DNA from: Jeotgalicoccus saudimassiliensis | Lineage (GTDB): Bacteria; Bacillota; Bacilli; Staphylococcales; Salinicoccaceae | Length of the DNA: 64,000 bases | Direction of reading: 5' to 3' | NCBI RefSeq assembly: GCF_000756715.1 | Contig: NZ_CCSE01000001.1 | Location: 1,394,001 to 1,458,000 of the forward strand | In this document: positions 1 through 64,000 of the stretch, piece by piece | How positions within the stretch are numbered: position 1 is the stretch's first letter | Layout of the letters: the number at the start of each line of letters is the position of its first letter | The notes under the pieces: generated by a model | Database searches by the model: none | Seen by the model: only the letters and a program-made list of their open reading frames with translations | Told to the model about the DNA's origin: nothing | Made by a program: the position numbers and the translations under genes

Positions 1-247
1 ATGTATCGACACCTGTAAAACTGTTGACTGCAATATCACCTGAGTCCAGCCTGCTTTCTTTCATACCGTACGCCGATTCTGTTTCCAGAGTCAGTTCATC
101 CGTATCGATTGTCAGCGGATTATTGAGGTTGGGCAAATATATAAATGAATACAGTATGATACCGAGAAAAGCCAGTAAAAATATTAATCTGTTCTTTTTA
201 TTGCGGTATATCTTTTTAAATGTTTCCAAAAACACGATTTTAAACAT
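1..247 (-). CDS. Membrane protein, N-terminal part (ABC-2 permease-like), runs off the window
   Basis: Reading the minus strand from an ATG at 245-247 gives an open frame to the window edge (82 codons). The protein starts with a short basic cytoplasmic stretch (MFKIVFLETFKKIYRNKKNR), followed by one hydrophobic helix at about residues 21-40 and then a polar extracytoplasmic region. This layout, one N-terminal helix followed by a large loop, is typical of the permease half of ABC-2 type exporters, but too little is present to name a family. Its promoter must lie in the 248-401 intergenic region, back to back with the lysE pseudogene. The function is inferred from topology only. Confidence 0.5.
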   Translation of the reverse strand, partial: MFKIVFLETFKKIYRNKKNRLIFLLAFLGIILYSFIYLPNLNNPLTIDTDELTLETESAYGMKESRLDSGDIAVNSFTGVDT

Positions 248-401
248 TGGCCATCTCCATCTGCAATTTATTCTGAGGCATTTATAACTATTATAGAAAA
301 CGCTTCCATAATTTACAAACTAATTCAGTGATTCTTTGTTGTATGTCCCATAGAATTATATTACTCTTAGTTTACTTAATTACAGTCAGGAGAACTCATA
401 A

Positions 402-1016
402 ATGCTTACTGCTTTTCTTCACGGCTTTATTCTTTCAGCAGGACTTATACTTCCGCCGGGAGCCCAGAATGTTTTCCTTATTAATCAGGGTGCCAACCAT
501 AAAAATTTCATTCATGCCCTGCCGGCAGTTATTGCTGCAGGACTCAGCGACACACTGCTGATTGTACTTTCAGTGGCAGGTGTTTCACTAATTATTTTAT
601 CCGTGCCTGCACTGCAGCTCGGCATGTATATTATCGGTTTTATATTTTTAACTTATATGTCAATATCACTGTGGTTTACTAAAGCGGAAACTGCATAGGC
701 GCCGGTAAAACTTTCGCCTTATAAACAGATTGCCTATGCATTGTCGGTATCTTTATTAAATCCGCATGCAATTCTCGACACTGCAGGTATTATCGGCACC
801 AACTCAACTGCATATACAGACAATGCGCTTATCGTCTTCACCATATCCTGCATCGCCGTTTCATGGCTCGCTTTTATCATTCTCGTACTGCTCGGCAGAG
901 TACTCGGCAGCATCGATACCGATGGTAAAATCACTTTATATATTAATAAAATATCAGCTGTCGTCATCTTCATTATTGCGTGCTTTATTCTCATTAATAT
1001 TATAAAAATGATTTAA
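402..1016 (+). pseudogene. LysE/ArgO-type amino acid exporter, interrupted by an in-frame TAG
   Basis: The first half (402-698, 98 aa) carries the LysE N-terminal signature (GxxLxPGAQN, here GLILPPGAQNVFLINQG) and three hydrophobic segments. It ends at TAG 696-698. The same frame continues without any further stop to TAA 1014-1016 and encodes the rest of the family fold, including the conserved SLLNPHAILDT segment and three more helices. With the stop read through, the product is about 204 residues, the normal length for LysE proteins. A single base change is enough to explain the break (CAG or another sense codon to TAG). There is a good RBS (AGGAG, 391-395) before the ATG. Most likely a recent nonsense pseudogene; a sequencing error is the main alternative. 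The following remnant at 998-1237 suggests a generally decaying patch. Confidence 0.85.
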
Positions 1017-1237
1017 CTGAAGAACTGTCCGGCGAAGACTGGAGTCTAAGTATTCCCTTACCCGATAAAACAATCAGCTCGCTTCAGATCAACAGCATTC
1101 TGACTCACGGCAAGGAAGGCGCTGCAGAAACAGCTGTTACCGCAGACGGTGGGATGTATCAGGCTGCATATTTCATCGCTTTTGAAAGCCATAAAAAAGA
1201 TGCGAAAATTAATAGCATCACCGTTTATACTAAATAA
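998..1237 (+). pseudogene. C-terminal remnant of a SnoaL/NTF2-like protein
   Basis: There is no start codon or RBS, but frame 2 is open from 998 to TAA 1235-1237. The translation reads like the tail of SnoaL-like (NTF2-fold) proteins: a conserved 'ILTHGKEGAAE' segment, then 'YQAAYFIAFES', then the end 'KINSITVYTK'. The N-terminal half of the fold is absent, so the fragment is a relic left by a deletion that joined it directly to the end of lysE. Family assignment comes from pattern recognition of the HGKxGA...F..F.S...I..I..Y order. No function is expected. Confidence 0.55.
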
Positions 1238-1304
1238 TTGAGTTTTTCACGACCTGTTCAGGGTAAATACAAGTATCAATTCCAAAAAGGAAAGAGGACG
1301 TAAT

Positions 1305-1658
1305 ATGAAAACTATTATGAGACTAATACTTGCGGCTGTTTTCGGTATCGCAGGTGTCGCACACTTTACACGATCTGAAGGATTTAAAAATATTGTTCCG
1401 CATTACTTGCCGTTTAAAGACTTTATCGTTAAAGCAAGCGGGGTCGCAGAACTGATAATCAGCTTTCTGCTGGTTATCAAACGCCCGGGAAGTATTATGA
1501 AATCTGCAATCAACAGTTTTCTGATGCTCGTGCTTCCTGCAAATATTTATATGGCTCAGAATGCACTGCCGCTCGGCAGTATTGATGTACCGAAACCGCT
1601 GTTATGGGCAAGAGTCCCGCTGCAGTTCGTTCTCATTAAAATGGTAAATAAATTATAA
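1305..1658 (+). CDS. DoxX-like membrane protein
   Basis: A 117-residue protein with four hydrophobic segments and the DoxX-family N-terminal pattern RxxLAxxFxxAGxxHF, here as RLILAAVFGIAGVAHF at residues 6-21. DoxX-like proteins are small integral membrane proteins. Several are linked to thiol or quinone stress (for example MhqP in Bacillus), but this copy is not in the mhq cluster of this window. A strong RBS (AAAGGAAAGAGG) precedes the ATG. The gene is monocistronic, facing the SMR pair across a shared terminator hairpin. Substrate and role are unknown. Confidence 0.75.
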   Translation: MKTIMRLILAAVFGIAGVAHFTRSEGFKNIVPHYLPFKDFIVKASGVAELIISFLLVIKRPGSIMKSAINSFLMLVLPANIYMAQNALPLGSIDVPKPLLWARVPLQFVLIKMVNKL

Positions 1659-1692
1659 AGAGGTAATTTAAATGCAGACTTCCTGAACTTAT

Positions 1693-1733
1693 ATAATAAA
1701 GGATAATGACAATATGTCATTATCCTTTATTAT
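1693..1733. terminator. Bidirectional intrinsic terminator between DoxX and the SMR pair
   Basis: A perfect inverted repeat with 19-bp arms (1693-1711 and 1715-1733) and a 3-nt loop. The right arm overlaps the stop codon of the SMR gene that ends at 1730. The A/T-rich outer arms supply the U-tract in both directions. Confidence 0.85.
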
Positions 1734-2071
1734 TGTGCAGTTTCTTCTTTATCATTGTTAGATATATTCATCACAATGACCCCGAGAATTATAACGCCCA
1801 AGCCGATAATATTTACTGTCGACAGATGCTCATTAAACAAATAGACACCGATAATCCCTGCACCTGCTGTACCCAGTCCTGCCCATACACTGTACGCAAT
1901 GCTCAGCGGGATTGTTTTAAGTGCACCGATTAAACATGTAAATGATAACCCGAAACAGATCAGCATAATAACTGTAGGTGTTGCGTTTGTAAATCCATTC
2001 GATAAATTAAGCAGCGTTGTTCCCGTCACTTCAAACGTTATTGCTCCCATTAAAAATAATGCGGCTCTCAT
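1730..2071 (-). CDS. Small multidrug resistance (SMR) family protein, second subunit of a pair
   Basis: A 113-residue, four-helix SMR protein. The membrane-embedded glutamate that binds substrate and protons is Glu14 in GAITFEV, and the helix-3 motif (IPLSIAYSVWAGLGT) is present. A polar tail (NDKEETAQ) follows helix 4. Its RBS (GGGAGG) lies in the 12-nt gap after the upstream SMR gene, so the two are co-translated. Adjacent unequal SMR genes generally form heterodimeric antiporters (EbrAB, YkkCD, YvdRS types). Substrates of such pairs range from quaternary ammonium drugs to guanidinium-like compounds and cannot be told from the sequence. Confidence 0.85.
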   Translation of the reverse strand: MRAALFLMGAITFEVTGTTLLNLSNGFTNATPTVIMLICFGLSFTCLIGALKTIPLSIAYSVWAGLGTAGAGIIGVYLFNEHLSTVNIIGLGVIILGVIVMNISNNDKEETAQ

Positions 2072-2083
2072 GTCAGAACCTCC

Positions 2084-2401
2084 CTATACTCTCATCAATA
2101 TCAAACCGATAATTAATAATATTATGCCGGCAACCGTCGTTGGCCGGATTTCTTCTTTAAATACAGCAAAGCCGATAATGGCAGTCAACATCGTACCGAC
2201 ACCGCTCCATGCCGCGTAGGCAAAGCTGAGCGGCAGTGTAATCAATGCCAGTGACAGCATATAAAATGCAAACATATAACCGGCAACGATGCCGATAATC
2301 GCTTTTTTGGAATTATTTACCGCTGTTAATTTCATCATGCTGGAGCCAAAAACTTCCGATATAATTGCACCTGCTAAATAAACCAGTCCCAATGTATTCA
2401 C
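2084..2401 (-). CDS. Small multidrug resistance (SMR) family protein, first subunit of a pair
   Basis: A 105-residue SMR protein with four predicted helices. The essential glutamate is Glu16 (GAIISEVFGSSMMK), and LPLSFAYAAWSGVGT in helix 3 matches the family. The start has a clear RBS (AAGAGGTGAATAC region). It leads a two-gene unit with the SMR gene downstream, and the pair probably works as an inner-membrane heterodimer with opposite topologies. I looked upstream for a guanidine riboswitch and did not find one. Confidence 0.87.
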   Translation of the reverse strand: MNTLGLVYLAGAIISEVFGSSMMKLTAVNNSKKAIIGIVAGYMFAFYMLSLALITLPLSFAYAAWSGVGTMLTAIIGFAVFKEEIRPTTVAGIILLIIGLILMRV

Positions 2402-2504
2402 CTCTTAAAATATAAAGCTCTTCTTTCTTTAATCTTCCCATGACACTATACCATCTGTCATTTTATACACCTTTATAAAATATATAATGACAAATATTTC
2501 ACCC

Positions 2505-2530
2505 TTTTTGACAACTATAATTGTCAAAAA
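2505..2530. promoter_or_regulatory. Perfect inverted repeat, probable operator of the Xre gene or SMR promoter
   Basis: TTTTTGACAA (2505-2514), a 6-nt spacer, then TTGTCAAAAA (2521-2530). A second ATGACA/TGTCAT pair lies at 2440-2461. The repeat sits between the divergent SMR pair and the Xre/DUF3169 pair and contains a TTGACA hexamer, so a repressor binding here would block a promoter. The cognate regulator is inferred to be the adjacent Xre protein. Confidence 0.5.
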
Positions 2531-2599
2531 GACAAATAAATGTTACATTATAAATACAGATATATATGTCACTGAAAAATTCGAAGCGAGGGTGAAGAT

Positions 2600-2803
2600 A
2601 TGAGAACAAGATTACGCGAACTTCGTGCGAGAGACAGTTTAAACCAGACCCAGCTCGCAAAGCTTGCTAAAGTATCACGGCAGACGATCAGCTTAATCGA
2701 ACGTGAAGAGTATATCCCGTCGCTGCTGATAGCAAAACGTATGGCTAAAATATTTAACGAACCAATCGAGAGTATTTTTATATTCGACGAGGAGGAGTTA
2801 TAA
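2600..2803 (+). CDS. Small Xre/Cro-family DNA-binding regulator
   Basis: A 67-residue protein that is almost entirely one helix-turn-helix domain (residues 14-34, LNQTQLAKLAKVSRQTISLIE), followed by the typical 'YIPSLLIAKRMAKIFN' helices and an acidic tail. These mini-Xre proteins are usually autoregulatory repressors of a membrane protein partner. The next gene starts at the base right after this stop codon, with its RBS (GAGGAGG) inside this gene's 3' end, so the two are translationally coupled. The ligand or signal is unknown. Confidence 0.85.
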   Translation: MRTRLRELRARDSLNQTQLAKLAKVSRQTISLIEREEYIPSLLIAKRMAKIFNEPIESIFIFDEEEL

Positions 2804-3496
2804 ATGAAATTCACATTGAAAATAATTCTGTATGGTGCAATCGGTTTTGCTGCCGGTTATCTGATACTGGAACTCCTTTACGGCAGAAATACAGATGCTA
2901 CTTTAGAAGTTATATACTACTGGCTGAGTATCGTGATGATTGTTCTCGCTGCCGCACTGCTGATCTATGCATTTATACGCCGCAGAAAACTCATTAAACT
3001 GACTAACGATAAAAACCGCACAATGAACGAAGATGATTTTGATGTATACAGCTACAATGCATTTAATATAATTACAGTCACTACTGCTGTGCCGCTTGTA
3101 CTGTCACTTATAGCACTGGCTATTCAAACGATGGCTGCTGAAAACCCGTGGCTTGTCGGATTCACGATAATATTACTGTTCATATCAGGCTTTATGAATC
3201 TGCAGGCATCGGCACTTATTAATATAATTTATCCGGATAAAGATTTACCTAAACCCGGCGATAAAAAATACAACCAGAAACTGCTCGCTGCTTCAGATGA
3301 AGGTGAATTATTTATTATGACTAAAGCATTGTACAGCTCATGGACACTCACATCAATGCTGTTATTTTTCGCAATGATTATGATGATATTTTACTCATTC
3401 GTTACAGATGAATCACAGATTTTCAGTATTGTAATCATCGGTTTAATTATGATTATAAGTCAGCTTAAATACTCATATGAAATCAGAGAAAAATAG
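2804..3496 (+). CDS. DUF3169 family membrane protein
   Basis: A 230-residue integral membrane protein with six hydrophobic segments in three pairs (about residues 7-25 and 37-58, 92-108 and 117-138, 180-200 and 205-220). The arrangement and the small Xre gene in front match the Firmicutes DUF3169 family, which is regularly paired with such regulators. No enzymatic motif is visible. Coupling to the Xre gene suggests a dedicated regulator/membrane-protein unit. Biochemical function is unknown. Confidence 0.75.
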   Translation: MKFTLKIILYGAIGFAAGYLILELLYGRNTDATLEVIYYWLSIVMIVLAAALLIYAFIRRRKLIKLTNDKNRTMNEDDFDVYSYNAFNIITVTTAVPLVLSLIALAIQTMAAENPWLVGFTIILLFISGFMNLQASALINIIYPDKDLPKPGDKKYNQKLLAASDEGELFIMTKALYSSWTLTSMLLFFAMIMMIFYSFVTDESQIFSIVIIGLIMIISQLKYSYEIREK

Positions 3497-3508
3497 ATTA
3501 ACTGAAAG

Positions 3509-3537
3509 TCCCCGCAAGTATGCAGGGGCTTTTTTGT
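3509..3537 (+). terminator. Intrinsic terminator after the Xre/DUF3169 pair
   Basis: A CCCCGCA / TGCAGGGG stem with one bulged A and a short loop, followed by six T. Confidence 0.85.
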
Positions 3538-3684
3538 ATTGGAAAATTAGTTTCCTGTTTTTATAATTTTATTGAAATAATCAACCTAAATTTAATTTCT
3601 ATTAATAATTCTGAATATTTTGTGTATAATGGCATTTATGCAATAGATTGCTTTACATCAAAACAATTCGGGAGGGTTTTATGA

Positions 3685-5085
3685 ATGAACGAAAGTAAAT
3701 CAAAACGCAAATTTGTTATGCCCCACATTTACGTAATACTATTCGCTTTAATTACTTTATCTGTAATAGCCACTTACATAGTCCCCGCAGGCTCTTATGA
3801 CAGAGAAGAAGTTGACGGCCGCTCAATAATCATCCCAGATACATTCAGCTATGCTGAACAAACACCCGTGGGTATTCTGGACTTTATGACTGCAATACCG
3901 AGAGGTGTTGAAGAGACGGTTGCTATCATATTCGGTATTATGGCAATCGGTGCTCTATTCAGAGTTATTGAGAAAGCAGGCATTATTGATGTAATACTCA
4001 ATTTCCTGATTCGGTCATTTGGCAATAAAGGGATGCTGATCATTCCGACAATAGTTATTCCTTTAGCACTATTTGTAGCACTGACGGGTAATATAGAATC
4101 ATCACTTATATTCTTACCTGCTCTGCTTCCTTTATTTTTACGGCTTGGCTATGACCGTATGGCTGCCACCGGTACTGTCTTAATGGCTACAGTTGTCGGT
4201 TTTGCTGTCGCAATTACAGCACCAGCTAACCTAGGAACAGCGCAGACAGTTGCAGAGCTGCCTCTTTATTCGGGAATCGGTTTCCGTTTAATTATCCTGG
4301 CAGTAATGCTTGCCGTCGGTATACTGTTTATCATCTTTTATATTAAAAAAGTTCAGAAAGACCCTTCCAAAACTTTAATTACTGATAATGTGGACAATTC
4401 TCAGTTTATTAAAGATGAAACTGACGGTCCTGAACTCAGCACACGCACTTATGTAGGTACTGGTATCTTTATTCTTGCACTAGGATTTATGCTATTTGGT
4501 ATTTTCCAGTATCAATGGTACTTTACCGAACTTGCCGGTTTCTACTTATTCGCAGGTATTGTCAGCGGACTAGTTGCCGGTCTTAAGCCTTCAGGTATTG
4601 CTGAAGCAATGAATGAAGGTATTCAGAATATTATTCTCGGTGCATTAATCGTCGGGGTTGCACGCGCTATTTCCGTAGTTCTTGAAGACGGAGCTATCTT
4701 AGATACCGTTGTCTACGGCTTAAGCATTATTGTAACAATGATTCCGGAAACATTTGTACCGGTAGCTATGATGGTGACCCAGGGTCTGCTTAACTTCTTA
4801 ATTCCATCCGGAAGCGGGCAGGCGGCGGCAACAATGCCGATTATGGTCGGCCTTGTTGATTTAACAGATATGACAAGACAGACTGCAGTTCTCGCATTCC
4901 AGTTTGGGGACGGATTCTCAAATATCTTCTATCCAACTTCAGGATATTTTATGGCTGCACTCGCTATTGCTAAAATAAAGTATACGGACTGGATTAAATT
5001 TATTTGGCCGCTCTTATTAATATGGTATGGTTTAGGTGCTGTGTTCCTGATTATTGCTTACTTCATAAATTGGGGACCATTCTAG
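3685..5085 (+). CDS. YfcC-family (DcuC-like) secondary carrier
   Basis: A 466-residue polytopic protein with about 12 helices. The family signature is clear: an N-terminal MPHIYVILF helix, 'VPAGSYDR', and late in the sequence 'LNFLIPSGSGQAAATMPIMVGL' and 'FQFGDGFSNIFYPTSGYFMAAL'. YfcC proteins belong to the ion-transporter group that includes C4-dicarboxylate carrier DcuC and short-chain fatty-acid or amino-acid carriers; the substrate is not established from sequence. The ATG at 3685 was chosen because the ATG at 3681 stops after five codons, and the RBS (GGGAGGG) is well placed. A paralogue lies at 25307-26716. A 52-aa gene follows closely and may be co-transcribed. Confidence 0.82.
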   Translation: MNESKSKRKFVMPHIYVILFALITLSVIATYIVPAGSYDREEVDGRSIIIPDTFSYAEQTPVGILDFMTAIPRGVEETVAIIFGIMAIGALFRVIEKAGIIDVILNFLIRSFGNKGMLIIPTIVIPLALFVALTGNIESSLIFLPALLPLFLRLGYDRMAATGTVLMATVVGFAVAITAPANLGTAQTVAELPLYSGIGFRLIILAVMLAVGILFIIFYIKKVQKDPSKTLITDNVDNSQFIKDETDGPELSTRTYVGTGIFILALGFMLFGIFQYQWYFTELAGFYLFAGIVSGLVAGLKPSGIAEAMNEGIQNIILGALIVGVARAISVVLEDGAILDTVVYGLSIIVTMIPETFVPVAMMVTQGLLNFLIPSGSGQAAATMPIMVGLVDLTDMTRQTAVLAFQFGDGFSNIFYPTSGYFMAALAIAKIKYTDWIKFIWPLLLIWYGLGAVFLIIAYFINWGPF

Positions 5086-5109
5086 AAAAATTAGCAAGGA
5101 TGAGAATTT

Positions 5110-5268
5110 ATGAGATGCGGTACGAAACGATTTGAAATAACTGTGGAAAAAGATAACAGAATTGCGACGCAGGAAATTTGTGCCCGTGATCAAATCGATG
5201 CACGAAAAATATGCCGCCGTATGTTCGGCGATGACGAAGTTGTTATATCCGTCAGAAGAAAAAAGTAA
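5110..5268 (+). CDS. Small conserved-looking protein of 52 aa, function unknown
   Basis: The ORF (MRCGTKRFEITVEKDNR... to ...VVISVRRKK) starts 24 nt after the YfcC stop with a reasonable RBS (AAGGATGAG) and ends just before a strong terminator, so it looks like the last gene of a bicistronic unit. The composition is that of a folded small protein: beta-type alternation at both ends, two Cys (residues 3 and 24), and a basic C-terminus. I do not recognise the family. Confidence 0.55.
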   Translation: MRCGTKRFEITVEKDNRIATQEICARDQIDARKICRRMFGDDEVVISVRRKK

Positions 5269-5291
5269 TATGATTGAAGATAAAGTTTGAT

Positions 5292-5336
5292 AAACCGCTT
5301 GAAATTCCGTCTGCCGGGATTTTGAGCGGTTTTTTG
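5292..5336 (+). terminator. Intrinsic terminator of the YfcC / 52-aa unit
   Basis: AACCGCT pairs with AGCGGTT. An inner AAATTCC/GGGATTT helix extends the stem, and six T follow. Confidence 0.8.
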
Positions 5337-5364
5337 CGGATGGTGCTGGAGCGATACTGCTCTG

Positions 5365-5443
5365 GCGTTCTATGAAGAACGCTCATAGAATTTCTAAACA
5401 CTCCGGACTCCTATGATGAGCGCTCATAGAACTTCCAAACACT
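5365..5443. repeat. Imperfect direct repeat of a hairpin-forming unit (core CGCTCATAG)
   Basis: Two 26-bp units, 5377-5402 and 5418-5443, differ at three positions. Both read GA(A/G)CGCTCATAGAA(T/C)TTC(T/C)AAACACT. In front of each lies an inverted CTATGA, so each unit can fold (TTCTATGA with TCATAGAA at 5368-5390; CTATGA with TCATAG at 5411-5429). The first also has a competing GCGTTC/GAACGC stem. The same CGCTCATAG core forms the fbp terminator at 16439-16466. The rest of the non-coding stretch 5269-5505 holds only the two flanking terminators. Confidence 0.6.
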
Positions 5444-5451
5444 ACCCCTGC

Positions 5452-5485
5452 ACAAAAAAAAACGGAAAACCCCTCAGGTTCTCCG
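5452..5485 (-). terminator. Intrinsic terminator of the histidine operon
   Basis: On the minus strand CGGAGAACC pairs with GGTTTTCCG (one G-U) around a 5-nt loop, followed by nine T. It lies 20 bp after the hisIE stop codon. Confidence 0.85.
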
Positions 5486-5505
5486 CTTCACTCTTCACAT
5501 CAACT

Positions 5506-6129
5506 CTACCACTTCTCTATATCGTCACGAATACTGTATTCCTGTTTTTCACCGTGCCGCTCTTCAAGTTTATTCTCGACGTCTTTCAGCGATACGCCTT
5601 CATTATTCAGCATCACCAGCATGTGATACAGAAGATCACTCGTCTCATCGACAAGTTCCTGTTTATCTTTATTTTTCGCAGCGATAATAACTTCCGTCAT
5701 CTCTTCACCGCATTTTTTCAGGATTTTATCGGTGCCTTTATCGATTAAATATTTAGTGTAAGATCCTTCTTCAGGTTTCTGAATTTTGTTCTGTACTGTG
5801 CGCTCCAGCGTCTGCAGGCTGAAATAGTCATCGTTAAAGCAGCTCTGTGTGCCTGTGTGACATGTTGGACCGTGCGGCACAACTTCTATCAGCAATGCGT
5901 CCTGATCGCAGTCCAGCTGCATTGAAACAACTTCCTGCACGTTACCGCTCGATTCACCTTTTTTCCATAATCGTTCTTTGGAACGCGAGTAAAACCAGAC
6001 GACATTGTCTGTTTTCGTTTTCTCAAAAGCTTCTTTATTCATAAAGCCGTTCATCAGCACCTGCTTTGTATTCGTATCCTGCAGTATGACTGACAGCATC
6101 CCGTTATTTTTACTGAAATCCGGTTTCAC
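5506..6129 (-). CDS. hisI: Bifunctional phosphoribosyl-AMP cyclohydrolase / phosphoribosyl-ATP pyrophosphatase
   Basis: HisIE catalyses steps 2 and 3 of histidine synthesis: removal of pyrophosphate from PR-ATP, then opening of the adenine ring of PR-AMP. At 207 residues it has the usual two-domain length. The HisI half (about 1-107) holds the metal-binding signature (DCDQDALLIEV and CHTGTQSCF). The HisE half (about 112-207) has the EEMTEVIIAAKN and DETSDLLYHMLVML helices of the MazG-like pyrophosphatase fold. The start overlaps the hisF stop by 4 nt. It is the last gene of the operon and is followed by a terminator. Confidence 0.95.
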   Translation of the reverse strand: MKPDFSKNNGMLSVILQDTNTKQVLMNGFMNKEAFEKTKTDNVVWFYSRSKERLWKKGESSGNVQEVVSMQLDCDQDALLIEVVPHGPTCHTGTQSCFNDDYFSLQTLERTVQNKIQKPEEGSYTKYLIDKGTDKILKKCGEEMTEVIIAAKNKDKQELVDETSDLLYHMLVMLNNEGVSLKDVENKLEERHGEKQEYSIRDDIEKW

Positions 6130-6887
6130 TGCACACGCACCTCGAATCCATCGTCAGCGAGCGCTTGTTTTAACTCACCAATCTGCACTTCTTCTCTATG
6201 GAATATTGATGCTGCAAGTCCTGCAGCTACTTTCGTTCTGCCGAAAAGATCTTTAAAGTGACCGATGCTGCCGGCACCGCCGCTCGCAATAACAGGAATG
6301 CTGACCATGTCTGCTGCCTGTTCTAAAAACTCAAGATCGAAGCCGCTCTTCACACCGTCGTGGTCCATGCTTGTAATCAGCAGTGCTCCCGCTCCGAGCT
6401 GTTCGCACTCAGCTATCCACTCTGCTGCTTTTTTATCTGCACGTTTCGTACCGCCGTGTGTATAGACATAGTAGTCTTCAAGGTCATTGCTGAACTTGAC
6501 ATCTACAGCAATAACAATACTTTCACTGCCGAATTCTTCTGCTGCTTCACGGATAAACTCGGGGTTGGATAATGCTGCAGAGTTAATGCTGACCTTATCA
6601 GCTCCTGCTTCAAGCAGCTGTTTAATATCATCTTTTGTTTTGATACCGCCGCCGATTGTCAGGGGAATTGATAACACGCTTGCTGTTTCGCGAATCGCAT
6701 CAAGCATCAGTGCGTGGCCTTCCTGAGTTTTCGAGATATCCAGGAAGACAAGTTCATCTGCACCTTCTTCGTTATATCTTTCAGCAAGCTCCGCCGGTTT
6801 GCCGATGTGCTGCAGGTCGACGAAGTTAACACCTTTAACTACTGCACCGTCTTTAACGTCGAGACATGGTATTATTTTTTTCTGCAT
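6126..6887 (-). CDS. hisF: Imidazole glycerol phosphate synthase cyclase subunit (HisF) with an altered ammonia gate
   Basis: HisF (253 aa, TIM barrel) makes IGP and AICAR from PRFAR and ammonia. Ammonia normally arrives through the barrel from the glutaminase HisH. The catalytic aspartates are present (PCLDVKDG, Asp10; AVDVKF). Against Thermotoga HisF, the tunnel gate is Arg5, Glu46, Lys99, Glu167. Here Glu46 (ADELVF) and Lys99 (GADKVS) are kept, but Arg5 is Lys4 (MQKKIIPC) and Glu167 is Ala (LGAGALLITS instead of GAGE). hisH, expected between hisB and hisA, is absent. The gate change fits an enzyme that uses free ammonia, which is an inference. The gene overlaps hisA by one base (TAATG). 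Confidence 0.95.
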   Translation of the reverse strand: MQKKIIPCLDVKDGAVVKGVNFVDLQHIGKPAELAERYNEEGADELVFLDISKTQEGHALMLDAIRETASVLSIPLTIGGGIKTKDDIKQLLEAGADKVSINSAALSNPEFIREAAEEFGSESIVIAVDVKFSNDLEDYYVYTHGGTKRADKKAAEWIAECEQLGAGALLITSMDHDGVKSGFDLEFLEQAADMVSIPVIASGGAGSIGHFKDLFGRTKVAAGLAASIFHREEVQIGELKQALADDGFEVRVQ

Positions 6888-7588
6888 TATTCAATTCCCT
6901 CCCAAAATTCATCAGTGTGACTGGATTTACCTACGATTGCCTCGGTTATGCCAAGACTCTCCAGCTTATCAAGATCTGCTTTATTTCTTACACCGCCGCT
7001 TGCGACTACTTTATGACGGGTTAAATCGTTAATTCGTGCTGTATTTTCAAAGTTCGGCCCAAGTCCCATACCGTCTTTATTTATATCCGTATAGATAATT
7101 CCGGCCAGGTCCAATGCTTCGATTTCAGCTAAGTATTCATCTATTTTAACGCCGCTGTTTTCAGTCCATCCGTTAATGTAAATGTCATCTTCCTTTGCAT
7201 CCACGCCCACGAATATTTTCCCGGGAAATTTTTTAACCGCTTCAGTCAGCCACGGCACATCAATAATTGCACGTGTGCCGAGTATAAAATACTCAACGCC
7301 CATTTCATGATACTTCCCGATTGTTTCAAGTGAACGCAGCCCGCCGCCGATTTCAAGCGGCAGTGAAGACAGCTCTGACAGTTTTTTTACGAGATTCGAT
7401 TCCAGCGCTTCTTGTTTCAGTGCACCCATTAAATCAACGACGTGAATTCTCGTTACCGATTTATATCCTGCATAGAACTCGAGTGCTTCTTCAGGCGTTC
7501 TTTTCATCTGTGATTTTTTCTCGTAATCCCCTTGTGACAAACGGACGTTCTGACCGTCAATTAAATCTATCGCCGGAATAATATTCAT
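6887..7588 (-). CDS. hisA: ProFAR isomerase (phosphoribosylformimino-AICAR ribotide isomerase)
   Basis: A 233-residue half-barrel-repeat TIM barrel, step 4 of histidine synthesis. The catalytic Asp of the first half is in IIPAIDLIDG (Asp8), the second in IYTDINKDGM; phosphate loops are EIGGGLRS and ASGGVRNK. It lies 47 nt after hisB with its own RBS (AAAGGGAG). Elsewhere in this operon neighbouring genes overlap or abut, so this gap is the site where hisH is missing. No remnant of hisH can be seen in it. Confidence 0.95.
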   Translation of the reverse strand: MNIIPAIDLIDGQNVRLSQGDYEKKSQMKRTPEEALEFYAGYKSVTRIHVVDLMGALKQEALESNLVKKLSELSSLPLEIGGGLRSLETIGKYHEMGVEYFILGTRAIIDVPWLTEAVKKFPGKIFVGVDAKEDDIYINGWTENSGVKIDEYLAEIEALDLAGIIYTDINKDGMGLGPNFENTARINDLTRHKVVASGGVRNKADLDKLESLGITEAIVGKSSHTDEFWEGIE

Positions 7589-7635
7589 GTGAAAACTCCC
7601 TTTTCCTATGCTGTTTTAATCTGTATATTATTACT

Positions 7636-8220
7636 CTACTCAATAACACCTTTTGAAGAAGGCACGCCGCTTTCCGATGACTGCAGTGCAATCTTCAGGC
7701 TGCGTGCAAAGCCTTTGAATATCGCTTCGATTTCATGATGTGAGTTGCCTGTTTTTAAAAGATCGATATGCAGTGTCATTCTCGAGTTCATTGCGACTGC
7801 ATTAAAGAACTCTTCTGTAAGTTCCGTATCAAAGTCGCCGACTTTCTCTCTCGAAATAACTGCATTAAAGCTGAGGTGAGGTCTGCCTGATAAATCAAGC
7901 ACGACACGTGCAAGTGATTCGTCCATCGGCAGGTACATTGAACCGTAGCGCTGATAGCTTTCTTTTTCAGCATACAGCTCTCTCAGCAGCTGACCGAGCA
8001 CTATACCGATATCTTCAACAGTGTGGTGACCGTCAACGTATAGATCACCTTCCGCCTTAATATTTACGTACAGTTCCGAGTGAAAACTGAACAGTGTCAG
8101 CATGTGGTCAAAAAATCCGATGCCCGTATCTATTTCAGACTCTTTAAAGTCCTTTTCATCATCTATTTCAACACTTAATTTTGTCTCTTTCGTTTCTCTG
8201 TCTTTGCTGTACCTAGTCAT
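7636..8220 (-). CDS. hisB: Imidazoleglycerol-phosphate dehydratase
   Basis: A monofunctional HisB of 194 aa, normal for Firmicutes, catalysing dehydration of IGP to imidazole-acetol phosphate. The manganese-binding histidine motifs are visible: GFFDHMLT, the first HHTVEDIG and the second NSHHEIEAIFKG. The start overlaps the end of hisC by 8 nt. The stop is followed by the 47-nt gap before hisA where hisH would normally sit. Confidence 0.95.
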   Translation of the reverse strand: MTRYSKDRETKETKLSVEIDDEKDFKESEIDTGIGFFDHMLTLFSFHSELYVNIKAEGDLYVDGHHTVEDIGIVLGQLLRELYAEKESYQRYGSMYLPMDESLARVVLDLSGRPHLSFNAVISREKVGDFDTELTEEFFNAVAMNSRMTLHIDLLKTGNSHHEIEAIFKGFARSLKIALQSSESGVPSSKGVIE

Positions 8221-9199
8221 ACGATTTACCCCATTCTGTAATCAGTTCTTTCAGTCTCGGATACTCATCTTCATCGATAATTGAAAAACGTGCGGCATTT
8301 TTTAAATTCGGTTCATCGTACACTCTGCCCCTGTAGCCATTTTTATAAAGATATTCATATAAATCTTTCGCTTTGTCACCGTAAGTAAATACAAAGTTTG
8401 TATGCGTGGGTTTAATTTTAATGTGTCGGCGCACTGTTTCAAATGCGTCAGCAAGCGACTGCTGCAGTTTCTTCTGGTATTCAAACCAGTCGTTCAACTG
8501 AGCCTCATTGCTGAGTAATTCACTGCCCAAATTTAAAGTTAAACTGTTTAACGGATACGGGTGATTAATTCTCGTAATCGTTTCATAAGTTTTTCCTTTT
8601 GCGATAACGATACCGATTCTTAAGCCTGCCAGACCGTATACTTTGCTCATCGTACGGACGATAATGATGTGCTCGCCTTCCGGTACCGGGTGATCCAGTG
8701 CAAATTCACCGTATGCTTCATCAATTACTAAGTATCCTCCAATCGATTTCATTGCATCCGCAAGCTCATTAATAAAATGACTCGGCAGCAGTACGCCTGT
8801 CGGATTATGCGGATTGGAAATAAAGAATACCGATGGTTTCTTAGCTTTAATTTCACTGATTGTTAAATCATAATCGAACGAATAATCTTCACGGGACGGT
8901 ACTGAGTAATACCGGAATCCCACCTGATTGGTATAAATCTGATACATGACAAAGTCCGGATTCAGTGACATTACACCATTTTTCCCCAGTGTCATAATAA
9001 TTTTCTGCAGCCATTCATCCGAACCATTTGCCACTTCAATGTTTTCCGGTGAAAAACCGTTACGTTCTGCATACAGTCTTTTGAAACGTGTCAGTTCCTC
9101 TTCCGGATACACTTCAATATTTGTACGGTTGACCGCCTTAATAATCTGTTCTTTTGAAAGAGGTGACTTCGGTGAAGTATTTCTGTCCATACTGATCAT
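8213..9199 (-). CDS. hisC: Histidinol-phosphate aminotransferase
   Basis: A 328-residue fold-type I PLP aminotransferase that converts imidazole-acetol phosphate to histidinol phosphate. The PLP-lysine is Lys186 (TMSKVYGLAGLRIG). SNPHNPTG (128-135) and DEAYGEF (160-166) form the cofactor site, and AARFSI near the C-terminus carries the carboxylate-binding Arg. The start ATG at 9199 has an RBS (GGAG) inside the 3' end of hisD, one base from its stop codon. It is slightly shorter than many HisC proteins (about 350 aa), with a short N-terminal arm. Its position inside the operon makes the assignment secure over other class I aminotransferases. Confidence 0.94.
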   Translation of the reverse strand: MISMDRNTSPKSPLSKEQIIKAVNRTNIEVYPEEELTRFKRLYAERNGFSPENIEVANGSDEWLQKIIMTLGKNGVMSLNPDFVMYQIYTNQVGFRYYSVPSREDYSFDYDLTISEIKAKKPSVFFISNPHNPTGVLLPSHFINELADAMKSIGGYLVIDEAYGEFALDHPVPEGEHIIIVRTMSKVYGLAGLRIGIVIAKGKTYETITRINHPYPLNSLTLNLGSELLSNEAQLNDWFEYQKKLQQSLADAFETVRRHIKIKPTHTNFVFTYGDKAKDLYEYLYKNGYRGRVYDEPNLKNAARFSIIDEDEYPRLKELITEWGKSYD

Positions 9200-9200
9200 A

Positions 9201-10433
9201 TTATCGCTCCGTTCTAATATTTAATGACTCGTAGTGCGCATCGAGTCCTTCCTTTTGTGCAATTGTCTTCGCAGCTTCTGCGATATTATTGTATGTTCCC
9301 TCTTTTAGATTAATCACTGCATGACTTGTTAAAAAATCATTAACATTCAGTCCATGACTGAAACGTCCGGTCTGATTCGTCGGCAGCACGTGTGAAGGAC
9401 CTGCTGCATAGTCACCAATTGCTTCCGGTGAGTATTTGCCGATAAAGACCGCGCCTGCATAACGGATTTTGCGGCTGATATTCTGTTCATCAGCATGCTG
9501 GATTGATACGTGTTCCGGTGCAATGAAGTTAATTACATCTATCAGTGCTTCTCGTGTATCTGCAATTTGATAATGATTGTTTTTCAGCGATTCACGAATA
9601 ACGTCTGCCCTTACCTGAGAGCTGATTAAACGGTCCACCTCACTTTGAATACCTTCAATAACTTCCTGATTATCTGCGAGCAGGAAAGTCCGTGCATTCA
9701 CATCGTGTTCCGCCTGGGCAAAAATATCGTAAGCGACTGCTGTATAGTCCGCGGATTCATCGACGTACAGTAAAATTTCGCTTGGGCCGGCAATCATATC
9801 GATACCGACATCTCCAAATACTTGTTTTTTCGCAAGGGCAACGTACTTATTTCCGGGCCCGACGATTTTATCGACCTTCTTAATAGACTCTGTACCGTAT
9901 GCAAGCGCTGCGATGGCCTGAGCGCCGCCCACAGTATAAACCTCGGTCACGCCTGCAAGATACAGGGCGGCGAATGTAATGTTGTCTTCTGTGAAAGTTG
10001 GCGTTACAGCAACGATATTTCCGACACCTGCCGCTGTTGCCGGAACTGCTGTCATCAGTACACTTGAAGGGTATAACGCTGTCCCTCCCGGAATGTAAAT
10101 ACCGATACGTTCAAGCGGATGATAGACATAAGAGAATTCACCATCTTCGAAGTCTTTATATTTTATTGACTGCTGATAATTGGCAATACGTTCTTTTATA
10201 AGTATCAGCGAATTTTGTTCGTCAATACTTAAATTATCAAAACTATTTTTCAATTTTTCTGCAGGCACTTTAAAATCTTCGATTTTCTGGCCATCGAACT
10301 GTGCTGTGTATTTTTTTAGTGCATCATCTTTATTCTGTTTTACGTCTTCTATTATAGAAAGCACATTATCGAGGCTTTCTTTATCTGTGCTGTCATCAGC
10401 TGTAAAATTTTGTTTAAAGGTCTCCGCATTCAT
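9201..10433 (-). CDS. hisD: Histidinol dehydrogenase
   Basis: A 410-residue zinc enzyme that oxidises histidinol to histidine in two NAD-dependent steps. Family motifs are visible: YIPGGTALYPSSVLMTAVPA, DMIAGPSEILLYVDE, the zinc-ligand segment FAQAEHD, and YAAGPSHVLPT near the C-terminus with the second catalytic histidine region. The start codon overlaps the hisG stop (ATGA). Length is close to the usual 415-430. Confidence 0.95.
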   Translation of the reverse strand: MNAETFKQNFTADDSTDKESLDNVLSIIEDVKQNKDDALKKYTAQFDGQKIEDFKVPAEKLKNSFDNLSIDEQNSLILIKERIANYQQSIKYKDFEDGEFSYVYHPLERIGIYIPGGTALYPSSVLMTAVPATAAGVGNIVAVTPTFTEDNITFAALYLAGVTEVYTVGGAQAIAALAYGTESIKKVDKIVGPGNKYVALAKKQVFGDVGIDMIAGPSEILLYVDESADYTAVAYDIFAQAEHDVNARTFLLADNQEVIEGIQSEVDRLISSQVRADVIRESLKNNHYQIADTREALIDVINFIAPEHVSIQHADEQNISRKIRYAGAVFIGKYSPEAIGDYAAGPSHVLPTNQTGRFSHGLNVNDFLTSHAVINLKEGTYNNIAEAAKTIAQKEGLDAHYESLNIRTER

Positions 10434-11035
10434 TCAATCACTCCAATTTCGCTTAAAAATTCATAGATGCTGTCTTCTTTCGTATAAAACGTCTGCTTAT
10501 TCGCAATCAGACGCGCCTGGACGTCGAGAATCTTTTCGTATTCAATCAGACCATTATCACGCAGCGTGTTCCCTGTCTGCACGATATCCACAATACCGTC
10601 TGCCAGACCGAGAATCGGTGCAAGTTCCACTGAACCGTTTAAATGAATCAGCGATACCGGCTGCTGCTGGTCGTTAAAATATTTGCGCGCTATATTTGTA
10701 TATTTGGAAGCTACTGTGTTGAAGTGCTCAACATCCGGAGGCCCCGCTATTGCAAAATGGCATTTACCAAATGGAAGACCCGATACATTTAAGTAGCTGA
10801 ACACTTCTTCTTCAAGAATATCACTGCCGACTATACCGATATCTGCAACGCCGCGTTCCACATAAACAGGAACGTCAGGTCCTTTTGCAAAGATAAAGCG
10901 AATGTCATCCACAATTGTATAGAGTGCACGTGATTCATCTTTTAATACTTTACTGTATTTATACAGTTCATATTTCTCCAGATATGAAACGAAATCATCA
11001 AACAAACGTCCTTTGGATAATGCTACTGTAATCAT
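10430..11035 (-). CDS. hisG: ATP phosphoribosyltransferase, short catalytic subunit
   Basis: The first enzyme of histidine synthesis, condensing ATP and PRPP. At 201 aa it is the short HisG form that lacks the C-terminal histidine-sensing domain and needs HisZ. The PRPP loop is visible as IVDIVQTGNTLRDNGL, and the N-terminus TVALSKGRLFDD is typical. It overlaps the hisZ stop by 4 nt, as expected for two subunits of one complex. Confidence 0.95.
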   Translation of the reverse strand: MITVALSKGRLFDDFVSYLEKYELYKYSKVLKDESRALYTIVDDIRFIFAKGPDVPVYVERGVADIGIVGSDILEEEVFSYLNVSGLPFGKCHFAIAGPPDVEHFNTVASKYTNIARKYFNDQQQPVSLIHLNGSVELAPILGLADGIVDIVQTGNTLRDNGLIEYEKILDVQARLIANKQTFYTKEDSIYEFLSEIGVIE

Positions 11036-11838
11036 AAAATCCCTCCGTCTGTCAGGTTTAATGCGATGCCGAATGCATTACTGTTATACTCTCCACCGCT
11101 TAATATTGCTGAGTTGGAATTTAAAAATGCCTGGAAATATAAACCATTATAATAATTTTGCGGTGAACGGAAAGACAGATCCAGAATGAATTTTGTTTCT
11201 TCTTCGTCTATCTTTTCTTTTAAATGTGCAATTGCCTGCATCACTTCTGTATCTCCAAAAATGCTGCTGACCATTTTAAACTGATCGCTTACTTTCGCAC
11301 TCATGATTTTATATAAGTCGTGATTTTTGCCGAGCAGTTCACGAAGTTCTGAAATGTTTTTTGTATAGATGAGCTGACGCATTGTATCCGGCAGATTATA
11401 TTTTTCAATAAATAAATCAATCAGCTGATCATTATTTATAACCAGGGTTTTAATTGATGTTTTTGCACATTCTTCAACAAAATTCATATGCATTAAAAGT
11501 GCATTTATAATGTCCTCTTCCTCGGCTTTATAAATTTCGACACCAGCCTGATAGAAAGATTCGTTCTCTCTGACAACCGGTCCAAAATAACCGAAACGTG
11601 TATCGTCTGAATAGAAGTTGCTGTTGAAATTCAGCAGCGTCCGAGTCCAGTCGCTGCGGATCGCATACATTGCATTACTTCTTTCAAATACGACACTCGT
11701 CGGGTGATGGTATTTATCATCCATGGAAAAAGGTTCTATCATGTTCATATCAACCAGGGTGTAACCTGTTTCGTCGAGGAGTCCCATATATTTCTCTCCA
11801 AGAGCGAGTCTTTGCAAAATGAATTTGTTGTTTGTCAT
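11032..11838 (-). CDS. hisZ: ATP phosphoribosyltransferase regulatory subunit
   Basis: A 268-residue paralogue of class II histidyl-tRNA synthetase catalytic domains, shorter than a true synthetase and lacking its anticodon-binding domain. Motif-2-like segments (AMYAIRSDWTRTLLNF; GYFGPVVRENES) and the late GGEYNSNAFGIALNL segment are recognisable. It pairs with short HisG to restore feedback control and activity. It is the first gene of the operon, 144 bp from the divergent hisR, with one of the two hisR-type palindromes close to its start. Confidence 0.92.
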   Translation of the reverse strand: MTNNKFILQRLALGEKYMGLLDETGYTLVDMNMIEPFSMDDKYHHPTSVVFERSNAMYAIRSDWTRTLLNFNSNFYSDDTRFGYFGPVVRENESFYQAGVEIYKAEEEDIINALLMHMNFVEECAKTSIKTLVINNDQLIDLFIEKYNLPDTMRQLIYTKNISELRELLGKNHDLYKIMSAKVSDQFKMVSSIFGDTEVMQAIAHLKEKIDEEETKFILDLSFRSPQNYYNGLYFQAFLNSNSAILSGGEYNSNAFGIALNLTDGGIL

Positions 11839-11853
11839 AAATACTCTCCTTTA

Positions 11854-11875
11854 GCACTTTAGCGAGATAAAGAAT
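11854..11875. promoter_or_regulatory. Probable HisR operator near hisZ
   Basis: CTTTA, a 6-nt spacer, TAAAG (11857-11872), sharing sequence (CACTTTA) and spacing with the perfect operator at 11929-11954. It lies about 20 bp upstream of the hisZ ATG, so binding would block transcription or its start. Confidence 0.6.
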
Positions 11876-11928
11876 TGCCAATAAATAAAATAGTAACAAA
11901 AATAATTCATATACACAACCATTTTCTT

Positions 11929-11954
11929 TATCACTTTAGTATGTTAAAGTGATA
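11929..11954. promoter_or_regulatory. Probable HisR operator upstream of hisR
   Basis: A perfect inverted repeat, TATCACTTTA - 6 nt - TAAAGTGATA, about 29 bp before the hisR start. TrpR-family proteins bind palindromes of this size. The half-site recurs near hisZ, which supports joint control of the operon and autoregulation. Confidence 0.7.
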
Positions 11955-11982
11955 ATACAATTATTTTTACGGAGTTGAGGCT

Positions 11983-12270
11983 ATGCAGATTGATAAATTA
12001 AAAGGGCGGGAACTGGATGATTTGTTCGACGGAATTCTATCGTTGGAAACCAAAGAAGACTGCTATAAATTTTTTGACGATATTTGCACTTCCAATGAAC
12101 TCGTTGCATTAAAGCAGCGTTTCCAGGTTGCAAAGCTTATTGATGAAGGCAAAACATACTCCAAAGTTCAGGAAAAAACGGGTGCATCTAGCGCAACTGT
12201 ATCGCGTGTCAAACGCTGTCTGGACTACGGCAGTGAAGGCTACCGTACTGTTCTCGACAGAATAAAATAA
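11983..12270 (+). CDS. hisR: TrpR/YerC-family regulator, probable histidine operon repressor
   Basis: A 95-residue TrpR-superfamily protein. The C-terminal helix-turn-helix is at about residues 58-80 (TYSKVQEKTGASSATVSRVKRCL), preceded by the conserved 'LVALKQRFQVAKLIDEGKTY' helices. YerC-type proteins have been proposed as histidine-responsive repressors in Firmicutes. Here the gene is divergent from the complete his operon and the shared 144-bp intergenic region carries two matching palindromes, which strongly supports that role. The corepressor (histidine or charged tRNA signal) is inferred, not visible. Start: ATG 11983 with RBS GGAG at 11971. Confidence 0.85.
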   Translation: MQIDKLKGRELDDLFDGILSLETKEDCYKFFDDICTSNELVALKQRFQVAKLIDEGKTYSKVQEKTGASSATVSRVKRCLDYGSEGYRTVLDRIK

Positions 12271-12282
12271 CGCCAGGCGTTA
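12268..12282. repeat. Palindrome TAACGC-N3-GCGTTA, copy 1
   Basis: It begins with the TAA stop codon of hisR. The same 15-bp pattern recurs at 39567-39581 and 50132-50146, with a longer-loop version at 16439-16466. Confidence 0.6.
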
Positions 12283-12293
12283 CTGCAATTTCC

Positions 12294-12330
12294 ACAGCTG
12301 TGAACATGTGTTCACAGCTGTTCTTTTGTT
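12294..12330 (+). terminator. Intrinsic terminator of hisR
   Basis: A perfect 13-bp stem (ACAGCTGTGAACA at 12294-12306 with TGTTCACAGCTGT at 12309-12321), a TG loop, then a T-rich tract. Confidence 0.8.
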
Positions 12331-12446
12331 TAGCCGCTTTTTATTTGAATTCCGGCGTGCGGATGATATATAGTGATTCAATCATTGGAACAACGCAAAA
12401 TATAAGGAGTATATATAAACTCTGTCGGACTATGAGGGATATCAAA

Positions 12447-13475
12447 ATGGCTGAAAAGAAAAGATTCGCTGAAATTGACGCACTCCGCGGCATCGCTGCT
12501 ATGATTGTCGTACTTTATCACTACATTGTTTTTTATGATGAGAAATTTGGACATTTAAAAGAAAACTATATCGACATACTGTCTTTTGGACATTACGGGG
12601 TCCAGCTGTTTTTTATCATCAGCGGCTTCGTTATTTACATGTCGGTGCTAAAAGTAAAATCAACATCAGATTTTTTAACAAAAAGAGCAATACGACTTTA
12701 CCCCACGTATATCTTTGCGATTGTCGTGACGGCTCTCGTTGTCGGCCTGTCATCTGTCGATACGCTTAAAACAGGTGTTATCGATACGTTTATCAATATG
12801 ACAATGTTCCAGGACTTCTTCGGCGTTAAAAACGTCGACGGCGTATACTGGTCACTCCGTGTGGAACTGACATTCTATCTGTTAATGGCACTGCTCCTGA
12901 TTTTTAATCTGCAGAAGAGAGTTATGCTGTTTACCAGTATCTGGCTCGGAACATCTGCGATAATACAAATTACAAACGGTATTGCAGGTACAGAAACAAC
13001 AGCATTGCTTGAGAAATTCTCCATGTCGAATTACTGTCAGATGTTTATCACCGGTATTATGTTTTACTACATTTGGCAGCACGGTAATCATTTTAAATAT
13101 TATCTGATGATAGGTGCATCACTGATATATGATTTCTCATTTGAAGGAATGACGAACGGTTTATTCACTCTATTTTTCATCGCTGTATTTTTTCTGATAC
13201 TGAATGATAAAATGCAGTGGCTGAAATCCAATACGCTTGTTTATCTTGGAGCGTTATCATTCCCCTTATATTTAATTCACCAGAATATCGGCTATGTAAT
13301 TATTCAGAAACTCGAATCGCTCGGATTTCTGCATGAAGTATTTCTTGCTGTCCCGCTCGGAATCAGTCTTGCAGTCGCACATATAATCCTTCACTATGTA
13401 GAAAAACCGAGTCATAATGTACTGTTTAAACTTTATAAAGAAAGACAGCTGGCTATGTCGAATGTCTCGAGATAA
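12447..13475 (+). CDS. Acyltransferase 3 family membrane protein
   Basis: A 342-residue membrane acyltransferase with about ten helices. The N-terminal signature is E-I-DALRGIAAMIVVLYHY, including the Arg and His thought to be needed for acyl transfer. 'GVQLFFIISGFVIY' follows, and a late 'SFPLYLIHQ' is typical. This family (OafA/YrhL-like) O-acetylates sugars or envelope polymers on the outer face. Start ATG 12447 was chosen because it directly precedes the family motif and has GAGGG in front; the same frame is open upstream to 12300 without a good RBS. It sits alone between two terminators, so the acceptor is unknown. Confidence 0.85.
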   Translation: MAEKKRFAEIDALRGIAAMIVVLYHYIVFYDEKFGHLKENYIDILSFGHYGVQLFFIISGFVIYMSVLKVKSTSDFLTKRAIRLYPTYIFAIVVTALVVGLSSVDTLKTGVIDTFINMTMFQDFFGVKNVDGVYWSLRVELTFYLLMALLLIFNLQKRVMLFTSIWLGTSAIIQITNGIAGTETTALLEKFSMSNYCQMFITGIMFYYIWQHGNHFKYYLMIGASLIYDFSFEGMTNGLFTLFFIAVFFLILNDKMQWLKSNTLVYLGALSFPLYLIHQNIGYVIIQKLESLGFLHEVFLAVPLGISLAVAHIILHYVEKPSHNVLFKLYKERQLAMSNVSR

Positions 13476-13482
13476 AAAAATT

Positions 13483-13509
13483 AGACGCCCGATTTCGGAC
13501 GTCTTTTTT
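13483..13509. terminator. Terminator between the acyltransferase and the PepSY lipoprotein
   Basis: AGACG-C-CCGA-TT-TCGG-A-CGTCT hairpin followed by six T on the plus strand. An A-rich 5' flank lets it serve the convergent gene too. Confidence 0.8.
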
Positions 13510-13516
13510 GCATTTA

Positions 13517-14311
13517 CTAATCATCCTGTTCACTTTCAAGGATTTCCAGTGTTTCTGCATTAATTGTATATTCGTGTTTCTGTCCTTCATATTCAAGATC
13601 GATGTCGTATTCAGGGGTACCATCATCCATACTTAATGACCATTCTTTAACTTCCCCGCCGCCAATGTCTGCAATCGCTTCATCAATTGCATCATAAGCT
13701 TCGTTCAGTGAGTTGTAATCAATCACTTCGTCCTGATTATCATCGTCATCGTCTTGTTCAGTTCTAACATCAATGACTTCTTCTGTGTCGTGGTCAACTA
13801 CAACTTCAGACTCTTCACTGCCGTTATTTAAGTCGACTTTATAAACCCAGCTGTCACCGTCTTTTTCAAATGAAATTTCGTGGATATCACCTTCAGCTTC
13901 TTCTTCAGCTATGGAAATGGCATCAGCCGCCATCAGACTGATATCTTCAAGTGCGATTGTCTGATTACCTGATTGACCGCTGTCAGTATCGACTTTATTG
14001 GAAGAGCCTTCCGTTTCAGTACTTTCACTTGATGAATCATCAACATCGTCTGCTTCATCTGCATTAGAATCTGTACTCGTATCGGAGTCTTCACCATTGT
14101 CTGCGCCCTCATCCGGTGTATTTTCTTCCGTTGCTGCATCCTGTTCCGTACCGCCGTGCTCTGTGCTTGTTTCTTCACCTTCATCCGATGCTTCCTCTTC
14201 TGTTATCGCTGCACCTTCAGGGGATGTATTCGCTGAATCCTCATCTTCACTGCTGCATGCTGCCATAATTAAACTCGAGGACAGCAGCAGTCCAATTGTT
14301 TTTATTTTCAT
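13517..14311 (-). CDS. PepSY-domain lipoprotein with acidic linker
   Basis: A 264-residue secreted lipoprotein. MKIKTIGLLLSSSLIMAAC is a type II signal peptide with lipobox MAAC. Residues about 22-125 form a very acidic Glu/Asp/Ser/Thr-rich linker, and two PepSY-like domains follow (about 130-190 and 205-264), each with the 'A..IA....G.......D......Y.V......' pattern and a YDID/YKVD strand. PepSY proteins are thought to inhibit or chaperone extracellular proteases or to modulate envelope processes; the role of this one is unknown. The start was set at 14311 (RBS AAAGGAG), trimming 30 upstream codons that lack an RBS. Confidence 0.82.
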   Translation of the reverse strand: MKIKTIGLLLSSSLIMAACSSEDEDSANTSPEGAAITEEEASDEGEETSTEHGGTEQDAATEENTPDEGADNGEDSDTSTDSNADEADDVDDSSSESTETEGSSNKVDTDSGQSGNQTIALEDISLMAADAISIAEEEAEGDIHEISFEKDGDSWVYKVDLNNGSEESEVVVDHDTEEVIDVRTEQDDDDDNQDEVIDYNSLNEAYDAIDEAIADIGGGEVKEWSLSMDDGTPEYDIDLEYEGQKHEYTINAETLEILESEQDD

Positions 14312-14460
14312 TGTGAATTCTCCTTTCAACGTCTTAGTCTTATAATATCCTGTTGCTGTTACAGACAAACATATTTTATTAAGACGATAACCATTTATCA
14401 TTTATACAGTTATGGATATAATGGAACTATTATGAGATTTAACTATAGGAGTGTTAATCA

Positions 14461-16422
14461 GTGACTGTATCAGATAACAGTAATGAAGAATATAAAACAC
14501 GTTATTTTCAGCTGCTGGCTGAAAAGTTTAATTCAGAAGAAAAAGTTGCGACTGAAATTATAAACCTGGAATCTATTTTAGAACTCCCTAAAGGCACCGA
14601 GCATTTCGTCAGTGATCTGCACGGCGAGTTCCAATCGTTCCAGCATGTACTCCGTAACGGGTCCGGCAACGTGAAAGTGAAAATTGACGACCTGCTTCAG
14701 GACCGTCTTTCAGAAGCTGAGCTCAGTGAACTTGCAGCTCTCGTTTATTATCCGGAGGAAAAATTAAAACTTATTAAAAACCAGTTCACGGATAAAGAGG
14801 AATTAACTGACTGGTATAAAGCTAAAATTGAACAGCTGATTGAGCTTGTTGCTCATTCTTCTTCAAAATATACCCGTTCCAAATTGCGTAAAGCACTGCC
14901 TCAGCATTTTGCTTACATAATCGAAGAGCTGTTATATAAAAAAGATGAGCACGATAACAAAAAACGTTATTACGATCGTATTTTAAACGAAATTATCGAA
15001 CTGGGTCAGGCTGATAAATTAATTACGGGCCTTGCTTTTACGATTCAGCGTCTGGTTGTTGATCACCTGCACGTTGTCGGTGATATTTATGACCGTGGAC
15101 CTGAACCCGATAAAATCATGGACACGCTGATTGATTACCACTCAGTCGATATTCAGTGGGGAAATCACGATGTGCTGTGGCTCGGAGCTTATGCCGGCTC
15201 CAAAGTATGCCTCGCAAATATTATTCGTATTTGTGCACGCTACAATAATCTCGATATTATTGAAGATGCATACGGTATTAATCTGCGCCCGTTATTTACG
15301 CTCGCAGATAAGTACTACGATGATAATCCTGCATTCCATCCGAAGAAAACATCGGACAAAGTGTTATCCGATCACGAACAGCTGCAGATGACTAAAGTTC
15401 AGCAGGCAATATCAATGATTCAGTTTAAGCTGGAAGCACCGATTATTAAAAGACGCCCAGGCTTTGAAATGGATGACCGTTTAGTACTTGAAAATATTAA
15501 TTACGACACGATGGAATATACTGTTGACGGCAAAGTTTATCCGCTTGAAAACACATGCTTCAGTACAGTCAATCCAAATAATCCTTCAGCTCTTACCGAA
15601 GAGGAACAGGACGTTATGAATACGCTGCTGATTTCGGTTCAGCAGTCCGAGAAACTTAAACGCCATATGAACTTTATGATGAAGAAAGGAAGTCTGTACT
15701 TGCGGTATAACGGCAACCTGCTGATTCACGGCTGTATTCCAGTTACGGAAAACTGTGAGATGGAAGGCATGGAAATCGACGGTGAAGTTTATTACGGCAG
15801 AGAGCTCCTCGATCAATTTGAGAAGTATTTACGTCATGCATTCGTTAATCTGGATGAGACTGAAGACCTCGCTACAGATTTAATCTGGTACTTATGGACA
15901 GGCAAGAAGTCATCGCTGTTTGGTAAACGTGCCATGACAACATTTGAACGTTACTTTATCAGTGACAAAGCAACGCATAAAGAAGAAAAGAACCCGTACT
16001 ACTATTTACGTGAACAGCCTGAAATGGCAGAGAAATTCTTAAAAGAATTCAATCTGGATCCGGTGAATGGACACATTATAAATGGTCACACGCCTGTTAA
16101 AGAAAAAGAAGGTGAAAACCCAATTAAGGCCGACGGCAAGTTAATTGTAATCGACGGGGGTTTCTCAAAAGCTTATCAATCGACGACAGGCATTGCCGGA
16201 TACACTCTCCTCTTCAACTCATACGGCATGCAGCTGGTTGCCCACCAGGAATTTAACTCCAAAGATAAAGTACTGGAAAATGAATCCGATGTTCTCGCAG
16301 TCAGAAGAATAGTCGATGAAGAACTCGAACGTAAAAAAGTAAGAGATACAGAAATCGGTAAACGTCTGAAATATGAAATCGATATGCTGAAAAACTTAAT
16401 GACTCACCGTTATATCAATTAA
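14461..16422 (+). CDS. fbp: Fructose-1,6-bisphosphatase, class III
   Basis: The gluconeogenic enzyme that dephosphorylates fructose-1,6-bisphosphate. At 653 aa it matches the class III FBPases of Firmicutes, which have a calcineurin-like metallophosphatase core. Metal motifs are visible: FVSDLHGEF (Asp52, His54), [19 protein letters not shown] and later HGCIPV and [11 protein letters not shown]. The start is a GTG with AGGAG twelve bases upstream. It is monocistronic, ending at a strong hairpin shared with the convergent SDR gene. Confidence 0.95.
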
Positions 16423-16438
16423 ATAAAACGATAAAAAA

Positions 16439-16466
16439 TAACGCTCATAGATTGCTATGAGCGTTA
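16439..16466. terminator. Bidirectional terminator between fbp and the SDR gene (CGCTCATAG family)
   Basis: TAACGCTCATAG pairs with CTATGAGCGTTA around a 4-nt loop, flanked by A- and T-rich ends. The outer hexamers are those of the TAACGC-N3-GCGTTA palindromes, and the core equals the repeat at 5377-5443. Confidence 0.85.
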
Positions 16467-16481
16467 TTTTGGCGCTATATA

Positions 16482-17210
16482 TTATTGTGCTGTAAAGCCG
16501 CCGTCGACAGTTAATGTGTTTGCTGTCATAAATGAAGAGTCATCTGATGCTAGGAACAATGCTGCTTTAGCCATTTCTTCTGATGTACCAAGACGTCCGA
16601 TTGGCGTACTTTCAGCCAATGCTTCTTTTACTTCCGCCGGTATAATCGGAGTATCGATGAATCCAGGACAGAGTGCGTTTACTCTGATATTTTCTTTTGC
16701 ATACTCAATACCTAATGATCTCGTTAAGTTAATCACTCCGCCTTTTGCTGCGTTATAAGCAGCACTCCCTGCTGCACCGATCCAGCCGTACATTGACGCT
16801 GTGTTAATAATATTACCGCTGCCTTGCTCACGGAAGTAGTCGATTGCCAATTTCGAGAATAAGAATACTGCATCCAAATCTACGTTTACCGTTTTGCGGT
16901 ATTCATCATACGTTACTTCATGAGTCGGTTTCGTTGCACCGATTCCTGCGTTATTAAACAGAATATCTATACGTCCATATTTCTCTATTGTTTTATCAAA
17001 TACTCTCTTAGCATCTTCCTCGCTCGTTACATCCGCCTGAACGAAAATTGTGTCTCCGCCCATCTCTTCTGCAATTTTGTTTCCTTTTTGCTCGTCTAGA
17101 TCCACAAGTACCAGCTTTGCGCCTTCCTCTTTAAATAAGTCTGCTGATGCTTTACCAATCCCTGAAATACCACCTGTGATAACGACGACTTTATCTTGCA
17201 ATTTTGCCAT
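16482..17210 (-). CDS. Short-chain dehydrogenase/reductase
   Basis: A 242-residue classical SDR. The cofactor loop is TGGISGIG (residues 12-19) and Asp36-37 after the second strand (VDLDEQ) suggests NAD preference. The NNAG motif is present, as is the catalytic Ser...Tyr-x3-Lys (TASMYGWIGAAGSAAYNAAKGG). The end 'TVDGGFTAQ' is typical. The physiological substrate is not evident. A Rex-like palindrome (17299-17316) lies 89 bp upstream, so redox control is possible. The gene is divergent from the tandem membrane-protein pair. Confidence 0.88.
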   Translation of the reverse strand: MAKLQDKVVVITGGISGIGKASADLFKEEGAKLVLVDLDEQKGNKIAEEMGGDTIFVQADVTSEEDAKRVFDKTIEKYGRIDILFNNAGIGATKPTHEVTYDEYRKTVNVDLDAVFLFSKLAIDYFREQGSGNIINTASMYGWIGAAGSAAYNAAKGGVINLTRSLGIEYAKENIRVNALCPGFIDTPIIPAEVKEALAESTPIGRLGTSEEMAKAALFLASDDSSFMTANTLTVDGGFTAQ

Positions 17211-17298
17211 TTATATTACCTCCAAAATGAATTTCTTTCTTAATTACATTGTATCATTTAAATTTTCTGATTATACAGTAAAAACCACTGAAAACTAC

Positions 17299-17316
17299 AT
17301 GTGAAATTGTTCACAT
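17299..17316. promoter_or_regulatory. Rex-like palindrome
   Basis: ATGTGAA - 4 nt - TTCACAT. This matches the core of the Rex (NADH/NAD sensor) site, TGTGAA-N4-TTCACA. It lies midway between the divergent SDR gene and the membrane-protein pair and could control either or both. Confidence 0.5.
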
Positions 17317-17399
17317 TAAACAAAAGTATCTTTAAACTATGAAAAAACGGGTATTAACTCTGGGTAGCAATCTTTACATACAGAAGAAAGGAGAATTCG

Positions 17400-18521
17400 A
17401 TGACTTCATATACAGTCGGTTTGATTCCGGCGCCCGGAATGCCGCGGACTTTGATTGAAAAAATTATTGATGAGTTGCCAGAACTTACCGAAAAGTATAT
17501 TGATGCAGACTGTATATTTAAATTTGAACTTGAAGTCAGTCCTTTAGCGAGTTCGGCGGAATATATTAACGAAACAATTCACAGAATGGCAAAAATAAAG
17601 AAAAAAAATGACTGGGATTATGTTATCGGTATTACCGATTTGCCGAGTTTGTCTGAAAATAGAGTGGTCGTCTCCGAATTTGATTCACAAAAATCAGTGT
17701 CGCTCATTTCCCTTCCTGCACTCGGTTTTTTTTCTGTAAAAAGAAAATTAAGACGTATGGTGACACATCATATGGAGTATTTGTATAAATATAATGAAGA
17801 CAGCATGTCATTCAGCTCTAGAGAGTTATCTTCTCCAACGGTAATGAATATTTCCCGGGAAACTCCAATCGAAGACAATGAAAGTACCAACCGCTATATT
17901 ATTAAATCCTACATCATCGGCTGGCTGAAAATAATTTTAGGCATGGCTTATATTAACGAACCATGGTCTATTGTTACTAATTTTAAAACCCTGGTATCCC
18001 TGGCTTTTGCCACCGGCACATATATTGCAATATTCTCAACACCGTGGGAGCTCAGTATAGATTATCAGCCCTGGCGGCTGTTTCTACTCATGATTTTCGC
18101 GGTTATCGGTATGGTGTTCTGGCTGATATACGCTCATAAATTATGGGGTAAATCATCAACAAAAACAGCAGTTCATTACCGCTGGCTTTATAATCTGACA
18201 ACTTTTATGACCTTGTTATTTGTAACCATTGCGAACTACGTCATCCTTTTTATTCTGCTTACAATATCCGTTACGATGTTTGTTCCTCCTGAAATTTTTA
18301 ATGACTGGACACAGGCAGACGAGGACTTCACTGTCATGAACTATATCAATCTGATTTGGTTTACAACTTCCCTCGGTATACTGGCAGGTGCATTAGGTTC
18401 TACTGCTGAAAGCGAAGAGAAAATCCGCAGTGTGACATATTCCTACCGTCAGCTTTACCGCTATCAGGAACTGCAAAAAGAAGATGATGAGTCTGAAGAG
18501 AATAAAAAAGAGGAGGCATAG
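17400..18521 (+). CDS. Membrane protein of a tandem pair, first copy, function unknown
   Basis: A 373-residue protein with a soluble N-terminal half and four C-terminal helices (about 205-225, 230-252, 272-300, 325-348). The N-terminal half looks like an alpha/beta domain: TVGLIPAPGMP at the start, then 'DWDYVIGITDLPSL' and 'VSLISLPALGFF'. The downstream neighbour is a diverged duplicate with the same landmarks. I recall similar N-terminal patterns (APG...WD....TDLP....SLPALG) in actinobacterial proteins annotated, doubtfully, as methylene-tetrahydrofolate dehydrogenases; I do not adopt that name. RBS AAAGGAG. The acidic tail ends just before the second gene, so the two are coupled. Confidence 0.7.
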   Translation: MTSYTVGLIPAPGMPRTLIEKIIDELPELTEKYIDADCIFKFELEVSPLASSAEYINETIHRMAKIKKKNDWDYVIGITDLPSLSENRVVVSEFDSQKSVSLISLPALGFFSVKRKLRRMVTHHMEYLYKYNEDSMSFSSRELSSPTVMNISRETPIEDNESTNRYIIKSYIIGWLKIILGMAYINEPWSIVTNFKTLVSLAFATGTYIAIFSTPWELSIDYQPWRLFLLMIFAVIGMVFWLIYAHKLWGKSSTKTAVHYRWLYNLTTFMTLLFVTIANYVILFILLTISVTMFVPPEIFNDWTQADEDFTVMNYINLIWFTTSLGILAGALGSTAESEEKIRSVTYSYRQLYRYQELQKEDDESEENKKEEA

Positions 18522-18522
18522 T

Positions 18523-19626
18523 ATGATTCGTCTAGGTATAATTGCCGCACCCGGGCCGGCTAAAAATATTACTTATAAGATTAAAGATGAACTGGCTGAT
18601 AATTTAAAGCACTCATTGCTGACAGACGATGAATGGGAAATTGATATTATTGTGGATCCGCTGACCGGCGAAACGGAATTCAGTGAAAAAATCTTTGCCA
18701 GAACAGACGAATACTTCCGCGATTACGGCTGGGATTTTTTAATCAGTATTACTGATCTGCCTTTATTTTATAAAGATAAGACAGTGGTCATTGATATCGA
18801 TACATCAGATGGCATAGCGATGATATCTATCCCCGCCTTTGGCTGGCGCCCGCTGAAGGGAAAAATTCAAACGGCTATTATTAATACACTCAGTATTATA
18901 AATAAAATTTATCAGGGTGAAGATAATATTAAAGATGAAAACAGTGCTCTCAATAAGATGTTCACCTTTTCAAAACTGGTTTTTTCCAAAGATTTTTTTG
19001 AGGATTCAAAAACGAGACATCTGCTGTTTCATCTGAATTCAAAAATGGGAGGAGCTGCCAGACTCGTCACCGGCATGACTTTTGCTAATAATCCATATAA
19101 TATGATGCAGAGTTTAAGCGGTGTTACGGCGATTGCCTTTGCTACAGGTGCGTTCGGTATTATTTTTTCGACCATGTGGAATTTAAGCTACCTGTTTCCG
19201 ACATGGCGTTTAGCTGCAATTTCAGTACTGGCCATATTCGGTATGCTGCTGTGGATTATTATTTCCCACGACTTATGGGAAAGTTACAAAGAAAGCGGCA
19301 GCCGCAGAATAACTTCACTGTACAACAGCACAACATTATTAACCTTATTTATATCACTGTTATTTTATTATTTGCTTTTATACCTTTTATTTCTGGCAGC
19401 GGGCATTATTTTACTGCCGCCTGACTTTGTCGCAAAAACTATTCAGGCTGAGCATATCGGGGTCAGATTTTACCTGGAACTTGCATGGTTTGCAGCCTCT
19501 CTAACAACAGTAGCAGGAGCGATTGGTGCCGGATTCCAGGATAAGCAGGTTATTCAGGAAAGTACTTACGGTTACCGGCAGCGAATGAGGTATCAGGAAA
19601 ATGAAGAAGAAAACGACGAGTTATAG
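18523..19626 (+). CDS. Membrane protein of a tandem pair, second copy, function unknown
   Basis: A 367-residue paralogue of the preceding gene with the same order: IRLGIIAAPGPAKN at the N-terminus, 'GWDFLISITDLPLF' near residue 80, 'IAMISIPAFGW', then four membrane helices in the C-terminal half and a tail with 'YGYRQRMRYQE' (first copy: YSYRQLYRYQE). The start ATG 18523 has a perfect AGGAGG RBS at 18511 and lies one base after the first gene's TAG. The pair probably forms a hetero-oligomer. The soluble half may be a sensor or ligand-binding domain, but nothing in the sequence proves it. Confidence 0.7.
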   Translation: MIRLGIIAAPGPAKNITYKIKDELADNLKHSLLTDDEWEIDIIVDPLTGETEFSEKIFARTDEYFRDYGWDFLISITDLPLFYKDKTVVIDIDTSDGIAMISIPAFGWRPLKGKIQTAIINTLSIINKIYQGEDNIKDENSALNKMFTFSKLVFSKDFFEDSKTRHLLFHLNSKMGGAARLVTGMTFANNPYNMMQSLSGVTAIAFATGAFGIIFSTMWNLSYLFPTWRLAAISVLAIFGMLLWIIISHDLWESYKESGSRRITSLYNSTTLLTLFISLLFYYLLLYLLFLAAGIILLPPDFVAKTIQAEHIGVRFYLELAWFAASLTTVAGAIGAGFQDKQVIQESTYGYRQRMRYQENEEENDEL

Positions 19627-19694
19627 TTTTGTTTTAATAATTTAAAGAGTGGTAGATAAGACAATGATCTTAATTTCAGAAAAGGATGGGTGTA

Positions 19695-20537
19695 ATGTCA
19701 AATAATATTCCTATTTTTCAAATGCACGATGGATATAAAATACCAGCTATCGGTTATGGCACATCAAGTGTTATCGGCAAGAGCGGTGCAGAGAGTGTTG
19801 AAAATGCACTGAAAAACGGCTATCGTCTCATCGATACTGCCATTCGCTATGAAAATGAAGGCGCCGTCGGGGAAGGTATCCGACGCAGTTCGGTACCGAG
19901 AGAAGAAATTTTTGTGACTTCAAAATTGCGCGGCGGACTGTATGATTACGACAGGGCACTTGCTGCAATTGAAGAATCACTGTTCCGTACAGGATTGGAG
20001 TACTTTGATTTATTCCTCTTACATTGGCCGAACCCTAAGCAGGATAAATACACAGAAGCATGGAAAGCATTAATCCAGGCTCAGAAAAATGGCTATGTCC
20101 GCTCAATCGGAGTATCAAATTTTGAACCCGCACATATTAATCGTCTCATCGATGAAACTGGAGTAAAACCAGCTGTGAATCAAATTGAATTACATCCTTA
20201 CTTTAATCAAAAAGAAGTGAGAGAGTTTAATAAGGAACACGGCATTATTACTGAAGCATGGAGTCCGTTATCCAGAGCAAGAACAGTTATCTATGATGAA
20301 ACACTAAAACAATTAGCCGAAAGTAAAAATAAAGAAATTGCTCAAGTTATTCTCCGCTGGCATTATCAGCACGGCGTGCTTTCAATACCAAAAGCATCCA
20401 GCTCCAAACATCAGCTGGCAAACTTAAATATTTTTGACTTCGAACTTACAGAGACCGAAATGCAGAAAATTGATTCTCTTACTCAGGAAGAAGGACGTAT
20501 CGATAACCAGAACCCTAATGAGTATGAAGAATTTTAG
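19695..20537 (+). CDS. Aldo/keto reductase
   Basis: A 280-residue NADPH-dependent AKR. The catalytic tetrad can be followed: Asp in LIDTAIRY, Tyr in IRYENE, Lys in VTSKLRG, His in LFLLHWPNP. 'GVSNFEPAHI' and the NADPH phosphate-site segment 'SIPKASSSKHQLANLNIFDFEL' are standard. Start ATG 19695 was preferred over ATG 19686 because AAAAGGATGG sits at the right distance from it. No terminator separates it from the membrane-protein pair 68 bp upstream, so it may be partly co-transcribed. The substrate is unknown (2,5-diketogluconate/methylglyoxal reductase subgroup by similarity). Confidence 0.9.
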   Translation: MSNNIPIFQMHDGYKIPAIGYGTSSVIGKSGAESVENALKNGYRLIDTAIRYENEGAVGEGIRRSSVPREEIFVTSKLRGGLYDYDRALAAIEESLFRTGLEYFDLFLLHWPNPKQDKYTEAWKALIQAQKNGYVRSIGVSNFEPAHINRLIDETGVKPAVNQIELHPYFNQKEVREFNKEHGIITEAWSPLSRARTVIYDETLKQLAESKNKEIAQVILRWHYQHGVLSIPKASSSKHQLANLNIFDFELTETEMQKIDSLTQEEGRIDNQNPNEYEEF

Positions 20538-20557
20538 TTTCTTAAGATTCCAAGAAA

Positions 20558-20600
20558 AAAGCACTTTACCCTCTGACTCGTTCAGAGGGTAAAGTGCTTT
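20558..20600. terminator. Bidirectional terminator between the AKR gene and the osmoprotectant-type transporter
   Basis: Perfect 19-bp arms (20558-20576 and 20582-20600) around a 5-nt loop, with A- and T-rich flanks. Confidence 0.9.
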
Positions 20601-20602
20601 AT

Positions 20603-22120
20603 TTATTCCAGTAAATTATTTTCTGCTAAATATTCTTCTGCTACATCATACGGATTTTCATCTTCCACAGATACACGGTAATTCATGTCCTGCATTTCTT
20701 CATCTGTAATCATGCCGGAGAGTTTATTTAAAGGTTCCACTATCTCCGAATGTTCATCAAGAAATTCATGTTTAAACATTGGTGCACCCTGATAAGGCGG
20801 GAATACCGCTTCTGTATCTTCAAGTATCACCATATCGTATTCGCGAAGCTCTGCATCCGTTGCGTATGCATCCATCAAATTAATATCACCGCTCTCAATC
20901 GCCTGATAGCGAAGCTGCGGTTCCATCGTTACCACATCATTAAAGTTTAAATTATAAGCTTCCTGGATTGCTGGATAACCGTCTTCTTTTCTGTCATTAA
21001 ACTCCATAGTGAAACCTGGTTTAACAATGTCTTCAATTTGTCTGAGGTCTCCGATTGTTTCTAATCCGTGTTCTTCTGCAAAGTCTCTTTTCACAGCAAG
21101 TGTATATGTGTTATTAAATGCCATTGGTTCAAGCATCGTCATGTCAAATTGTTCATCAAGGGCGGTGTTTGCCTGATTATAAACCGCCTCAGCTTCATTG
21201 GATTCCGGCGGTATCTTGACGAGTTCACCAAGTACTGTTCCTGTAAACTCAAGATAGCCGTCGATATCGTCAGATTCCAGTGCATTGAACAGGAATGATG
21301 TTTTGCCAAGCCCATCTTCGACATTAACGTTGTAGTCTGTTTCTTCCTCAATCAGTATTTTATACATATTCGTAATAATCGACGGCTCTGCACCAAGTTT
21401 CCCGGCGATTGTTATACTGTCACCGCGGTTCGTTAATAACGGTGCTAGCGCTACGAGCAGAATAACGATGAATATCGTGCCAACAAGTGTCACTGCTTTT
21501 TTATACGACAGATTTTGAATCACTCTTAAAATAATATCAAAAAGAATCGCCAGTAATGCTGCCGGTATAGCACCGATTAATATGAGGTGTGTATTGTTTC
21601 TGTCGATACCTAATAGAATTAAATCACCAAGACCGCCCGCACCGATTAGTGCAGCGAGTGTTGCAGTACCGATAATCAGCACCATTGCTGTGCGGACACC
21701 TGCCATAATGACCGGCATTGCAATCGGCATCTCTACTTTCATCAATCTTCGCATCGGCTTCATACCGATTCCCCGTGCTGCTTCAACGAGCGAGTCATCC
21801 ACTTCAGCTATACCTGTATAAGTATTTCTCAGTATCGGAAGTAACGCATAAATAACGAGCGCGATAATTGCCGGCACCACACCAATACCGAACAATGGTA
21901 TCATCAAACCCAGTAATGCCAGGGATGGTATCGTCTGCAGTACTGCTGCGACATTAATGACCACTTCTGCCGTACGCTTCGTTTTTGTTAAAATAACGCC
22001 TAGCGGTATACCGATAACAGCCGCAATCAAGAGCGCGATAAACGATATCTGAATATGTTCTATTAAAGTCGACAGCAGTTCGCCTTTACGAGAATTAAGC
22101 GTTTCTAAAAATGTAGTCAT
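20603..22120 (-). CDS. ABC transporter permease fused to substrate-binding domain (OpuF/EgtU type)
   Basis: A 505-residue fusion. Residues about 1-210 form the permease with the EAA-type loop (EAARGIGMKPMRRLMKVEMPIAMP). After one more helix (about 213-233), residues 240-505 form an OpuAC/QAT-family binding domain outside the membrane, with 'GKLGAEPSIITNMYKILIEEET', 'DGYLEFTGTVLGEL' and 'LMDAYATDAELREYDM'. Such fusions import glycine betaine or other trimethylated compounds; the EgtU subgroup imports ergothioneine, and the YLEFTGTVL and DAYATDAEL segments resemble EgtU as I recall it. It overlaps its ATPase gene by 4 nt and needs no further subunit. Confidence 0.88.
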   Translation of the reverse strand: MTTFLETLNSRKGELLSTLIEHIQISFIALLIAAVIGIPLGVILTKTKRTAEVVINVAAVLQTIPSLALLGLMIPLFGIGVVPAIIALVIYALLPILRNTYTGIAEVDDSLVEAARGIGMKPMRRLMKVEMPIAMPVIMAGVRTAMVLIIGTATLAALIGAGGLGDLILLGIDRNNTHLILIGAIPAALLAILFDIILRVIQNLSYKKAVTLVGTIFIVILLVALAPLLTNRGDSITIAGKLGAEPSIITNMYKILIEEETDYNVNVEDGLGKTSFLFNALESDDIDGYLEFTGTVLGELVKIPPESNEAEAVYNQANTALDEQFDMTMLEPMAFNNTYTLAVKRDFAEEHGLETIGDLRQIEDIVKPGFTMEFNDRKEDGYPAIQEAYNLNFNDVVTMEPQLRYQAIESGDINLMDAYATDAELREYDMVILEDTEAVFPPYQGAPMFKHEFLDEHSEIVEPLNKLSGMITDEEMQDMNYRVSVEDENPYDVAEEYLAENNLLE

Positions 22121-23055
22121 GCACTGTCACCACGCTTCAGGGATAAATGCTTAAAGACATCCTGTCTGTTCAAGCATTTATTTCCATTTTTAGTCTTCAC
22201 TATTACTGTCTCGTGTTCCGCAAATACTTTAAATGCATCTTCAATTTTTGTATCTTCTTCCACAAGAGGATAATCTTCATTGTTAACTTCCTGTGAATTT
22301 TCGCTGACGAATTCGCCGACAGTTATATTTTCTTTCTGCCGGTATCCTATAAATTCTTTTACGAAATCATTTTTCGGATTCGATAAAAACTCATTCGGGC
22401 TACCGATCTGTTCAATCCGGCCTTCATTAAATAAACAAATACGGTCGCCAAGCTTCATTGCCTCTTTAATATCATGTGTCACAAAGACAATTGTTTTTTT
22501 AATTTCTTTCTGCAGTGCTATTAAATCATCCTGCAGGCTTTCCCTTGTAATCGGGTCTAAAGCACTGAATGGTTCATCCATTAAAATAACCGGCGGATCC
22601 GCTGCCAGTGCGCGAATTACTCCGGCACGCTGCTGCTGTCCTCCTGAAAGTTCAGCAGGTTTCCGGTCTTTATATATATCCGGATCAAGTCCCACCATCA
22701 CCATCAGTTCAGCAGTCTTTTTACTAATATCCGCTTCTTTCCATTTTTTCATCTGCGGCACCTGTGCAATATTTTCGCCGATTGTCATATGCGGGAACAG
22801 TGCTATCTGCTGCAATACATAGCCGATATCCCAGCGCATTTCATAGACTTCGTAATCACTCACCGGCTTATCTTTAAAATAAATATAGCCTTCAGTTAAG
22901 GGAATCAGTCTGTTAATCATCTTGAGAGTTGTCGTTTTGCCGCTTCCCGAAGGACCAATTAAAACAAAGAACTCCCCTTCTTTAACATTAAAGCTTGCAT
23001 CTTCGACAGCTGTTTTACTGCCGTAGCGCTTCGTTACATTCTTAAACTCAATCAT
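22117..23055 (-). CDS. ABC transporter ATP-binding protein of the osmoprotectant/ergothioneine type
   Basis: A 312-residue ATPase of the ProV/OpuCA class. Walker A is GPSGSGKTT (about 34-42), signature LSGGQQQRAGVIRAL, Walker B VILMDEPFSALD, then the H-loop VTHD. The C-terminal 70 residues resemble a degenerate CBS-type tail, shorter than OpuCA (about 400 aa). It is first in a two-gene operon with the permease-binding fusion. An inverted repeat, AAATAGGG...CCCTATTT (23102-23131), stands about 50 bp upstream of the start. Confidence 0.9.
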   Translation of the reverse strand: MIEFKNVTKRYGSKTAVEDASFNVKEGEFFVLIGPSGSGKTTTLKMINRLIPLTEGYIYFKDKPVSDYEVYEMRWDIGYVLQQIALFPHMTIGENIAQVPQMKKWKEADISKKTAELMVMVGLDPDIYKDRKPAELSGGQQQRAGVIRALAADPPVILMDEPFSALDPITRESLQDDLIALQKEIKKTIVFVTHDIKEAMKLGDRICLFNEGRIEQIGSPNEFLSNPKNDFVKEFIGYRQKENITVGEFVSENSQEVNNEDYPLVEEDTKIEDAFKVFAEHETVIVKTKNGNKCLNRQDVFKHLSLKRGDSA

Positions 23056-23101
23056 GGATTATCCGCTCCTCTTTATTTTAAGTAAATCATTATATGTATT
23101 A

Positions 23102-23131
23102 AAATAGGGAATAATGATGTATACCCTATTT
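23102..23131. promoter_or_regulatory. Inverted repeat upstream of the osmoprotectant-type transporter
   Basis: AAATAGGG (23102-23109) and CCCTATTT (23124-23131), perfectly inverted across 14 nt, between the transporter operon and the divergent aldehyde dehydrogenase. A probable operator; the binding protein cannot be named. Confidence 0.4.
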
Positions 23132-23193
23132 ACCACAAACATAAAAAGGGAACAGTATATATTACAATATATTTTTTTGAGAGGGGATTATAC

Positions 23194-24555
23194 ATGTCGA
23201 TACAATCAATAGTTGAAAATCAGCGTGAATATTATTATAAAAACCATACCAAATCAGTCAGTTTCCGCATACGCCAGTTAAAGAAGCTGAAAGCTGCCAT
23301 TCAGGCTAATGAAAGAATGGTTCTGGAGGCCGTAAAAAAAGACCTCGGAAAATCCGAAGCCGAAGCATATATGACAGAGCTCGGCATTGTTTATAAAGAA
23401 TTTGACTACGTTATTAAAAATCTCAGGAAATGGAATAACCCAAAGAAAGTTTCAGGCTCAATGATGAGTTTCCCGGCGAAAAATTATATCTACCGTGATC
23501 CGTACGGCGTGGTACTTATTTTATCACCGTGGAACTATCCTTTTAATTTAACGATGATGCCGCTGATTGGTGCGATCGCAGGAGGTAACTGTGTTCTCGT
23601 TAAACCTTCTGAAACAAGTCCGCATACAGCTGCAATTATAGAGAAAATCCTAAATTATACTTTCAGCGATGAATATGTTTACTGTGCACCTGCAGATACA
23701 CCGCACGATGAAGTAAATGAGCAGCAGTATGACTATATATTCTTTACAGGCAGCACGAGTGTCGGCAAAGAGATTATGGGTATAGCCAGCAAAACACTGA
23801 CTCCTGTAACACTGGAACTTGGCGGCAAAAGCCCTGCTGTAGTCGACGAAACAGCAAATATCGATGTTGCGGTTAAACGGATTGCCTGGGGTAAATTTGT
23901 TAACGCAGGACAGACATGCGTTGCACCCGACCATGTGATTATTCACAGTTCGAAGAAACAGGAATTTATCGACCGCATGCTTGCTGAAATTGAAGAACGA
24001 TACAGCGATGCTGTCCACAGAGATGACTATCCTAAGATTATTAATGAAAAGCATTTTACGCGTCTGTCAGGATTACTCGAAAATGAAATGGTACTTGGAG
24101 GCAGTTTAAATGCACATGAGCAGAAAATCGCACCTGCACTAATACCGGACAGCACATTTGACTCACCCGCAATGGAAGAGGAAATCTTCGGTCCGATTCT
24201 GCCGATTATTACGTACGATAATCTTGAAGACCTGATTGTCCACCAGCAGACACTGCCTAAACCGCTCGCGTTCTATATCTTTTCTGAAAATGAAATTAAT
24301 ACTGAAGCACTGCTGTCAAGACTGTCATTCGGCGGCGGCTGTGTGAATGATACCATTATGCATCTGTCACACCATGACCTGCCGTTTGGCGGCGTTGGTG
24401 CCAGCGGTATGGGACATTATCACGGTAAGTATTCATTCGACACGTTTACACATGAAAAGAGTGTCGTGAAGAACAGCACATTAATTGATATTCCTGTTCG
24501 TTATGCACCATTTAACGAAGCAAAAACCAAGCTTTTCAGAAAGTTTTTAAGTTAG
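23194..24555 (+). CDS. Aldehyde dehydrogenase (class 3-like, YwdH/AldH type)
   Basis: A 453-residue ALDH, the shorter cytosolic class-3-like form. The catalytic Glu is in TLELGGKSP and the nucleophilic Cys in GQTCVAPD; LSPWNYPFNL, FTGSTSVGKEI and EEEIFGPILPI are all family landmarks. It oxidises fatty or aromatic aldehydes using NAD(P). RBS GAGAGGGG. It may form a detoxification pair with the NAD(P)-binding protein 36 bp downstream. Confidence 0.93.
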   Translation: MSIQSIVENQREYYYKNHTKSVSFRIRQLKKLKAAIQANERMVLEAVKKDLGKSEAEAYMTELGIVYKEFDYVIKNLRKWNNPKKVSGSMMSFPAKNYIYRDPYGVVLILSPWNYPFNLTMMPLIGAIAGGNCVLVKPSETSPHTAAIIEKILNYTFSDEYVYCAPADTPHDEVNEQQYDYIFFTGSTSVGKEIMGIASKTLTPVTLELGGKSPAVVDETANIDVAVKRIAWGKFVNAGQTCVAPDHVIIHSSKKQEFIDRMLAEIEERYSDAVHRDDYPKIINEKHFTRLSGLLENEMVLGGSLNAHEQKIAPALIPDSTFDSPAMEEEIFGPILPIITYDNLEDLIVHQQTLPKPLAFYIFSENEINTEALLSRLSFGGGCVNDTIMHLSHHDLPFGGVGASGMGHYHGKYSFDTFTHEKSVVKNSTLIDIPVRYAPFNEAKTKLFRKFLS

Positions 24556-24591
24556 ACTGAAATTAACAACACATTTAAGGAGTGTATTTAG

Positions 24592-25257
24592 ATGAGTATT
24601 TTAGTTATCGGAGCAAACGGCGGGGTCGGAACACACCTCGTACAGCAGCTTAAAGAAAATTCTGCGGACTTTACAGCAGGTGTCCGTAAAGATGAACAAG
24701 TTTCGGATCTGAACAATAAAGATGTAAAAGCATTATTAATCGATGTTGAGAAAGATTCCATCGAAGAACTCGCAGAAAAAATAAAAGGCTTTGAACAGGT
24801 GGTCTTTTCAGTTGGATCCGGCGGCGGCACAGGAGCCGATCAGACGATTATCGTCGACCTTGACGGGGCGGTAAAGGCAGTCGATGCAAGTAAAGATGCC
24901 GGTGTAAAACATTTTGTTATGGTGTCTACCTGGGATTCAAGAAGGGAAGCATTCGATGCACCCGGTGCAGAAAAACTTAAACCGTACACAATTGCGAAAC
25001 ATCATGCTGATGTTCATTTAAGAAATTCCGGGCTGACATACACAATAGTCCATCCCGGTATACTGACAGATGAAGACGGCAGCGGCAAAGTTGATGTCGA
25101 CTTATACTTCGAGGATGTTGGTGATGTTTCACGCGAAAACGTGGCACACGTTCTCTATGAAGTAGTAACAGATGAAAGTAACCGCGGCAAAGAGCTTCAG
25201 GTGCTGGACGGCAGTACGCCTGCACCTGAAGCTGTTAAAAATTTTAATAATAAATAA
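24592..25257 (+). CDS. NAD(P)H-binding protein, atypical SDR
   Basis: A 221-residue Rossmann protein of the NAD(P)-dependent atypical SDR group (YhfK/YwnB-like). The nucleotide loop is GANGGVGTHL (7-16). 'VFSVGSGGGTGADQT' and 'YTIAKHHAD' (Tyr-x3-Lys) follow, then 'TIVHPGILTDE'. Members act as flavin/quinone-type reductases or sugar-nucleotide-like enzymes, and the substrate here is unknown. The RBS AAGGAG is good; the gene ends at a strong terminator. Confidence 0.85.
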   Translation: MSILVIGANGGVGTHLVQQLKENSADFTAGVRKDEQVSDLNNKDVKALLIDVEKDSIEELAEKIKGFEQVVFSVGSGGGTGADQTIIVDLDGAVKAVDASKDAGVKHFVMVSTWDSRREAFDAPGAEKLKPYTIAKHHADVHLRNSGLTYTIVHPGILTDEDGSGKVDVDLYFEDVGDVSRENVAHVLYEVVTDESNRGKELQVLDGSTPAPEAVKNFNNK

Positions 25258-25266
25258 TGATATTAA

Positions 25267-25300
25267 AAAAGGCAGAAATCCAAATGGATTTCTGCCTTTT
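25267..25300. terminator. Bidirectional terminator between the SDR-like gene and the second YfcC gene
   Basis: AAAAGGCAGAAATCC / GGATTTCTGCCTTTT with a 4-nt loop, perfect 15-bp arms. Confidence 0.9.
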
Positions 25301-25306
25301 CTCATT

Positions 25307-26716
25307 TTATGACCATCCTGTAATCTGCGCGATTGTTAATGCACTTAAAGAAATCACCATGAAGATTATAAACAGCGGGAAGAAGAATCTGATCCACTTG
25401 TGCCATTCTACTCCTGCCAGTGCCAGCGCAGCCATAAAGTATCCGCTCGTCGGATATAAAATATGTGCGAATCCGTCACCCAGCTGGAATGCAAGAACTG
25501 CTGTCTGGCGTGTTACGTTAACCATATCAGCGAGCGGCGCCATAATCGGCATTGTTACTAACGCCTGGCCTGATCCTGAAGGGATAACGAAGTTAATAAG
25601 CAGCTGGACAAAGTACATACCTGCCGCAGCAAGTACCGGCGGTAATTCCCCGACTACAGTACCCAGTCCGTTAACGATTGTATCCATAACCTGACCGTCT
25701 TCCAGTATTACTGCAACTGAACGTGCCAGGCCGACGATAATCGCACCCATTAATACTTCTCTGAAACCTTTAGTAAATGCTTCACTGATACTCGTAAGGT
25801 TTAAACCTGAAATAAGACCGACAGTTACACCCATAATAATGAACAGCCCTGCCATTTCAATCATGAACCAGCCCTGCGTTGTTACTCCCCAAATCAGAAT
25901 ACCGAAAAAGATTAAGATAAAAAATGCTCCGGCAATCTGACGCTTAGTTGCAGTTAATGGTGCAGAATCCCCGATAGCTGAGTACATTTCACGTTTCTCT
26001 GCATCATCTTCATACACTAAACTTGCTTCCGGATTTTTCTGTACTTTTCTGGCATACCTCATTATAAATAACGCTGTTACTGCTAAGACGATAACAAATA
26101 GTATCAATCTGAATCCAAGTCCTGAGAACGTTGGAATTTCTGCGATTGTCTGTGCAAGCCCTGTATTAATAGGGTTCAGCACGCCCACTGTATATCCGAT
26201 TACCGTTCCGCAGAGCGCTATCGCAGCGGCGGTCATCGAATCATAGCCAAGAGCGATAACCAGCGGAATAATGACCGGGATATAAACCAGTGACAATTCT
26301 GCTGTACCGATTAATGTCGCAACTGCTGCAAATACTGCAACGAGCACCGGTATAATAAAAATACTTTTCTTCGAAAACTTACGCGCCATTTTATCAACAG
26401 CAATTTCTATAATCCCGCTTTCACGCAGTACCATAAACATTCCGCCGATAATCAGCGTGAAGAATACAACTTCACCTGCGTCGACAAGTCCGCGCGGAAT
26501 TGCCGTTATAAATTCCGTTAAGCCTGTCGGTGTCGATTCAAGATATGTAAATGATTCCGGATCTACTGCTGCACGGCCGTTTTCCAATTCAATACGGTCG
26601 AATTCACCAGCTGGAATTAAATAAGTTGCAGCTGCTGCAACGATACCGAATACAAATAATATTACATAGATATGCGGCATTTTGAATCCGCTTTTCTTTT
26701 TCTGATCATTGCTCAT
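25307..26716 (-). CDS. YfcC-family (DcuC-like) secondary carrier, second copy
   Basis: A 469-residue paralogue of the carrier at 3685-5085, with the same landmarks: FKMPHIYVILFVF, IPAGEFDR, 'FITAIPRGLVDAGEVVFF', 'NFVIPSGSGQALVTMPIMAPL' and 'FQLGDGFAHILYPTSGYF'. About 12 membrane helices. ATG 26716 was chosen for its RBS (AAGGAAG); the frame is open 9 codons further upstream without one. The difference from the first copy in the substrate-facing centre (NIESS vs TAELS after the fourth helix) suggests different substrates, which is an inference. Confidence 0.82.
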   Translation of the reverse strand: MSNDQKKKSGFKMPHIYVILFVFGIVAAAATYLIPAGEFDRIELENGRAAVDPESFTYLESTPTGLTEFITAIPRGLVDAGEVVFFTLIIGGMFMVLRESGIIEIAVDKMARKFSKKSIFIIPVLVAVFAAVATLIGTAELSLVYIPVIIPLVIALGYDSMTAAAIALCGTVIGYTVGVLNPINTGLAQTIAEIPTFSGLGFRLILFVIVLAVTALFIMRYARKVQKNPEASLVYEDDAEKREMYSAIGDSAPLTATKRQIAGAFFILIFFGILIWGVTTQGWFMIEMAGLFIIMGVTVGLISGLNLTSISEAFTKGFREVLMGAIIVGLARSVAVILEDGQVMDTIVNGLGTVVGELPPVLAAAGMYFVQLLINFVIPSGSGQALVTMPIMAPLADMVNVTRQTAVLAFQLGDGFAHILYPTSGYFMAALALAGVEWHKWIRFFFPLFIIFMVISLSALTIAQITGWS

Positions 26717-26814
26717 ATGTAAACTTCCTTTTTTATTTTTCATTGTAACTCATATGAACTCTGCCTAAAAGTACTAAAGTGGATAAAAAAAGACGAGTCT
26801 ATGACCCATCTTCT

Positions 26815-27495
26815 CTAAAATTCGATAATTTTACCATCTTTCATCTCAACAATACGTTCTGCATACTCCAGCATATCGTTATCGTGCGTAACCATCAGCA
26901 CTGTAATATTTAATTCCCGTGCCAGTCTCTCAATTAATTCTATCACTTCAACCGAACGTTTTGAATCGAGACTTGCCGTCGGTTCATCGGCAAATAGTAT
27001 TTGAGGTTCATGGATAATTGCACGGGCAATTGCCACACGCTGTTTTTCTCCGCCTGATAAGTTTTCAGGATAGCTGTCTTTATGCTCCCGCATATCGACA
27101 GTTGTCAGCGCATCTTCGATACGTGCCGCTCTCGATTTTTTGGACCATTTCGTTTCAGCAGTATCAAGCATCAGCTCAAGCTGTTCTCTCACAGTAAGGA
27201 ATGGTACAAGGTGAGCGTGCTGGAAAACAAAACCGAAATGCTTCGCTCTGATTTCACGGACACCTTCTGCGTTCATTGCCGACATATTTTTTCCGCCGAA
27301 TGTAATTGAACCGTCGCTTAAGTCCTGCAGTCCCGCGGCGATTGTTAAGAGCGTACTTTTACCGGAACCCGAAGCACCGACCAGTGCCGTCAGTTCTCCT
27401 TTATTTAATTCGAGATCGATACCTTTTAAGATTTGTTCTTTCGTACTGCCGTGCTTGAATTCTTTTTTAATATCTTCTAATTGGAATAAACTCAT
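26815..27495 (-). CDS. hrtA: Haem efflux ABC transporter ATPase HrtA
   Basis: A 226-residue LolD/MacB-class ATPase: Walker A GASGSGKSTLL, signature LSGGEKQRVAIARA, Walker B ILFADEPTASLD, H-loop VTHD. With HrtB it forms the pump that relieves haem toxicity in staphylococci. The assignment rests on HrtB and on the HssRS genes next door. It starts one base after the hrtB stop with RBS GGGAGG. In Staphylococcus aureus hrtA precedes hrtB; here the order is reversed. Confidence 0.88.
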   Translation of the reverse strand: MSLFQLEDIKKEFKHGSTKEQILKGIDLELNKGELTALVGASGSGKSTLLTIAAGLQDLSDGSITFGGKNMSAMNAEGVREIRAKHFGFVFQHAHLVPFLTVREQLELMLDTAETKWSKKSRAARIEDALTTVDMREHKDSYPENLSGGEKQRVAIARAIIHEPQILFADEPTASLDSKRSVEVIELIERLARELNITVLMVTHDNDMLEYAERIVEMKDGKIIEF

Positions 27496-27496
27496 T

Positions 27497-28525
27497 TTAT
27501 GCGCCTCCCTGGTTAATTGCCTGCATCGGTTCTACCTGCTTTATCTGAATACCTGACAGTGTCGCACCAATGAATCCGATAATCATGAACGCCCCTGATG
27601 ACAGCAGCACCATGCTCGCTGTTAAGTGGAACGGCATACCGCTCGGTGCGAACATGTTAAATAACTGGCTGACGCCGACAGCTAAGAGCAGTGAAATAAT
27701 TGTGATGATAAACATCTGTGTCCACATCATTTTGAACAGCGTAAATGTTTTCACGCCGATTGCTTTTAAAATACCGAATGTACCAAGTTTCTGAACATTA
27801 ATCATGTAAAAGAATATCGCAAATAACATTCCGCTGATTACGTACAGGAAAATAATAATCATGTTCAATGACATCTGTTCTGCGCTGTAACTTGGAATTG
27901 TATTTAGAAAATCCCCGTTATTAAAGTGTGAAAGTTCGTCCACCGGCTCTTCTGCCGCCGTAGTAAATGCCAGCTGGAATGTATCCGTTCTGTACATTTC
28001 AAAGAAATCTTCGCTGTTAATAAATCCGACTGGAGAGTGGCTGAATTTTTCCTGTTCGGCAAAGCCTGTAATTGTCAAATCTTTATCCATTAGGCTTGTT
28101 GAAACAGTATCTCCAACTTCAAATCCTTCTTCCTGGAACGACTGATCCACTACAATTTCACCAGGTGCTGTTTCCGGGAAAATTACTGAGTCATCGGCAC
28201 TCACATATGCCAGACTGTGTTTTTTATCTTCATTATCCTGGAACTCACCCATTTGAATCGAGAATAATGTAACATCTGAGTCTGCATCTTTAAGACTGTC
28301 AATCTGCTCATCAGACAGTGCTGAGAAACTGTGATTCTCTTCTGCACTCTCTTCCATATAAAACGTACCTTCCGGCATATTTTTAATTAATGCCGCATTA
28401 TCCTGTGACAAACCGCTCGCGAGCCCCGATATACTTAATGTTAAAAGACTGATTAAAAATATAATCGATCCGAGAATCGTATACCGCAGTTTGTATTTTT
28501 TCATTTCTTTCCATGCCATCTTCAT
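27497..28525 (-). CDS. hrtB: Haem efflux ABC transporter permease HrtB
   Basis: A 342-residue FtsX/MacB-type permease: one N-terminal helix (about 15-35), a 185-residue outer domain, and three C-terminal helices containing the family pattern 'QKLGTFGILKAIGVKT'. Its length and local sequence (MKMAWKEMKKYKLRYT; SISGLASGLSQDN; QVEPMQAI at the end) resemble staphylococcal HrtB. It starts right after a long hairpin that covers its RBS (GAGGAGG) and contains the HssR direct repeat, so both transcription and translation appear controlled. Confidence 0.88.
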   Translation of the reverse strand: MKMAWKEMKKYKLRYTILGSIIFLISLLTLSISGLASGLSQDNAALIKNMPEGTFYMEESAEENHSFSALSDEQIDSLKDADSDVTLFSIQMGEFQDNEDKKHSLAYVSADDSVIFPETAPGEIVVDQSFQEEGFEVGDTVSTSLMDKDLTITGFAEQEKFSHSPVGFINSEDFFEMYRTDTFQLAFTTAAEEPVDELSHFNNGDFLNTIPSYSAEQMSLNMIIIFLYVISGMLFAIFFYMINVQKLGTFGILKAIGVKTFTLFKMMWTQMFIITIISLLLAVGVSQLFNMFAPSGMPFHLTASMVLLSSGAFMIIGFIGATLSGIQIKQVEPMQAINQGGA

Positions 28526-28532
28526 TAAAAAA

Positions 28533-28600
28533 TCCTCCTCGTAATCATCTGTGAGTCATACTCTACACGCGGAATATGAACTCACTATGAACGAGGAGGA
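28533..28600 (-). promoter_or_regulatory. HssR direct repeat inside a long hairpin over the hrtB ribosome-binding site
   Basis: On the minus strand the repeat reads GTTCATAGT-GA-GTTCATATT (28592 down to 28573), matching the HssR site GTTCATATT-N2-GTTCATATT known from S. aureus. The flanks form an inverted repeat: TCCTCCTCGT with ACGAGGAGGA (plus-strand 28533-28542 and 28591-28600), then TCAT/ATGA, then GTGAGTCATA with TATGAACTCAC (one bulge). The last strand of the stem contains the hrtB RBS and is followed by six T and the start codon. Confidence 0.75.
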
Positions 28601-28607
28601 AAAAATA

Positions 28608-29993
28608 TTATTCTGCTGTATCAACCGGCAGTCTGACTGTAAAGACAGTGCCGTTTTCGCTGCTTCTTACATTAATTGAACCATTATGCAGTTCGAGAAT
28701 CTTTTTAACGATTGACAGACCAAGACCTGTACCGCTGACACTGCTCGTACGAGCAGTATCCACACGGTAAAATCTGTCGAATATCTTATCGATGCTCACG
28801 GTATCAATACCTTCGCCGGTATCGCTTATTCTGATTACAGTGTGTGCTTTATAATGGGTCATCTCTATATCGATGCTCCCTGCGTCGCCGTTATACTTAA
28901 CAGCATTCGACAGCAGGTTATCCCACACCGTGTTCATCAGCGCTTTGTCCGCCATAATTTCAGTATCCTGAAGTTTATGCGACAGCATCAGTCCTTTTTC
29001 GTTAATCTTCCACTCGTATACTTTAATCAGCCGCTCCAGCTGTTCTCTTAAATTATAAGATTCCTTGCGGAGCAGATAATCTTCATGATCAATAGAAGAT
29101 AAAATGAGCAGCTGTTCTGTCATCGTTGACAGTCTGTCTATTTCAAAATCGACAGTTTCAGTATATTCGCTCCGCTCTGCTGCCGTGAGCGGTTTATTTA
29201 ACAGCTTGTTATAACCTTTAATACTCGACAGAGGCGACTGGATATCGTGGGATATGTTCGAAATGAAATCCATTTGTATTTTATCGTTGTATTCAATCTG
29301 TCTCGACATCCGCACAAAGTTGGATGACAGTTCTCCAAGTTCGTCCCTGCGGTTCGTATCAAGGTCGTGCACAGAATAGTCTCCTGCTGCAAGCAGCTTC
29401 GTGGCTTCACTCAGTTTCGTTACAGGTTTAATCAGGAAATGCGCACTGATAAATACTAGCACAATACTTAACAGCACAGTCAGCATAAACAGAATTCCGA
29501 ATAACAGATGCATTTCATTAAATAAGAGATTAATATCCGGACGGATAAATAACGCATAAGCTGTACCGTCATGATTTACCGGCACACCGATAGTGTTCGT
29601 CAATTCATTGGCAAAAAATCCGGTCACAAATATTTCCGCCTCAAAATTCGCCATACCATGATACGTTTCACCGTTAAGCACGCTTTTCACAACATTCGAA
29701 GACAGATTATGGTCGTTAAAGTCTGCACCGAAGAACGATTTATGCGCCTCACCGTCCGCAAGGTACATCTGGTAGCCTGAAGCAGCGACAGTCGACAGAT
29801 AATCTTCGATCTGCACATCTGGATTGCCTTCTATAAATTCAGCGATTTCTGCTGCAATCACCGTATTCTTTTCATCGTTGCTGTCTTTTAAATTAAATTG
29901 ATAGTACGCATTCGACACAACAAATGCGATAAAGAAACTCAGTATCATGATACCGAGTGTCATCACGACAAATTTTACATATAACGACTTCAT
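28608..29993 (-). CDS. hssS: Haem-stress sensor histidine kinase HssS
   Basis: A 461-residue kinase with two membrane helices (about 7-30 and 158-184) enclosing a 125-residue outer sensor, then HAMP, a DHp domain with the phospho-acceptor in SHDIQSPLSS, and a catalytic domain (N-box WDNLLSNAVKYN; DTGEGID; GTGLGLSIVKK). The sensor segment 'FVTGFFANELTNTIGV' followed by FIRPDI is close to staphylococcal HssS. ATG 29993 overlaps the hssR stop by 4 nt and has GGAG at the right distance; an upstream GTG at 29999 is less likely. It would phosphorylate HssR when haem accumulates. Confidence 0.9.
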   Translation of the reverse strand: MKSLYVKFVVMTLGIMILSFFIAFVVSNAYYQFNLKDSNDEKNTVIAAEIAEFIEGNPDVQIEDYLSTVAASGYQMYLADGEAHKSFFGADFNDHNLSSNVVKSVLNGETYHGMANFEAEIFVTGFFANELTNTIGVPVNHDGTAYALFIRPDINLLFNEMHLLFGILFMLTVLLSIVLVFISAHFLIKPVTKLSEATKLLAAGDYSVHDLDTNRRDELGELSSNFVRMSRQIEYNDKIQMDFISNISHDIQSPLSSIKGYNKLLNKPLTAAERSEYTETVDFEIDRLSTMTEQLLILSSIDHEDYLLRKESYNLREQLERLIKVYEWKINEKGLMLSHKLQDTEIMADKALMNTVWDNLLSNAVKYNGDAGSIDIEMTHYKAHTVIRISDTGEGIDTVSIDKIFDRFYRVDTARTSSVSGTGLGLSIVKKILELHNGSINVRSSENGTVFTVRLPVDTAE

Positions 29994-30667
29994 ACACACG
30001 GCTCCAGGAAGTATCCGACACCCCGCACGGTCTTAATCGTAAAATCTTCCGTCAGTTTAGTAAATCTCGTTCTGAGTCTTTTAATGTGAACGTCCACAGT
30101 GCGCTCGTCCCCCTCATAAAAAATGCCCCAGATCTGCTCGATTAACTGTTCACGGGAAAACACCTGACCGGGATGTTCCGCCAGCAGCTGCAGCAGCTCG
30201 AATTCTTTCAGCGGCAGCATATACGTCTTATCTTCGATTTCAACAGTATAATTGTCGGGATAAATGCTGACATTGCCGATTCGGATTGAGTCTGTTTCGC
30301 CTTCAGCTTTATAGCGGCGGAGCAGCGCTTCAATTCTGAAGATCAGTTCCTGCGGTTCAAACGGCTTCACGAGATAATCATCCGTACCCGCTTTAAAACC
30401 TTCCGCCTTATCATCAATATGGCTTTTCGCTGTTAATATAATTACAGGAATATCATACTCTTCCCTTATTGCTTTTGTCAGCTCAAGACCGCCCATATAA
30501 GGCATCATGACATCGACCACTGCAAGAGAACACGGGGCTTCCTTCAGGCGTGCAAGCGCCTGTCTGCCGTCGTTCGCAGCTGCAACACGGTATCCGGCTT
30601 CAGTTAAATTCAGCGTTACAAACTTTACAATATTCGGATCGTCGTCAACGACTAATATTCTCTCCAT
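29990..30667 (-). CDS. hssR: Haem-stress response regulator HssR
   Basis: A 225-residue OmpR/PhoB-type regulator. Receiver domain with acidic pocket VVDDDP (Asp8-10), phospho-acceptor Asp52 (AVVDVMMPYMGG) and the Thr/Lys pair (ILTAKSH, LVKPFEP). The winged-helix output domain occupies about 130-225, with 'EQIWGIFYEGDERTVDVHIKRLRTRF'. First gene of the hssRS unit. Its predicted target, the direct repeat before hrtB, is 16 bp beyond the end of hssS. Confidence 0.92.
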   Translation of the reverse strand: MERILVVDDDPNIVKFVTLNLTEAGYRVAAANDGRQALARLKEAPCSLAVVDVMMPYMGGLELTKAIREEYDIPVIILTAKSHIDDKAEGFKAGTDDYLVKPFEPQELIFRIEALLRRYKAEGETDSIRIGNVSIYPDNYTVEIEDKTYMLPLKEFELLQLLAEHPGQVFSREQLIEQIWGIFYEGDERTVDVHIKRLRTRFTKLTEDFTIKTVRGVGYFLEPCV

Positions 30668-30741
30668 ACCGCTCCTCCTCAGGCTGTTATTACCAGTATT
30701 ATATCACCACTTTAAAAATCCTTAAGTTCAGATTACTCATT

Positions 30742-30768
30742 AAAAAAACCATCCGCTGATGCGGATGG
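30742..30768 (-). terminator. Intrinsic terminator of hmp
   Basis: CCATCCGC / GCGGATGG with a 4-nt loop, followed on the minus strand by seven T. Confidence 0.88.
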
Positions 30769-30784
30769 CTATACAATTATTAAA

Positions 30785-31927
30785 TTATACGGCTGTACTT
30801 AAGCGCGGGATAAAGATTTCGTAGTGAATACGTCCTTTATCAACGCCTGCTTTTCCTAATTCCTTAACGATTGACTGAATGAATGTCACACCGCCGCAGA
30901 CGTAAATTTCCTGTTCGTCTTTAAGGAATTTCTGAAGCTCATCACTCATCAGGAATCCTTCTTTGTCTCTTACGTGAGTGTGCAGCTCTGCATTTTCAGC
31001 TTCTGCGATATTTTTAAGTTCAACTTCAAATGCAATATTGTCTGCATTGTCAGATACCTGGATGAACTGCGCGTCAGCATTCGCACCTGCTGTTTCACGG
31101 TACATTGGGAATAACGGCGTTACACCGATGCCTGAACCGATGAACAGCTGAGGTTTATCAGCATTTTCAACACCGAATACACCAACAGGCGCCGATAAAT
31201 TAATCGTGTCGCCTGTATTCACTTCTTCATGCAGGTATGTCGATACTTCACCGCGGTTGCCGTTAAGATTTTCTTTTCTTACCGCGAAAGTCAGCTTGCC
31301 GTCCTGAACATCGACGATTGAGTAGTGGCGTTTTGCTCTGTAAGGCAGTCCCGGAACCTGAACATCTACTGTGATGTACTGTCCTGCTGAATACGGGATA
31401 TCTGTAATGTCATCAGATTTAACTGTGAATGATTTAATAATACCTGTTTCTTCACGGACACCGATAACTTCAAATGGCTTGAAGCCTTCCCATGCCATAC
31501 CTGCATAGATATCTTTTTCAATTCCGATAAATGCATCGGCAATCTCACCATATGCTTTACCCCAAGTCTGGATAATCGGATCATCAGCTTTCAGACCTGT
31601 AACTTCCTGAATAGCAGCAAGCAGGTTTTCACCTACGATTGGATAGTGTTCAGGCAGCACTTCAAGTCCGCAGTGCTTGTGTGCAATCGGCATTACTACC
31701 GGTACGATCGGCGTTAAGTCCTCAATATGCTGTGCAGCTGCAAGTACTGCAGTTGCAAGTGCAGTCGACTGCAGTCCCTGTTTATGGTTAGGCTGGTTAA
31801 ACATGTTGCGCAGCTCAGGATGATTTTCAAACATTCTCTTGTAGAATTTAGAAGTAATTTCAACACCTTTATCTTGTAAAATTGGAATTGTACTGTGAAT
31901 AATTTCGATTTCTTCCTTGTTGACCAT
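30785..31927 (-). CDS. hmp: Flavohaemoprotein (nitric oxide dioxygenase)
   Basis: A 380-residue Hmp that converts NO to nitrate using O2 and NAD(P)H. Globin domain (about 1-138) with 'FYKRMFENHPELRNMFN' and the proximal histidine in 'AHKHCGLEVLPEHYP'. FAD domain (about 145-250) with RHYSI. NAD domain with GSGIGVTPLFPMY and VCGGVTFIQSI. The ATG at 31927 has AGGAG eight bases upstream, better than the GTG nine bases earlier. Monocistronic, between two terminators. No clear NsrR or Fnr box stood out in the 174-bp upstream region. Confidence 0.95.
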   Translation of the reverse strand: MVNKEEIEIIHSTIPILQDKGVEITSKFYKRMFENHPELRNMFNQPNHKQGLQSTALATAVLAAAQHIEDLTPIVPVVMPIAHKHCGLEVLPEHYPIVGENLLAAIQEVTGLKADDPIIQTWGKAYGEIADAFIGIEKDIYAGMAWEGFKPFEVIGVREETGIIKSFTVKSDDITDIPYSAGQYITVDVQVPGLPYRAKRHYSIVDVQDGKLTFAVRKENLNGNRGEVSTYLHEEVNTGDTINLSAPVGVFGVENADKPQLFIGSGIGVTPLFPMYRETAGANADAQFIQVSDNADNIAFEVELKNIAEAENAELHTHVRDKEGFLMSDELQKFLKDEQEIYVCGGVTFIQSIVKELGKAGVDKGRIHYEIFIPRLSTAV

Positions 31928-32063
31928 ATAAAACACTCCTAATTTGTTGTATTTATTACATTATCTAATACTTCTTCACTTATCTCAACAGAACACGCTT
32001 TCATTGTTAAAATTTTCACAAAGATATGAATATTTTTTGACATCCCATTAAAAGTATAGAAAA

Positions 32064-32094
32064 AAGACGTGAATCGGAGTAAAATTCACGTCTT
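32064..32094 (-). terminator. Intrinsic terminator of the AAHS-type transporter gene
   Basis: AAGACGTGAAT / ATTCACGTCTT, 9-nt loop, followed on the minus strand by T residues. Confidence 0.85.
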
Positions 32095-32101
32095 GAAAAA
32101 T

Positions 32102-33457
32102 TTACACTGCAGCCGCTTCTTTTACTTTTCTGAAACGGCCTTTCTGAACTTCGGTACCATACTGTTCCTGCACAAATAGCAGCGCACAGAATGCAGTAAT
32201 ACAAGGTAAAGCGAATCCTAAAAACGACAGCTGTGCGGGCATATTAGTCATCAGCACCCAGCCGATCAGGAGCGGTCCTGTAATTGAACCGATGCGTCCC
32301 ATACCGACAGCAATGCTTAAACCGGAACCGCGTATATCCGACGGATAGAACATCGTTATATAAGGGTTAATCAGGTTTTGTGAACCGGCTGTGCATGCGC
32401 CTGCTACTGCTATAAGAACAAACAGCAGTACTGTGGAGCCCGTCAGGCTTAACAGGACAAATGCTGCTGCACCTGTTCCGAGAAGCGTCAGGAGTACATT
32501 GCGGTGGCCGATTTTATCCACCATATAGCCTCCGGCGAGAGAACCCGACATCTGGCCGACTGCCAGTGTCATCGTAAAGATCATCGCCGATGATACCCCG
32601 TAGCCGGATTCCTGCATGATATTCGGCAGCCATGTACCAAGGCCCGAAATCATCAGGAGGCAGCTTATTACTGCAATCCAGAACATAATTGTCGACAGTG
32701 CTTTCCGTTCACTGAATATTTTCTTAAACGGCAGACCTTTTTCTACACTAGCCGTATCCGGTATTGCATACTCGTCAGCAGCACTGTATTTGTCAGTCCC
32801 TGTCGCTCTGTTTAAAATATCTGCAATTTTTTCTTTATTTCCCCGTGCGAGATGGAATGAGATCGATTCAGGGAATTGCTTCAGGAAGAACGGCGTTATA
32901 ACTACTGTAAAAATACTAACCCAGAAAAACAGTCTCCAGCTTAAATACTCAAGGAAGTAAATCCCGAGAAGCGATGCACCAATCGTACCGATTGAGTACC
33001 CGCAATACATCAAAGCAACAATCATCGCACGGTTTTTACGCGGCGAGTATTCAGCCATCAGTGAAATAACAGCAGGCATTAATCCGCCCATACCAATTGA
33101 CGCGATAAAACGGAAGATTACAAAGACCGTTTCATTCGGTGCAAAACCGGCAAGGAAGTTGAATAAGCCGATAATCACCAGACAGATTGCCAACACTCTT
33201 TTACGGCCGATTACATCGGTCATCGTGCCTAATACAAATGTCCCAATCATCATGCCCATCATGGCGTAGCTGCCTATCGCACCCGCTGTCGCAGGTGTAA
33301 TTTCAAAATCGCTCATCATTTGCGGCAGTCCAAGTCCGTAAACTGCAATATCAAATCCGTCAGAAGCAATTGCGATAAAACACCATATAAACACGAGCAG
33401 GTGGAATTTGTTGAATTTACTGTTTGCAATAACCGTTTCCGGGTTAATAGTTGCCAT
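32102..33457 (-). CDS. MFS transporter, aromatic acid:H+ symporter (AAHS) type
   Basis: A 451-residue 12-helix MFS protein. The helix 1 pattern 'CFIAIASDGFDIAVYGLGLPQMM' contains the acidic DGFD motif of AAHS transporters (BenK, PcaK). The loop 2-3 motif is GTMTDVIGRKRVL, and the loop 8-9 version is GYMVDKIGHRN. Substrates in this group are benzoate- or hydroxybenzoate-like acids. It ends at its own terminator and lies 15 bp downstream of the MetE-like gene on the same strand, so the two probably form an operon under the divergent LysR regulator. Confidence 0.87.
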   Translation of the reverse strand: MATINPETVIANSKFNKFHLLVFIWCFIAIASDGFDIAVYGLGLPQMMSDFEITPATAGAIGSYAMMGMMIGTFVLGTMTDVIGRKRVLAICLVIIGLFNFLAGFAPNETVFVIFRFIASIGMGGLMPAVISLMAEYSPRKNRAMIVALMYCGYSIGTIGASLLGIYFLEYLSWRLFFWVSIFTVVITPFFLKQFPESISFHLARGNKEKIADILNRATGTDKYSAADEYAIPDTASVEKGLPFKKIFSERKALSTIMFWIAVISCLLMISGLGTWLPNIMQESGYGVSSAMIFTMTLAVGQMSGSLAGGYMVDKIGHRNVLLTLLGTGAAAFVLLSLTGSTVLLFVLIAVAGACTAGSQNLINPYITMFYPSDIRGSGLSIAVGMGRIGSITGPLLIGWVLMTNMPAQLSFLGFALPCITAFCALLFVQEQYGTEVQKGRFRKVKEAAAV

Positions 33458-33472
33458 TCACATGTCCCCTTT

Positions 33473-34564
33473 CTATTTCCAGACGTCAGCTGCGATATCC
33501 GTGACGTATTTTAATTTATTCCATTGTTCTTCTTCTGTGAGCACGTTACCTTCTTCAGTCGATGCGAAGCCGCATTGCGGGCTGAGCGCCAGCTGATCGA
33601 GCGGTACAAACTGAGCCGCTTCATCAATACGCGCTTTAATATCCTCCGCATCTTCAAGTTCACCGCTTTTAGAAGTTACAAGGCCAAGAACAATTGTTAA
33701 ATCCTTACGGTTCACGTGACGGAGCGGTTCGAATCCGCCTGCTCGATCGCTGTCATACTCGAGGAAGAATCCATCGATGTTTAAACGTCCGAACAGCATT
33801 TCCGCTACCGGCTCATAGCCGCCTGAAGAGATCCATGTTGAACGGAAGTTCCCGCGGCAGATGTGCATAGTAATTTTAAAGTCATCCGGACGGCCATCAA
33901 CTGCTTTATTTAATACTTCCAAATACTTCTCTTTTAAGTATTCAGGGTCAATTCCTTTATCGATTAACTTCTGTCTTTCTTCATCTGAACAGAAGTAGCC
34001 CCATGAAGTATCATCCAGCTGCAGATAACGGCATCCTGCATCGTAGAATCCCTGCAGAACTTTTTTATATGCTGCCGCAAGATCGTTAAAGAACTCTTCT
34101 TCGTCAGGGTAGACGCTCTTATCAATTTCTCCTCTGAAGTGCAGCATGCTCGGACTCGGAATTGCGTATTTCGCTGTCGTTCCTCCGGCCTGCTCCTGTA
34201 GATATTTAAAGAATTCTATTTCTCTGTGTCCATCAAAATCCACTTTGCCTGTGACTTTAATAGCGCGTGATTTCGTCTGGCGTTCTTTAAATGCGATTCC
34301 GCTGCCTGTATCGGAACCTTCCACACCTTTTAATCCTTCGAGGAAATCGAAGTGCCACCATGCACGTCGGTACTCCCCGTCAGTAACTGCTTTTAATCCC
34401 GCTTCTTTTTGTTTTTGAACCGCATTTGCAATTGCTTTATCTTCTACGGCTCGAAGGTCTTCAATTGTAATATCGTTATTTTCGAATTGTCTGCGTGCTT
34501 CTTTCAGTTCTGCCGGTCTTAACAGACTCCCTACGTGGTCTGCTCTGTATATCTCTTTAGTCAT
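33473..34564 (-). CDS. MetE C-terminal-like methyltransferase (YxjG/YxjH family)
   Basis: A 363-residue TIM-barrel protein resembling the zinc-dependent catalytic half of cobalamin-independent methionine synthase. The N-terminus RADHVGSLLRP and zinc-ligand segments are present: MHICRGNF (His, Cys) and LSPQCGFASTEEGN (Cys). Family members transfer a methyl group to homocysteine or act on related thiols; the methyl donor here is not the usual folate-binding MetE tail, which is missing. No S-box or T-box is visible upstream. ATG 34564 was chosen because it precedes the family N-terminus. Confidence 0.88.
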   Translation of the reverse strand: MTKEIYRADHVGSLLRPAELKEARRQFENNDITIEDLRAVEDKAIANAVQKQKEAGLKAVTDGEYRRAWWHFDFLEGLKGVEGSDTGSGIAFKERQTKSRAIKVTGKVDFDGHREIEFFKYLQEQAGGTTAKYAIPSPSMLHFRGEIDKSVYPDEEEFFNDLAAAYKKVLQGFYDAGCRYLQLDDTSWGYFCSDEERQKLIDKGIDPEYLKEKYLEVLNKAVDGRPDDFKITMHICRGNFRSTWISSGGYEPVAEMLFGRLNIDGFFLEYDSDRAGGFEPLRHVNRKDLTIVLGLVTSKSGELEDAEDIKARIDEAAQFVPLDQLALSPQCGFASTEEGNVLTEEEQWNKLKYVTDIAADVWK

Positions 34565-34652
34565 ATGTATTTGCCACTCCATCTCTTTTTAATGATTGTT
34601 TAAATACTATCACGCCTGTAAGATATAGACTAACTGATTAAATTCATTACTC

Positions 34653-34673
34653 GTTATAACTTTCAGCTATAAC
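34653..34673. promoter_or_regulatory. Probable LysR-regulator binding site
   Basis: GTTATA - 9 nt - TATAAC in the 123-bp divergent region between the yxjG-like gene and the LysR gene, immediately upstream of the LysR RBS. It has the T-N11-A form of LysR-type sites. Confidence 0.5.
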
Positions 34674-34687
34674 CAAAGGAGAATCTT

Positions 34688-35602
34688 ATGACACTTCAAC
34701 AGTTAAAGTATTTAATTGCCGTCGTCAACAGCGGTTCCATTAACGAAGCAGCGAAGAATTTATATATATCCCAGCCAACTTTATCGAAAGCGATTAAAGA
34801 GCTGGAACGTGAAATGGGCATTACAATTTTAAAAAGGACTTCAACAGGTATCGTCCTGAGTCCGGACGGTGCCGAGTTTCTGAGTTATGCACGCCAGATT
34901 ACAGAGCAGGTAGAGCTGTTGGAAAATAAATATCTAGATATGCCGTATCAGGAACAGCTGCTGTCGGTATCGACCCAGCACTATTCATTTTCCGTCGATG
35001 CGATGGTCAGAATGATTAAACTCCACGGCGGCGATAAATATCAGTTCTCACTGCGTGAAACACGTACATATGAAATCATCGATGATGTAAAAAACTTAAA
35101 GAGTGAAATCGGTGTGATGTATATGAACAATTTTAATGAAAAAATACTGACACAGCTGTTAAAAGAAAATCATCTGACATTTGAGTTGCTGTTTACGGCA
35201 AGACCTCATGTCTTTATCAGTAAAACAAATCCGCTCGCACAGAAAGATAAAGTAACACTGGAAGACCTTGAACCGTATCCAAGACTGTCTTTTGACCAGG
35301 GTGAGCACAGCTCCTTCTATTTCTCCGAAGAAATACTGAGTACACTGCACAGTCCGAAAAATATTCTGGTCAGTGACAGAGCAACGATATTCAACTGTAT
35401 GATCGGGTTAAACGGCTATACGATATCAAGCGGTATATTAAGCGAGGAATTAAACGGAACAGACATCATTCCAGTACCGCTCGATGTGAATGATGAAATT
35501 AAAGTCGGCACGGTAACGAACAACAAGGCACAACTCAGCAGAGTTGCGAAACTTTATCTTGAAGAACTCGTTAGAACAATTGAAAGTTATAATCTGCTTT
35601 AA
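34688..35602 (+). CDS. LysR-family transcriptional regulator
   Basis: A 304-residue LTTR. The N-terminal winged helix (about 1-60) contains 'LKYLIAVVNSGSINEAAKNLYISQPTLSKAIKELERE', and the effector domain spans about 88-300. Divergent from the MetE-like methyltransferase and the AAHS transporter, which it most likely controls; LysR proteins next to methionine synthase genes commonly respond to sulfur metabolites or O-acetylated amino acids, but the ligand here is unknown. RBS AAAGGAG. Confidence 0.9.
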   Translation: MTLQQLKYLIAVVNSGSINEAAKNLYISQPTLSKAIKELEREMGITILKRTSTGIVLSPDGAEFLSYARQITEQVELLENKYLDMPYQEQLLSVSTQHYSFSVDAMVRMIKLHGGDKYQFSLRETRTYEIIDDVKNLKSEIGVMYMNNFNEKILTQLLKENHLTFELLFTARPHVFISKTNPLAQKDKVTLEDLEPYPRLSFDQGEHSSFYFSEEILSTLHSPKNILVSDRATIFNCMIGLNGYTISSGILSEELNGTDIIPVPLDVNDEIKVGTVTNNKAQLSRVAKLYLEELVRTIESYNLL

Positions 35603-35663
35603 GTGTTAAAAACTTTCTAACGGGTATAGTATTATTAATGAAAAATTACGGAGGTGTTCTTAC

Positions 35664-35948
35664 ATGGATATTAAGCATGGAACAAACAAGTTTTATTTCG
35701 GAGATGATGCGCAGAACCCGGATGGGGAATTAACGTATCTTCCCGATAAAAAAAATAAACTTGTTATAGATAGCGTCGTAGTAAAAGAAGAACTCCGCGG
35801 AGAAGGATACGGCGACGTGCTGCTCGATGCAGCGGCCGACTATGCCCGCGAAAACGATTTGAGATTAATCGGAAGGTGCCCGTTCGTAGCCAAGCGTTTT
35901 GATGAATATAACGATAAGTATAAGGATGTTATTTTCAGAGAAGCATAA
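35664..35948 (+). CDS. Small GNAT-like acetyltransferase (COG2388 type)
   Basis: A 94-residue GNAT fold of the minimal 'YidJ/Gtn-like' group. The acetyl-CoA loop is ELRGEGYGDVLLDAAADYAREN, followed by 'LRLIGRCPFVAKRF'; Cys in RCPF and the Y/W positions are typical of this group. Members acetylate unknown small substrates or proteins. Monocistronic, with RBS GGAGG and a perfect terminator shared with the convergent CDF gene. Confidence 0.85.
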   Translation: MDIKHGTNKFYFGDDAQNPDGELTYLPDKKNKLVIDSVVVKEELRGEGYGDVLLDAAADYARENDLRLIGRCPFVAKRFDEYNDKYKDVIFREA

Positions 35949-35949
35949 A

Positions 35950-35990
35950 AAATATCCCTTTAAGACTGCACAAGTCTTAAAGGGATATTT
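35950..35990. terminator. Bidirectional terminator between the GNAT and CDF genes
   Basis: Perfect 18-bp arms (35950-35967 and 35973-35990) around a 5-nt loop, A/T-rich outer ends. Confidence 0.9.
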
Positions 35991-36860
35991 CTATTCGTCG
36001 AGCAGCGGTTCCGGATGTACATAGAGGGACATAATCCCTTTATTATGCATGTGTTCTTCAACCCGGTCACATATATAGTGGGCTTCTGTAATCGAAATGC
36101 CCGGATTTACAATAATTGTTACATCTAAAAAGATACTGCTGCCGTGATAGCGGCCTTTAATGGATTTAACATCCAGTACGCCGTCAACTTCAAGCACATC
36201 TTCTTTATGATCTATTAAGTCAGCATCATTATAACCGTCGCTCAATGCGAAGACCGCGTCTTTTAATATTTTAAAGCCGGTATATATAATCAGCACGCCA
36301 AGTATCGACGCAATGATAACGTCCGCAATCGGCAGGCCGAGCTGCGTCAGCACGAGTCCTGCCGCTGTGCCGAGACTGATTATACTGTCTGACAGATTGT
36401 CCATAGCTGCGGATTTAAGCGAGCTGCTGTTCGTTTTCCGTGATAATTTTGCGTTAATCAGATATACCGTGAACATCACAAGCCCCCCGGCAATACTTAT
36501 ATAAATCACGATTGGATTTGGTGTCGAGACGACGGGCGAAAAGATTGCCGGTATGTTTTTTATCAGCACCTGGACTCCGACAAAGATAATGATAAAAGAT
36601 ACGAGCAGCGAAGCAATGTTTTCGGATTTTAAATGCCCGTACGGATGGTTGGCATCCGGCGGCCTGATGGAAATCTTCAGACCGATCAGTACCGCAACAG
36701 AGGCAAATATATCCGTCATATTATTTAATGCATCGGCACGTACTGCCGCTGATTCGTACTGCATGCCGAAATAATATTTCACTATAGATAGAATGATATA
36801 CGTAACGATACTTAAGTAAGCGCCCCGCTGGGCAAGTTTTAAATTATTTATATTACCCAT
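35991..36860 (-). CDS. Cation diffusion facilitator (CDF) metal exporter
   Basis: A 289-residue CDF protein with six helices and a C-terminal cytoplasmic domain. Metal site residues are visible as the paired Asp motifs ADALNNMTD (helix 2) and MDNLSDS (helix 5). 'RPPDANHPYGH' is the characteristic loop. The second motif carrying D rather than H in the usual HxxxD position points to a manganese- or iron-type exporter (MneP/MneS-like) rather than zinc, by analogy. It stands alone and no metal-sensor box was recognised upstream. Confidence 0.88.
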   Translation of the reverse strand: MGNINNLKLAQRGAYLSIVTYIILSIVKYYFGMQYESAAVRADALNNMTDIFASVAVLIGLKISIRPPDANHPYGHLKSENIASLLVSFIIIFVGVQVLIKNIPAIFSPVVSTPNPIVIYISIAGGLVMFTVYLINAKLSRKTNSSSLKSAAMDNLSDSIISLGTAAGLVLTQLGLPIADVIIASILGVLIIYTGFKILKDAVFALSDGYNDADLIDHKEDVLEVDGVLDVKSIKGRYHGSSIFLDVTIIVNPGISITEAHYICDRVEEHMHNKGIMSLYVHPEPLLDE

Positions 36861-37014
36861 AATGACAGCTCCTAAAAGTAAGTGGAGATTAATTATGCAC
36901 TGTAATCAAATTATTTTCAACAGCTTTTGACTCTTGCAGCAAACTTTCTATTGTATGAAATAAATTTTTAGATCAGCCTAAATTTTATCTTGCAGTACCC
37001 TTTATTTTCCCATA

Positions 37015-37049
37015 AAAATGACACTCCTTTAATTAAGGAGTGTCATTTT
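37015..37049. terminator. Intrinsic terminator of popT
   Basis: AAAATGACACTCCTT / AAGGAGTGTCATTTT with a 5-nt loop. It overlaps the 3' end of the DUF368 gene; the 154 bp beyond it to the CDF start hold nothing else I can support. Confidence 0.88.
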
Positions 37050-37893
37050 GCTGTTTGCCGAAAATATAGCTGATAAATAAACCGGATATAAAGACAATAA
37101 TAGATACTATCCAGCTTGCAGCACTGACGGGCAGGCCTGGATAAATAGCAAATGTCGAGCCGAATAATAAGCCGATAATTGCTGCATAAGTCAGGTAAGT
37201 ATAGTTTTTAAGCAGGTGCGAAATGATTCTGCTCGCAACCAGCACACCTGTCACAATGCCGAGACCTGTAGAAATTAGTATTGGTAATACTTCGAAATTA
37301 AGGGATGTAAATTCATTAATTGCATAAATTACTACCGGATAAACTCCGAGAATTAGCATCACAAGCGAACCGGAAATACCCGGAAGCAGCATCATTGAGG
37401 CTGCCAGGACACCTGTCACAAAGTACTTAATCAAATCACCTGCACCCATACCCGCACTACTTGCCGGCGGCGCATCAGCGTTAAACATAGACATGGCATA
37501 CAGTATTGCAATACCGATAAGTATCAATATAAAATGTATTGCTCTGAATTCTGCTTTAACATTTGAAATTCTTATCATCATCGGTATAACACCGAGCACC
37601 ATTCCCATAAAGAACCAGTGCGTCGGAATCGTGTGGTTTTGTAAAAAGTAATCGAGAACTGAAGACATCGTTAATATTGCAATTGCCATACCAATTACTA
37701 AAGGCAGTAAAAATGCTAATGCCTGTTTATAATACTTTGATACTATGCGGCTGATTGCACCTAGAAACTGATCGTAAATTCCTAATAATAACGCCATTGT
37801 ACCGCTGCTGACGCCGGGTACCAATTCAACAATCCCCATTAAAAAGCCTTTCGGCACATTTTTCCAATTAAACATATATATATTCAGTTCCAT
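37033..37893 (-). CDS. popT: DUF368 polyprenyl-phosphate transporter (PopT family)
   Basis: A 286-residue polytopic protein with the DUF368 twin motifs: 'KGFLMGIVELVPGVSSGTMALLLGIYD' near the N-terminus and 'MLLPGISGSLVMLILGVYPVV' in the second half. DUF368 proteins have been shown to return undecaprenyl phosphate to the cytoplasmic face for reuse in wall synthesis. The start is uncertain: ATG 37893 and ATG 37875 (six codons later) both lack a convincing RBS. Next upstream is a TauE/SafE permease on the same strand. Confidence 0.88.
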   Translation of the reverse strand: MELNIYMFNWKNVPKGFLMGIVELVPGVSSGTMALLLGIYDQFLGAISRIVSKYYKQALAFLLPLVIGMAIAILTMSSVLDYFLQNHTIPTHWFFMGMVLGVIPMMIRISNVKAEFRAIHFILILIGIAILYAMSMFNADAPPASSAGMGAGDLIKYFVTGVLAASMMLLPGISGSLVMLILGVYPVVIYAINEFTSLNFEVLPILISTGLGIVTGVLVASRIISHLLKNYTYLTYAAIIGLLFGSTFAIYPGLPVSAASWIVSIIVFISGLFISYIFGKQQNDTP

Positions 37894-37927
37894 TCTTTGT
37901 AATTTACTCTGTATATTTTATCACATT

Positions 37928-38746
37928 TTACCAACTGTCAATAATCATATATATGCCGAGTAAGAGAAGAACCATCCTCAATATAAAGACAACAGTATTT
38001 GAATCGAGTTTTCTATTCAGTTTAACACCGAACTTCGCTCCTAAGTATGCGGCCGGAATCAGTGTCAGTGCGTACAGAAAATGAATATTTCCCTGAATCA
38101 GATGGCCTGTTGCAGATGAGATACTGCCAAACAATACTAAAAACATACTCGTACCGACCGCGATTGACGGCGGCATTAAAAATAAAATAATCATCATCGG
38201 TGTCATTAAGGCACCGCCTCCGACGCCGAACAGTCCTGCAGCAAAACCTGCAAGTAAACTCCCGAGTACTCCTATGTAAGGCGGGAAACCGTAGTAATGT
38301 ACTTTTCCTGTCCCGTCAGTATGGGGTCTGATATATTTTTCATTCTGAAATATTTTAAACGGTTTAATTTTATCGCGCGCAAGCAGTATAAAACTGACCA
38401 GAATAATAAAAAGACCGAAATACAGCTTCAAACTGTCCACTGTAAACAGACTGCTTGTATATGAACCAAGCATTGCTCCGGGAATAATACCGAACAACAG
38501 ATACTTTCCGTTCTTCCAGTCGACTTGTTTATTTTTATTATATGAAATAACAGACGATAAGCCGATAAATACAAGCACAAGACTCGAAGTACCGACAGCA
38601 ATTTGCGGCGTAATGTCCTCCAGCAGACCAAGTTCTGCTCCTAAAAATATAAGAACGGGAACGATGACTATACCGCCGCCGAGCCCGATCAGTGAGCCGA
38701 CTATTGCTGCAATCGTACCGGTTACTGCAAGCAGTATGAATTCCAT
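37928..38746 (-). CDS. TauE/SafE-family (TSUP) permease
   Basis: A 272-residue permease with eight or nine helices and the internal repeat typical of TSUP proteins: 'GSLIGLGGGIVIVPVLIFLG' in the first half and 'AAGLFGVGGGALMTPMMIILF' in the second. The family exports sulfite, sulfoacetate or other organosulfur anions; the substrate is unknown. ATG 38746 was preferred over ATG 38752 because the GAGAGG RBS is correctly spaced only for it. Confidence 0.87.
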   Translation of the reverse strand: MEFILLAVTGTIAAIVGSLIGLGGGIVIVPVLIFLGAELGLLEDITPQIAVGTSSLVLVFIGLSSVISYNKNKQVDWKNGKYLLFGIIPGAMLGSYTSSLFTVDSLKLYFGLFIILVSFILLARDKIKPFKIFQNEKYIRPHTDGTGKVHYYGFPPYIGVLGSLLAGFAAGLFGVGGGALMTPMMIILFLMPPSIAVGTSMFLVLFGSISSATGHLIQGNIHFLYALTLIPAAYLGAKFGVKLNRKLDSNTVVFILRMVLLLLGIYMIIDSW

Positions 38747-38767
38747 AGCCATCCTCTCCCTTTTAAA

Positions 38768-39355
38768 TTATTTTACCGCTGATGCAATAAACACTGAAGC
38801 ATCTTTGTTCATAAATATATTTTCACCGCGATAAAACGTCTTGATAACTGCAGTTTTAAAACCTGCATCGATTAAGGCCGAGTGCATTTCATCGTGTGTG
38901 AATCCATTGTGTACTTTCTCATGATATACTGTTTCGTTCTTATCAAAATCAGCAATAATCAGCTGACCCGAATCATTTAATAAGGTATATAGTTTTTTAA
39001 TCAATTCTTTATATTCAGGTACATGCAGCATTACGAGTGACACAATAATTACATCGGCTTCACTTTCATTCAGTTCATCTGCTGCTCTCGTTTCAGCATT
39101 TTTGACATTGCCCGCTTCAATCTTTTCACTAACAACTTCCATCATACCTTCTGAGATATCACTGAAAATCAGCTGTTTAAAATAATCGGTAAACTGAAGA
39201 CCAATGAGTCCGGTCCCGCAGCCGTAATCTATTAATGTTTTATTAGAATCAGCAGGTAAATGTTTTCTCACTTCTACTGCTACTGTATTAGCCAGTTCAA
39301 TTCTCTGTTCATTGTCATACTTCTTTGCCATTCTGTTAAATATATTTTCAGCCAT
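38768..39355 (-). CDS. Class I SAM-dependent methyltransferase
   Basis: A 195-residue Rossmann methyltransferase. Motif I is LIDYGCGTGLIGLQF, the acidic residue of motif II is in IFSDISEGMM, and motif IV is VIIVSLVMLHV. The N-terminus NIFNRMAKKYDNE resembles UbiE/Coq5-type small-molecule enzymes, but the acceptor is unknown. It precedes the TSUP gene with a 21-bp gap on the same strand. Confidence 0.87.
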   Translation of the reverse strand: MAENIFNRMAKKYDNEQRIELANTVAVEVRKHLPADSNKTLIDYGCGTGLIGLQFTDYFKQLIFSDISEGMMEVVSEKIEAGNVKNAETRAADELNESEADVIIVSLVMLHVPEYKELIKKLYTLLNDSGQLIIADFDKNETVYHEKVHNGFTHDEMHSALIDAGFKTAVIKTFYRGENIFMNKDASVFIASAVK

Positions 39356-39566
39356 ATAGTCTCCTACCTTTTACTTAGTATATTCCTCATTGTACTACTT
39401 ACACTGCCGAGATACATCTCTCCGAACTTTACCAGGTGAACGAGCAGCACCTTCTTTAAACTTTATACTTTTCTATATTTCCTTTACAATATATGTGAAA
39501 CACAACAGCAGTTCAAATTCAGAGAAAGCCTGCCACATATAGGTTATAATGCATATAGTTATTAAA

Positions 39567-39581
39567 TAACGCATAGCGTTA
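39567..39581. repeat. Palindrome TAACGC-N3-GCGTTA, copy 2
   Basis: It sits 25 bp upstream of the CHAP gene start, just before its RBS, in a position where an operator or 5'-UTR hairpin would act. The preceding 39356-39566 stretch contains no other feature I can support. Confidence 0.55.
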
Positions 39582-39606
39582 CATTTTGGAGAGGACACTA
39601 TATTTT

Positions 39607-40089
39607 ATGAAAAGAATTATACTTCCCATCATCATTACCGCTGCTGCGGCATTTGGTTTAGTTTATGCAGACAGTAAAACTGATGATGGCTTAATAGAAG
39701 AACTTAGAATTATTCTCACACCTAATCCTATGGAAAATAATACATATGATCAGGGAGAATGTACGTACTATGTTTTCGATAAAGTTAAGGAAGACGGCAT
39801 GATGATAGAACGAACATGGAACGATGCTGAGTACTGGGCAGAGCGTGCAGAAGATGACGGCTATGTTGTAAATAATGTACCTGAAGAAGGTTCATTAATG
39901 CAGAGTGACCGCGGTGAAATCGGGCACGTTGCCTACATTGAAACTGTCTATGAAGACGGTTCATTCGCTGTGTCGGAAATGAATTTCCTTGAAGCATATG
40001 AAGTTTCAGAGCGAACAATTACAACAGAAGAAGCTGCTGATTATAAATATATTCATCCTAAAGTAAATAAACACGCCGGCAGAGGATAA
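39607..40089 (+). CDS. Secreted CHAP-domain protein (putative peptidoglycan amidase/endopeptidase)
   Basis: A 160-residue protein with a signal peptide (MKRIILPIIITAAAAFGLVYA, cleavage near Ala21) and one CHAP domain. The catalytic Cys52 is in DQGECTYYVFD, His107 in GEIGHVAYIE, and the third residue is probably Glu124 in AVSEMNF. Short for the group; no LysM or SH3b binding domain, so it must find the wall unaided or be held near the membrane. The start was set at ATG 39607 (RBS GGAGAGG, 12-nt spacing). A TAACGC palindrome lies directly upstream. Confidence 0.85.
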   Translation: MKRIILPIIITAAAAFGLVYADSKTDDGLIEELRIILTPNPMENNTYDQGECTYYVFDKVKEDGMMIERTWNDAEYWAERAEDDGYVVNNVPEEGSLMQSDRGEIGHVAYIETVYEDGSFAVSEMNFLEAYEVSERTITTEEAADYKYIHPKVNKHAGRG

Positions 40090-40093
40090 TATC

Positions 40094-40189
40094 ATGGGGC
40101 TAAACAAGAAAATAAGGTTGTACTTCCCGTCGGTGCCCGATTGGCTTCATCATCCTAGCATATTCAGTATAATAATCGCTCACCTCTAA
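40094..40189 (+). CDS. Possible 31-aa ORF following the CHAP gene
   Basis: ATG 40094 has AGAGGA seven bases upstream (overlapping the end of the CHAP gene), and the frame (MGLNKKIRLYFPSVPDW..., ending IIIAHL) runs to TAA 40187-40189, immediately before a terminator. The basic start and hydrophobic tail are compatible with a tiny membrane-associated peptide. No homology is known to me. Confidence 0.3.
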   Translation: MGLNKKIRLYFPSVPDWLHHPSIFSIIIAHL

Positions 40190-40222
40190 GTACAGTACGT
40201 TATTGACGTGCTGTATTTTTTA
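40190..40222 (+). terminator. Intrinsic terminator after the CHAP unit
   Basis: ACAGTACG / CGTGCTGT (one G-U pair) with a 7-nt loop, followed by A and six T. Confidence 0.75.
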
Positions 40223-40591
40223 TTTATGCAACACAGTAGATTTTTGCAAGTAATCCACTTCGTATTTATCTGCTGACTTTCTAATAAAAGCCAGCATCTT
40301 TTCAGCCGGCACCTCTTCTTTTTTATAAGCTTCTTTTAAACGCATATATTCATTTTTCTCTGCAGCCGTACATACTTTTTTAAAATATCCCCACATATGA
40401 TCAGCTGTATTGATTACAGAACCAGATTCCGGCGTAATTTTAAATGCATCATTAATCAATATTTCCAGCGTTTCTATTGAGATATCTTTTTTCAATTCTT
40501 CCCTGATTAAATTATAATGTTTTTGCGAATGCATCATAACTTTATATTTTTCTTCTGTCCACAGTTTTTCAATCATTCCACGCCGTTTCAT
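40220..40591 (-). CDS. DUF1722 (YbgA-like) protein, stand-alone
   Basis: A 123-residue protein matching the YbgA/DUF1722 domain: 'WTEEKYKVMMHSQKHYNLI' at the start, 'NTADHMWGYFKKV' in the middle, 'EAYKKEEVPAEKMLAFIRKSADKYEVDYLQKSTVL' towards the end. In many bacteria this domain is fused to DUF523 or lies near photolyase genes; here it is alone. Function unknown. RBS AAGAAGGGG. Confidence 0.75.
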   Translation of the reverse strand: MKRRGMIEKLWTEEKYKVMMHSQKHYNLIREELKKDISIETLEILINDAFKITPESGSVINTADHMWGYFKKVCTAAEKNEYMRLKEAYKKEEVPAEKMLAFIRKSADKYEVDYLQKSTVLHK

Positions 40592-40695
40592 CAGACCCCT
40601 TCTTTCCTTTACACTTTAATTATCTTGTACCCTTTTTCACGCAGCGATATATATCATATTGACATTCGGATATTATTGGCATAAACTTTCAGAGT

Positions 40696-40714
40696 GATAA
40701 TGATTCTCAATACT
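40696..40714. promoter_or_regulatory. Fur box upstream of the fhu operon
   Basis: GATAATGATTCTCAATACT matches 15 of 19 positions of the Fur consensus (GATAATGATTATCATTATC). It is 34 bp before the fhuC start. Confidence 0.75.
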
Positions 40715-40747
40715 CTTGAAGAATCATCTATATGAGAGGTGACTGTG

Positions 40748-41551
40748 TTGAACGCACTTGAAATAAATAATATAGCGGTTGGCTACCACAACCGTTCGGT
40801 AATAAATGACTTAAGTGTTACGATTCCAAAAAAAAAAATAACGACAATTATCGGACCGAACGGCTGCGGAAAGTCTACGCTGATAAAAACGGTTTCCCGT
40901 ATATTAAAAGCTGAGAAAGGTACGATTTTACTCGATGGTAAAGCGATTAATACTCTGGACACTAGAGAGATCGCCAAGCAGATGGCGATTTTGCCGCAAA
41001 CTGCAGAATCTCCGGGCGGGCTCACCGTTTTTGAACTTGTTTCATACGGTCGTTTTCCATACAGAAAAGCACTCGGTTCTCTAAGTAAAGAAGATTATAA
41101 TTATATTAACTGGGCGATTGAAGTAACAGGCCTTGCAGATTTCTCAGATCGTGAAATCAGTGATATGTCAGGCGGCCAGCGCCAGCGTGTCTGGATTGCT
41201 ATGTCTCTTGCACAAGGCACGGAAACACTCGTGCTCGATGAGCCGACTACTTATTTGGACCTCGCTCACCAGCTCGACATTCTGCTTCTCTTGAAGAAAT
41301 TGAATATTGAAGAACACCGCACCATTATTATGGTTCTGCATGACCTGAATCACGCTTCAAGATTTTCTGATTATATGATAGCAATGAAGGATGGAAATCT
41401 TATTACAAAAGGCAATCCTGAAGAAGTAATGACACATGACAATTTAAGAACATTGTTTAATATCGAAGCCGACATTCAGAAGTGTCCTTACAGCGGTCAC
41501 CCGATTTTCACTTCTTATCATTTAAGCAGTCAGGACAAAGATTATGAGTAA
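40748..41551 (+). CDS. fhuC: Iron-hydroxamate ABC transporter ATPase
   Basis: A 267-residue FecE/FhuC-type ATPase: Walker A GPNGCGKSTLIK, signature MSGGQRQRVWIAMSLAQ, Walker B TLVLDEPTTYLD, H-loop VLHDLNHA. It energises siderophore import through FhuB/FhuG. The start is unclear: GTG 40745 and TTG 40748 both follow the GAGAGG RBS; TTG has the better spacing. A Fur box precedes it. The gene overlaps fhuB by 8 nt. In staphylococci FhuC often serves several siderophore receptors. Confidence 0.9.
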   Translation: MNALEINNIAVGYHNRSVINDLSVTIPKKKITTIIGPNGCGKSTLIKTVSRILKAEKGTILLDGKAINTLDTREIAKQMAILPQTAESPGGLTVFELVSYGRFPYRKALGSLSKEDYNYINWAIEVTGLADFSDREISDMSGGQRQRVWIAMSLAQGTETLVLDEPTTYLDLAHQLDILLLLKKLNIEEHRTIIMVLHDLNHASRFSDYMIAMKDGNLITKGNPEEVMTHDNLRTLFNIEADIQKCPYSGHPIFTSYHLSSQDKDYE

Positions 41552-42599
41552 ATTCAATTCTTCCTTAACTGATAAAGAACAAGTAAAAGAAGTTAAAAAT
41601 TCTGCAAAACCTGTCCGCGGAACGGTTATCATCTCAGGCGGGATAATTTTTCTGCTGTGTGCGTTTTCAGTATCTATTTCACTTGGTGCAGCAGATATAA
41701 ACTTATCAACAATATGGAATGCTTTGTTTAACTTTGACGGGTCTGTCACACAGCACCAGATAATATGGGAACTCCGATTCCCGCGTATTATCGGTGCAGC
41801 AATCGTTGGAGCGGCATTCAGTGTTGCAGGTGCATTAATGCAAGGGATGACACGAAATCCTCTTGCCGATTCCGGACTCCTGGGATTGAATGCGGGCGCA
41901 GTGATGATGCTCGCAATCAGTTTCAGTTTTTTTCCGGGACTGCCGTATGTCTATGTTGTACTGATGTCGTTTTTTGGCGCTGCACTTGGTGCAGGTATAG
42001 TTTACGGCATTGGTTCGATGAGCAGAAATGGTTTAACACCGCTTCGCTTAGTCCTGGCAGGGGCAGCTGTTACAGCATTACTTACTGCATTGAGTGAAGG
42101 TATCGCTCTGTACTTTAACGTCGGACAGGATATGGCATTCTGGTATGCCGGAGGCGTATCCAGCACACGTTGGAGTCATCTCGCGATAATAACGCCTATC
42201 GTTATTGTCATGTTATTTATAGCGATGCGTATTTCAAAATCTATTACTATTTTAAGTCTCGGGGAAGAAGTCGCCGTTAGTCTCGGGGAACGCACAGTCA
42301 GAACAAAACTGATCAGCGCAGGCGTTATAGTCGTGCTTGCCGGTCTTGCAGTTTCAGTAGTCGGTGCAGTCAGTTTTGTCGGCTTAATTGTCCCGCACTT
42401 GACCCGCAGGCTCGTCGGTTATGACTACCGCTGGATAATACCCGTCAGCGCCGTTGTTGGTGCAATTCTCGTTGTTGTTGCAGATTTATTCGCACGTACG
42501 CTGAATGCTCCTTTTGAAATACCAATCGGTGCACTCATTTCTTTAATCGGTGTACCATTCTTCTTATACCTTGCTCGTAAAGGAGGTAAGGCAATATGA
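41544..42599 (+). CDS. fhuB: Iron-siderophore ABC transporter permease (FecCD family), first
   Basis: A 351-residue permease with about ten helices and the FecCD pattern: 'LRFPRIIGAAIVGAAFSVAGALMQGMTRNPLADSGLLGLNAGA', 'GLAVSVVGAVSFVGLIVPHLTRRLVG' (coupling loop) and the late 'FEIPIGALISLIGVPFFLYL'. It pairs with the next gene and FhuC. The N-terminal 30 residues are polar and extend beyond usual family starts. It overlaps fhuG by 4 nt (ATGA). Confidence 0.88.
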   Translation: MSKFNSSLTDKEQVKEVKNSAKPVRGTVIISGGIIFLLCAFSVSISLGAADINLSTIWNALFNFDGSVTQHQIIWELRFPRIIGAAIVGAAFSVAGALMQGMTRNPLADSGLLGLNAGAVMMLAISFSFFPGLPYVYVVLMSFFGAALGAGIVYGIGSMSRNGLTPLRLVLAGAAVTALLTALSEGIALYFNVGQDMAFWYAGGVSSTRWSHLAIITPIVIVMLFIAMRISKSITILSLGEEVAVSLGERTVRTKLISAGVIVVLAGLAVSVVGAVSFVGLIVPHLTRRLVGYDYRWIIPVSAVVGAILVVVADLFARTLNAPFEIPIGALISLIGVPFFLYLARKGGKAI

Positions 42600-43627
42600 A
42601 TCAGTATAAACCCGCTGGTCTCATAAAAAAGCAGCGCCGTGCTGCAGTGGTTGCCAGTATTTTTATACTTCTTTTACTTGTTTTATTTCTCGTCAGTTTA
42701 AATACAGGTGTTATACGCATCGACCCGGTCACTGTAATAAAAACAATATTCGGCAGCGGCGAACCGCGTGATGAATTGCTGCTGTTTGAGTTCCGTCTGC
42801 CGAGAATTACCATTGCCGTACTCATCGGTATGGGACTCGCCGTATCTGGAGCCGTGCTTCAGGGGATAGTGAAAAACCCTCTGGCAGATCCCGGAATTAT
42901 AGGAATCAATGCCGGGGCAGGACTTGCAGTGATGCTGTTTGTATCATATTTCTCAACTGAACTTGGAAACTCGGTATTTATTATGCCGTTTCTTGCGTTC
43001 ATCGGTGCAGGCGCGGCGGCTGTTGTTATATATGCTTTCTCCTATAAAAAAGATGAAGGCGTATCGCCTATCCGATTAATACTTGTCGGTGTTGCAGTTG
43101 CTGCAGGTATTAGTGCATTGATGATTGTTCTGACCTTAAAACTCGACCCGAGAACATATGATTTCGTTGCCACCTGGCTTGCAGGGAGCATTTGGGGTTC
43201 AAACTGGAACTTCGTATTGGCCCTTCTGCCGTGGCTTGTGATTTTAATTCCATTTATCTATATGAAGTCACGAGTGTTAGACGTTTTAAACCTCGGCGAT
43301 CATACTGCTGTCAGTCTAGGCATGAATCTCGAAAAGGAACGCCGAATTCTGCTTGCTGCAGCTGTCGGTCTCGCTGCAGCGAGTGTTTCGGTCAGCGGCG
43401 GTATCGGCTTTGTCGGGTTAATTGCTCCGCATATGACCAGAAGGCTCGTCGGCAATAAACATAAGTACGTCATTCCGATATGTGCGCTTATCGGTGCAGT
43501 GCTCGTATTAACCGCTGATACACTGGGCCGTGTCATACTTCAGCCTGCTGAAATTCCGACAGGTGTTGTTGTCGCGATTATAGGTGCACCTTACTTCCTG
43601 TACCTTTTAGCAAAATTAAATGATTAA
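42596..43627 (+). CDS. fhuG: Iron-siderophore ABC transporter permease (FecCD family), second
   Basis: A 343-residue paralogue of the preceding permease: 'FRLPRITIAVLIGMGLAVSGAVLQGIVKNPLADPGIIGINAGAG', 'SVSGGIGFVGLIAPHMTRRLVG', 'AEIPTGVVVAIIGAPYFLYLL'. It forms the heterodimeric channel with FhuB. It ends before a hairpin (43640-43664) and a second Fur-like box, so the binding-protein gene has its own promoter. Confidence 0.88.
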   Translation: MNQYKPAGLIKKQRRAAVVASIFILLLLVLFLVSLNTGVIRIDPVTVIKTIFGSGEPRDELLLFEFRLPRITIAVLIGMGLAVSGAVLQGIVKNPLADPGIIGINAGAGLAVMLFVSYFSTELGNSVFIMPFLAFIGAGAAAVVIYAFSYKKDEGVSPIRLILVGVAVAAGISALMIVLTLKLDPRTYDFVATWLAGSIWGSNWNFVLALLPWLVILIPFIYMKSRVLDVLNLGDHTAVSLGMNLEKERRILLAAAVGLAAASVSVSGGIGFVGLIAPHMTRRLVGNKHKYVIPICALIGAVLVLTADTLGRVILQPAEIPTGVVVAIIGAPYFLYLLAKLND

Positions 43628-43639
43628 ACCAGTAATTAT

Positions 43640-43664
43640 AATCCGGCTGTAAAGCAGCCGGATT
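43640..43664 (+). terminator. Hairpin between fhuG and fhuD
   Basis: AATCCGGCTG / CAGCCGGATT, 5-nt loop. The following tract is A/T-mixed rather than pure T, so it may attenuate rather than end transcription. Confidence 0.6.
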
Positions 43665-43679
43665 ATATAATAAACAGCC

Positions 43680-43698
43680 ATTGAGAATTCATCTCAAT
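43680..43698. promoter_or_regulatory. Fur-like box upstream of fhuD
   Basis: ATTGAGA-N5-TCTCAAT, a 19-bp palindrome with the TGAGA/TCTCA halves typical of Fur sites, 23 bp before the fhuD start. Confidence 0.65.
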
Positions 43699-43720
43699 TA
43701 GCTGAAAAAGGAGAAATATT

Positions 43721-44626
43721 ATGAAGAAATTTTTAAGTTTTACACTTGCGCTGGCTCTGTCAGTAATACTCGGGGCATGCAGTTCAGAAGAACCTGCCGG
43801 TGAAGAATCATCAAAGGAAGAAACTATTACATATGAATCTGAATTCGGTCCTGTAGAAGTTCCGGAAAACCCGGAACGCATTGTTGCTTTAGCCTACGCC
43901 CCAAACCTTCATGCCCTCGATATTGAAATGTCAGGTGTTGATCAGTGGTCTAAAAATAATCCACTGTTCGAAGAAGACCTGGAAGGTGTTGCCGAGGTGA
44001 CTGAAGCTGAACCAGAGAGTATCTTAGCTGAAAATCCTGATTTAATTATTGCAGGAGCCAACATGGAAAATCTGGAAGAGCTTGAGAAAATCGCACCAAC
44101 CGTGACTTATACTTGGGGAAAATTAAATTATCTCGAACAGCAAATTGAGATAGGTAAACTCGTTGGTAAAGAAGATGAAACCCGTGCATGGGCAGAAGAC
44201 TTTGAGAAACGTGCTGCAGATATCGGCAGTAAGATTAAAGAGAAGCACGGTGAAGATACTACCGTTACAGTGATTGAGACTGATGGCAAAGGATTTTATT
44301 TATTTGGCGAAGCATGGGGAAGAGGAACTGAAATTTTGTACCAGGCAATGGATTTAAAGATGCCTGAAAATGTACAGAAAGCTGTCTCATCTGATGGATA
44401 TTATGAAATTTCACAAGAAGTCTTGGCAGAATATGCGGGTGACTACATTGTATTAAGCCGCGGTGAAGAGACGGACATGTCATTTACTGACAGTGAAGTA
44501 TGGCAGTCGATACCCGCTGTACAAAATGACAATGTTATTGAAATTGATACTGCAGCATCCAGCTACAGCGATCCAACAACATTGGAATACCTGCTTGAAA
44601 TATACAGCAAAGGTTTAATGGAATAA
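43721..44626 (+). CDS. fhuD: Iron-hydroxamate binding lipoprotein
   Basis: A 301-residue class III siderophore-binding lipoprotein: signal peptide with lipobox LGAC (MKKFLSFTLALALSVILGAC), then the two-lobed TroA-like domain. The central segments 'NYLEQQIEIGKLVGKEDETRAW', 'FGEAWGRGTEILYQAMDLKMPE' and 'LAEYAGDYIVLS' resemble staphylococcal FhuD2 closely, which supports ferric hydroxamates (ferrichrome, desferrioxamine) as ligands. Its own Fur-like box gives separate iron control. Tight RBS AAAAGGAG. Confidence 0.9.
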   Translation: MKKFLSFTLALALSVILGACSSEEPAGEESSKEETITYESEFGPVEVPENPERIVALAYAPNLHALDIEMSGVDQWSKNNPLFEEDLEGVAEVTEAEPESILAENPDLIIAGANMENLEELEKIAPTVTYTWGKLNYLEQQIEIGKLVGKEDETRAWAEDFEKRAADIGSKIKEKHGEDTTVTVIETDGKGFYLFGEAWGRGTEILYQAMDLKMPENVQKAVSSDGYYEISQEVLAEYAGDYIVLSRGEETDMSFTDSEVWQSIPAVQNDNVIEIDTAASSYSDPTTLEYLLEIYSKGLME

Positions 44627-44635
44627 AAAATAATA

Positions 44636-44676
44636 CGGTCCGGATTTCCTCATTTAAAGGTTCCGGACCGTTTTTT
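44636..44676 (+). terminator. Intrinsic terminator of fhuD
   Basis: CGGTCCGGA / TCCGGACCG closing a 17-nt loop, followed by six T. Confidence 0.85.
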
Positions 44677-44688
44677 CTAGTTTTAAAC

Positions 44689-45039
44689 TTAATCTATTTT
44701 CTTCACAAATTCAGACTTCAGATTCATCTGGCCGATACCCGGTATTTTACAATCAATGTCATGACCATCTTCCGGATCAACAAGTCTGATACCTTTAACT
44801 TTCGTTCCCTGCTTGATTACATTGGACGAACCTTTAATTTTTAAATCCTTAATTACCGTCACGGCATCTCCGTCATTTAATACGTTGCCGTTCGAATCTT
44901 TAACAAGTGCTGCCAGCGCTTCTTCTTCAGCTGACTCACTCGTCCATTCATGCGCACACATCGGACAAATTAACAAAGGGCCGTCCTCATAAGTATATTC
45001 CGAATTGCAGCTCGGACAATTTGGTAATGGTGTTGTCAT
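44689..45039 (-). CDS. yjdM: YjdM/PhnA zinc-ribbon protein
   Basis: A 116-residue protein with an N-terminal four-cysteine zinc ribbon (CPSC...CPMC, about residues 8-30) and the PhnA/YjdM C-terminal SH3-like domain ('[35 protein letters not shown]'). Historically called alkylphosphonate-uptake protein; its real role is unsettled. ATG 45039 has a perfect GGAGG RBS. Monocistronic. Confidence 0.9.
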
Positions 45040-45132
45040 TATAATCCTCCATATCACTGTATTAATTCAAAGATACCACATTTATTTATAAATAGAAGCC
45101 GGGGTTCTGATGAACTCCGGCTTCTTTCTTAA

Positions 45133-45354
45133 TTATGCTTCTTTTACTTTCAGTACTTCATAGCCCAGTTTCTCAACGACATTTTTAAGTTCTGCTGCTG
45201 TTACTTTCTCCGGATCGTATTCCGCTTTCGCTTTGCTCGCATTAAATAGCAGCTTAGCTGATTCTACACCGTCTGTTTTCGTCAGTGCACCTTCTATTTT
45301 CTTAATGCATGTAGGACAACTCAATGTTTCAAGTTGCATTGTTACTTTATTCAT
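45133..45354 (-). CDS. Heavy-metal-associated (HMA) chaperone, CopZ-like
   Basis: A 73-residue ferredoxin-like HMA domain with metal-binding Cys13 and Cys16 in TLSCPTCIKKIE (Pro between them is less common than the GMTCxxC of copper chaperones). The P-type ATPase next to it has lost its own HMA domain, so this protein probably delivers metal to it or senses load. An FNR-like box (45428-45441) lies 73 bp upstream, matching one upstream of the ATPase. Metal: zinc, cadmium, or copper cannot be decided. Confidence 0.8.
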   Translation of the reverse strand: MNKVTMQLETLSCPTCIKKIEGALTKTDGVESAKLLFNASKAKAEYDPEKVTAAELKNVVEKLGYEVLKVKEA

Positions 45355-45427
45355 AATATATTCCTCCCGGTTTTTTATTTACTTTTATCTCCTATCTTTA
45401 TTATATCGGTAATCCGCCGATTAAAAA

Positions 45428-45441
45428 TTGACCTGTATCAA
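45428..45441. promoter_or_regulatory. FNR-like box upstream of the metal chaperone
   Basis: TTGAC-CTGT-ATCAA, matching the Crp/Fnr consensus TTGAT-N4-ATCAA in nine of ten specified bases, 73 bp before the chaperone start. A similar box precedes the ATPase. Confidence 0.65.
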
Positions 45442-45443
45442 GA

Positions 45444-47297
45444 TTACGGTTTAAATTTTATTAATCTCATCGCGTTGAGTATAACAATCAGGACACTCGC
45501 TTCATGGGCAAACATTCCAATCGCCAGGTTAACGCCGCCCATCAAAACACCGACAAGAAGTAACGCTACTGTAACGAGTGCAATAATGATGTTCTGCTTC
45601 ATGTTGCGCATCGTTCCTTTTGATAAAGATAATGCATGCGCATACTGTGAAAGTTTATCTGCCATTAATACTACATCAGCAGTTTCCATCGAAATATCCG
45701 TACCGCCTTTACCCATCGCAAGTCCAACATCTGCGGTTGCAATAGCTGGTGCATCGTTAATACCGTCTCCTGCCATAGAGATTATTCTGCCTTCCTCTTT
45801 AAGGCGTTTCACGTGCGTTACTTTATCTTCCGGCAGCAGTTCCGCATGGACCTCATCAATGCCGAGTTCGGCTGCGACTGCTGCAGCTGTATGACGGTTA
45901 TCACCTGTCAGCATAACGATGTGTTTAATGCCGTTGTCACGCATCGTTTCCAGAGCTTCTTTTGCATCATCCCGGATTTTATCGGCAATAGATATTACCG
46001 CTGCAAGCTTCGAATCTATCGCTGCAAATACTGCAGTGTTTCCTTTCTTTTCCCGTTCAAGTGCATAAGCCTCAATATTGTCCGGTATATCAATACCGTT
46101 TTCCAATAACATCTTTCTGTTTCCTGCAATAATTGAATGATTATTTATATCTCCTTCGATACCTCGTCCCTTAACTCCGGATGCCTGCTGCATTGTATAA
46201 GCTGAAAGATCTGCCGTTTTCTCTGCATACTCAACTACAGCTCTCCCGAGGTGATGTTCCGATGCAGTTTCAAGCTTCCCTATCAAACCGGTAAGTTCGA
46301 TCTCGTCTCCTTCAAACACTTTAAAGTCCGTAACTTCCGGACGACCTTTCGTTAATGTACCTGTTTTATCAAAAACCAGTGTATCGACTTTGGACAGTTT
46401 CTCAATAACTTCTCCGCCTTTAATAAGCGAGCCGTTTTTTGCACCGTTTCCGATGCCGGCCACGTTTGAAACCGGTGCACCGATAACCAGAGCTCCCGGA
46501 CATGCGATAACAAGAAATGTAATTGCAAGATGAAGGTCTCTCGTAATGAACCAGACGATTACCGACAGTACTAAAACTCCGGGAGTGTAGTACTGTGCAA
46601 ATCTGTCGAGAAATCGTTCTGCATTTGACTTACTGTCCTGAGCTTCTTCAACAAGTTCTATAATTTTAGAAAACGTCGTATCGTCTCCTACTTTTTCCGC
46701 TTCCATTTCCAAATATCCGGAATCCAGAATTGTTCCGCTCAGAACCTGATCACCGTTAATTTTTAATACTGGCACCGATTCCCCGCTGACAGCAGCTTCA
46801 TTGACCTCTGCTTCACCGCTCAATACTTTACCATCTACAGGAATCATTCCCCCGGGCAGTATCGCTATTCTGCTGCCGACTTCCACATCATCTACATCAA
46901 TGACTTTCCGACTGCCGTCTGCAAGTATTAAATTAGCCTCCTGCGGTGCCATCTCTGTCAGTTCCTTAATTGAAGTACGGGTTCTTTCAAGCGTTCTCGC
47001 TTCCAAGTAACTCCCGAACAGGAATAAAAATGTAACAATGGATGACTCAACATATTCACCGATAAACAACGCCCCTATAACGGCGATGGTTACCAGCAGT
47101 TCAATGCTGAAAAGTTTCATCCGAACCGCCTGATATGCCTTAATACCAATTGGCAGCATAGCGATAATTGTGGCTCCGATTAATGCAGCGTTTCCTGCAT
47201 CAGTATAGCCGGAGAATCTTAATATAAGACCCGCTGCTATTAAAATAAATGCAATAAGAGTAATTTTATTTTCCTGTTTAAATATAAACCTAATCAT
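45444..47297 (-). CDS. P1B-type metal-transporting ATPase with CPG motif
   Basis: A 617-residue heavy-metal ATPase without an N-terminal metal-binding domain. Landmarks: actuator VSGESVPV, membrane metal motif VIACPGALVIG (CPG instead of CPC), phosphorylation site DKTGTLTKG, nucleotide site HHLGRAVVE, hinge GDGINDAPAIATADVG. CadA/ZntA-like overall, so zinc, cadmium, cobalt or lead efflux is likely. The CPG variant is a recognisable Firmicutes subgroup but its metal is unclear. A perfect FNR-like box stands 81 bp upstream, and a Crp/Fnr gene lies next. Confidence 0.88.
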   Translation of the reverse strand: MIRFIFKQENKITLIAFILIAAGLILRFSGYTDAGNAALIGATIIAMLPIGIKAYQAVRMKLFSIELLVTIAVIGALFIGEYVESSIVTFLFLFGSYLEARTLERTRTSIKELTEMAPQEANLILADGSRKVIDVDDVEVGSRIAILPGGMIPVDGKVLSGEAEVNEAAVSGESVPVLKINGDQVLSGTILDSGYLEMEAEKVGDDTTFSKIIELVEEAQDSKSNAERFLDRFAQYYTPGVLVLSVIVWFITRDLHLAITFLVIACPGALVIGAPVSNVAGIGNGAKNGSLIKGGEVIEKLSKVDTLVFDKTGTLTKGRPEVTDFKVFEGDEIELTGLIGKLETASEHHLGRAVVEYAEKTADLSAYTMQQASGVKGRGIEGDINNHSIIAGNRKMLLENGIDIPDNIEAYALEREKKGNTAVFAAIDSKLAAVISIADKIRDDAKEALETMRDNGIKHIVMLTGDNRHTAAAVAAELGIDEVHAELLPEDKVTHVKRLKEEGRIISMAGDGINDAPAIATADVGLAMGKGGTDISMETADVVLMADKLSQYAHALSLSKGTMRNMKQNIIIALVTVALLLVGVLMGGVNLAIGMFAHEASVLIVILNAMRLIKFKP

Positions 47298-47377
47298 TGT
47301 AGATCTCCTTCCTTCTTAAAAAATGTTTTCCGGTGTATCTTCATTTATAATGTTACAGTCTTTCGTCCATATAGAAA

Positions 47378-47391
47378 TTGACCGTGGTCAA
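47378..47391. promoter_or_regulatory. FNR-like box upstream of the metal ATPase
   Basis: A perfect palindrome TTGAC-CGTG-GTCAA, 81 bp before the ATPase start and between the ATPase and the Crp/Fnr gene terminator. Confidence 0.75.
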
Positions 47392-47425
47392 GAATACAAA
47401 AAAAGTTCCCGGAAACGGGAACTTT
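47392..47425 (-). terminator. Intrinsic terminator of the Crp/Fnr gene
   Basis: AAAAGTTCCCG / CGGGAACTTTT with a GAAA loop on the plus strand, followed on the minus strand by T residues. It separates the regulator from its presumed target promoter. Confidence 0.85.
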
Positions 47426-47442
47426 TAAGCTCTTATAATTTA

Positions 47443-48084
47443 CTATAGAATATCGTAGGTCTTATTATTAATTTTCTTAATGATACCCTCATTTTCCAGC
47501 TTCTTGAACGTTCTTGTCAGTGTCTCCGGCTGCATGCTCAGATATGAAGCAAGATTCTTTTTTGTCATAGTTAATATGAGTTTATCGTTCTTTGTATGTG
47601 TACGAATGTATTCAATCAATTTTTCTCTGCTGTTTAACAGTGAAATATTAGTAGTCAGAGATTCGGAATCATTCAGTCTTTCTGCAAAGCTTTCAATGAT
47701 TTTAATACTGATATCGGGGTATTTCTGCATCAGTCCGTAAATATCCTCGCGGTTAATGCGGCAGACTTCTGCATCTTCCAGCACTTCAGCGTAGGACTTG
47801 CTCTCTTCATCGGCACTGAACAATGAAAGTTCTCCGGTAAAGTCACTGTGACTCAGCACTCTGATTAACTGTTCCTCGCCATTGTCATTTAAACGGTAGA
47901 TTCTCACCTTGCCTTTATGTATGACAAATAATGAAGAAGACCGGTCACCGGCCATAAAAAGATACTCGCCTTTTTTCATGTTCTGATGATTAATTCTCTG
48001 AAACACTTCTTCCAGTTCATCCATTTCAAGGTGGCTGAAAATCGGAACTCTGCTGACGCACCGTTCATGTCCCTGTAATTCCAT
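47443..48084 (-). CDS. Crp/Fnr-family transcriptional regulator
   Basis: A 213-residue regulator with an N-terminal cyclic-nucleotide-like beta-barrel (about 15-125) and a C-terminal helix-turn-helix (about 165-205) whose recognition helix reads PETLTRTFKKLE. The Glu-x3-Arg pair matches the FNR residues that read the G of TTGAT, which fits the TTGAC boxes seen before the ATPase and chaperone. Only two Cys are visible (residue 9 and near 110), too few for an FNR [4Fe-4S] cluster, so the signal may be a metal or thiol. It lies directly upstream of the ATPase. Confidence 0.88.
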   Translation of the reverse strand: MELQGHERCVSRVPIFSHLEMDELEEVFQRINHQNMKKGEYLFMAGDRSSSLFVIHKGKVRIYRLNDNGEEQLIRVLSHSDFTGELSLFSADEESKSYAEVLEDAEVCRINREDIYGLMQKYPDISIKIIESFAERLNDSESLTTNISLLNSREKLIEYIRTHTKNDKLILTMTKKNLASYLSMQPETLTRTFKKLENEGIIKKINNKTYDIL

Positions 48085-48206
48085 GTTACTTCCCCTCCAA
48101 AGTGATTAATCTCGTTGCTACGATTATATCACGAGCAAATTTATAATATATAAATGTAAAATTCATGTTAAAATTGATGCTGATTACGTGAAGATTGGGG
48201 ATACTT

Positions 48207-48779
48207 ATGGCAAAACTCTACTATCGCTACGGTACAATGCAAAGTAACAAGAGCAACCAGATTATTACAACACATCATCAATATACGACTCAGGGGAAAC
48301 GCTGCCTGGCTTACACAACACCGATTGATTCAAGAAGCGGGCATAAAAAAATTAAGTCCAGAGTCGGTCTTGAACTTGACGCTGAATATATAACAGATGA
48401 TATTTTCGTCAGAGTAAAACAGGAACACGATAAAGAAAAAGTATATGCTGTTCTCGTCGATGAAGCACAATTCTTATCGAAGAAAGATATTCATAATTTA
48501 AGTGATATTCCGGACCTTCTCGGTATTCCTGTAATTGCTTTCGGCTTAAAGACGGATTTCAGAAATGAACTGTTCGAAGGCAGCCGCGTTTTACTTGAAC
48601 TGGCTGATGCTATCGATGAGCTGAAAACAGTATGCCAGTACTGCAATAAAAAAGCGACTCTTAATATGAGACTCCGTAACGGCGTTCCGATTAACGTTGG
48701 AGAATCTATACAGATCGGCGACGAGGAATACGTTCCCGTATGCCGCAAATGCTATAAAGAACGTCTGGAACTGGTATAG
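48207..48779 (+). CDS. tdk: Thymidine kinase with an unusual P-loop
   Basis: A 190-residue type II thymidine kinase (dTMP from thymidine). 'AVLVDEAQFLSKKDI' (Walker B), 'GIPVIAFGLKTDFRNELFEGS' (lasso) and the zinc cysteines CQYC...CRKC are intact. The P-loop reads GTMQSNKS where GxMxxGKS is expected, so the glycine before lysine is Asn. Activity may be lowered or the loop may use a different local geometry. The ATG at 48207 was chosen because it matches the family N-terminus (MAKLYYRYG). Confidence 0.9.
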   Translation: MAKLYYRYGTMQSNKSNQIITTHHQYTTQGKRCLAYTTPIDSRSGHKKIKSRVGLELDAEYITDDIFVRVKQEHDKEKVYAVLVDEAQFLSKKDIHNLSDIPDLLGIPVIAFGLKTDFRNELFEGSRVLLELADAIDELKTVCQYCNKKATLNMRLRNGVPINVGESIQIGDEEYVPVCRKCYKERLELV

Positions 48780-48800
48780 TGAAATTATATATGACAACTG

Positions 48801-48832
48801 ACACAGGAATCTTAAGGTTTCTGTGTTTTTTT
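48801..48832 (+). terminator. Intrinsic terminator of tdk
   Basis: ACACAGGAA / TTTCTGTGT (one G-U), followed by seven T. Confidence 0.8.
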
Positions 48833-48887
48833 AGCACGTAAATGTTTCCCGTGAAACTAAAACACTTTTCTATCAAGGAGGATATCT

Positions 48888-50081
48888 ATGAAGATTACCA
48901 ATAATGTTTTTAAAAGCACTTCTTTTGAAAATCCGCTTTTTAATAACTTCTCTGCAGATGTACTGACTGAAATTTTAAACTTTCACCAAACAGTACCCGG
49001 ATATAAAGAAACACCCCTTTACAGTTTAAATGACTTCAGCAGCAGTACCGGCATTGGCAATGTTTATATTAAAGATGAATCACATCGTTTTGGTTTAAAT
49101 GCATTTAAAGGACTGGGCAGTATTTATTCTGCTGCAGGGTATTTAAAAGAACGTCACAGCATTGAATTTTCAACTCTCGATGAACTGCTTGCTCAGCTGC
49201 AAGATAAAACACCAGAAACTTTTGTTACTGCAACTGACGGGAATCACGGTAAGGGAATTGCCTGGGCTGCACAGTTGCTTAAGCAGCGGGCACTTGTTTA
49301 TATGCCTAAAAATACAAGAGAATCACGCGTCGAAGCAATTGAAGCATTAGGCGGTGAAGTGACTGTTACCGAGCTGAATTACGATGATACTGTCCGTTAT
49401 GCAAGCAATATAGCGCATGAAAATAACTGGCAGCTTATGCAGGACACTTCATGGGATGGTTATGAGGATATTCCTTTAAAAATAATGCAGGGGTATTCAG
49501 CGATTATTTCGGAAATCAGAGTTCAGCTTAAAGACGACTTTAACGAACTGACACATGTATTTCTGCAGGCAGGTGTCGGCTCATTCGCAGGTGCCATGGC
49601 AGCTTCACTAATTCAATCTATGGATCATACAAATATTAAAATAGTGATTGTCGAACCGGATAATGCTTCTTGTTTATATAAATCTGCAGAACATACCAGC
49701 GGTAAACCGCAGAACGCCGGCGGTGACCTTCAAACTATAATGGCAGGATTATCTTGCGGAGAACCCAGTACACAGGGCTGGAGTATTTTAAAAGATTCAG
49801 CGGAAGCCTTCATACATTGCGGTGATGAGATCAGCCAAAAAGGTATGAGAAAACTTGGTTATCCGGCCGGCAAAGATGAGAAAATTATATCCGGAGAATC
49901 CGGCAGTGTGACCATTGGAACTTTACATGAAATCATGACAAATAATGATTTGAAAAATGTAAAAGAACAGCTTGGATTAAATAAAAAATCACGTGTTCTT
50001 CTAATCAATACCGAAGGTGATACAGATCCGGAAAACTACGAGAGAGTAATGAATGATTGTCATGGCATAAATGAAAAATAA
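48888..50081 (+). CDS. dpaL: Diaminopropionate ammonia-lyase
   Basis: A 397-residue PLP enzyme of fold type II (YgeX/DpaL) that splits 2,3-diaminopropionate (either isomer) into pyruvate and ammonia. The PLP lysine is Lys74 in DESHRFGLNAFKGLGS. ATDGNHGKGIAWAA and AGVGSFAGAMAAS form the cofactor-phosphate and active-site walls. DpaL degrades a toxic amino acid that also arises as a by-product. RBS AAGGAGG. It ends at a strong palindrome and has no obvious partner gene here. Confidence 0.93.
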   Translation: MKITNNVFKSTSFENPLFNNFSADVLTEILNFHQTVPGYKETPLYSLNDFSSSTGIGNVYIKDESHRFGLNAFKGLGSIYSAAGYLKERHSIEFSTLDELLAQLQDKTPETFVTATDGNHGKGIAWAAQLLKQRALVYMPKNTRESRVEAIEALGGEVTVTELNYDDTVRYASNIAHENNWQLMQDTSWDGYEDIPLKIMQGYSAIISEIRVQLKDDFNELTHVFLQAGVGSFAGAMAASLIQSMDHTNIKIVIVEPDNASCLYKSAEHTSGKPQNAGGDLQTIMAGLSCGEPSTQGWSILKDSAEAFIHCGDEISQKGMRKLGYPAGKDEKIISGESGSVTIGTLHEIMTNNDLKNVKEQLGLNKKSRVLLINTEGDTDPENYERVMNDCHGINEK

Positions 50082-50120
50082 CGCTGTGCATCACTGCTCA
50101 AATCCCTTAATAATAAAGGA

Positions 50121-50157
50121 AAAACAAGGAGTAACGCTATGCGTTACTCCTTGTTTT
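50121..50157. terminator. Bidirectional terminator after dpaL, contains palindrome copy 3
   Basis: AAAACAAGGAGTAACGC / GCGTTACTCCTTGTTTT, 17-bp arms and a 3-nt loop. Its centre (50132-50146) is TAACGC-TAT-GCGTTA, the third copy of the dispersed palindrome. Confidence 0.88.
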
Positions 50158-50185
50158 ATAATATTAACACCGCTATTGTAACGCT

Positions 50186-50950
50186 CTATCTTTCAGTTAA
50201 TGTTACCTCTGGAATATATCTCAACTCAACAACATCACCATCTTCAAATGACATCGTAAACTCAGTCATGCCCCCATATTCTGCACTGCCCAGGGTATGT
50301 CTCGATTTATTAAAATCGGGATGTGCTGTCACTTCCAGTGATCCTGTTTCTTCAGTTTCAGGAAGACTGACATCATATACACCTGCAGGGAAATCTTCAC
50401 CAACTACCCACTGACCGGAGAAAATAGTTTCTACAGGTGCCGTTTCATACGGCGTAAAATTCATACTTTCTATATAATCTATTTCAATTGAATAGCCTTC
50501 ATCTTAAAAAACAGCAAACTGAGTTACACGTTCTTCTCTGCCTTCTGTTCCGCCATCAATTGTCTCACCGAGAATTCCTCTATCTTCTGCGTCTGTAACA
50601 TAAACACTCCCATAACCCGAATCGGCTGTAACAACGTATCTGCCGGGCTCAATATCTTTACCGACGTCATGCACACCTTCATCAAGTGTAACGGCTTCGC
50701 CCTGATTCATTAAATGACTGTAATCCAGAGTTTCAATTTCTTCAGTTTCACCAGCAGTATCAGTACTTGTTTCGGTGTCGTTTTCTGTGTCCGTCTCAGT
50801 ATCGCTATCGGCAGTTTCTTCACTAGTACTCGTGCTGTCTGAACCCAGCCAGCCGTTAATTTCATCAGCAAGCTGATCAAAAGGGTCACTGCACGCGCTT
50901 AAGATAATAGAACTAAAAAATAATACAGATAGTAATTTAATTCTTCTCAT
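50186..50950 (-). pseudogene. Secreted lipoprotein with two repeat domains, interrupted by an in-frame TAA
   Basis: The N-terminal part (50504-50950) has a lipobox signal peptide (LSVLFFSSIILSAC), an acidic Thr/Ser/Asp/Glu-rich linker and a first beta-rich repeat ('GVHDVGKDIEPGRYVVT'), ending in 'VTQFAVF' at TAA 50504-50506. The same frame continues as DEGYSIEIDYIESMNF and a second repeat ('GQWVVGEDFPAGVYDVS') to the stop at 50186. A single substitution (for example GAA to TAA) would explain the break. The intact protein would be about 253 residues. Function unknown; the repeats resemble surface-exposed domains found in Firmicutes lipoproteins. Confidence 0.8.
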
Positions 50951-51088
50951 TCTCACTCACTCCATTCACAATTTCGTAACATTTTCTTAAGTATAAAATT
51001 TAAGAGTACGAATAGCAAACTGATATATTTTATAACTAATTACTCCTTTCTTTGTTATAATGTTGGAAATTACACAGGAGGCGGTCTT

Positions 51089-52120
51089 ATGATTAAACCC
51101 GGTAAATTACAGCGCGGTGATACGGTTGCACTCATCTCATTATCGAGTGGACTCGCAGGCGAAGAAGATATACGATGGAGAACTGAACAGGGAATCGAAC
51201 GGCTGGAAAATGTTTTCGGCTTAAAAGTGAAAGTAATGCCCCATGCTTTGAAGGGCCTTGATTACGTTTATAACCACCCTGAGAAAAGGGCTGAGGATTT
51301 AAATGACGCTTTAAGAGATGATTCTGTTAAGGCCATCATCTGTGCAATCGGCGGCAATGAAACTGTACGTATTCTGCCATTTATAGACACTGAGGCACTT
51401 AAAAATAATCCAAAGATATTCACAGGTTATTCCGATACTACAACGAATCATCTATTCTTTTACAAATATGGCATATCGACTAGTTACGGTCCTGCTCTGT
51501 TAACCGATTTTGCTGAGAATATCGCAATGGATGATTATACTGTCGATTCAATTAAAAAAACATGGTTTTCAGCGGAACCTATAGGCGAGATTAATACCTC
51601 TCCGCATATTAGAAAAATCGGGCTCAGCTGGAATGTTAAAAATAAAAATACCGAACGTCCAAAAGACAATAATCCTGGCTATGAAAGCATCGGAGGTTCT
51701 GGTAAAGGCCGCGGACATTTAATCGGCGGCTGCCTGGAAGTCTTTAACAATTTGCGCGGCACTAAGTATTTTCCTGAATTAAATAATTTTAAAAATGCCA
51801 TACTGTTCTTTGAAACATCTGAATGTTATCTCGACCCCGAAATATTTGAAGATTATTTGCGCGCTATGTCTGTTATCGGCATATTTAAACATATAAACGG
51901 TATTGTTATCGGTCGACCTCAGGATGGACGATATTATACTGAATACAAAGAGGCATGGCGGCGTATACTCACTGAAACTGGACGAAGTGACCTGCCGGTG
52001 CTGTATAACGCAAGCTTTGGTCACAATGAACCGAAATGCATTATTCCATATGGTCTCGAGGCTGAAATAGATACTGACAATCTCACCTTTAAAATATTAG
52101 AAAGCGCCGTGACAAACTAA
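51089..52120 (+). CDS. LD-carboxypeptidase / MccF-like S66 peptidase
   Basis: A 343-residue S66 family serine peptidase. The catalytic serine is in FTGYSDTTTNHLF; Glu and His of the triad lie in the C-terminal half (ILFFETSE; SFGHNEPKCIIPYG). LdcA members trim murein tetrapeptides; MccF members cleave microcin C-like acyl sulfamides. Length and the 'IGGSGKGRGHLIGGCLEVF' segment are closer to the MccF-like branch. RBS AGGAGG. The stop overlaps a perfect terminator shared with mgtE. Confidence 0.87.
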   Translation: MIKPGKLQRGDTVALISLSSGLAGEEDIRWRTEQGIERLENVFGLKVKVMPHALKGLDYVYNHPEKRAEDLNDALRDDSVKAIICAIGGNETVRILPFIDTEALKNNPKIFTGYSDTTTNHLFFYKYGISTSYGPALLTDFAENIAMDDYTVDSIKKTWFSAEPIGEINTSPHIRKIGLSWNVKNKNTERPKDNNPGYESIGGSGKGRGHLIGGCLEVFNNLRGTKYFPELNNFKNAILFFETSECYLDPEIFEDYLRAMSVIGIFKHINGIVIGRPQDGRYYTEYKEAWRRILTETGRSDLPVLYNASFGHNEPKCIIPYGLEAEIDTDNLTFKILESAVTN

Positions 52121-52150
52121 AAATCCGAAGAGATATCTCTTCGGATTTTT
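52119..52150. terminator. Bidirectional terminator between the S66 peptidase and mgtE
   Basis: AAAAATCCGAAGAGAT followed directly by ATCTCTTCGGATTTTT, a perfect 32-bp palindrome overlapping the stop codon of the S66 gene and abutting that of mgtE. Confidence 0.9.
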
Positions 52151-53502
52151 CACATTAAATATGATAAAAATGCTGTTGCAATTCCAAAATAAATTAACAG
52201 TGACAATATATCATTAATGGTTGTAATCAATGGACCTGAAGCCACTGCCGGGTCAACATTTAATTTATTTAAAATAAGCGGTATAACTGTTCCCGCAATT
52301 GTTCCTATGATTAAAGTACACAATAATGATACACCTATAACCATTCCTAATATCAGACTGTTCTGCCACAGGTAGGCAATGATAAATATAAGCAGTCCGC
52401 ATGTGAGACCGATATATATACCTACCTTTAACTCTCTTACTAAAAGATTTATGACCTGTTTTGTATTGATTTTTTCTTTAGCCAGTCCTCTGATGACTAC
52501 AGCCAGTGACTGGGTTCCAGTATTACCTGTCATACCTGCGACCATCGGCATAAAGAATGCTAATGCAACGACTTCTTCCAGTGTTTCTTCAAAGCTTGCA
52601 ATAATACTGCCGGAAACGATACCGATAAACAGCAGAAGTATCAGCCAAGCTAATCTTCTTTTTGCTGCAGTGACAGGCTTGGTATTGAAATCTATTGATT
52701 TTCCCGATGCAGAAAACTTTTCAATATCTTCTTCAGCTTCCTGATACACGACATCCAAAATATCGTCAATCGTAACAATACCGAGCAGTTTTTCATGTTC
52801 ATCAACGACTGGAATCGTCACAAAGTCATAACGCTGAATCATTCTTGCTACTTCTTCCTGATCCATTAAGGCATCAACTTTTAAAATCCTTGTCTGCATA
52901 ATATCTGCAATTTCCGTCTGCATATCTGCAAGCAGCAGTTCCCGGTAAGATACTATTCCTACAAGTCTTTTATCGTCATCAATGACATACAGATAGTTTA
53001 AGTACTCGGCGAGTTCTGCAAAATGTTTCAATTTATCGACCGCTTCACGAACCGTATAAGATTGATTAATCCAAACCATCTGGTTGTTCATTATTCTTCC
53101 GGCTGTTTCCGGCGGATAAGCCAAAATATTTTCAATATCGGCAGAGAGCGCTTTATCTAAATATGACAGCACTTCTGCAGACTTTTCTGCTCCCAGCTGG
53201 CTCAGCATGGATACGAGATCATCATTGTTCATCTCAGTCACTGACAGAGAAACTTTTTTCCAGTCCAAGGTTTTAATTACTGCAAGCTGGTTTTTCCCAT
53301 CGAGCTCAGACAATAGATCTGCCAGCAGAGGAATTGAAATAAACTCAAGAAATATTTCTTGTTCATCGGAAGAAAGTTTTATAAAAATACGTGTTAAATC
53401 ATATTTCTGTAAATCTTTTATATTCTCAAAAAATGCTTCCTTGTCCTGTTGCTGAATAGTATATGTAACGCTGTGAACAAGCTGATTTAAATTTTGAACC
53501 AT
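52150..53502 (-). CDS. mgtE: Magnesium transporter MgtE
   Basis: A 450-residue channel: cytoplasmic N domain (about 1-130), two CBS domains (about 135-255) that sense Mg2+, a plug helix, and five C-terminal helices with 'FMPMVAGMTGNTGTQSLAVVIRGLA' (pore region) and 'VIPLILNKLNVDPAVASGPLITTINDILSLLIYF'. No M-box fits in the 18-bp gap to the gene in front, so it is translated from an operon with the Xre/DUF1232 gene. Confidence 0.93.
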   Translation of the reverse strand: MVQNLNQLVHSVTYTIQQQDKEAFFENIKDLQKYDLTRIFIKLSSDEQEIFLEFISIPLLADLLSELDGKNQLAVIKTLDWKKVSLSVTEMNNDDLVSMLSQLGAEKSAEVLSYLDKALSADIENILAYPPETAGRIMNNQMVWINQSYTVREAVDKLKHFAELAEYLNYLYVIDDDKRLVGIVSYRELLLADMQTEIADIMQTRILKVDALMDQEEVARMIQRYDFVTIPVVDEHEKLLGIVTIDDILDVVYQEAEEDIEKFSASGKSIDFNTKPVTAAKRRLAWLILLLFIGIVSGSIIASFEETLEEVVALAFFMPMVAGMTGNTGTQSLAVVIRGLAKEKINTKQVINLLVRELKVGIYIGLTCGLLIFIIAYLWQNSLILGMVIGVSLLCTLIIGTIAGTVIPLILNKLNVDPAVASGPLITTINDILSLLIYFGIATAFLSYLM

Positions 53503-53520
53503 TCTACTCAGTCTCCTCAG

Positions 53521-54153
53521 CTAAAGCAGTATATTTTTATTTTCCAAACGCTGTGAGATCGCCTGCACAATAAATGCATCATCCAATAAACCGACCGGCA
53601 ATAAATAGTCCGGCAGCAAATCTGTTGTTACTATAAAATAAAGTAAAGCTGCTCCAATAAGTATTTGATCCCTGGTATGACCGTGTCCATTTATAAAATG
53701 AGCGTACATTGCTTTGAGCTGTTCCACATATTTACCAATACCCGCGGTTTCTTTCATCTTAGTGTCAAACTCTGCAACTATCTTCTCTTGACCTGCTGCT
53801 GTCTGGCTGTAAGTTTCAAAATTCGAAATTTCCTGATTCACACGCTCAAATGAAATACTTTCATTAACGTCAGTCAATTCCTCTGCTATTTTCTGCACTG
53901 CTTCCCACGTTTGTTCAAGGTCATCTTTAACAGGTTTCCCATACCCCGCAAGCTCTAATAAAAAATCAAAGTCCACTGATAGACTCTCCGATAGTTTTTG
54001 AAGGTGATTTAAGTTTACCTGACGCTTGCCATTCATAATTTTAGACAATGTTGCATGGTCGATATTTACAAAAATGCTGAAGCGCCTTAGAGACATACTG
54101 CGCTTATCCATTTCATTTTTCATAAACTGATAGAGTCTATTCTGTCTTTCCAT
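53521..54153 (-). CDS. Xre-type HTH protein fused to a DUF1232 (YkvA) domain
   Basis: A 210-residue protein: helix-turn-helix at about 18-65 ('SLRRFSIFVNIDHATLSKIMNGKRQVNL'), a helical linker, then a C-terminal DUF1232 hairpin of two helices with the family motif 'ALLYFIVTTDLLPDYLLPVGLLDDAFIV'. DUF1232 domains sit in membranes and their role is unknown. It is first in a unit with mgtE; a membrane-anchored regulator of ion transport is a guess. ATG 54153 has AAAGGTG upstream; 11 upstream codons without an RBS were trimmed. Confidence 0.8.
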   Translation of the reverse strand: MERQNRLYQFMKNEMDKRSMSLRRFSIFVNIDHATLSKIMNGKRQVNLNHLQKLSESLSVDFDFLLELAGYGKPVKDDLEQTWEAVQKIAEELTDVNESISFERVNQEISNFETYSQTAAGQEKIVAEFDTKMKETAGIGKYVEQLKAMYAHFINGHGHTRDQILIGAALLYFIVTTDLLPDYLLPVGLLDDAFIVQAISQRLENKNILL

Positions 54154-54274
54154 AAAATCACCTTTCTTGCTAATATTCAATATCATGAATACTATTATAA
54201 TGGTGACAATATGTCAACATCATGTTAAATTAGATAATCTACTATAAATAAGTCAAAAAGAAAGAAGCATGATT

Positions 54275-54955
54275 ATGACAAAAAAATTGCTTATTACAGG
54301 GATATCATTTTTAATACTGTACATCTTCATTGCTGTCAGTGTCATGACTGCCAGCGGTTGGGTAAACCATCTTGATCTTTACTTTATCGAAGCCATACAG
54401 AGTACTGTCACTGACTCAAGGGCAGCGGTCATCCTAGTGATGACAGAAATCGGCGGAACCGAGGCAATTGTTGTCCTGACCTTGATTGTTACTGTGTCAT
54501 TGTTTATTAAAAAAATGTATACAGCTGCCCTTTGGTTTGGCCTGACTATTTCACTCAGTCCGGGTGTTCTCGTACATTTAATGAAACCTGTTATAGGCAG
54601 AGAACGTCCTGAATTTCTAAGACTAGCTGCAGAGTCCACATACAGCTTTCCGAGCGGTCATTCAACCGCTTCAACTGTTTTTTACGGCATGCTTGGTCTG
54701 ATACTGATTCTGTCAGTTCAAAAATTATGGAAGAAGATTATTATCGCTTTTATAACAGTTACAATTATTTTATTTGTGATGGCTTCCAGAATATATCTCG
54801 GCGTGCATTTCCCAACAGATGTACTCGCAGGATTCTCTTTCGGGGCGGCAACTGTGCTATTGTCACTCAGCTTATATCATCTGGCACTTCCAAAATTCAG
54901 CCAGTGGCTTCGTAGTAAAGATATTACTGATAAAAGTCTGTCATTATTCCAATAA
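54275..54955 (+). CDS. PAP2-family phosphatase
   Basis: A 226-residue membrane lipid phosphatase with six helices and all three PAP2 motifs: KPVIGRERP, PSGHS and SRIYLGVHFPTDVLAG. It probably dephosphorylates phosphatidic acid, phosphatidylglycerol phosphate or undecaprenyl pyrophosphate on the outer face. ATG 54275 was chosen over ATG 54269 because AAAGAAG is correctly spaced only for it. Confidence 0.9.
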   Translation: MTKKLLITGISFLILYIFIAVSVMTASGWVNHLDLYFIEAIQSTVTDSRAAVILVMTEIGGTEAIVVLTLIVTVSLFIKKMYTAALWFGLTISLSPGVLVHLMKPVIGRERPEFLRLAAESTYSFPSGHSTASTVFYGMLGLILILSVQKLWKKIIIAFITVTIILFVMASRIYLGVHFPTDVLAGFSFGAATVLLSLSLYHLALPKFSQWLRSKDITDKSLSLFQ

Positions 54956-54986
54956 AAAAGCATTGCCAATTACGGCAATGCTTTTT
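54955..54986. terminator. Bidirectional terminator between PAP2 and the binding-protein gene
   Basis: AAAAAGCATTGCC / GGCAATGCTTTTT with a 6-nt loop. Confidence 0.88.
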
Positions 54987-54992
54987 GCTGTC

Positions 54993-56666
54993 TTATTCAG
55001 GGAATGTTACATTTTCAATTCTGACGATTCCTACCGGGTCTAGTTCAACACCGTCTACAAGTGTATTGTTTACACCGACACCAAGCTGACCGTAGTATAA
55101 CGGTGTAATAGGCAGATCTTCCATTAATATTTCTTGTGCTGTTGCATATGCTTCAACACGTTCGTTCTCATCAGAAGTCTGCTGTCCTTCTTCTAAATAA
55201 CCATCAAGCTCAGGATTAGAGTAATTCCAGCGGTTTCCTGACCCGTCCTGTGAGTCTGTATGGAACATCGGGTACAGCCCATAGTTTGGATCCCCTGTCA
55301 CTGTAATCCACTGAAGCATGAACATATCATGGTTACCTTGATTAGCCATATCTAAAAACGCACCAAATTCATATTGTTCAATCTTTACATCGATGCCGAT
55401 TTCTCCTAAAGATTCCTGCATTATTAATGCGATATCTCTATTTTGTTCTGAATCCGATGTCCAGATAGTAGTATCGAAACCGTCAGGCATGCTGGAATTA
55501 GCCATATATTCTTTTGCTAAATCCAAATCAAATGCCACTTCTTCCATGTCTTCATTGTGAGCGAAAACAGAGGGCGAAATATGATTTTTTGCATGGATAC
55601 CGCGGTTATCCAGCACGCCGCTTATAATTTGCTCTCTGTCCAGAGCATGTGATATTGCCTTTCTGACATTTTCATCGTCAAAAGGTTCTTTTGTATAGTT
55701 GAATGCAAGGTAAGTCATTGATAAGCCGTCCTGGTCAATAATGTCTGTTGATTCATGATCTCGGACTCGGTCCATTGATGACGGATCTACAGTATCTGTA
55801 ATGCTGATACCTCCTGTTTCCAACTCAGCCAGACGCGATGAATTCTCAGGGATAACACGATAAGTAACTGTATTAAATTGACGTTCTCCACCGTGGAAAT
55901 CCTCAAATTTTTCTAAGACAATTTCGTTACCGGGTATGCGTTCCTGTAACTTCAAGTGACCTGTACCGTCCGGTTTTTCAGAAATAACAGCACCGACATA
56001 GGTACCGATGTCTTCCGAGACAGCTTCAAAGTCTGTACCTCCTTGTTCACGCAAGTCATAATACTCTTCCAGAGTGACGTCCGAGCCTGCTTCATCTAAA
56101 GCATTTTGATAGTCTTCATCGATAACTTCTTTACTTAAAATACCTGCTGTATTGTGTGCAAGATGACTCGGCAGCGGTGTAAATGGATAATCTGTTGTTA
56201 AAACAATTTCATAGTCATCTGTAATCTCAATATTGTTAATCATCTCGAACATAAATGCAGCTGATGAACCTACTGAAGGGTCGACTACACGTTCAAGTGT
56301 CGCTTTAACATCTTCAGCAGTAAACTCACTGCCGTTATGAAAAGTGGCACCTTCTTTAAGACCGAGTGTCCACTTATCCCCATCCTGTTCAAATGAAGTA
56401 GCAAGACCTTCTGTTAATTCTAAATCGACTGTTTGTTCAATTAAAGTATCGTAAATCTGAGTTCTCAGCTGCGCGGAGGGTATATCATTCGATACGTGAG
56501 GATCCAGTGATACTGCTTCACTAATCATCCCAATCACTAAATCTCCCCCGCCGGATTCAGCTTCCGTATCCCCTTCAGCCGCTTCATCCACATCACTGTC
56601 GTCCGTACAGGCCGCAAGTACTAAAAGCATTGTAAAAAGCATTAATAGCCACAATTTCTTTTGCAT
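54993..56666 (-). CDS. Family-5 (peptide/glutathione type) solute-binding lipoprotein, orphan
   Basis: A 557-residue extracellular binding lipoprotein: MQKKLWLLMLFTMLLVLAAC (lipobox LAAC), an acidic linker, then the SBP_bac_5 fold ('MISEAVSLDPHVSNDIPSAQLRTQIYDTL', 'GATFHNGSEFTAEDVKATLERV', 'MTYLAFNYTKEPFDDENVRKAISHALDRE'). The sequence is in the range of Firmicutes proteins annotated as glutathione-binding. No permease or ATPase genes are adjacent; the next two genes upstream on the same strand encode hydrolases of gamma-glutamyl bonds. ATG 56666 chosen (GGGG RBS, lipoprotein N-terminus). Confidence 0.88.
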   Translation of the reverse strand: MQKKLWLLMLFTMLLVLAACTDDSDVDEAAEGDTEAESGGGDLVIGMISEAVSLDPHVSNDIPSAQLRTQIYDTLIEQTVDLELTEGLATSFEQDGDKWTLGLKEGATFHNGSEFTAEDVKATLERVVDPSVGSSAAFMFEMINNIEITDDYEIVLTTDYPFTPLPSHLAHNTAGILSKEVIDEDYQNALDEAGSDVTLEEYYDLREQGGTDFEAVSEDIGTYVGAVISEKPDGTGHLKLQERIPGNEIVLEKFEDFHGGERQFNTVTYRVIPENSSRLAELETGGISITDTVDPSSMDRVRDHESTDIIDQDGLSMTYLAFNYTKEPFDDENVRKAISHALDREQIISGVLDNRGIHAKNHISPSVFAHNEDMEEVAFDLDLAKEYMANSSMPDGFDTTIWTSDSEQNRDIALIMQESLGEIGIDVKIEQYEFGAFLDMANQGNHDMFMLQWITVTGDPNYGLYPMFHTDSQDGSGNRWNYSNPELDGYLEEGQQTSDENERVEAYATAQEILMEDLPITPLYYGQLGVGVNNTLVDGVELDPVGIVRIENVTFPE

Positions 56667-56761
56667 AAAACACTTCATCCCCTTTATATGTATACGCTTA
56701 CAAACCAGTATACCTTTCGGGAATCGAAATGACAATCTGTTTTTTTAAAGATTCTGTTAAT

Positions 56762-57475
56762 TTAGCGTTGGAGTTGTGCGGCTGCTTTTATAAATGCTCT
56801 GAATATTTTCTTTGATGCTTCGTCTACTAAATAAGTTCCTTCGGGATGCCACTGAATACCGATAACAAAATCGTGCTGAGCACTCTCCACCGCTTCGACA
56901 ATTCTGTCGTCTGTCATTGCAGAAACTTGCAAACCCTCCGCCGGGTATTTGTTTGCCTGATGATGAAAACTGTTTGTCCTAATTTCTGTCTCACCGAGAA
57001 TCTCATGAAGTTTCGTACCTTCTATAATGTTAACTTTATGGGATAAATAATCTTTCGCAGCATCCTGGTTATGCTTCATCGTACTGTCGCCGTGCTGGGA
57101 ATAGATATCCTGATACATCGTGCCGCCCTGCTGCACATTTAATATTTGAGCTCCCCGGCATATACCGAGAATCGGCTTGCCTGCTTCAAGGGCATATTCT
57201 ATCAGTTTCATTTCATAGAGATCACGCCCTGGTTCTATCGCACCCATTTTCTGATGCGGACTTTCTCCAAAAAATGAAGGCTCAATATCATCACCGCCTG
57301 ATAGCAGCAGTCCGTCAATATTCTCTATCTGCTTTTTAATTAATACGTCGTCTTCTACCTTAGCCAGTATTACCGGTACACCTTCTTCACCTGCTATCGC
57401 AATACTGTAATTCTCAGGCAGCCTGAGTCCGTCATTGCTTATAAACGTTGTTACACCAATAACCGGGTTAGTCAT
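56762..57475 (-). CDS. Gamma-glutamyl-gamma-aminobutyrate hydrolase-like peptidase C26, copy 2
   Basis: A 237-residue class I glutamine-amidotransferase-fold hydrolase of the PuuD group. Nucleophile in GICRGAQIL, catalytic pair in GIQWHPEGTY, substrate loop LLSGGDDIEPSFF. The family cleaves gamma-glutamyl bonds (gamma-Glu-GABA, some gamma-glutamyl amines). RBS AAGGAG; ATG 57475. It lies 95 bp before the binding protein on the same strand. Not HisH: the nucleophile context and length differ. Confidence 0.87.
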   Translation of the reverse strand: MTNPVIGVTTFISNDGLRLPENYSIAIAGEEGVPVILAKVEDDVLIKKQIENIDGLLLSGGDDIEPSFFGESPHQKMGAIEPGRDLYEMKLIEYALEAGKPILGICRGAQILNVQQGGTMYQDIYSQHGDSTMKHNQDAAKDYLSHKVNIIEGTKLHEILGETEIRTNSFHHQANKYPAEGLQVSAMTDDRIVEAVESAQHDFVIGIQWHPEGTYLVDEASKKIFRAFIKAAAQLQR

Positions 57476-57556
57476 ATACTCTCTCCTTACATTTAGCATT
57501 TCCCTTAGATTTTATCAGAATATTTAAAACTTAACACTAAAAAGAAAAACAGCAGT

Positions 57557-58267
57557 TTATTTACCTGCTGCTTCTACAAATCTTCTTATAATATTCTGAG
57601 AGGATTCATCAGTATGATAACGCTCCTCAGGGTGCCACTGCAGTCCGATAACGAAGTCGTGCTCAGTACTCTCTATCGCTTCTATAATGCCGTCGTTTGT
57701 TTTGGCAGCAACTTGGAATCCCGGTGCGACTTCATTTACCGCCTGGTGATGGTTGCTGATTGTAAATATTTCTTCCTGTTTAACAATATCGTACATCTTA
57801 CTATCTTTTTTAATATTCACTTTATGAGTGAAATGCTCTTTGCTGTCATTTCTCTGGTGTTTAATCAATTCTGTACCTTCTTCTATCTGACTGTAAATAT
57901 CCTGGTATATCGTTCCGCCCTCGTGAATATTCAGCATATGTGAACCGCGGCAGATGCCGAGAACTGGTATGTCTCTTTCCAAAGCGTAATCGATAAGTTT
58001 CCATTCATACTCATCACGTTCAGGTTCTATATTACCTAGTTTCTGATGCGGATCCTGATCATATAATGCCGGATCCACATCATCGCCGCCGGTCAGCAGC
58101 AATGCATCTATATTCTCAACTTGCGCTTTAATTAAATCTTCATTCTCAATTTCAGGTAGCAGCACCGGAACCCCATGTTCTCTGCTGATGACATCTATAA
58201 ATCTCTTAGGGACTTCCTGATTGTTTTTACCGATAAAAGTTGTGATTCCTATAAGCGACTGCTTCAT
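57557..58267 (-). CDS. Gamma-glutamyl-gamma-aminobutyrate hydrolase-like peptidase C26, copy 1
   Basis: A 236-residue paralogue of the preceding gene (same loop order: LLTGGDDVDPALY, GICRGSHMLN, GLQWHPEERY). Clear RBS (AAGGAG) for ATG 58267. The duplicated pair suggests two gamma-glutamyl substrates or a heterodimer. With the downstream binding protein it may form a scavenging unit for gamma-glutamyl compounds; the link is by position only. Confidence 0.87.
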   Translation of the reverse strand: MKQSLIGITTFIGKNNQEVPKRFIDVISREHGVPVLLPEIENEDLIKAQVENIDALLLTGGDDVDPALYDQDPHQKLGNIEPERDEYEWKLIDYALERDIPVLGICRGSHMLNIHEGGTIYQDIYSQIEEGTELIKHQRNDSKEHFTHKVNIKKDSKMYDIVKQEEIFTISNHHQAVNEVAPGFQVAAKTNDGIIEAIESTEHDFVIGLQWHPEERYHTDESSQNIIRRFVEAAGK

Positions 58268-58358
58268 AATGATTACTCCTTCTATATTCAATTCTAAACT
58301 CAATAGCTATATATAGCCGGATTCAAAAGTTTTTAATCATTTTGAACATAAAAATTAA

Positions 58359-58391
58359 AAAAAGGCATCTCCGGAATGGATATGCCTTTTT
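58359..58391 (-). terminator. Intrinsic terminator of the mhq operon
   Basis: AAAAAGGCAT / ATGCCTTTTT with an inner TCC/GGA pair; on the minus strand it is followed by T residues. The 133 bp from 58268 to 58400 hold nothing else. Confidence 0.82.
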
Positions 58392-58400
58392 ACTGTATTA

Positions 58401-58997
58401 TTAATGTTTGTTCAGCCATTCTTTACCTGCAACGAGCGCTTCCTGAGGAAGTGTATGCCCGTTCACCCAGATATGCGTTACATCGGCGTTACGTTCTTCA
58501 AACAGTCTGATTACTCTTTCACTTTCAGACTCTGGTACTATAGGATCTCCTTTACCTAATGACAGGAATACTTTAACATCGCTGAAGTCATGTTTTTTCT
58601 CAAGGTCTGTTGGATATAATGGGGCAAACAGCATTGCTTTTTTAAATTTTTCTTCCTGCTGCAGCATTAACTGAATTGCAATATTCGAGCCGTTTGAGAA
58701 TCCGACGAAGATTACATCTCTTAACTTAAAATCGTGTTCTTCCGCTTTGTCTGCAATAAATTTATACAGTTCGTTACCGCGGAATTCAAGGTCTTCCCAA
58801 TCATAGTTTCCTTCGCCGAGACGGCGGAAGTAGCGGTTCATACCATTTTCTTTTACGTTACCGCGAATGCTGAGAACATTATACTCAGGATTTAAAGCTT
58901 GTGCCAACGGCAGTAAATCTGTTTCTGTTCCGCCTGTACCGTGAAGTAAAACAAATACCGGTGCACCTTTTTTATTCTCGTTATAAATATGTTCCAT
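58401..58997 (-). CDS. mhqD: Alpha/beta hydrolase of the MhqD carboxylesterase type
   Basis: A 198-residue esterase/phospholipase-like hydrolase with oxyanion segment VLLHGTGGTETDLL, nucleophile elbow GFSNGSN and catalytic His in VNGHTLPQEA. MhqD homologues belong to the MhqR regulon of Bacillus and Staphylococcus and help withstand quinones. It is the last gene of an operon starting with mhqR. Confidence 0.87.
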   Translation of the reverse strand: MEHIYNENKKGAPVFVLLHGTGGTETDLLPLAQALNPEYNVLSIRGNVKENGMNRYFRRLGEGNYDWEDLEFRGNELYKFIADKAEEHDFKLRDVIFVGFSNGSNIAIQLMLQQEEKFKKAMLFAPLYPTDLEKKHDFSDVKVFLSLGKGDPIVPESESERVIRLFEERNADVTHIWVNGHTLPQEALVAGKEWLNKH

Positions 58998-59016
58998 AAA
59001 TTATCGCTCCTAAAAA

Positions 59017-59631
59017 TTATTTGGGTCTTTCTATCGTAAACATCCGGCCGATTTCTGCGTAATCATTGCCCGCCAGTCTGCTGACCGCGCCAAGCTGTTC
59101 TACATCAACATAGCCGTTTTCAGCATTATACACTGACTCATCCAGATGAAAGTGTTCAATTTTTAAAAACAGGACGTCAGTTGTCGGCTCATCACCGTCA
59201 TAAATAACATGCCTATCATAAAGCGTAGTCTCAAATCTTGCTTTCGCTTCTTTTAAACCCGGCACTTTTATCGATTCAGATTCAACCGGGGTAAAGTCGG
59301 CATAGTTCAATTCACTGTCTTCCGGTGCAAGCTGTGCTGCTGTAATATTAGCAAGTTCCACATTCGACATATCAACAACGTGAACGACCGCTTCTTTACC
59401 GGACATAATATTTCTCGCTGTATCTTTCGGTTCGCTGCTGATTCTCTGCACTGCAATCGACAGAATCGCCGGTCTGTAAGTGACAATATTGAAATAGCTG
59501 AACGGTGCCACGTTAACGACCCCGTCTGCTGATTCCGTTGATACTAATGCAATAGGTCTCGGTACAACCGTGCCGATCAGTATTTTATTTTTCTCTTTAG
59601 TAGTTAAATCATCTTTTGAAAAGCTGAACAT
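59017..59631 (-). CDS. Flavin reductase-like FMN-binding protein
   Basis: A 204-residue flavin-reductase-domain protein (YwrF-type): 'KILIGTVVPRPIALVSTES', 'VNVAPFSYFNIVTYRPAILSIAV', 'KDTARNIMSGKEAVVHVV'. It binds FMN and probably supplies reduced flavin or reduces quinone-like electrophiles directly. Located between mhqD and the two dioxygenase genes with short gaps (19 and 13 bp), so it is part of the same operon; it is not a canonical member of the S. aureus mhqRED operon. Confidence 0.85.
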   Translation of the reverse strand: MFSFSKDDLTTKEKNKILIGTVVPRPIALVSTESADGVVNVAPFSYFNIVTYRPAILSIAVQRISSEPKDTARNIMSGKEAVVHVVDMSNVELANITAAQLAPEDSELNYADFTPVESESIKVPGLKEAKARFETTLYDRHVIYDGDEPTTDVLFLKIEHFHLDESVYNAENGYVDVEQLGAVSRLAGNDYAEIGRMFTIERPK

Positions 59632-59644
59632 GATATATCGCCCC

Positions 59645-60538
59645 TTAAAGGTTTAGCTTCGGCATTGTTCTTTCGTACTCTTCTCTTTTGTGCTCGTACT
59701 GCGGCGGAAGCTGCATAGAAGAGCCAAGTTCTGATTTATCTTCATCTACATCGAAGCCCGGTTCATCAGTCGCGAATTCAAATACAACATCGCCCCGCTC
59801 GCTCGTATATATCGATTTAAAATAGTTTCTGTCTCTGACTTCAGTAACACCGAAATTCTTGCTTTGAAGTAATATCTGCCATTCTTCTAAAACTTCCAGG
59901 TTCGGTACAGACCATGCAATATGATGTACTGTTCCAATACCAAAGCTGCCTCTAGGTTTTGGCGGAAGCTCAGTGACGATATGATGCTTCTCTTCACCGG
60001 CCGTTTCAAAGTGGTAGTTTCTGTCATTAATATTCAGTTCAGTTAAGCCCATTGTACGCACTAGTAATTCTTTTGTGCCGTCAGGGTTACCCGATAGTAA
60101 AACAGCGCCGTGGAACCCGATAATATCCTTTGTATCGGCTTCACTGTCACCTTCTACTAAAGCGAGCTCAAGTCCGTGAACGTCGTCAAACTGCAGTGTA
60201 TCTTTACCGAAAAGCTTTGTATGTTCAGTTTTGATATTTTGTTCTTTCAAATGATTTTCCCATTCAGTCATGCTGCCTTTAGGAATTCTAAAAGCTATTC
60301 TGCCAACTTGTCCGCTGCCTTTAACTCCCGGTCTGTCGACAACCCAGTTAAAGAACGTAATAATTGTTCCCGGACTGCCGTCATAGTCTCCAAAGTACAA
60401 ATGATAAACTCCCGGATCGTCAAAGTTTACTGTCTGTTTAACAAGTCTCAGTCCAAGTACATCTCTGTAAAATTTTATATTTTCATTAGGATCACCGACA
60501 ATTGCTGTAATGTGATGAATTCTTTTAATTGCTTCCAT
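59645..60538 (-). CDS. VOC-family ring-cleaving dioxygenase, second in the mhq operon
   Basis: A 297-residue two-module vicinal-oxygen-chelate protein. Metal ligands are likely His in RIHHITAIVG, His in TVHHIAWSV (second module) and Glu in VVFEFATDE. The 'LRLVKQTVNFDDPGVYHLYFGDYDGSPGTI' stretch is shared with MhqA/MhqE/MhqO dioxygenases that open hydroquinone rings. A diverged duplicate of the next gene upstream. Confidence 0.88.
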   Translation of the reverse strand: MEAIKRIHHITAIVGDPNENIKFYRDVLGLRLVKQTVNFDDPGVYHLYFGDYDGSPGTIITFFNWVVDRPGVKGSGQVGRIAFRIPKGSMTEWENHLKEQNIKTEHTKLFGKDTLQFDDVHGLELALVEGDSEADTKDIIGFHGAVLLSGNPDGTKELLVRTMGLTELNINDRNYHFETAGEEKHHIVTELPPKPRGSFGIGTVHHIAWSVPNLEVLEEWQILLQSKNFGVTEVRDRNYFKSIYTSERGDVVFEFATDEPGFDVDEDKSELGSSMQLPPQYEHKREEYERTMPKLNL

Positions 60539-60556
60539 TTATAATCTTCCCCTTTA

Positions 60557-61516
60557 TTATTTACTTCTTGTAGTATCAAACGGTCTGATTGCTGCTTCAA
60601 TCTGTGCGCGTTTCGGCTCTAAAAACGGCGGCAATGCAAGACTTTCACCTAATGTTTCGTACGGCTCGTCTCCCATGAATCCAGGTCCGTCTGTAGATAA
60701 TTCGATTAGAATATGGCCGACGCGTGCATATAACGCTTCAAAGTAGAAACGGTCTATAAGTCCCGAGTTGCCGATACCCATCTTGCGGTATTTATCTTCC
60801 CACGCTGCAAGTGCTGCGTGATCTTCAACTCTGAATGATACGTGGTGTACTTCACCGTAACCCTGACGTCCTTCAGTACCTTCATCTTTACGAAGAATAA
60901 CTTGACCGCCGTTACCGCCTTCGCCGACATCCAAGAGTGTTACATTCTCTTCTTCAAGAACCGGTTTCATTCCGTAAACTTCCTGAAGAACTTTTTTGAA
61001 ATCATCGTAATAGCTTACTGTAATCTCAATCGGACCAAGTCCGTATACTGCTTTATCTTCTGGTACAGGACCGTTTTTCCACGGTTTACCAGGCGCTACA
61101 CCGTCGTTATTTTCATCCGAGAATAACTGATAGCGCTGACCGTCAGACTCTTCAAACGGCAGTATTTTTTTACCGAACAGTTCTTGAATACCGCTATGCG
61201 TTACACCATTTTCTTCAAAGCGGTTTAAATAATATTCTAAAGCTGCATCGTCTGGGACTCTGAGACCAGTTCTTGAAATTGAGTTTGTGCCTCTCGACCC
61301 TTTAGGATTATTAGGGAAGTCAAAGAATGTCATATCAGTGCCCGGTGATCCTTCGTCATCTGCAAAAAACGTATGATAAGTCTGAATATCATCCTGGTTC
61401 ACTGTTTTCTTAACTAAACGCATACCGACAACTTCCGTCATAAATTTATAATTCCTCATCGCATTGTCTGTCATTGCTGTTACATGGTGTATCCCTTTTA
61501 AATTTTCATTAGTCAT
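60557..61516 (-). CDS. mhqO: VOC-family ring-cleaving dioxygenase, MhqO-like
   Basis: A 319-residue dioxygenase: GIHHVTAMT, 'GMRLVKKTVNQDDIQTYHTFFADDEGSPGTDMTFFDF', 'GTNSISRTGLRVPDDAALEYYL' and C-terminal 'GEVHHVSFRV' with 'ILIELSTDGPGFMGDE'. The N-terminal half is close to what I recall of Bacillus MhqO. It is the first enzyme gene of the operon, 18 bp after mhqR, with RBS GGAGGAAG. It acts on hydroquinone- or catechol-type compounds by iron-dependent ring opening. Confidence 0.9.
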   Translation of the reverse strand: MTNENLKGIHHVTAMTDNAMRNYKFMTEVVGMRLVKKTVNQDDIQTYHTFFADDEGSPGTDMTFFDFPNNPKGSRGTNSISRTGLRVPDDAALEYYLNRFEENGVTHSGIQELFGKKILPFEESDGQRYQLFSDENNDGVAPGKPWKNGPVPEDKAVYGLGPIEITVSYYDDFKKVLQEVYGMKPVLEEENVTLLDVGEGGNGGQVILRKDEGTEGRQGYGEVHHVSFRVEDHAALAAWEDKYRKMGIGNSGLIDRFYFEALYARVGHILIELSTDGPGFMGDEPYETLGESLALPPFLEPKRAQIEAAIRPFDTTRSK

Positions 61517-61534
61517 AATATCTTCCTCCGGTTT

Positions 61535-61975
61535 TTATTTGAGTAAACTTTCAGCGTGCAGCCCGATTCTTTTTAATAGATTAATTGCATCTTCTACTTC
61601 ATGGTCATCCCACTCATCAAATATCGTATTGATGAGAGCCTCCTGTTCTACGACTCTTGTATCCATATACTGTTTACCATCTTCTGTAATGCATGCAAAC
61701 ATTACTCTTCTGTCTTCGGGACAGGGATTTCTGTATAAAAAACCTTTCTTTTCAAGCTTATCTATAATGTAGGTAATACTGCCGCCGCCCATCAGTATTT
61801 TTTTGCCGATGGACTGGATAGGCTGATCTCCTTTGTGATACAGCAATTCCATCACTGCATATTCATTAAGGTTAATTTCTTTCTTTAAAAAATCCTGTTT
61901 AATAAGTTTTTGTACGGATTGCGAGGACTTTATAAAAACAGTAAATGCTTTTATACGTGCTTCTTTTTCATTCAT
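61535..61975 (-). CDS. mhqR: MarR-family regulator MhqR
   Basis: A 146-residue winged-helix MarR protein: 'EINLNEYAVMELLYHKGDQPIQSIGKKILMGGGSITYIIDKLEKKGFLYRNPCPEDRRVMFACIT'. Cys is present in NPCPED and again in FACIT; such cysteines may sense quinones by alkylation. As in Bacillus and Staphylococcus it heads the quinone-detoxification genes and probably represses them and itself. RBS AAGGAGG. Confidence 0.9.
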   Translation of the reverse strand: MNEKEARIKAFTVFIKSSQSVQKLIKQDFLKKEINLNEYAVMELLYHKGDQPIQSIGKKILMGGGSITYIIDKLEKKGFLYRNPCPEDRRVMFACITEDGKQYMDTRVVEQEALINTIFDEWDDHEVEDAINLLKRIGLHAESLLK

Positions 61976-62005
61976 GTCTGCACCTCCTTCAATTATTTCA
62001 GTTTT

Positions 62006-62043
62006 AAGTATATTAAATTTAATCTATATATAGTATAATACTT
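62006..62043. promoter_or_regulatory. Palindrome-rich region, probable MhqR operator
   Basis: Between mhqR and the divergent GNAT gene: outer AAGTAT (62006-62011) and ATACTT (62038-62043), inner ATTAAATTTAAT (62012-62023) and CTATATATAG (62024-62033). Any of these could be the MarR-type site; none exactly matches the MhqR site of Bacillus. Confidence 0.4.
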
Positions 62044-62173
62044 AGATTCCGAAATATCAAGCGTTATATATTACCTCTGATATACTGTATGTTATCTGAA
62101 TATTTATTGTATTCGAATAATAGTTATGCTAATGTTATGAAAAAATTACTTTTCTATATAAAGAGGGTTTGAA

Positions 62174-62983
62174 ATGATTGCACTGAGAGAATTAACGACG
62201 ATAAAAGATCTTGAACAGCTTGAAAAAATAGAACGGAATGTCTGGGATATGCCGCCGCTGCCAATACATCAAACGCTGACAGCAGTTAAAAACGGCGGCA
62301 TAATTATCGGTGCCTTTGACAAGAAGGAAATTATAGGTTTCAGTTACGGTTTTGCCGGTTTTAAAGACAGTCAAACATATCTTTGCTCCCATATGCTCGG
62401 GATAGAAGAAGAATATCGTTCCAAAAAAATAGGGGAACAGCTGAAAAGACAGCAGCAGGAAATAGCGATTAGAAAAGGCTATTCAGAAATACACTGGACA
62501 TACGATCCGCTGGAAACACGTAATGCATATTTGAATTTAACTAAGCTGAAGGGTATATGCTCTGTTTACATGGAGAATGCTTACGGAGAGATGAAAGACG
62601 GTTTGAACAAAGGACTGCCATCCGATCGTTTCGAAGTTCATTGGCATATATCAAGCGGGCATGTTAGAGAAGCTGAAACTGTAAATTACAAAAATGCAGT
62701 GCCGCTCAACGAAGTAAATATTAACAATGGTCTTCCTTCCTGCACTGTGTTTCACGAGGAACAATTGACCGAGGATATTTACGGCTTTGAAGTCCCTAAG
62801 GATTTCCAGCATATAAAATCTGAAAATCAGGAAATTGCAATGGAATGGAGAATGCTGACACGAAAGATATTTCAGGATCTTTTTAGAGCAGGATATGCTG
62901 CAGTACATTTAATTCCCGGGAAATATACTGCAACCTACATATTTGTAAAAGAGAATACATTAAATCTTGGAGGACATAAATAA
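62174..62983 (+). CDS. GNAT-family acyltransferase paired with an OSBS/N-acylamino acid racemase
   Basis: A 269-residue protein with an N-terminal GNAT domain (about 1-150): '[41 protein letters not shown]' holds the acyl-CoA loop (RSKKIGEQL), then a C-terminal extension ('[18 protein letters not shown]'). This architecture is found next to N-succinylamino acid racemase genes, where the GNAT succinylates D-amino acids. The stop codon overlaps the start of the racemase gene (TAATG), so the two are coupled. Confidence 0.8.
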
Positions 62984-64000
62984 TGAAAATTGAACATATC
63001 GTTATCAGACATTTGGAAATGGATATGAAAGCACCATTCACAACCAGTTTTGGAACATTTGACAAAAAAGAGTTTTTACTTCTTGAAGCAATTGATGCGG
63101 ATGGAACAATCGGCTGGGGTGAATCGGTAGCGTTCAATGTGCCTTTCTACAGTGAAGAAACAGTAAAGACGAACTGGCATATGCTGGAGGACTTTTTAAT
63201 CCCGCTTATTTTACATAAGGAAATCATCCATCCAAGTGAAGTTAATGAGATTTTCTCAGCTATCCGCAAAAATAATATGGCTAAGTCTGCTCTGGAAGGT
63301 GCAATTTGGGATATTTACTCTCAGCAGACAAACCAGTCATTAGCTCATGCTCTTGGCGGCACAAGAAAAAATATCGATGTCGGCATCAGTATCGGCATCC
63401 AAAATTCTATTGAAGAACTTGTGGACATCGTGGCCGGTTTCGTTAAGGAAGGCTATAAACGCATCAAAGTTAAAATTAAACCGGACTGGGACGTAGAAGT
63501 GATGCGCACGCTGCGTAAAACTTTTCCTGATGTTGCAATTATGGCTGATGCTAATTCTGCTTACAGGCTGGCAGATACTGAGTTATTAAAACAACTGGAC
63601 GACTTTGATTTAATGATGATTGAACAGCCTCTCGCTTCAGATGACATTATCGACCATGCTCAGTTGCAACAGGAACTGGCAACACCGATCTGTCTCGATG
63701 AAAGTATTCACTCCCTTGAAGATGCAAGAAAAGCTGTAGAGCTCGGCAGTACTAAAATTATCAATATTAAAATCGGACGTGTCGGCGGTTTAACTGAAGC
63801 TGTTAAAATTCACGATTACTGCAAGGAAAATAATATTCCTGTCTGGTGCGGAGGCATGCTTGAATCAGGTGTTGGAAGAGCACATAACGTTGCACTGACC
63901 ACTCTTGAAAACTTCACTTTACCGGGTGATACAGCCAGTTCCAGCCGCTACTTTGAAAAAGATATTATCGAACCTGAAGTCATCGCAGAAAATGGTTCTA
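62983..64000 (+). CDS. menC: o-Succinylbenzoate synthase / N-succinylamino acid racemase (enolase superfamily), partial
   Basis: The ORF runs off the window after 339 codons, lacking about the last 20-30 residues. The muconate-lactonizing subgroup fold is clear: N-terminal capping domain '[10 protein letters not shown]', catalytic KxK at RIKVKIKP, metal ligands in [16 protein letters not shown] and ICLDESI, and the opposite-side Lys in [11 protein letters not shown]. Members catalyse o-succinylbenzoate synthesis for menaquinone or racemise N-succinylamino acids, often both. The coupled GNAT gene favours the racemase role; no other men gene is in the window. RBS GGAGG. Confidence 0.9.

Follow-up and report, generated by a model that had tools for sequence, protein, structure and literature searches.

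A histidine operon without hisH in Jeotgalicoccus and altered HisH-facing residues of its HisF

HisF with and without HisH in described systems

The closest described enzyme is the heterodimeric HisFH IGP synthase of Thermotoga maritima and Escherichia coli. In simulations of the T. maritima enzyme, Q123 of HisF initially recognised glutamine through its carboxylate and afterwards stabilised it in the HisH site (PMC9052757); in a second study, the E167A substitution in HisF weakened HisH binding tenfold (PMC9032424), and R249 of HisF formed a hinge with W123 of HisH (PMC9032424). Further papers describe HisF working without its partner. In vitro, HisF can draw on free ammonium (PMC11350729); in Klebsiella, high ammonium levels compensated for a hisH mutation (PMC5919458); and a Corynebacterium glutamicum ΔhisH strain grew normally without histidine (unpublished result cited in PMC3896937), which was attributed to ammonia use by HisF. 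Two sources conflict over the need for hisH in E. coli: a review describes hisH mutants of E. coli and S. typhimurium as auxotrophic despite ammonia (PMC3896937), whereas another paper calls hisH of E. coli non-essential in aerobic data because HisF can use NH3 (PMC3423039). Natural loss of hisH, together with its explanation by ammonia, is already known from Blochmanniella endosymbionts, where hisH pseudogenes are reported in several lineages and ammonia is proposed as the substitute (PMC12779916).

The window analysed here, a stretch of 64,000 nucleotides of the Jeotgalicoccus saudimassiliensis genome, encodes a HisF that has the family, fold, catalytic aspartates and operon context of the HisFH enzymes of T. 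maritima and E. coli. The HisH subunit, however, is absent, and docking, gate and glutamine-contact residues are replaced. The case resembles Blochmanniella in natural hisH loss and in the ammonia-fed histidine synthesis proposed for it; but those bacteria are ant endosymbionts, whereas here the hosts are Bacilli, the gene is often cleanly gone and HisF carries a signature. HisH-independent synthesis through ammonia use by HisF, as proposed here, has its parallel in C. glutamicum, which still encodes a functional hisH (PMC3896937), unlike the window genome. The HisF2/WbuZ and AglZ cyclases of acetamidino modification belong to the same barrel superfamily. This identity was rejected, as the window HisF scored below both cut-offs (257 < 299.7 and 218 < 310 bits) and sits in a his operon. 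The recurrent loss of hisH in Bacilli and the accompanying HisF signature were not found in the literature searched: the open-licence papers, seen in partial text, yielded no description of the signature, and queries naming Jeotgalicoccus or Planococcus yielded no match among them.

The operon, the missing gene and its history

All his genes of the window lie on the minus strand in the order hisZ-hisG-hisD-hisC-hisB-hisA-hisF-hisIE (hisZGDCBAF-IE). The first gene, hisZ (11032..11838), had PRK12294 as its best model, below cut-off, and was followed by a short-form hisG (10430..11035). hisD (9201..10433) and hisB (7636..8220) were likewise assigned. For hisC (8213..9199) the best model, TIGR01141, stayed below its cut-off, as did the best models for hisA (6887..7588). 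hisF (6126..6887), assigned by the NCBIfam model, encodes the HisH-less cyclase, and the GTG start of the bifunctional hisIE (5506..6129) overlaps its stop. Between hisB and hisA only 47 bp remain (7589..7635, minus strand), at the site of hisH in relatives; in hisH-bearing relatives 574-585 nt separate the alignment ends of the two genes. Gene order and coordinates agree with the first-pass annotation, which had placed hisB and hisA 47 bp apart without hisH. Its further claim that no hisH fragment is left calls for a slight qualification: GGGAGTTTT, upstream of the window hisA, matches the hisH 3′ end of J. halotolerans and J. psychrophilus. This segment is perhaps a vestige of hisH, or perhaps merely a conserved ribosome-binding site. 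No known RNA family was detected in the window at gathering thresholds.

The genome-wide HisH search that the annotation had called for was carried out on the whole genome, a single contig of 2.19 Mb (99.67% complete), and gave no match to the HisH model TIGR01855 over its 105.4-bit cut-off, an absence that concerns proteins within reach of this model and not a glutaminase unrelated to it. Only two weak matches were obtained at E <= 0.001 (20.6 and 19.9 bits), namely a Peptidase_C26 protein (57557-58303) and a GuaA-like ORF. A hisH located elsewhere was rejected on this basis, and the suggestion that such a HisH tolerates the altered gate is not supported. An assembly gap was rejected as well, the genome being one contig and the inspected short hisH-less spacers containing no N. 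The proteins at 56762-57499 and 57557-58303 are adjacent Peptidase_C26 paralogues with the class-I glutaminase fold and, as had been stated before, are not HisH.

The absence was not confined to this genome. Within the family (33 genomes), hisF was found over cut-off in 27 and hisH in 18. Seven of the nine sampled Jeotgalicoccus lacked hisH, comprising the window genome, J. coquinae, J. aerolatus, J. marinus, J. nanhaiensis, another species and an 81%-complete MAG, while J. halotolerans and J. psychrophilus retained it; two sister-genus MAGs, Salinicoccus UBA3372 (80% complete) and Ca. S. stercoripullorum (99%), also lacked it. Across the order (157 genomes; hisF in 97, hisH in 88) all nine discordant genomes belonged to this family, and each of the 70 hisF genomes outside it had a hisH match, those of G128 being two partial ones. 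In a class sample of 398 genomes, hisF was found in 345 and hisH in 331, with four genomes showing hisH without a hisF match. Comparison of the lists by eye gave 18 hisF-only genomes. Besides the window genome and Ca. S. stercoripullorum these were 16 further genomes, of which ten make up all the listed hisF genomes of the genus g83. The earlier proposal that this lineage lost the glutaminase is supported, and the loss is clade-wide.

A recheck of 25 hisF-only genomes (the window genome and 24 others) again gave no HisH over the cut-off. Sub-cut-off matches of 36-40 bits were seen in G187 and G455, and the HisFs of G179, G223 and G398 (3/25) scored below the HisF cut-off. No hisH match was found in eight operons (8.6-14 kb) from eight of the 16 class genomes, nor in the short flanks of all 16 loci. 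In G455 hisF comes immediately after hisB, whereas in two congeners hisH lies between them (hisB-hisH-hisF). Measured between alignment ends, J. marinus and G006 had a hisB-hisA spacer of 18 nt, UBA3372 one of 61 nt and the other measured Jeotgalicoccus spacers of 44-50 nt. In Ca. S. stercoripullorum, on the other hand, a hisH pseudogene occupies the site between the two genes (locus L042, around 8183-8414). Its start overlaps the hisB stop, its frame is soon interrupted by a stop codon, and a recognisable C-terminal piece lies in a different frame, the whole being about 230 nt long against about 575 nt.

On the HisF tree the HisH-less sequences formed seven separate groups, with support of only 50-71 at some intervening nodes: Jeotgalicoccus with G398, UBA3372, stercoripullorum, g83 with G166, G187, G455, and G179 with G223. 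The first of these also contains the two hisH-bearing species. Jeotgalicoccus may have lost hisH several times, or once in its ancestor with a later import of hisH-hisA-hisF into J. halotolerans and J. psychrophilus; the second history is quite possible but somewhat doubtful. In its favor, J. psychrophilus and MAG009 (L039 and L040), which differ in hisH state, are only 81% and 77% identical in hisA and hisF but 94-96% in hisB, hisC and hisIE, with dS of 1.0-1.1 in hisA-hisF versus 0.5-0.6 in the flanking his genes. Moreover, the rpoB and gyrB tree (rpoB alone for MAG009) joined J. psychrophilus with MAG009 (96) and J. halotolerans with J. nanhaiensis (92), its other inner nodes being weak, and G398, a member of another family, shares the hisH-less operon, its HisC and HisD being sister to Jeotgalicoccus. 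Against an import, HisF of both hisH-keeping species grouped inside Jeotgalicoccus with J. aerolatus (support 99 and 80 in two trees), their HisH fell beside Salinicoccus HisH (67), as expected for vertical descent, and HisA, HisB and HisIE of G398 did not group with Jeotgalicoccus alone.

The HisA and HisF trees divided Jeotgalicoccus alike; the rpoB and gyrB tree disagreed, with weak support at several inner nodes. UBA3372 and the hisH-bearing YB14 were likewise far more divergent in hisA-hisF than in the flanking genes. Given this excess divergence between genomes that differ in hisH state, exchange of hisA-hisF as one block is probable. The HisF of G398 (L235) fell inside Jeotgalicoccus, and the hisH-less operon of G398 was likely acquired by transfer, although single-gene trees disagree on the source. 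A sharp break was also observed in hisD between the window and J. coquinae (dS 0.69 versus 0.01-0.04).

HisF residues in genomes without hisH

The window HisF passed the NCBIfam HisF model (323.9 bits, cut-off 294.55) and is identical to that of J. coquinae. Its AF2 model (pLDDT 90.6) had a TM score of 0.95 to chain A of 1gpw. Together with this HisF fold, the catalytic D11, D130 and D176, the location in a his operon and purifying selection identify the protein as HisF. Positions below are in T. maritima numbering unless given as those of the window. At the HisH side the window protein has K4 (R5), E122 (Q123) and A168 (E167), while E45, D97, K98, R251 and the catalytic D10, D129 and D177 are kept, so that positions 5, 98, 123, 167 and 249 read K, D, E, A and R. 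The first-pass annotation had correctly called the changes at R5 and E167, the retention of E46 and K99 and the intact aspartates, and had overlooked Q123E.

To place these changes, 96 HisFs with hisH were aligned with 25 without. The former comprised all 18 of the family, 13 of the 70 found elsewhere in the order, 14 class picks and, of 59 distant contig loci, the 51 in which hisH lay inside the fetched flank. The other eight distant loci were excluded; five of these had standard residues and three had changes at D98. At positions 5, 98, 123, 167 and 249, a set defined in this analysis and not a published definition, R-D-Q-E-R was present in 96/96 HisFs with hisH and altered in 24 of the 25 without. 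The sole unaltered one belongs to the species with the visible hisH pseudogene. The hisH-keeping J. halotolerans and J. psychrophilus have the standard R5, Q123 and E167, not the residues of the window, and J. aerolatus, which lost hisH, nevertheless retained Q123 and E167. The Akkermansia MAG HisFs L079, L082 and L095 showed D98 replaced by A, N or T, with Q123S in L079; they suggested another loss but were left out of the counts, since hisF is separated there from hisA and hisH.

The 57 columns conserved at >=98% in the hisH-bearing set were then ordered by how many of the 12 HisH-less lineages break them. Q123 was the strongest marker (10 lineages, 23/25 sequences), followed by R5 and R249 (six lineages each; 14 and 8 sequences), D98 (five lineages, 9 sequences), I93 and E167 (four lineages each; 12 and 7 sequences) and A70 and K179 (four lineages and 4 sequences each). 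G30, L50 and T171 were each broken in 11 sequences but only 2 lineages, A97 in 8 sequences of one lineage, and I199 in 6 sequences of three. HisFs of G179 and G223 were also altered at E46 and K99. The catalytic D11, D130 and D176 showed no change in the 25 HisH-less HisFs. Six of the top eight columns were among the seven counted interface positions (5, 93, 98, 99, 123, 167 and 249); the hypergeometric value of 5e-6 serves as a guide only, because this list was drawn after seeing the ranking, partly from two papers, because the lineages share ancestry, and because the HisH-less sequences lie farther from the consensus overall (mean 0.46 versus 0.32, with only two HisH-bearing HisFs reaching the HisH-less median). 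In g83 and G166 (L219-L225, L227-L230), L50Y, T171N and G30A were observed at columns that are invariant elsewhere, each in 11/25 sequences; these positions perhaps lie near the active site.

Probable ammonia use by HisF alone

These results suggest that the IGP synthase of the window is very probably HisF alone, using free ammonia, whose HisH-facing mouth has lost its constraint. After loss of hisH from the operon, HisF would keep its fold and PRFAR-cyclising active site and would make IGP and AICAR from free ammonia in the cell, while the barrel's N-terminal mouth (R5, D98, Q123, E167, R249) would be freed from HisH docking, tunnel gating and glutamine binding. Mouth residues would thus change and catalytic residues stay fixed because no HisH is left to dock, gate or serve. 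Given the roles ascribed to Q123, E167 and R249 in the available literature, their changes are best read as the disappearance of these roles along with HisH. Consistent with a working enzyme, dN/dS of hisF was 0.060-0.069 in three pairs from the window clade, compared with 0.05-0.24 in four HisH-bearing pairs; several of the dS values are near saturation. Points that weigh against this reading are the lack of Amt in Jeotgalicoccus described below, the conflicting statements on E. coli hisH, the Q123 and E167 retained by J. aerolatus, the low HisF scores of G179, G223 and G398 with E46 and K99 altered in the first two, and the sub-cut-off HisH-model matches of G187 and G455.

The first-pass annotation had viewed the gate changes as two compensating substitutions that tuned HisF for external ammonia. 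The pattern at positions 5, 93, 98, 123, 167 and 249 fits loss of constraint better, changes at R5 and E167 being confined to 14 and 7 of the 25 HisH-less HisFs against 23 for Q123, and 'external' ammonia is doubtful because the nine Jeotgalicoccus genomes yielded no Amt ammonium transporter; Amt was accordingly rejected as the ammonia source. Amt was present in 8/12 g6 genomes and absent from the remaining 21 family genomes, these nine included. Among the hisF genomes of the family it occurred in 0/9 without and 8/18 with HisH (Fisher 0.026), an association confounded because all Amt genomes belong to one genus.

Adaptive retuning, in which the acidic residue at 123 and the loss of Arg5 and Glu167 were selected to admit ammonia or ammonium from solvent, was considered rather unlikely. 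Where Q123 was changed, Glu or Asp took its place in 20/23 sequences; counted by lineage, 8/10 were acidic, against the 22% expected for replacement of Gln from BLOSUM62 (binomial 0.0002), and with related lineages merged, 4/6 (binomial 0.025). R5K recurred, being found in Jeotgalicoccus, G398 and some of g83, and an acidic 123 was present in all seven sequences without Glu167. However, only a few lineages are involved, some of them connected by recombination or transfer; Glu is in any case the most likely single substitute for Gln; and Ser and Ala occur too. Special tuning was perhaps not needed, because E. coli HisF is reported to use NH3 (PMC3423039), so an ordinary HisF may already suffice. 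The acidic preference at 123 leaves room for some possible adaptation.

Supply of HisF by another glutamine amidotransferase, of the GuaA or PabA/TrpG type or one of the C26 proteins at 56762 and 57557, is highly improbable: GuaA-like and C26 proteins are encoded in the genome, but at E <= 0.001 the HisH model found only the two matches of 20.6 and 19.9 bits (cut-off 105.4), and the partner face of HisF is altered, including the glutamine-contacting Q123. A decaying or inactive operon with HisF on its way out is still less credible, since the hisH pseudogene of one relative stands against open and assigned remaining his genes in the window, hisF dN/dS of about 0.06, catalytic aspartates fixed in 25/25 and a hisH-less state that is clade-wide.

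On the reading that HisF acts alone on free ammonia, a broader proposal can be put forward tentatively, and may well not hold in full: that a HisH-less, ammonia-fed IGP synthase is recurrent in Bacilli, with an acidic 123 as a new ammonium-recruiting mouth, hisA-hisF without hisH as a unit moving between species and a five-residue HisF fingerprint that tells the presence of HisH. IGP synthase is a model enzyme in the study of ammonia channelling and of allostery, and the repeated loss, the close species differing in hisH and the decaying copy provide a natural experiment on the HisF residues that serve only the partner. They make it testable whether free ammonia sustains the IGP step in living cells. 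For annotators and modellers, the absence of hisH need not imply histidine auxotrophy.
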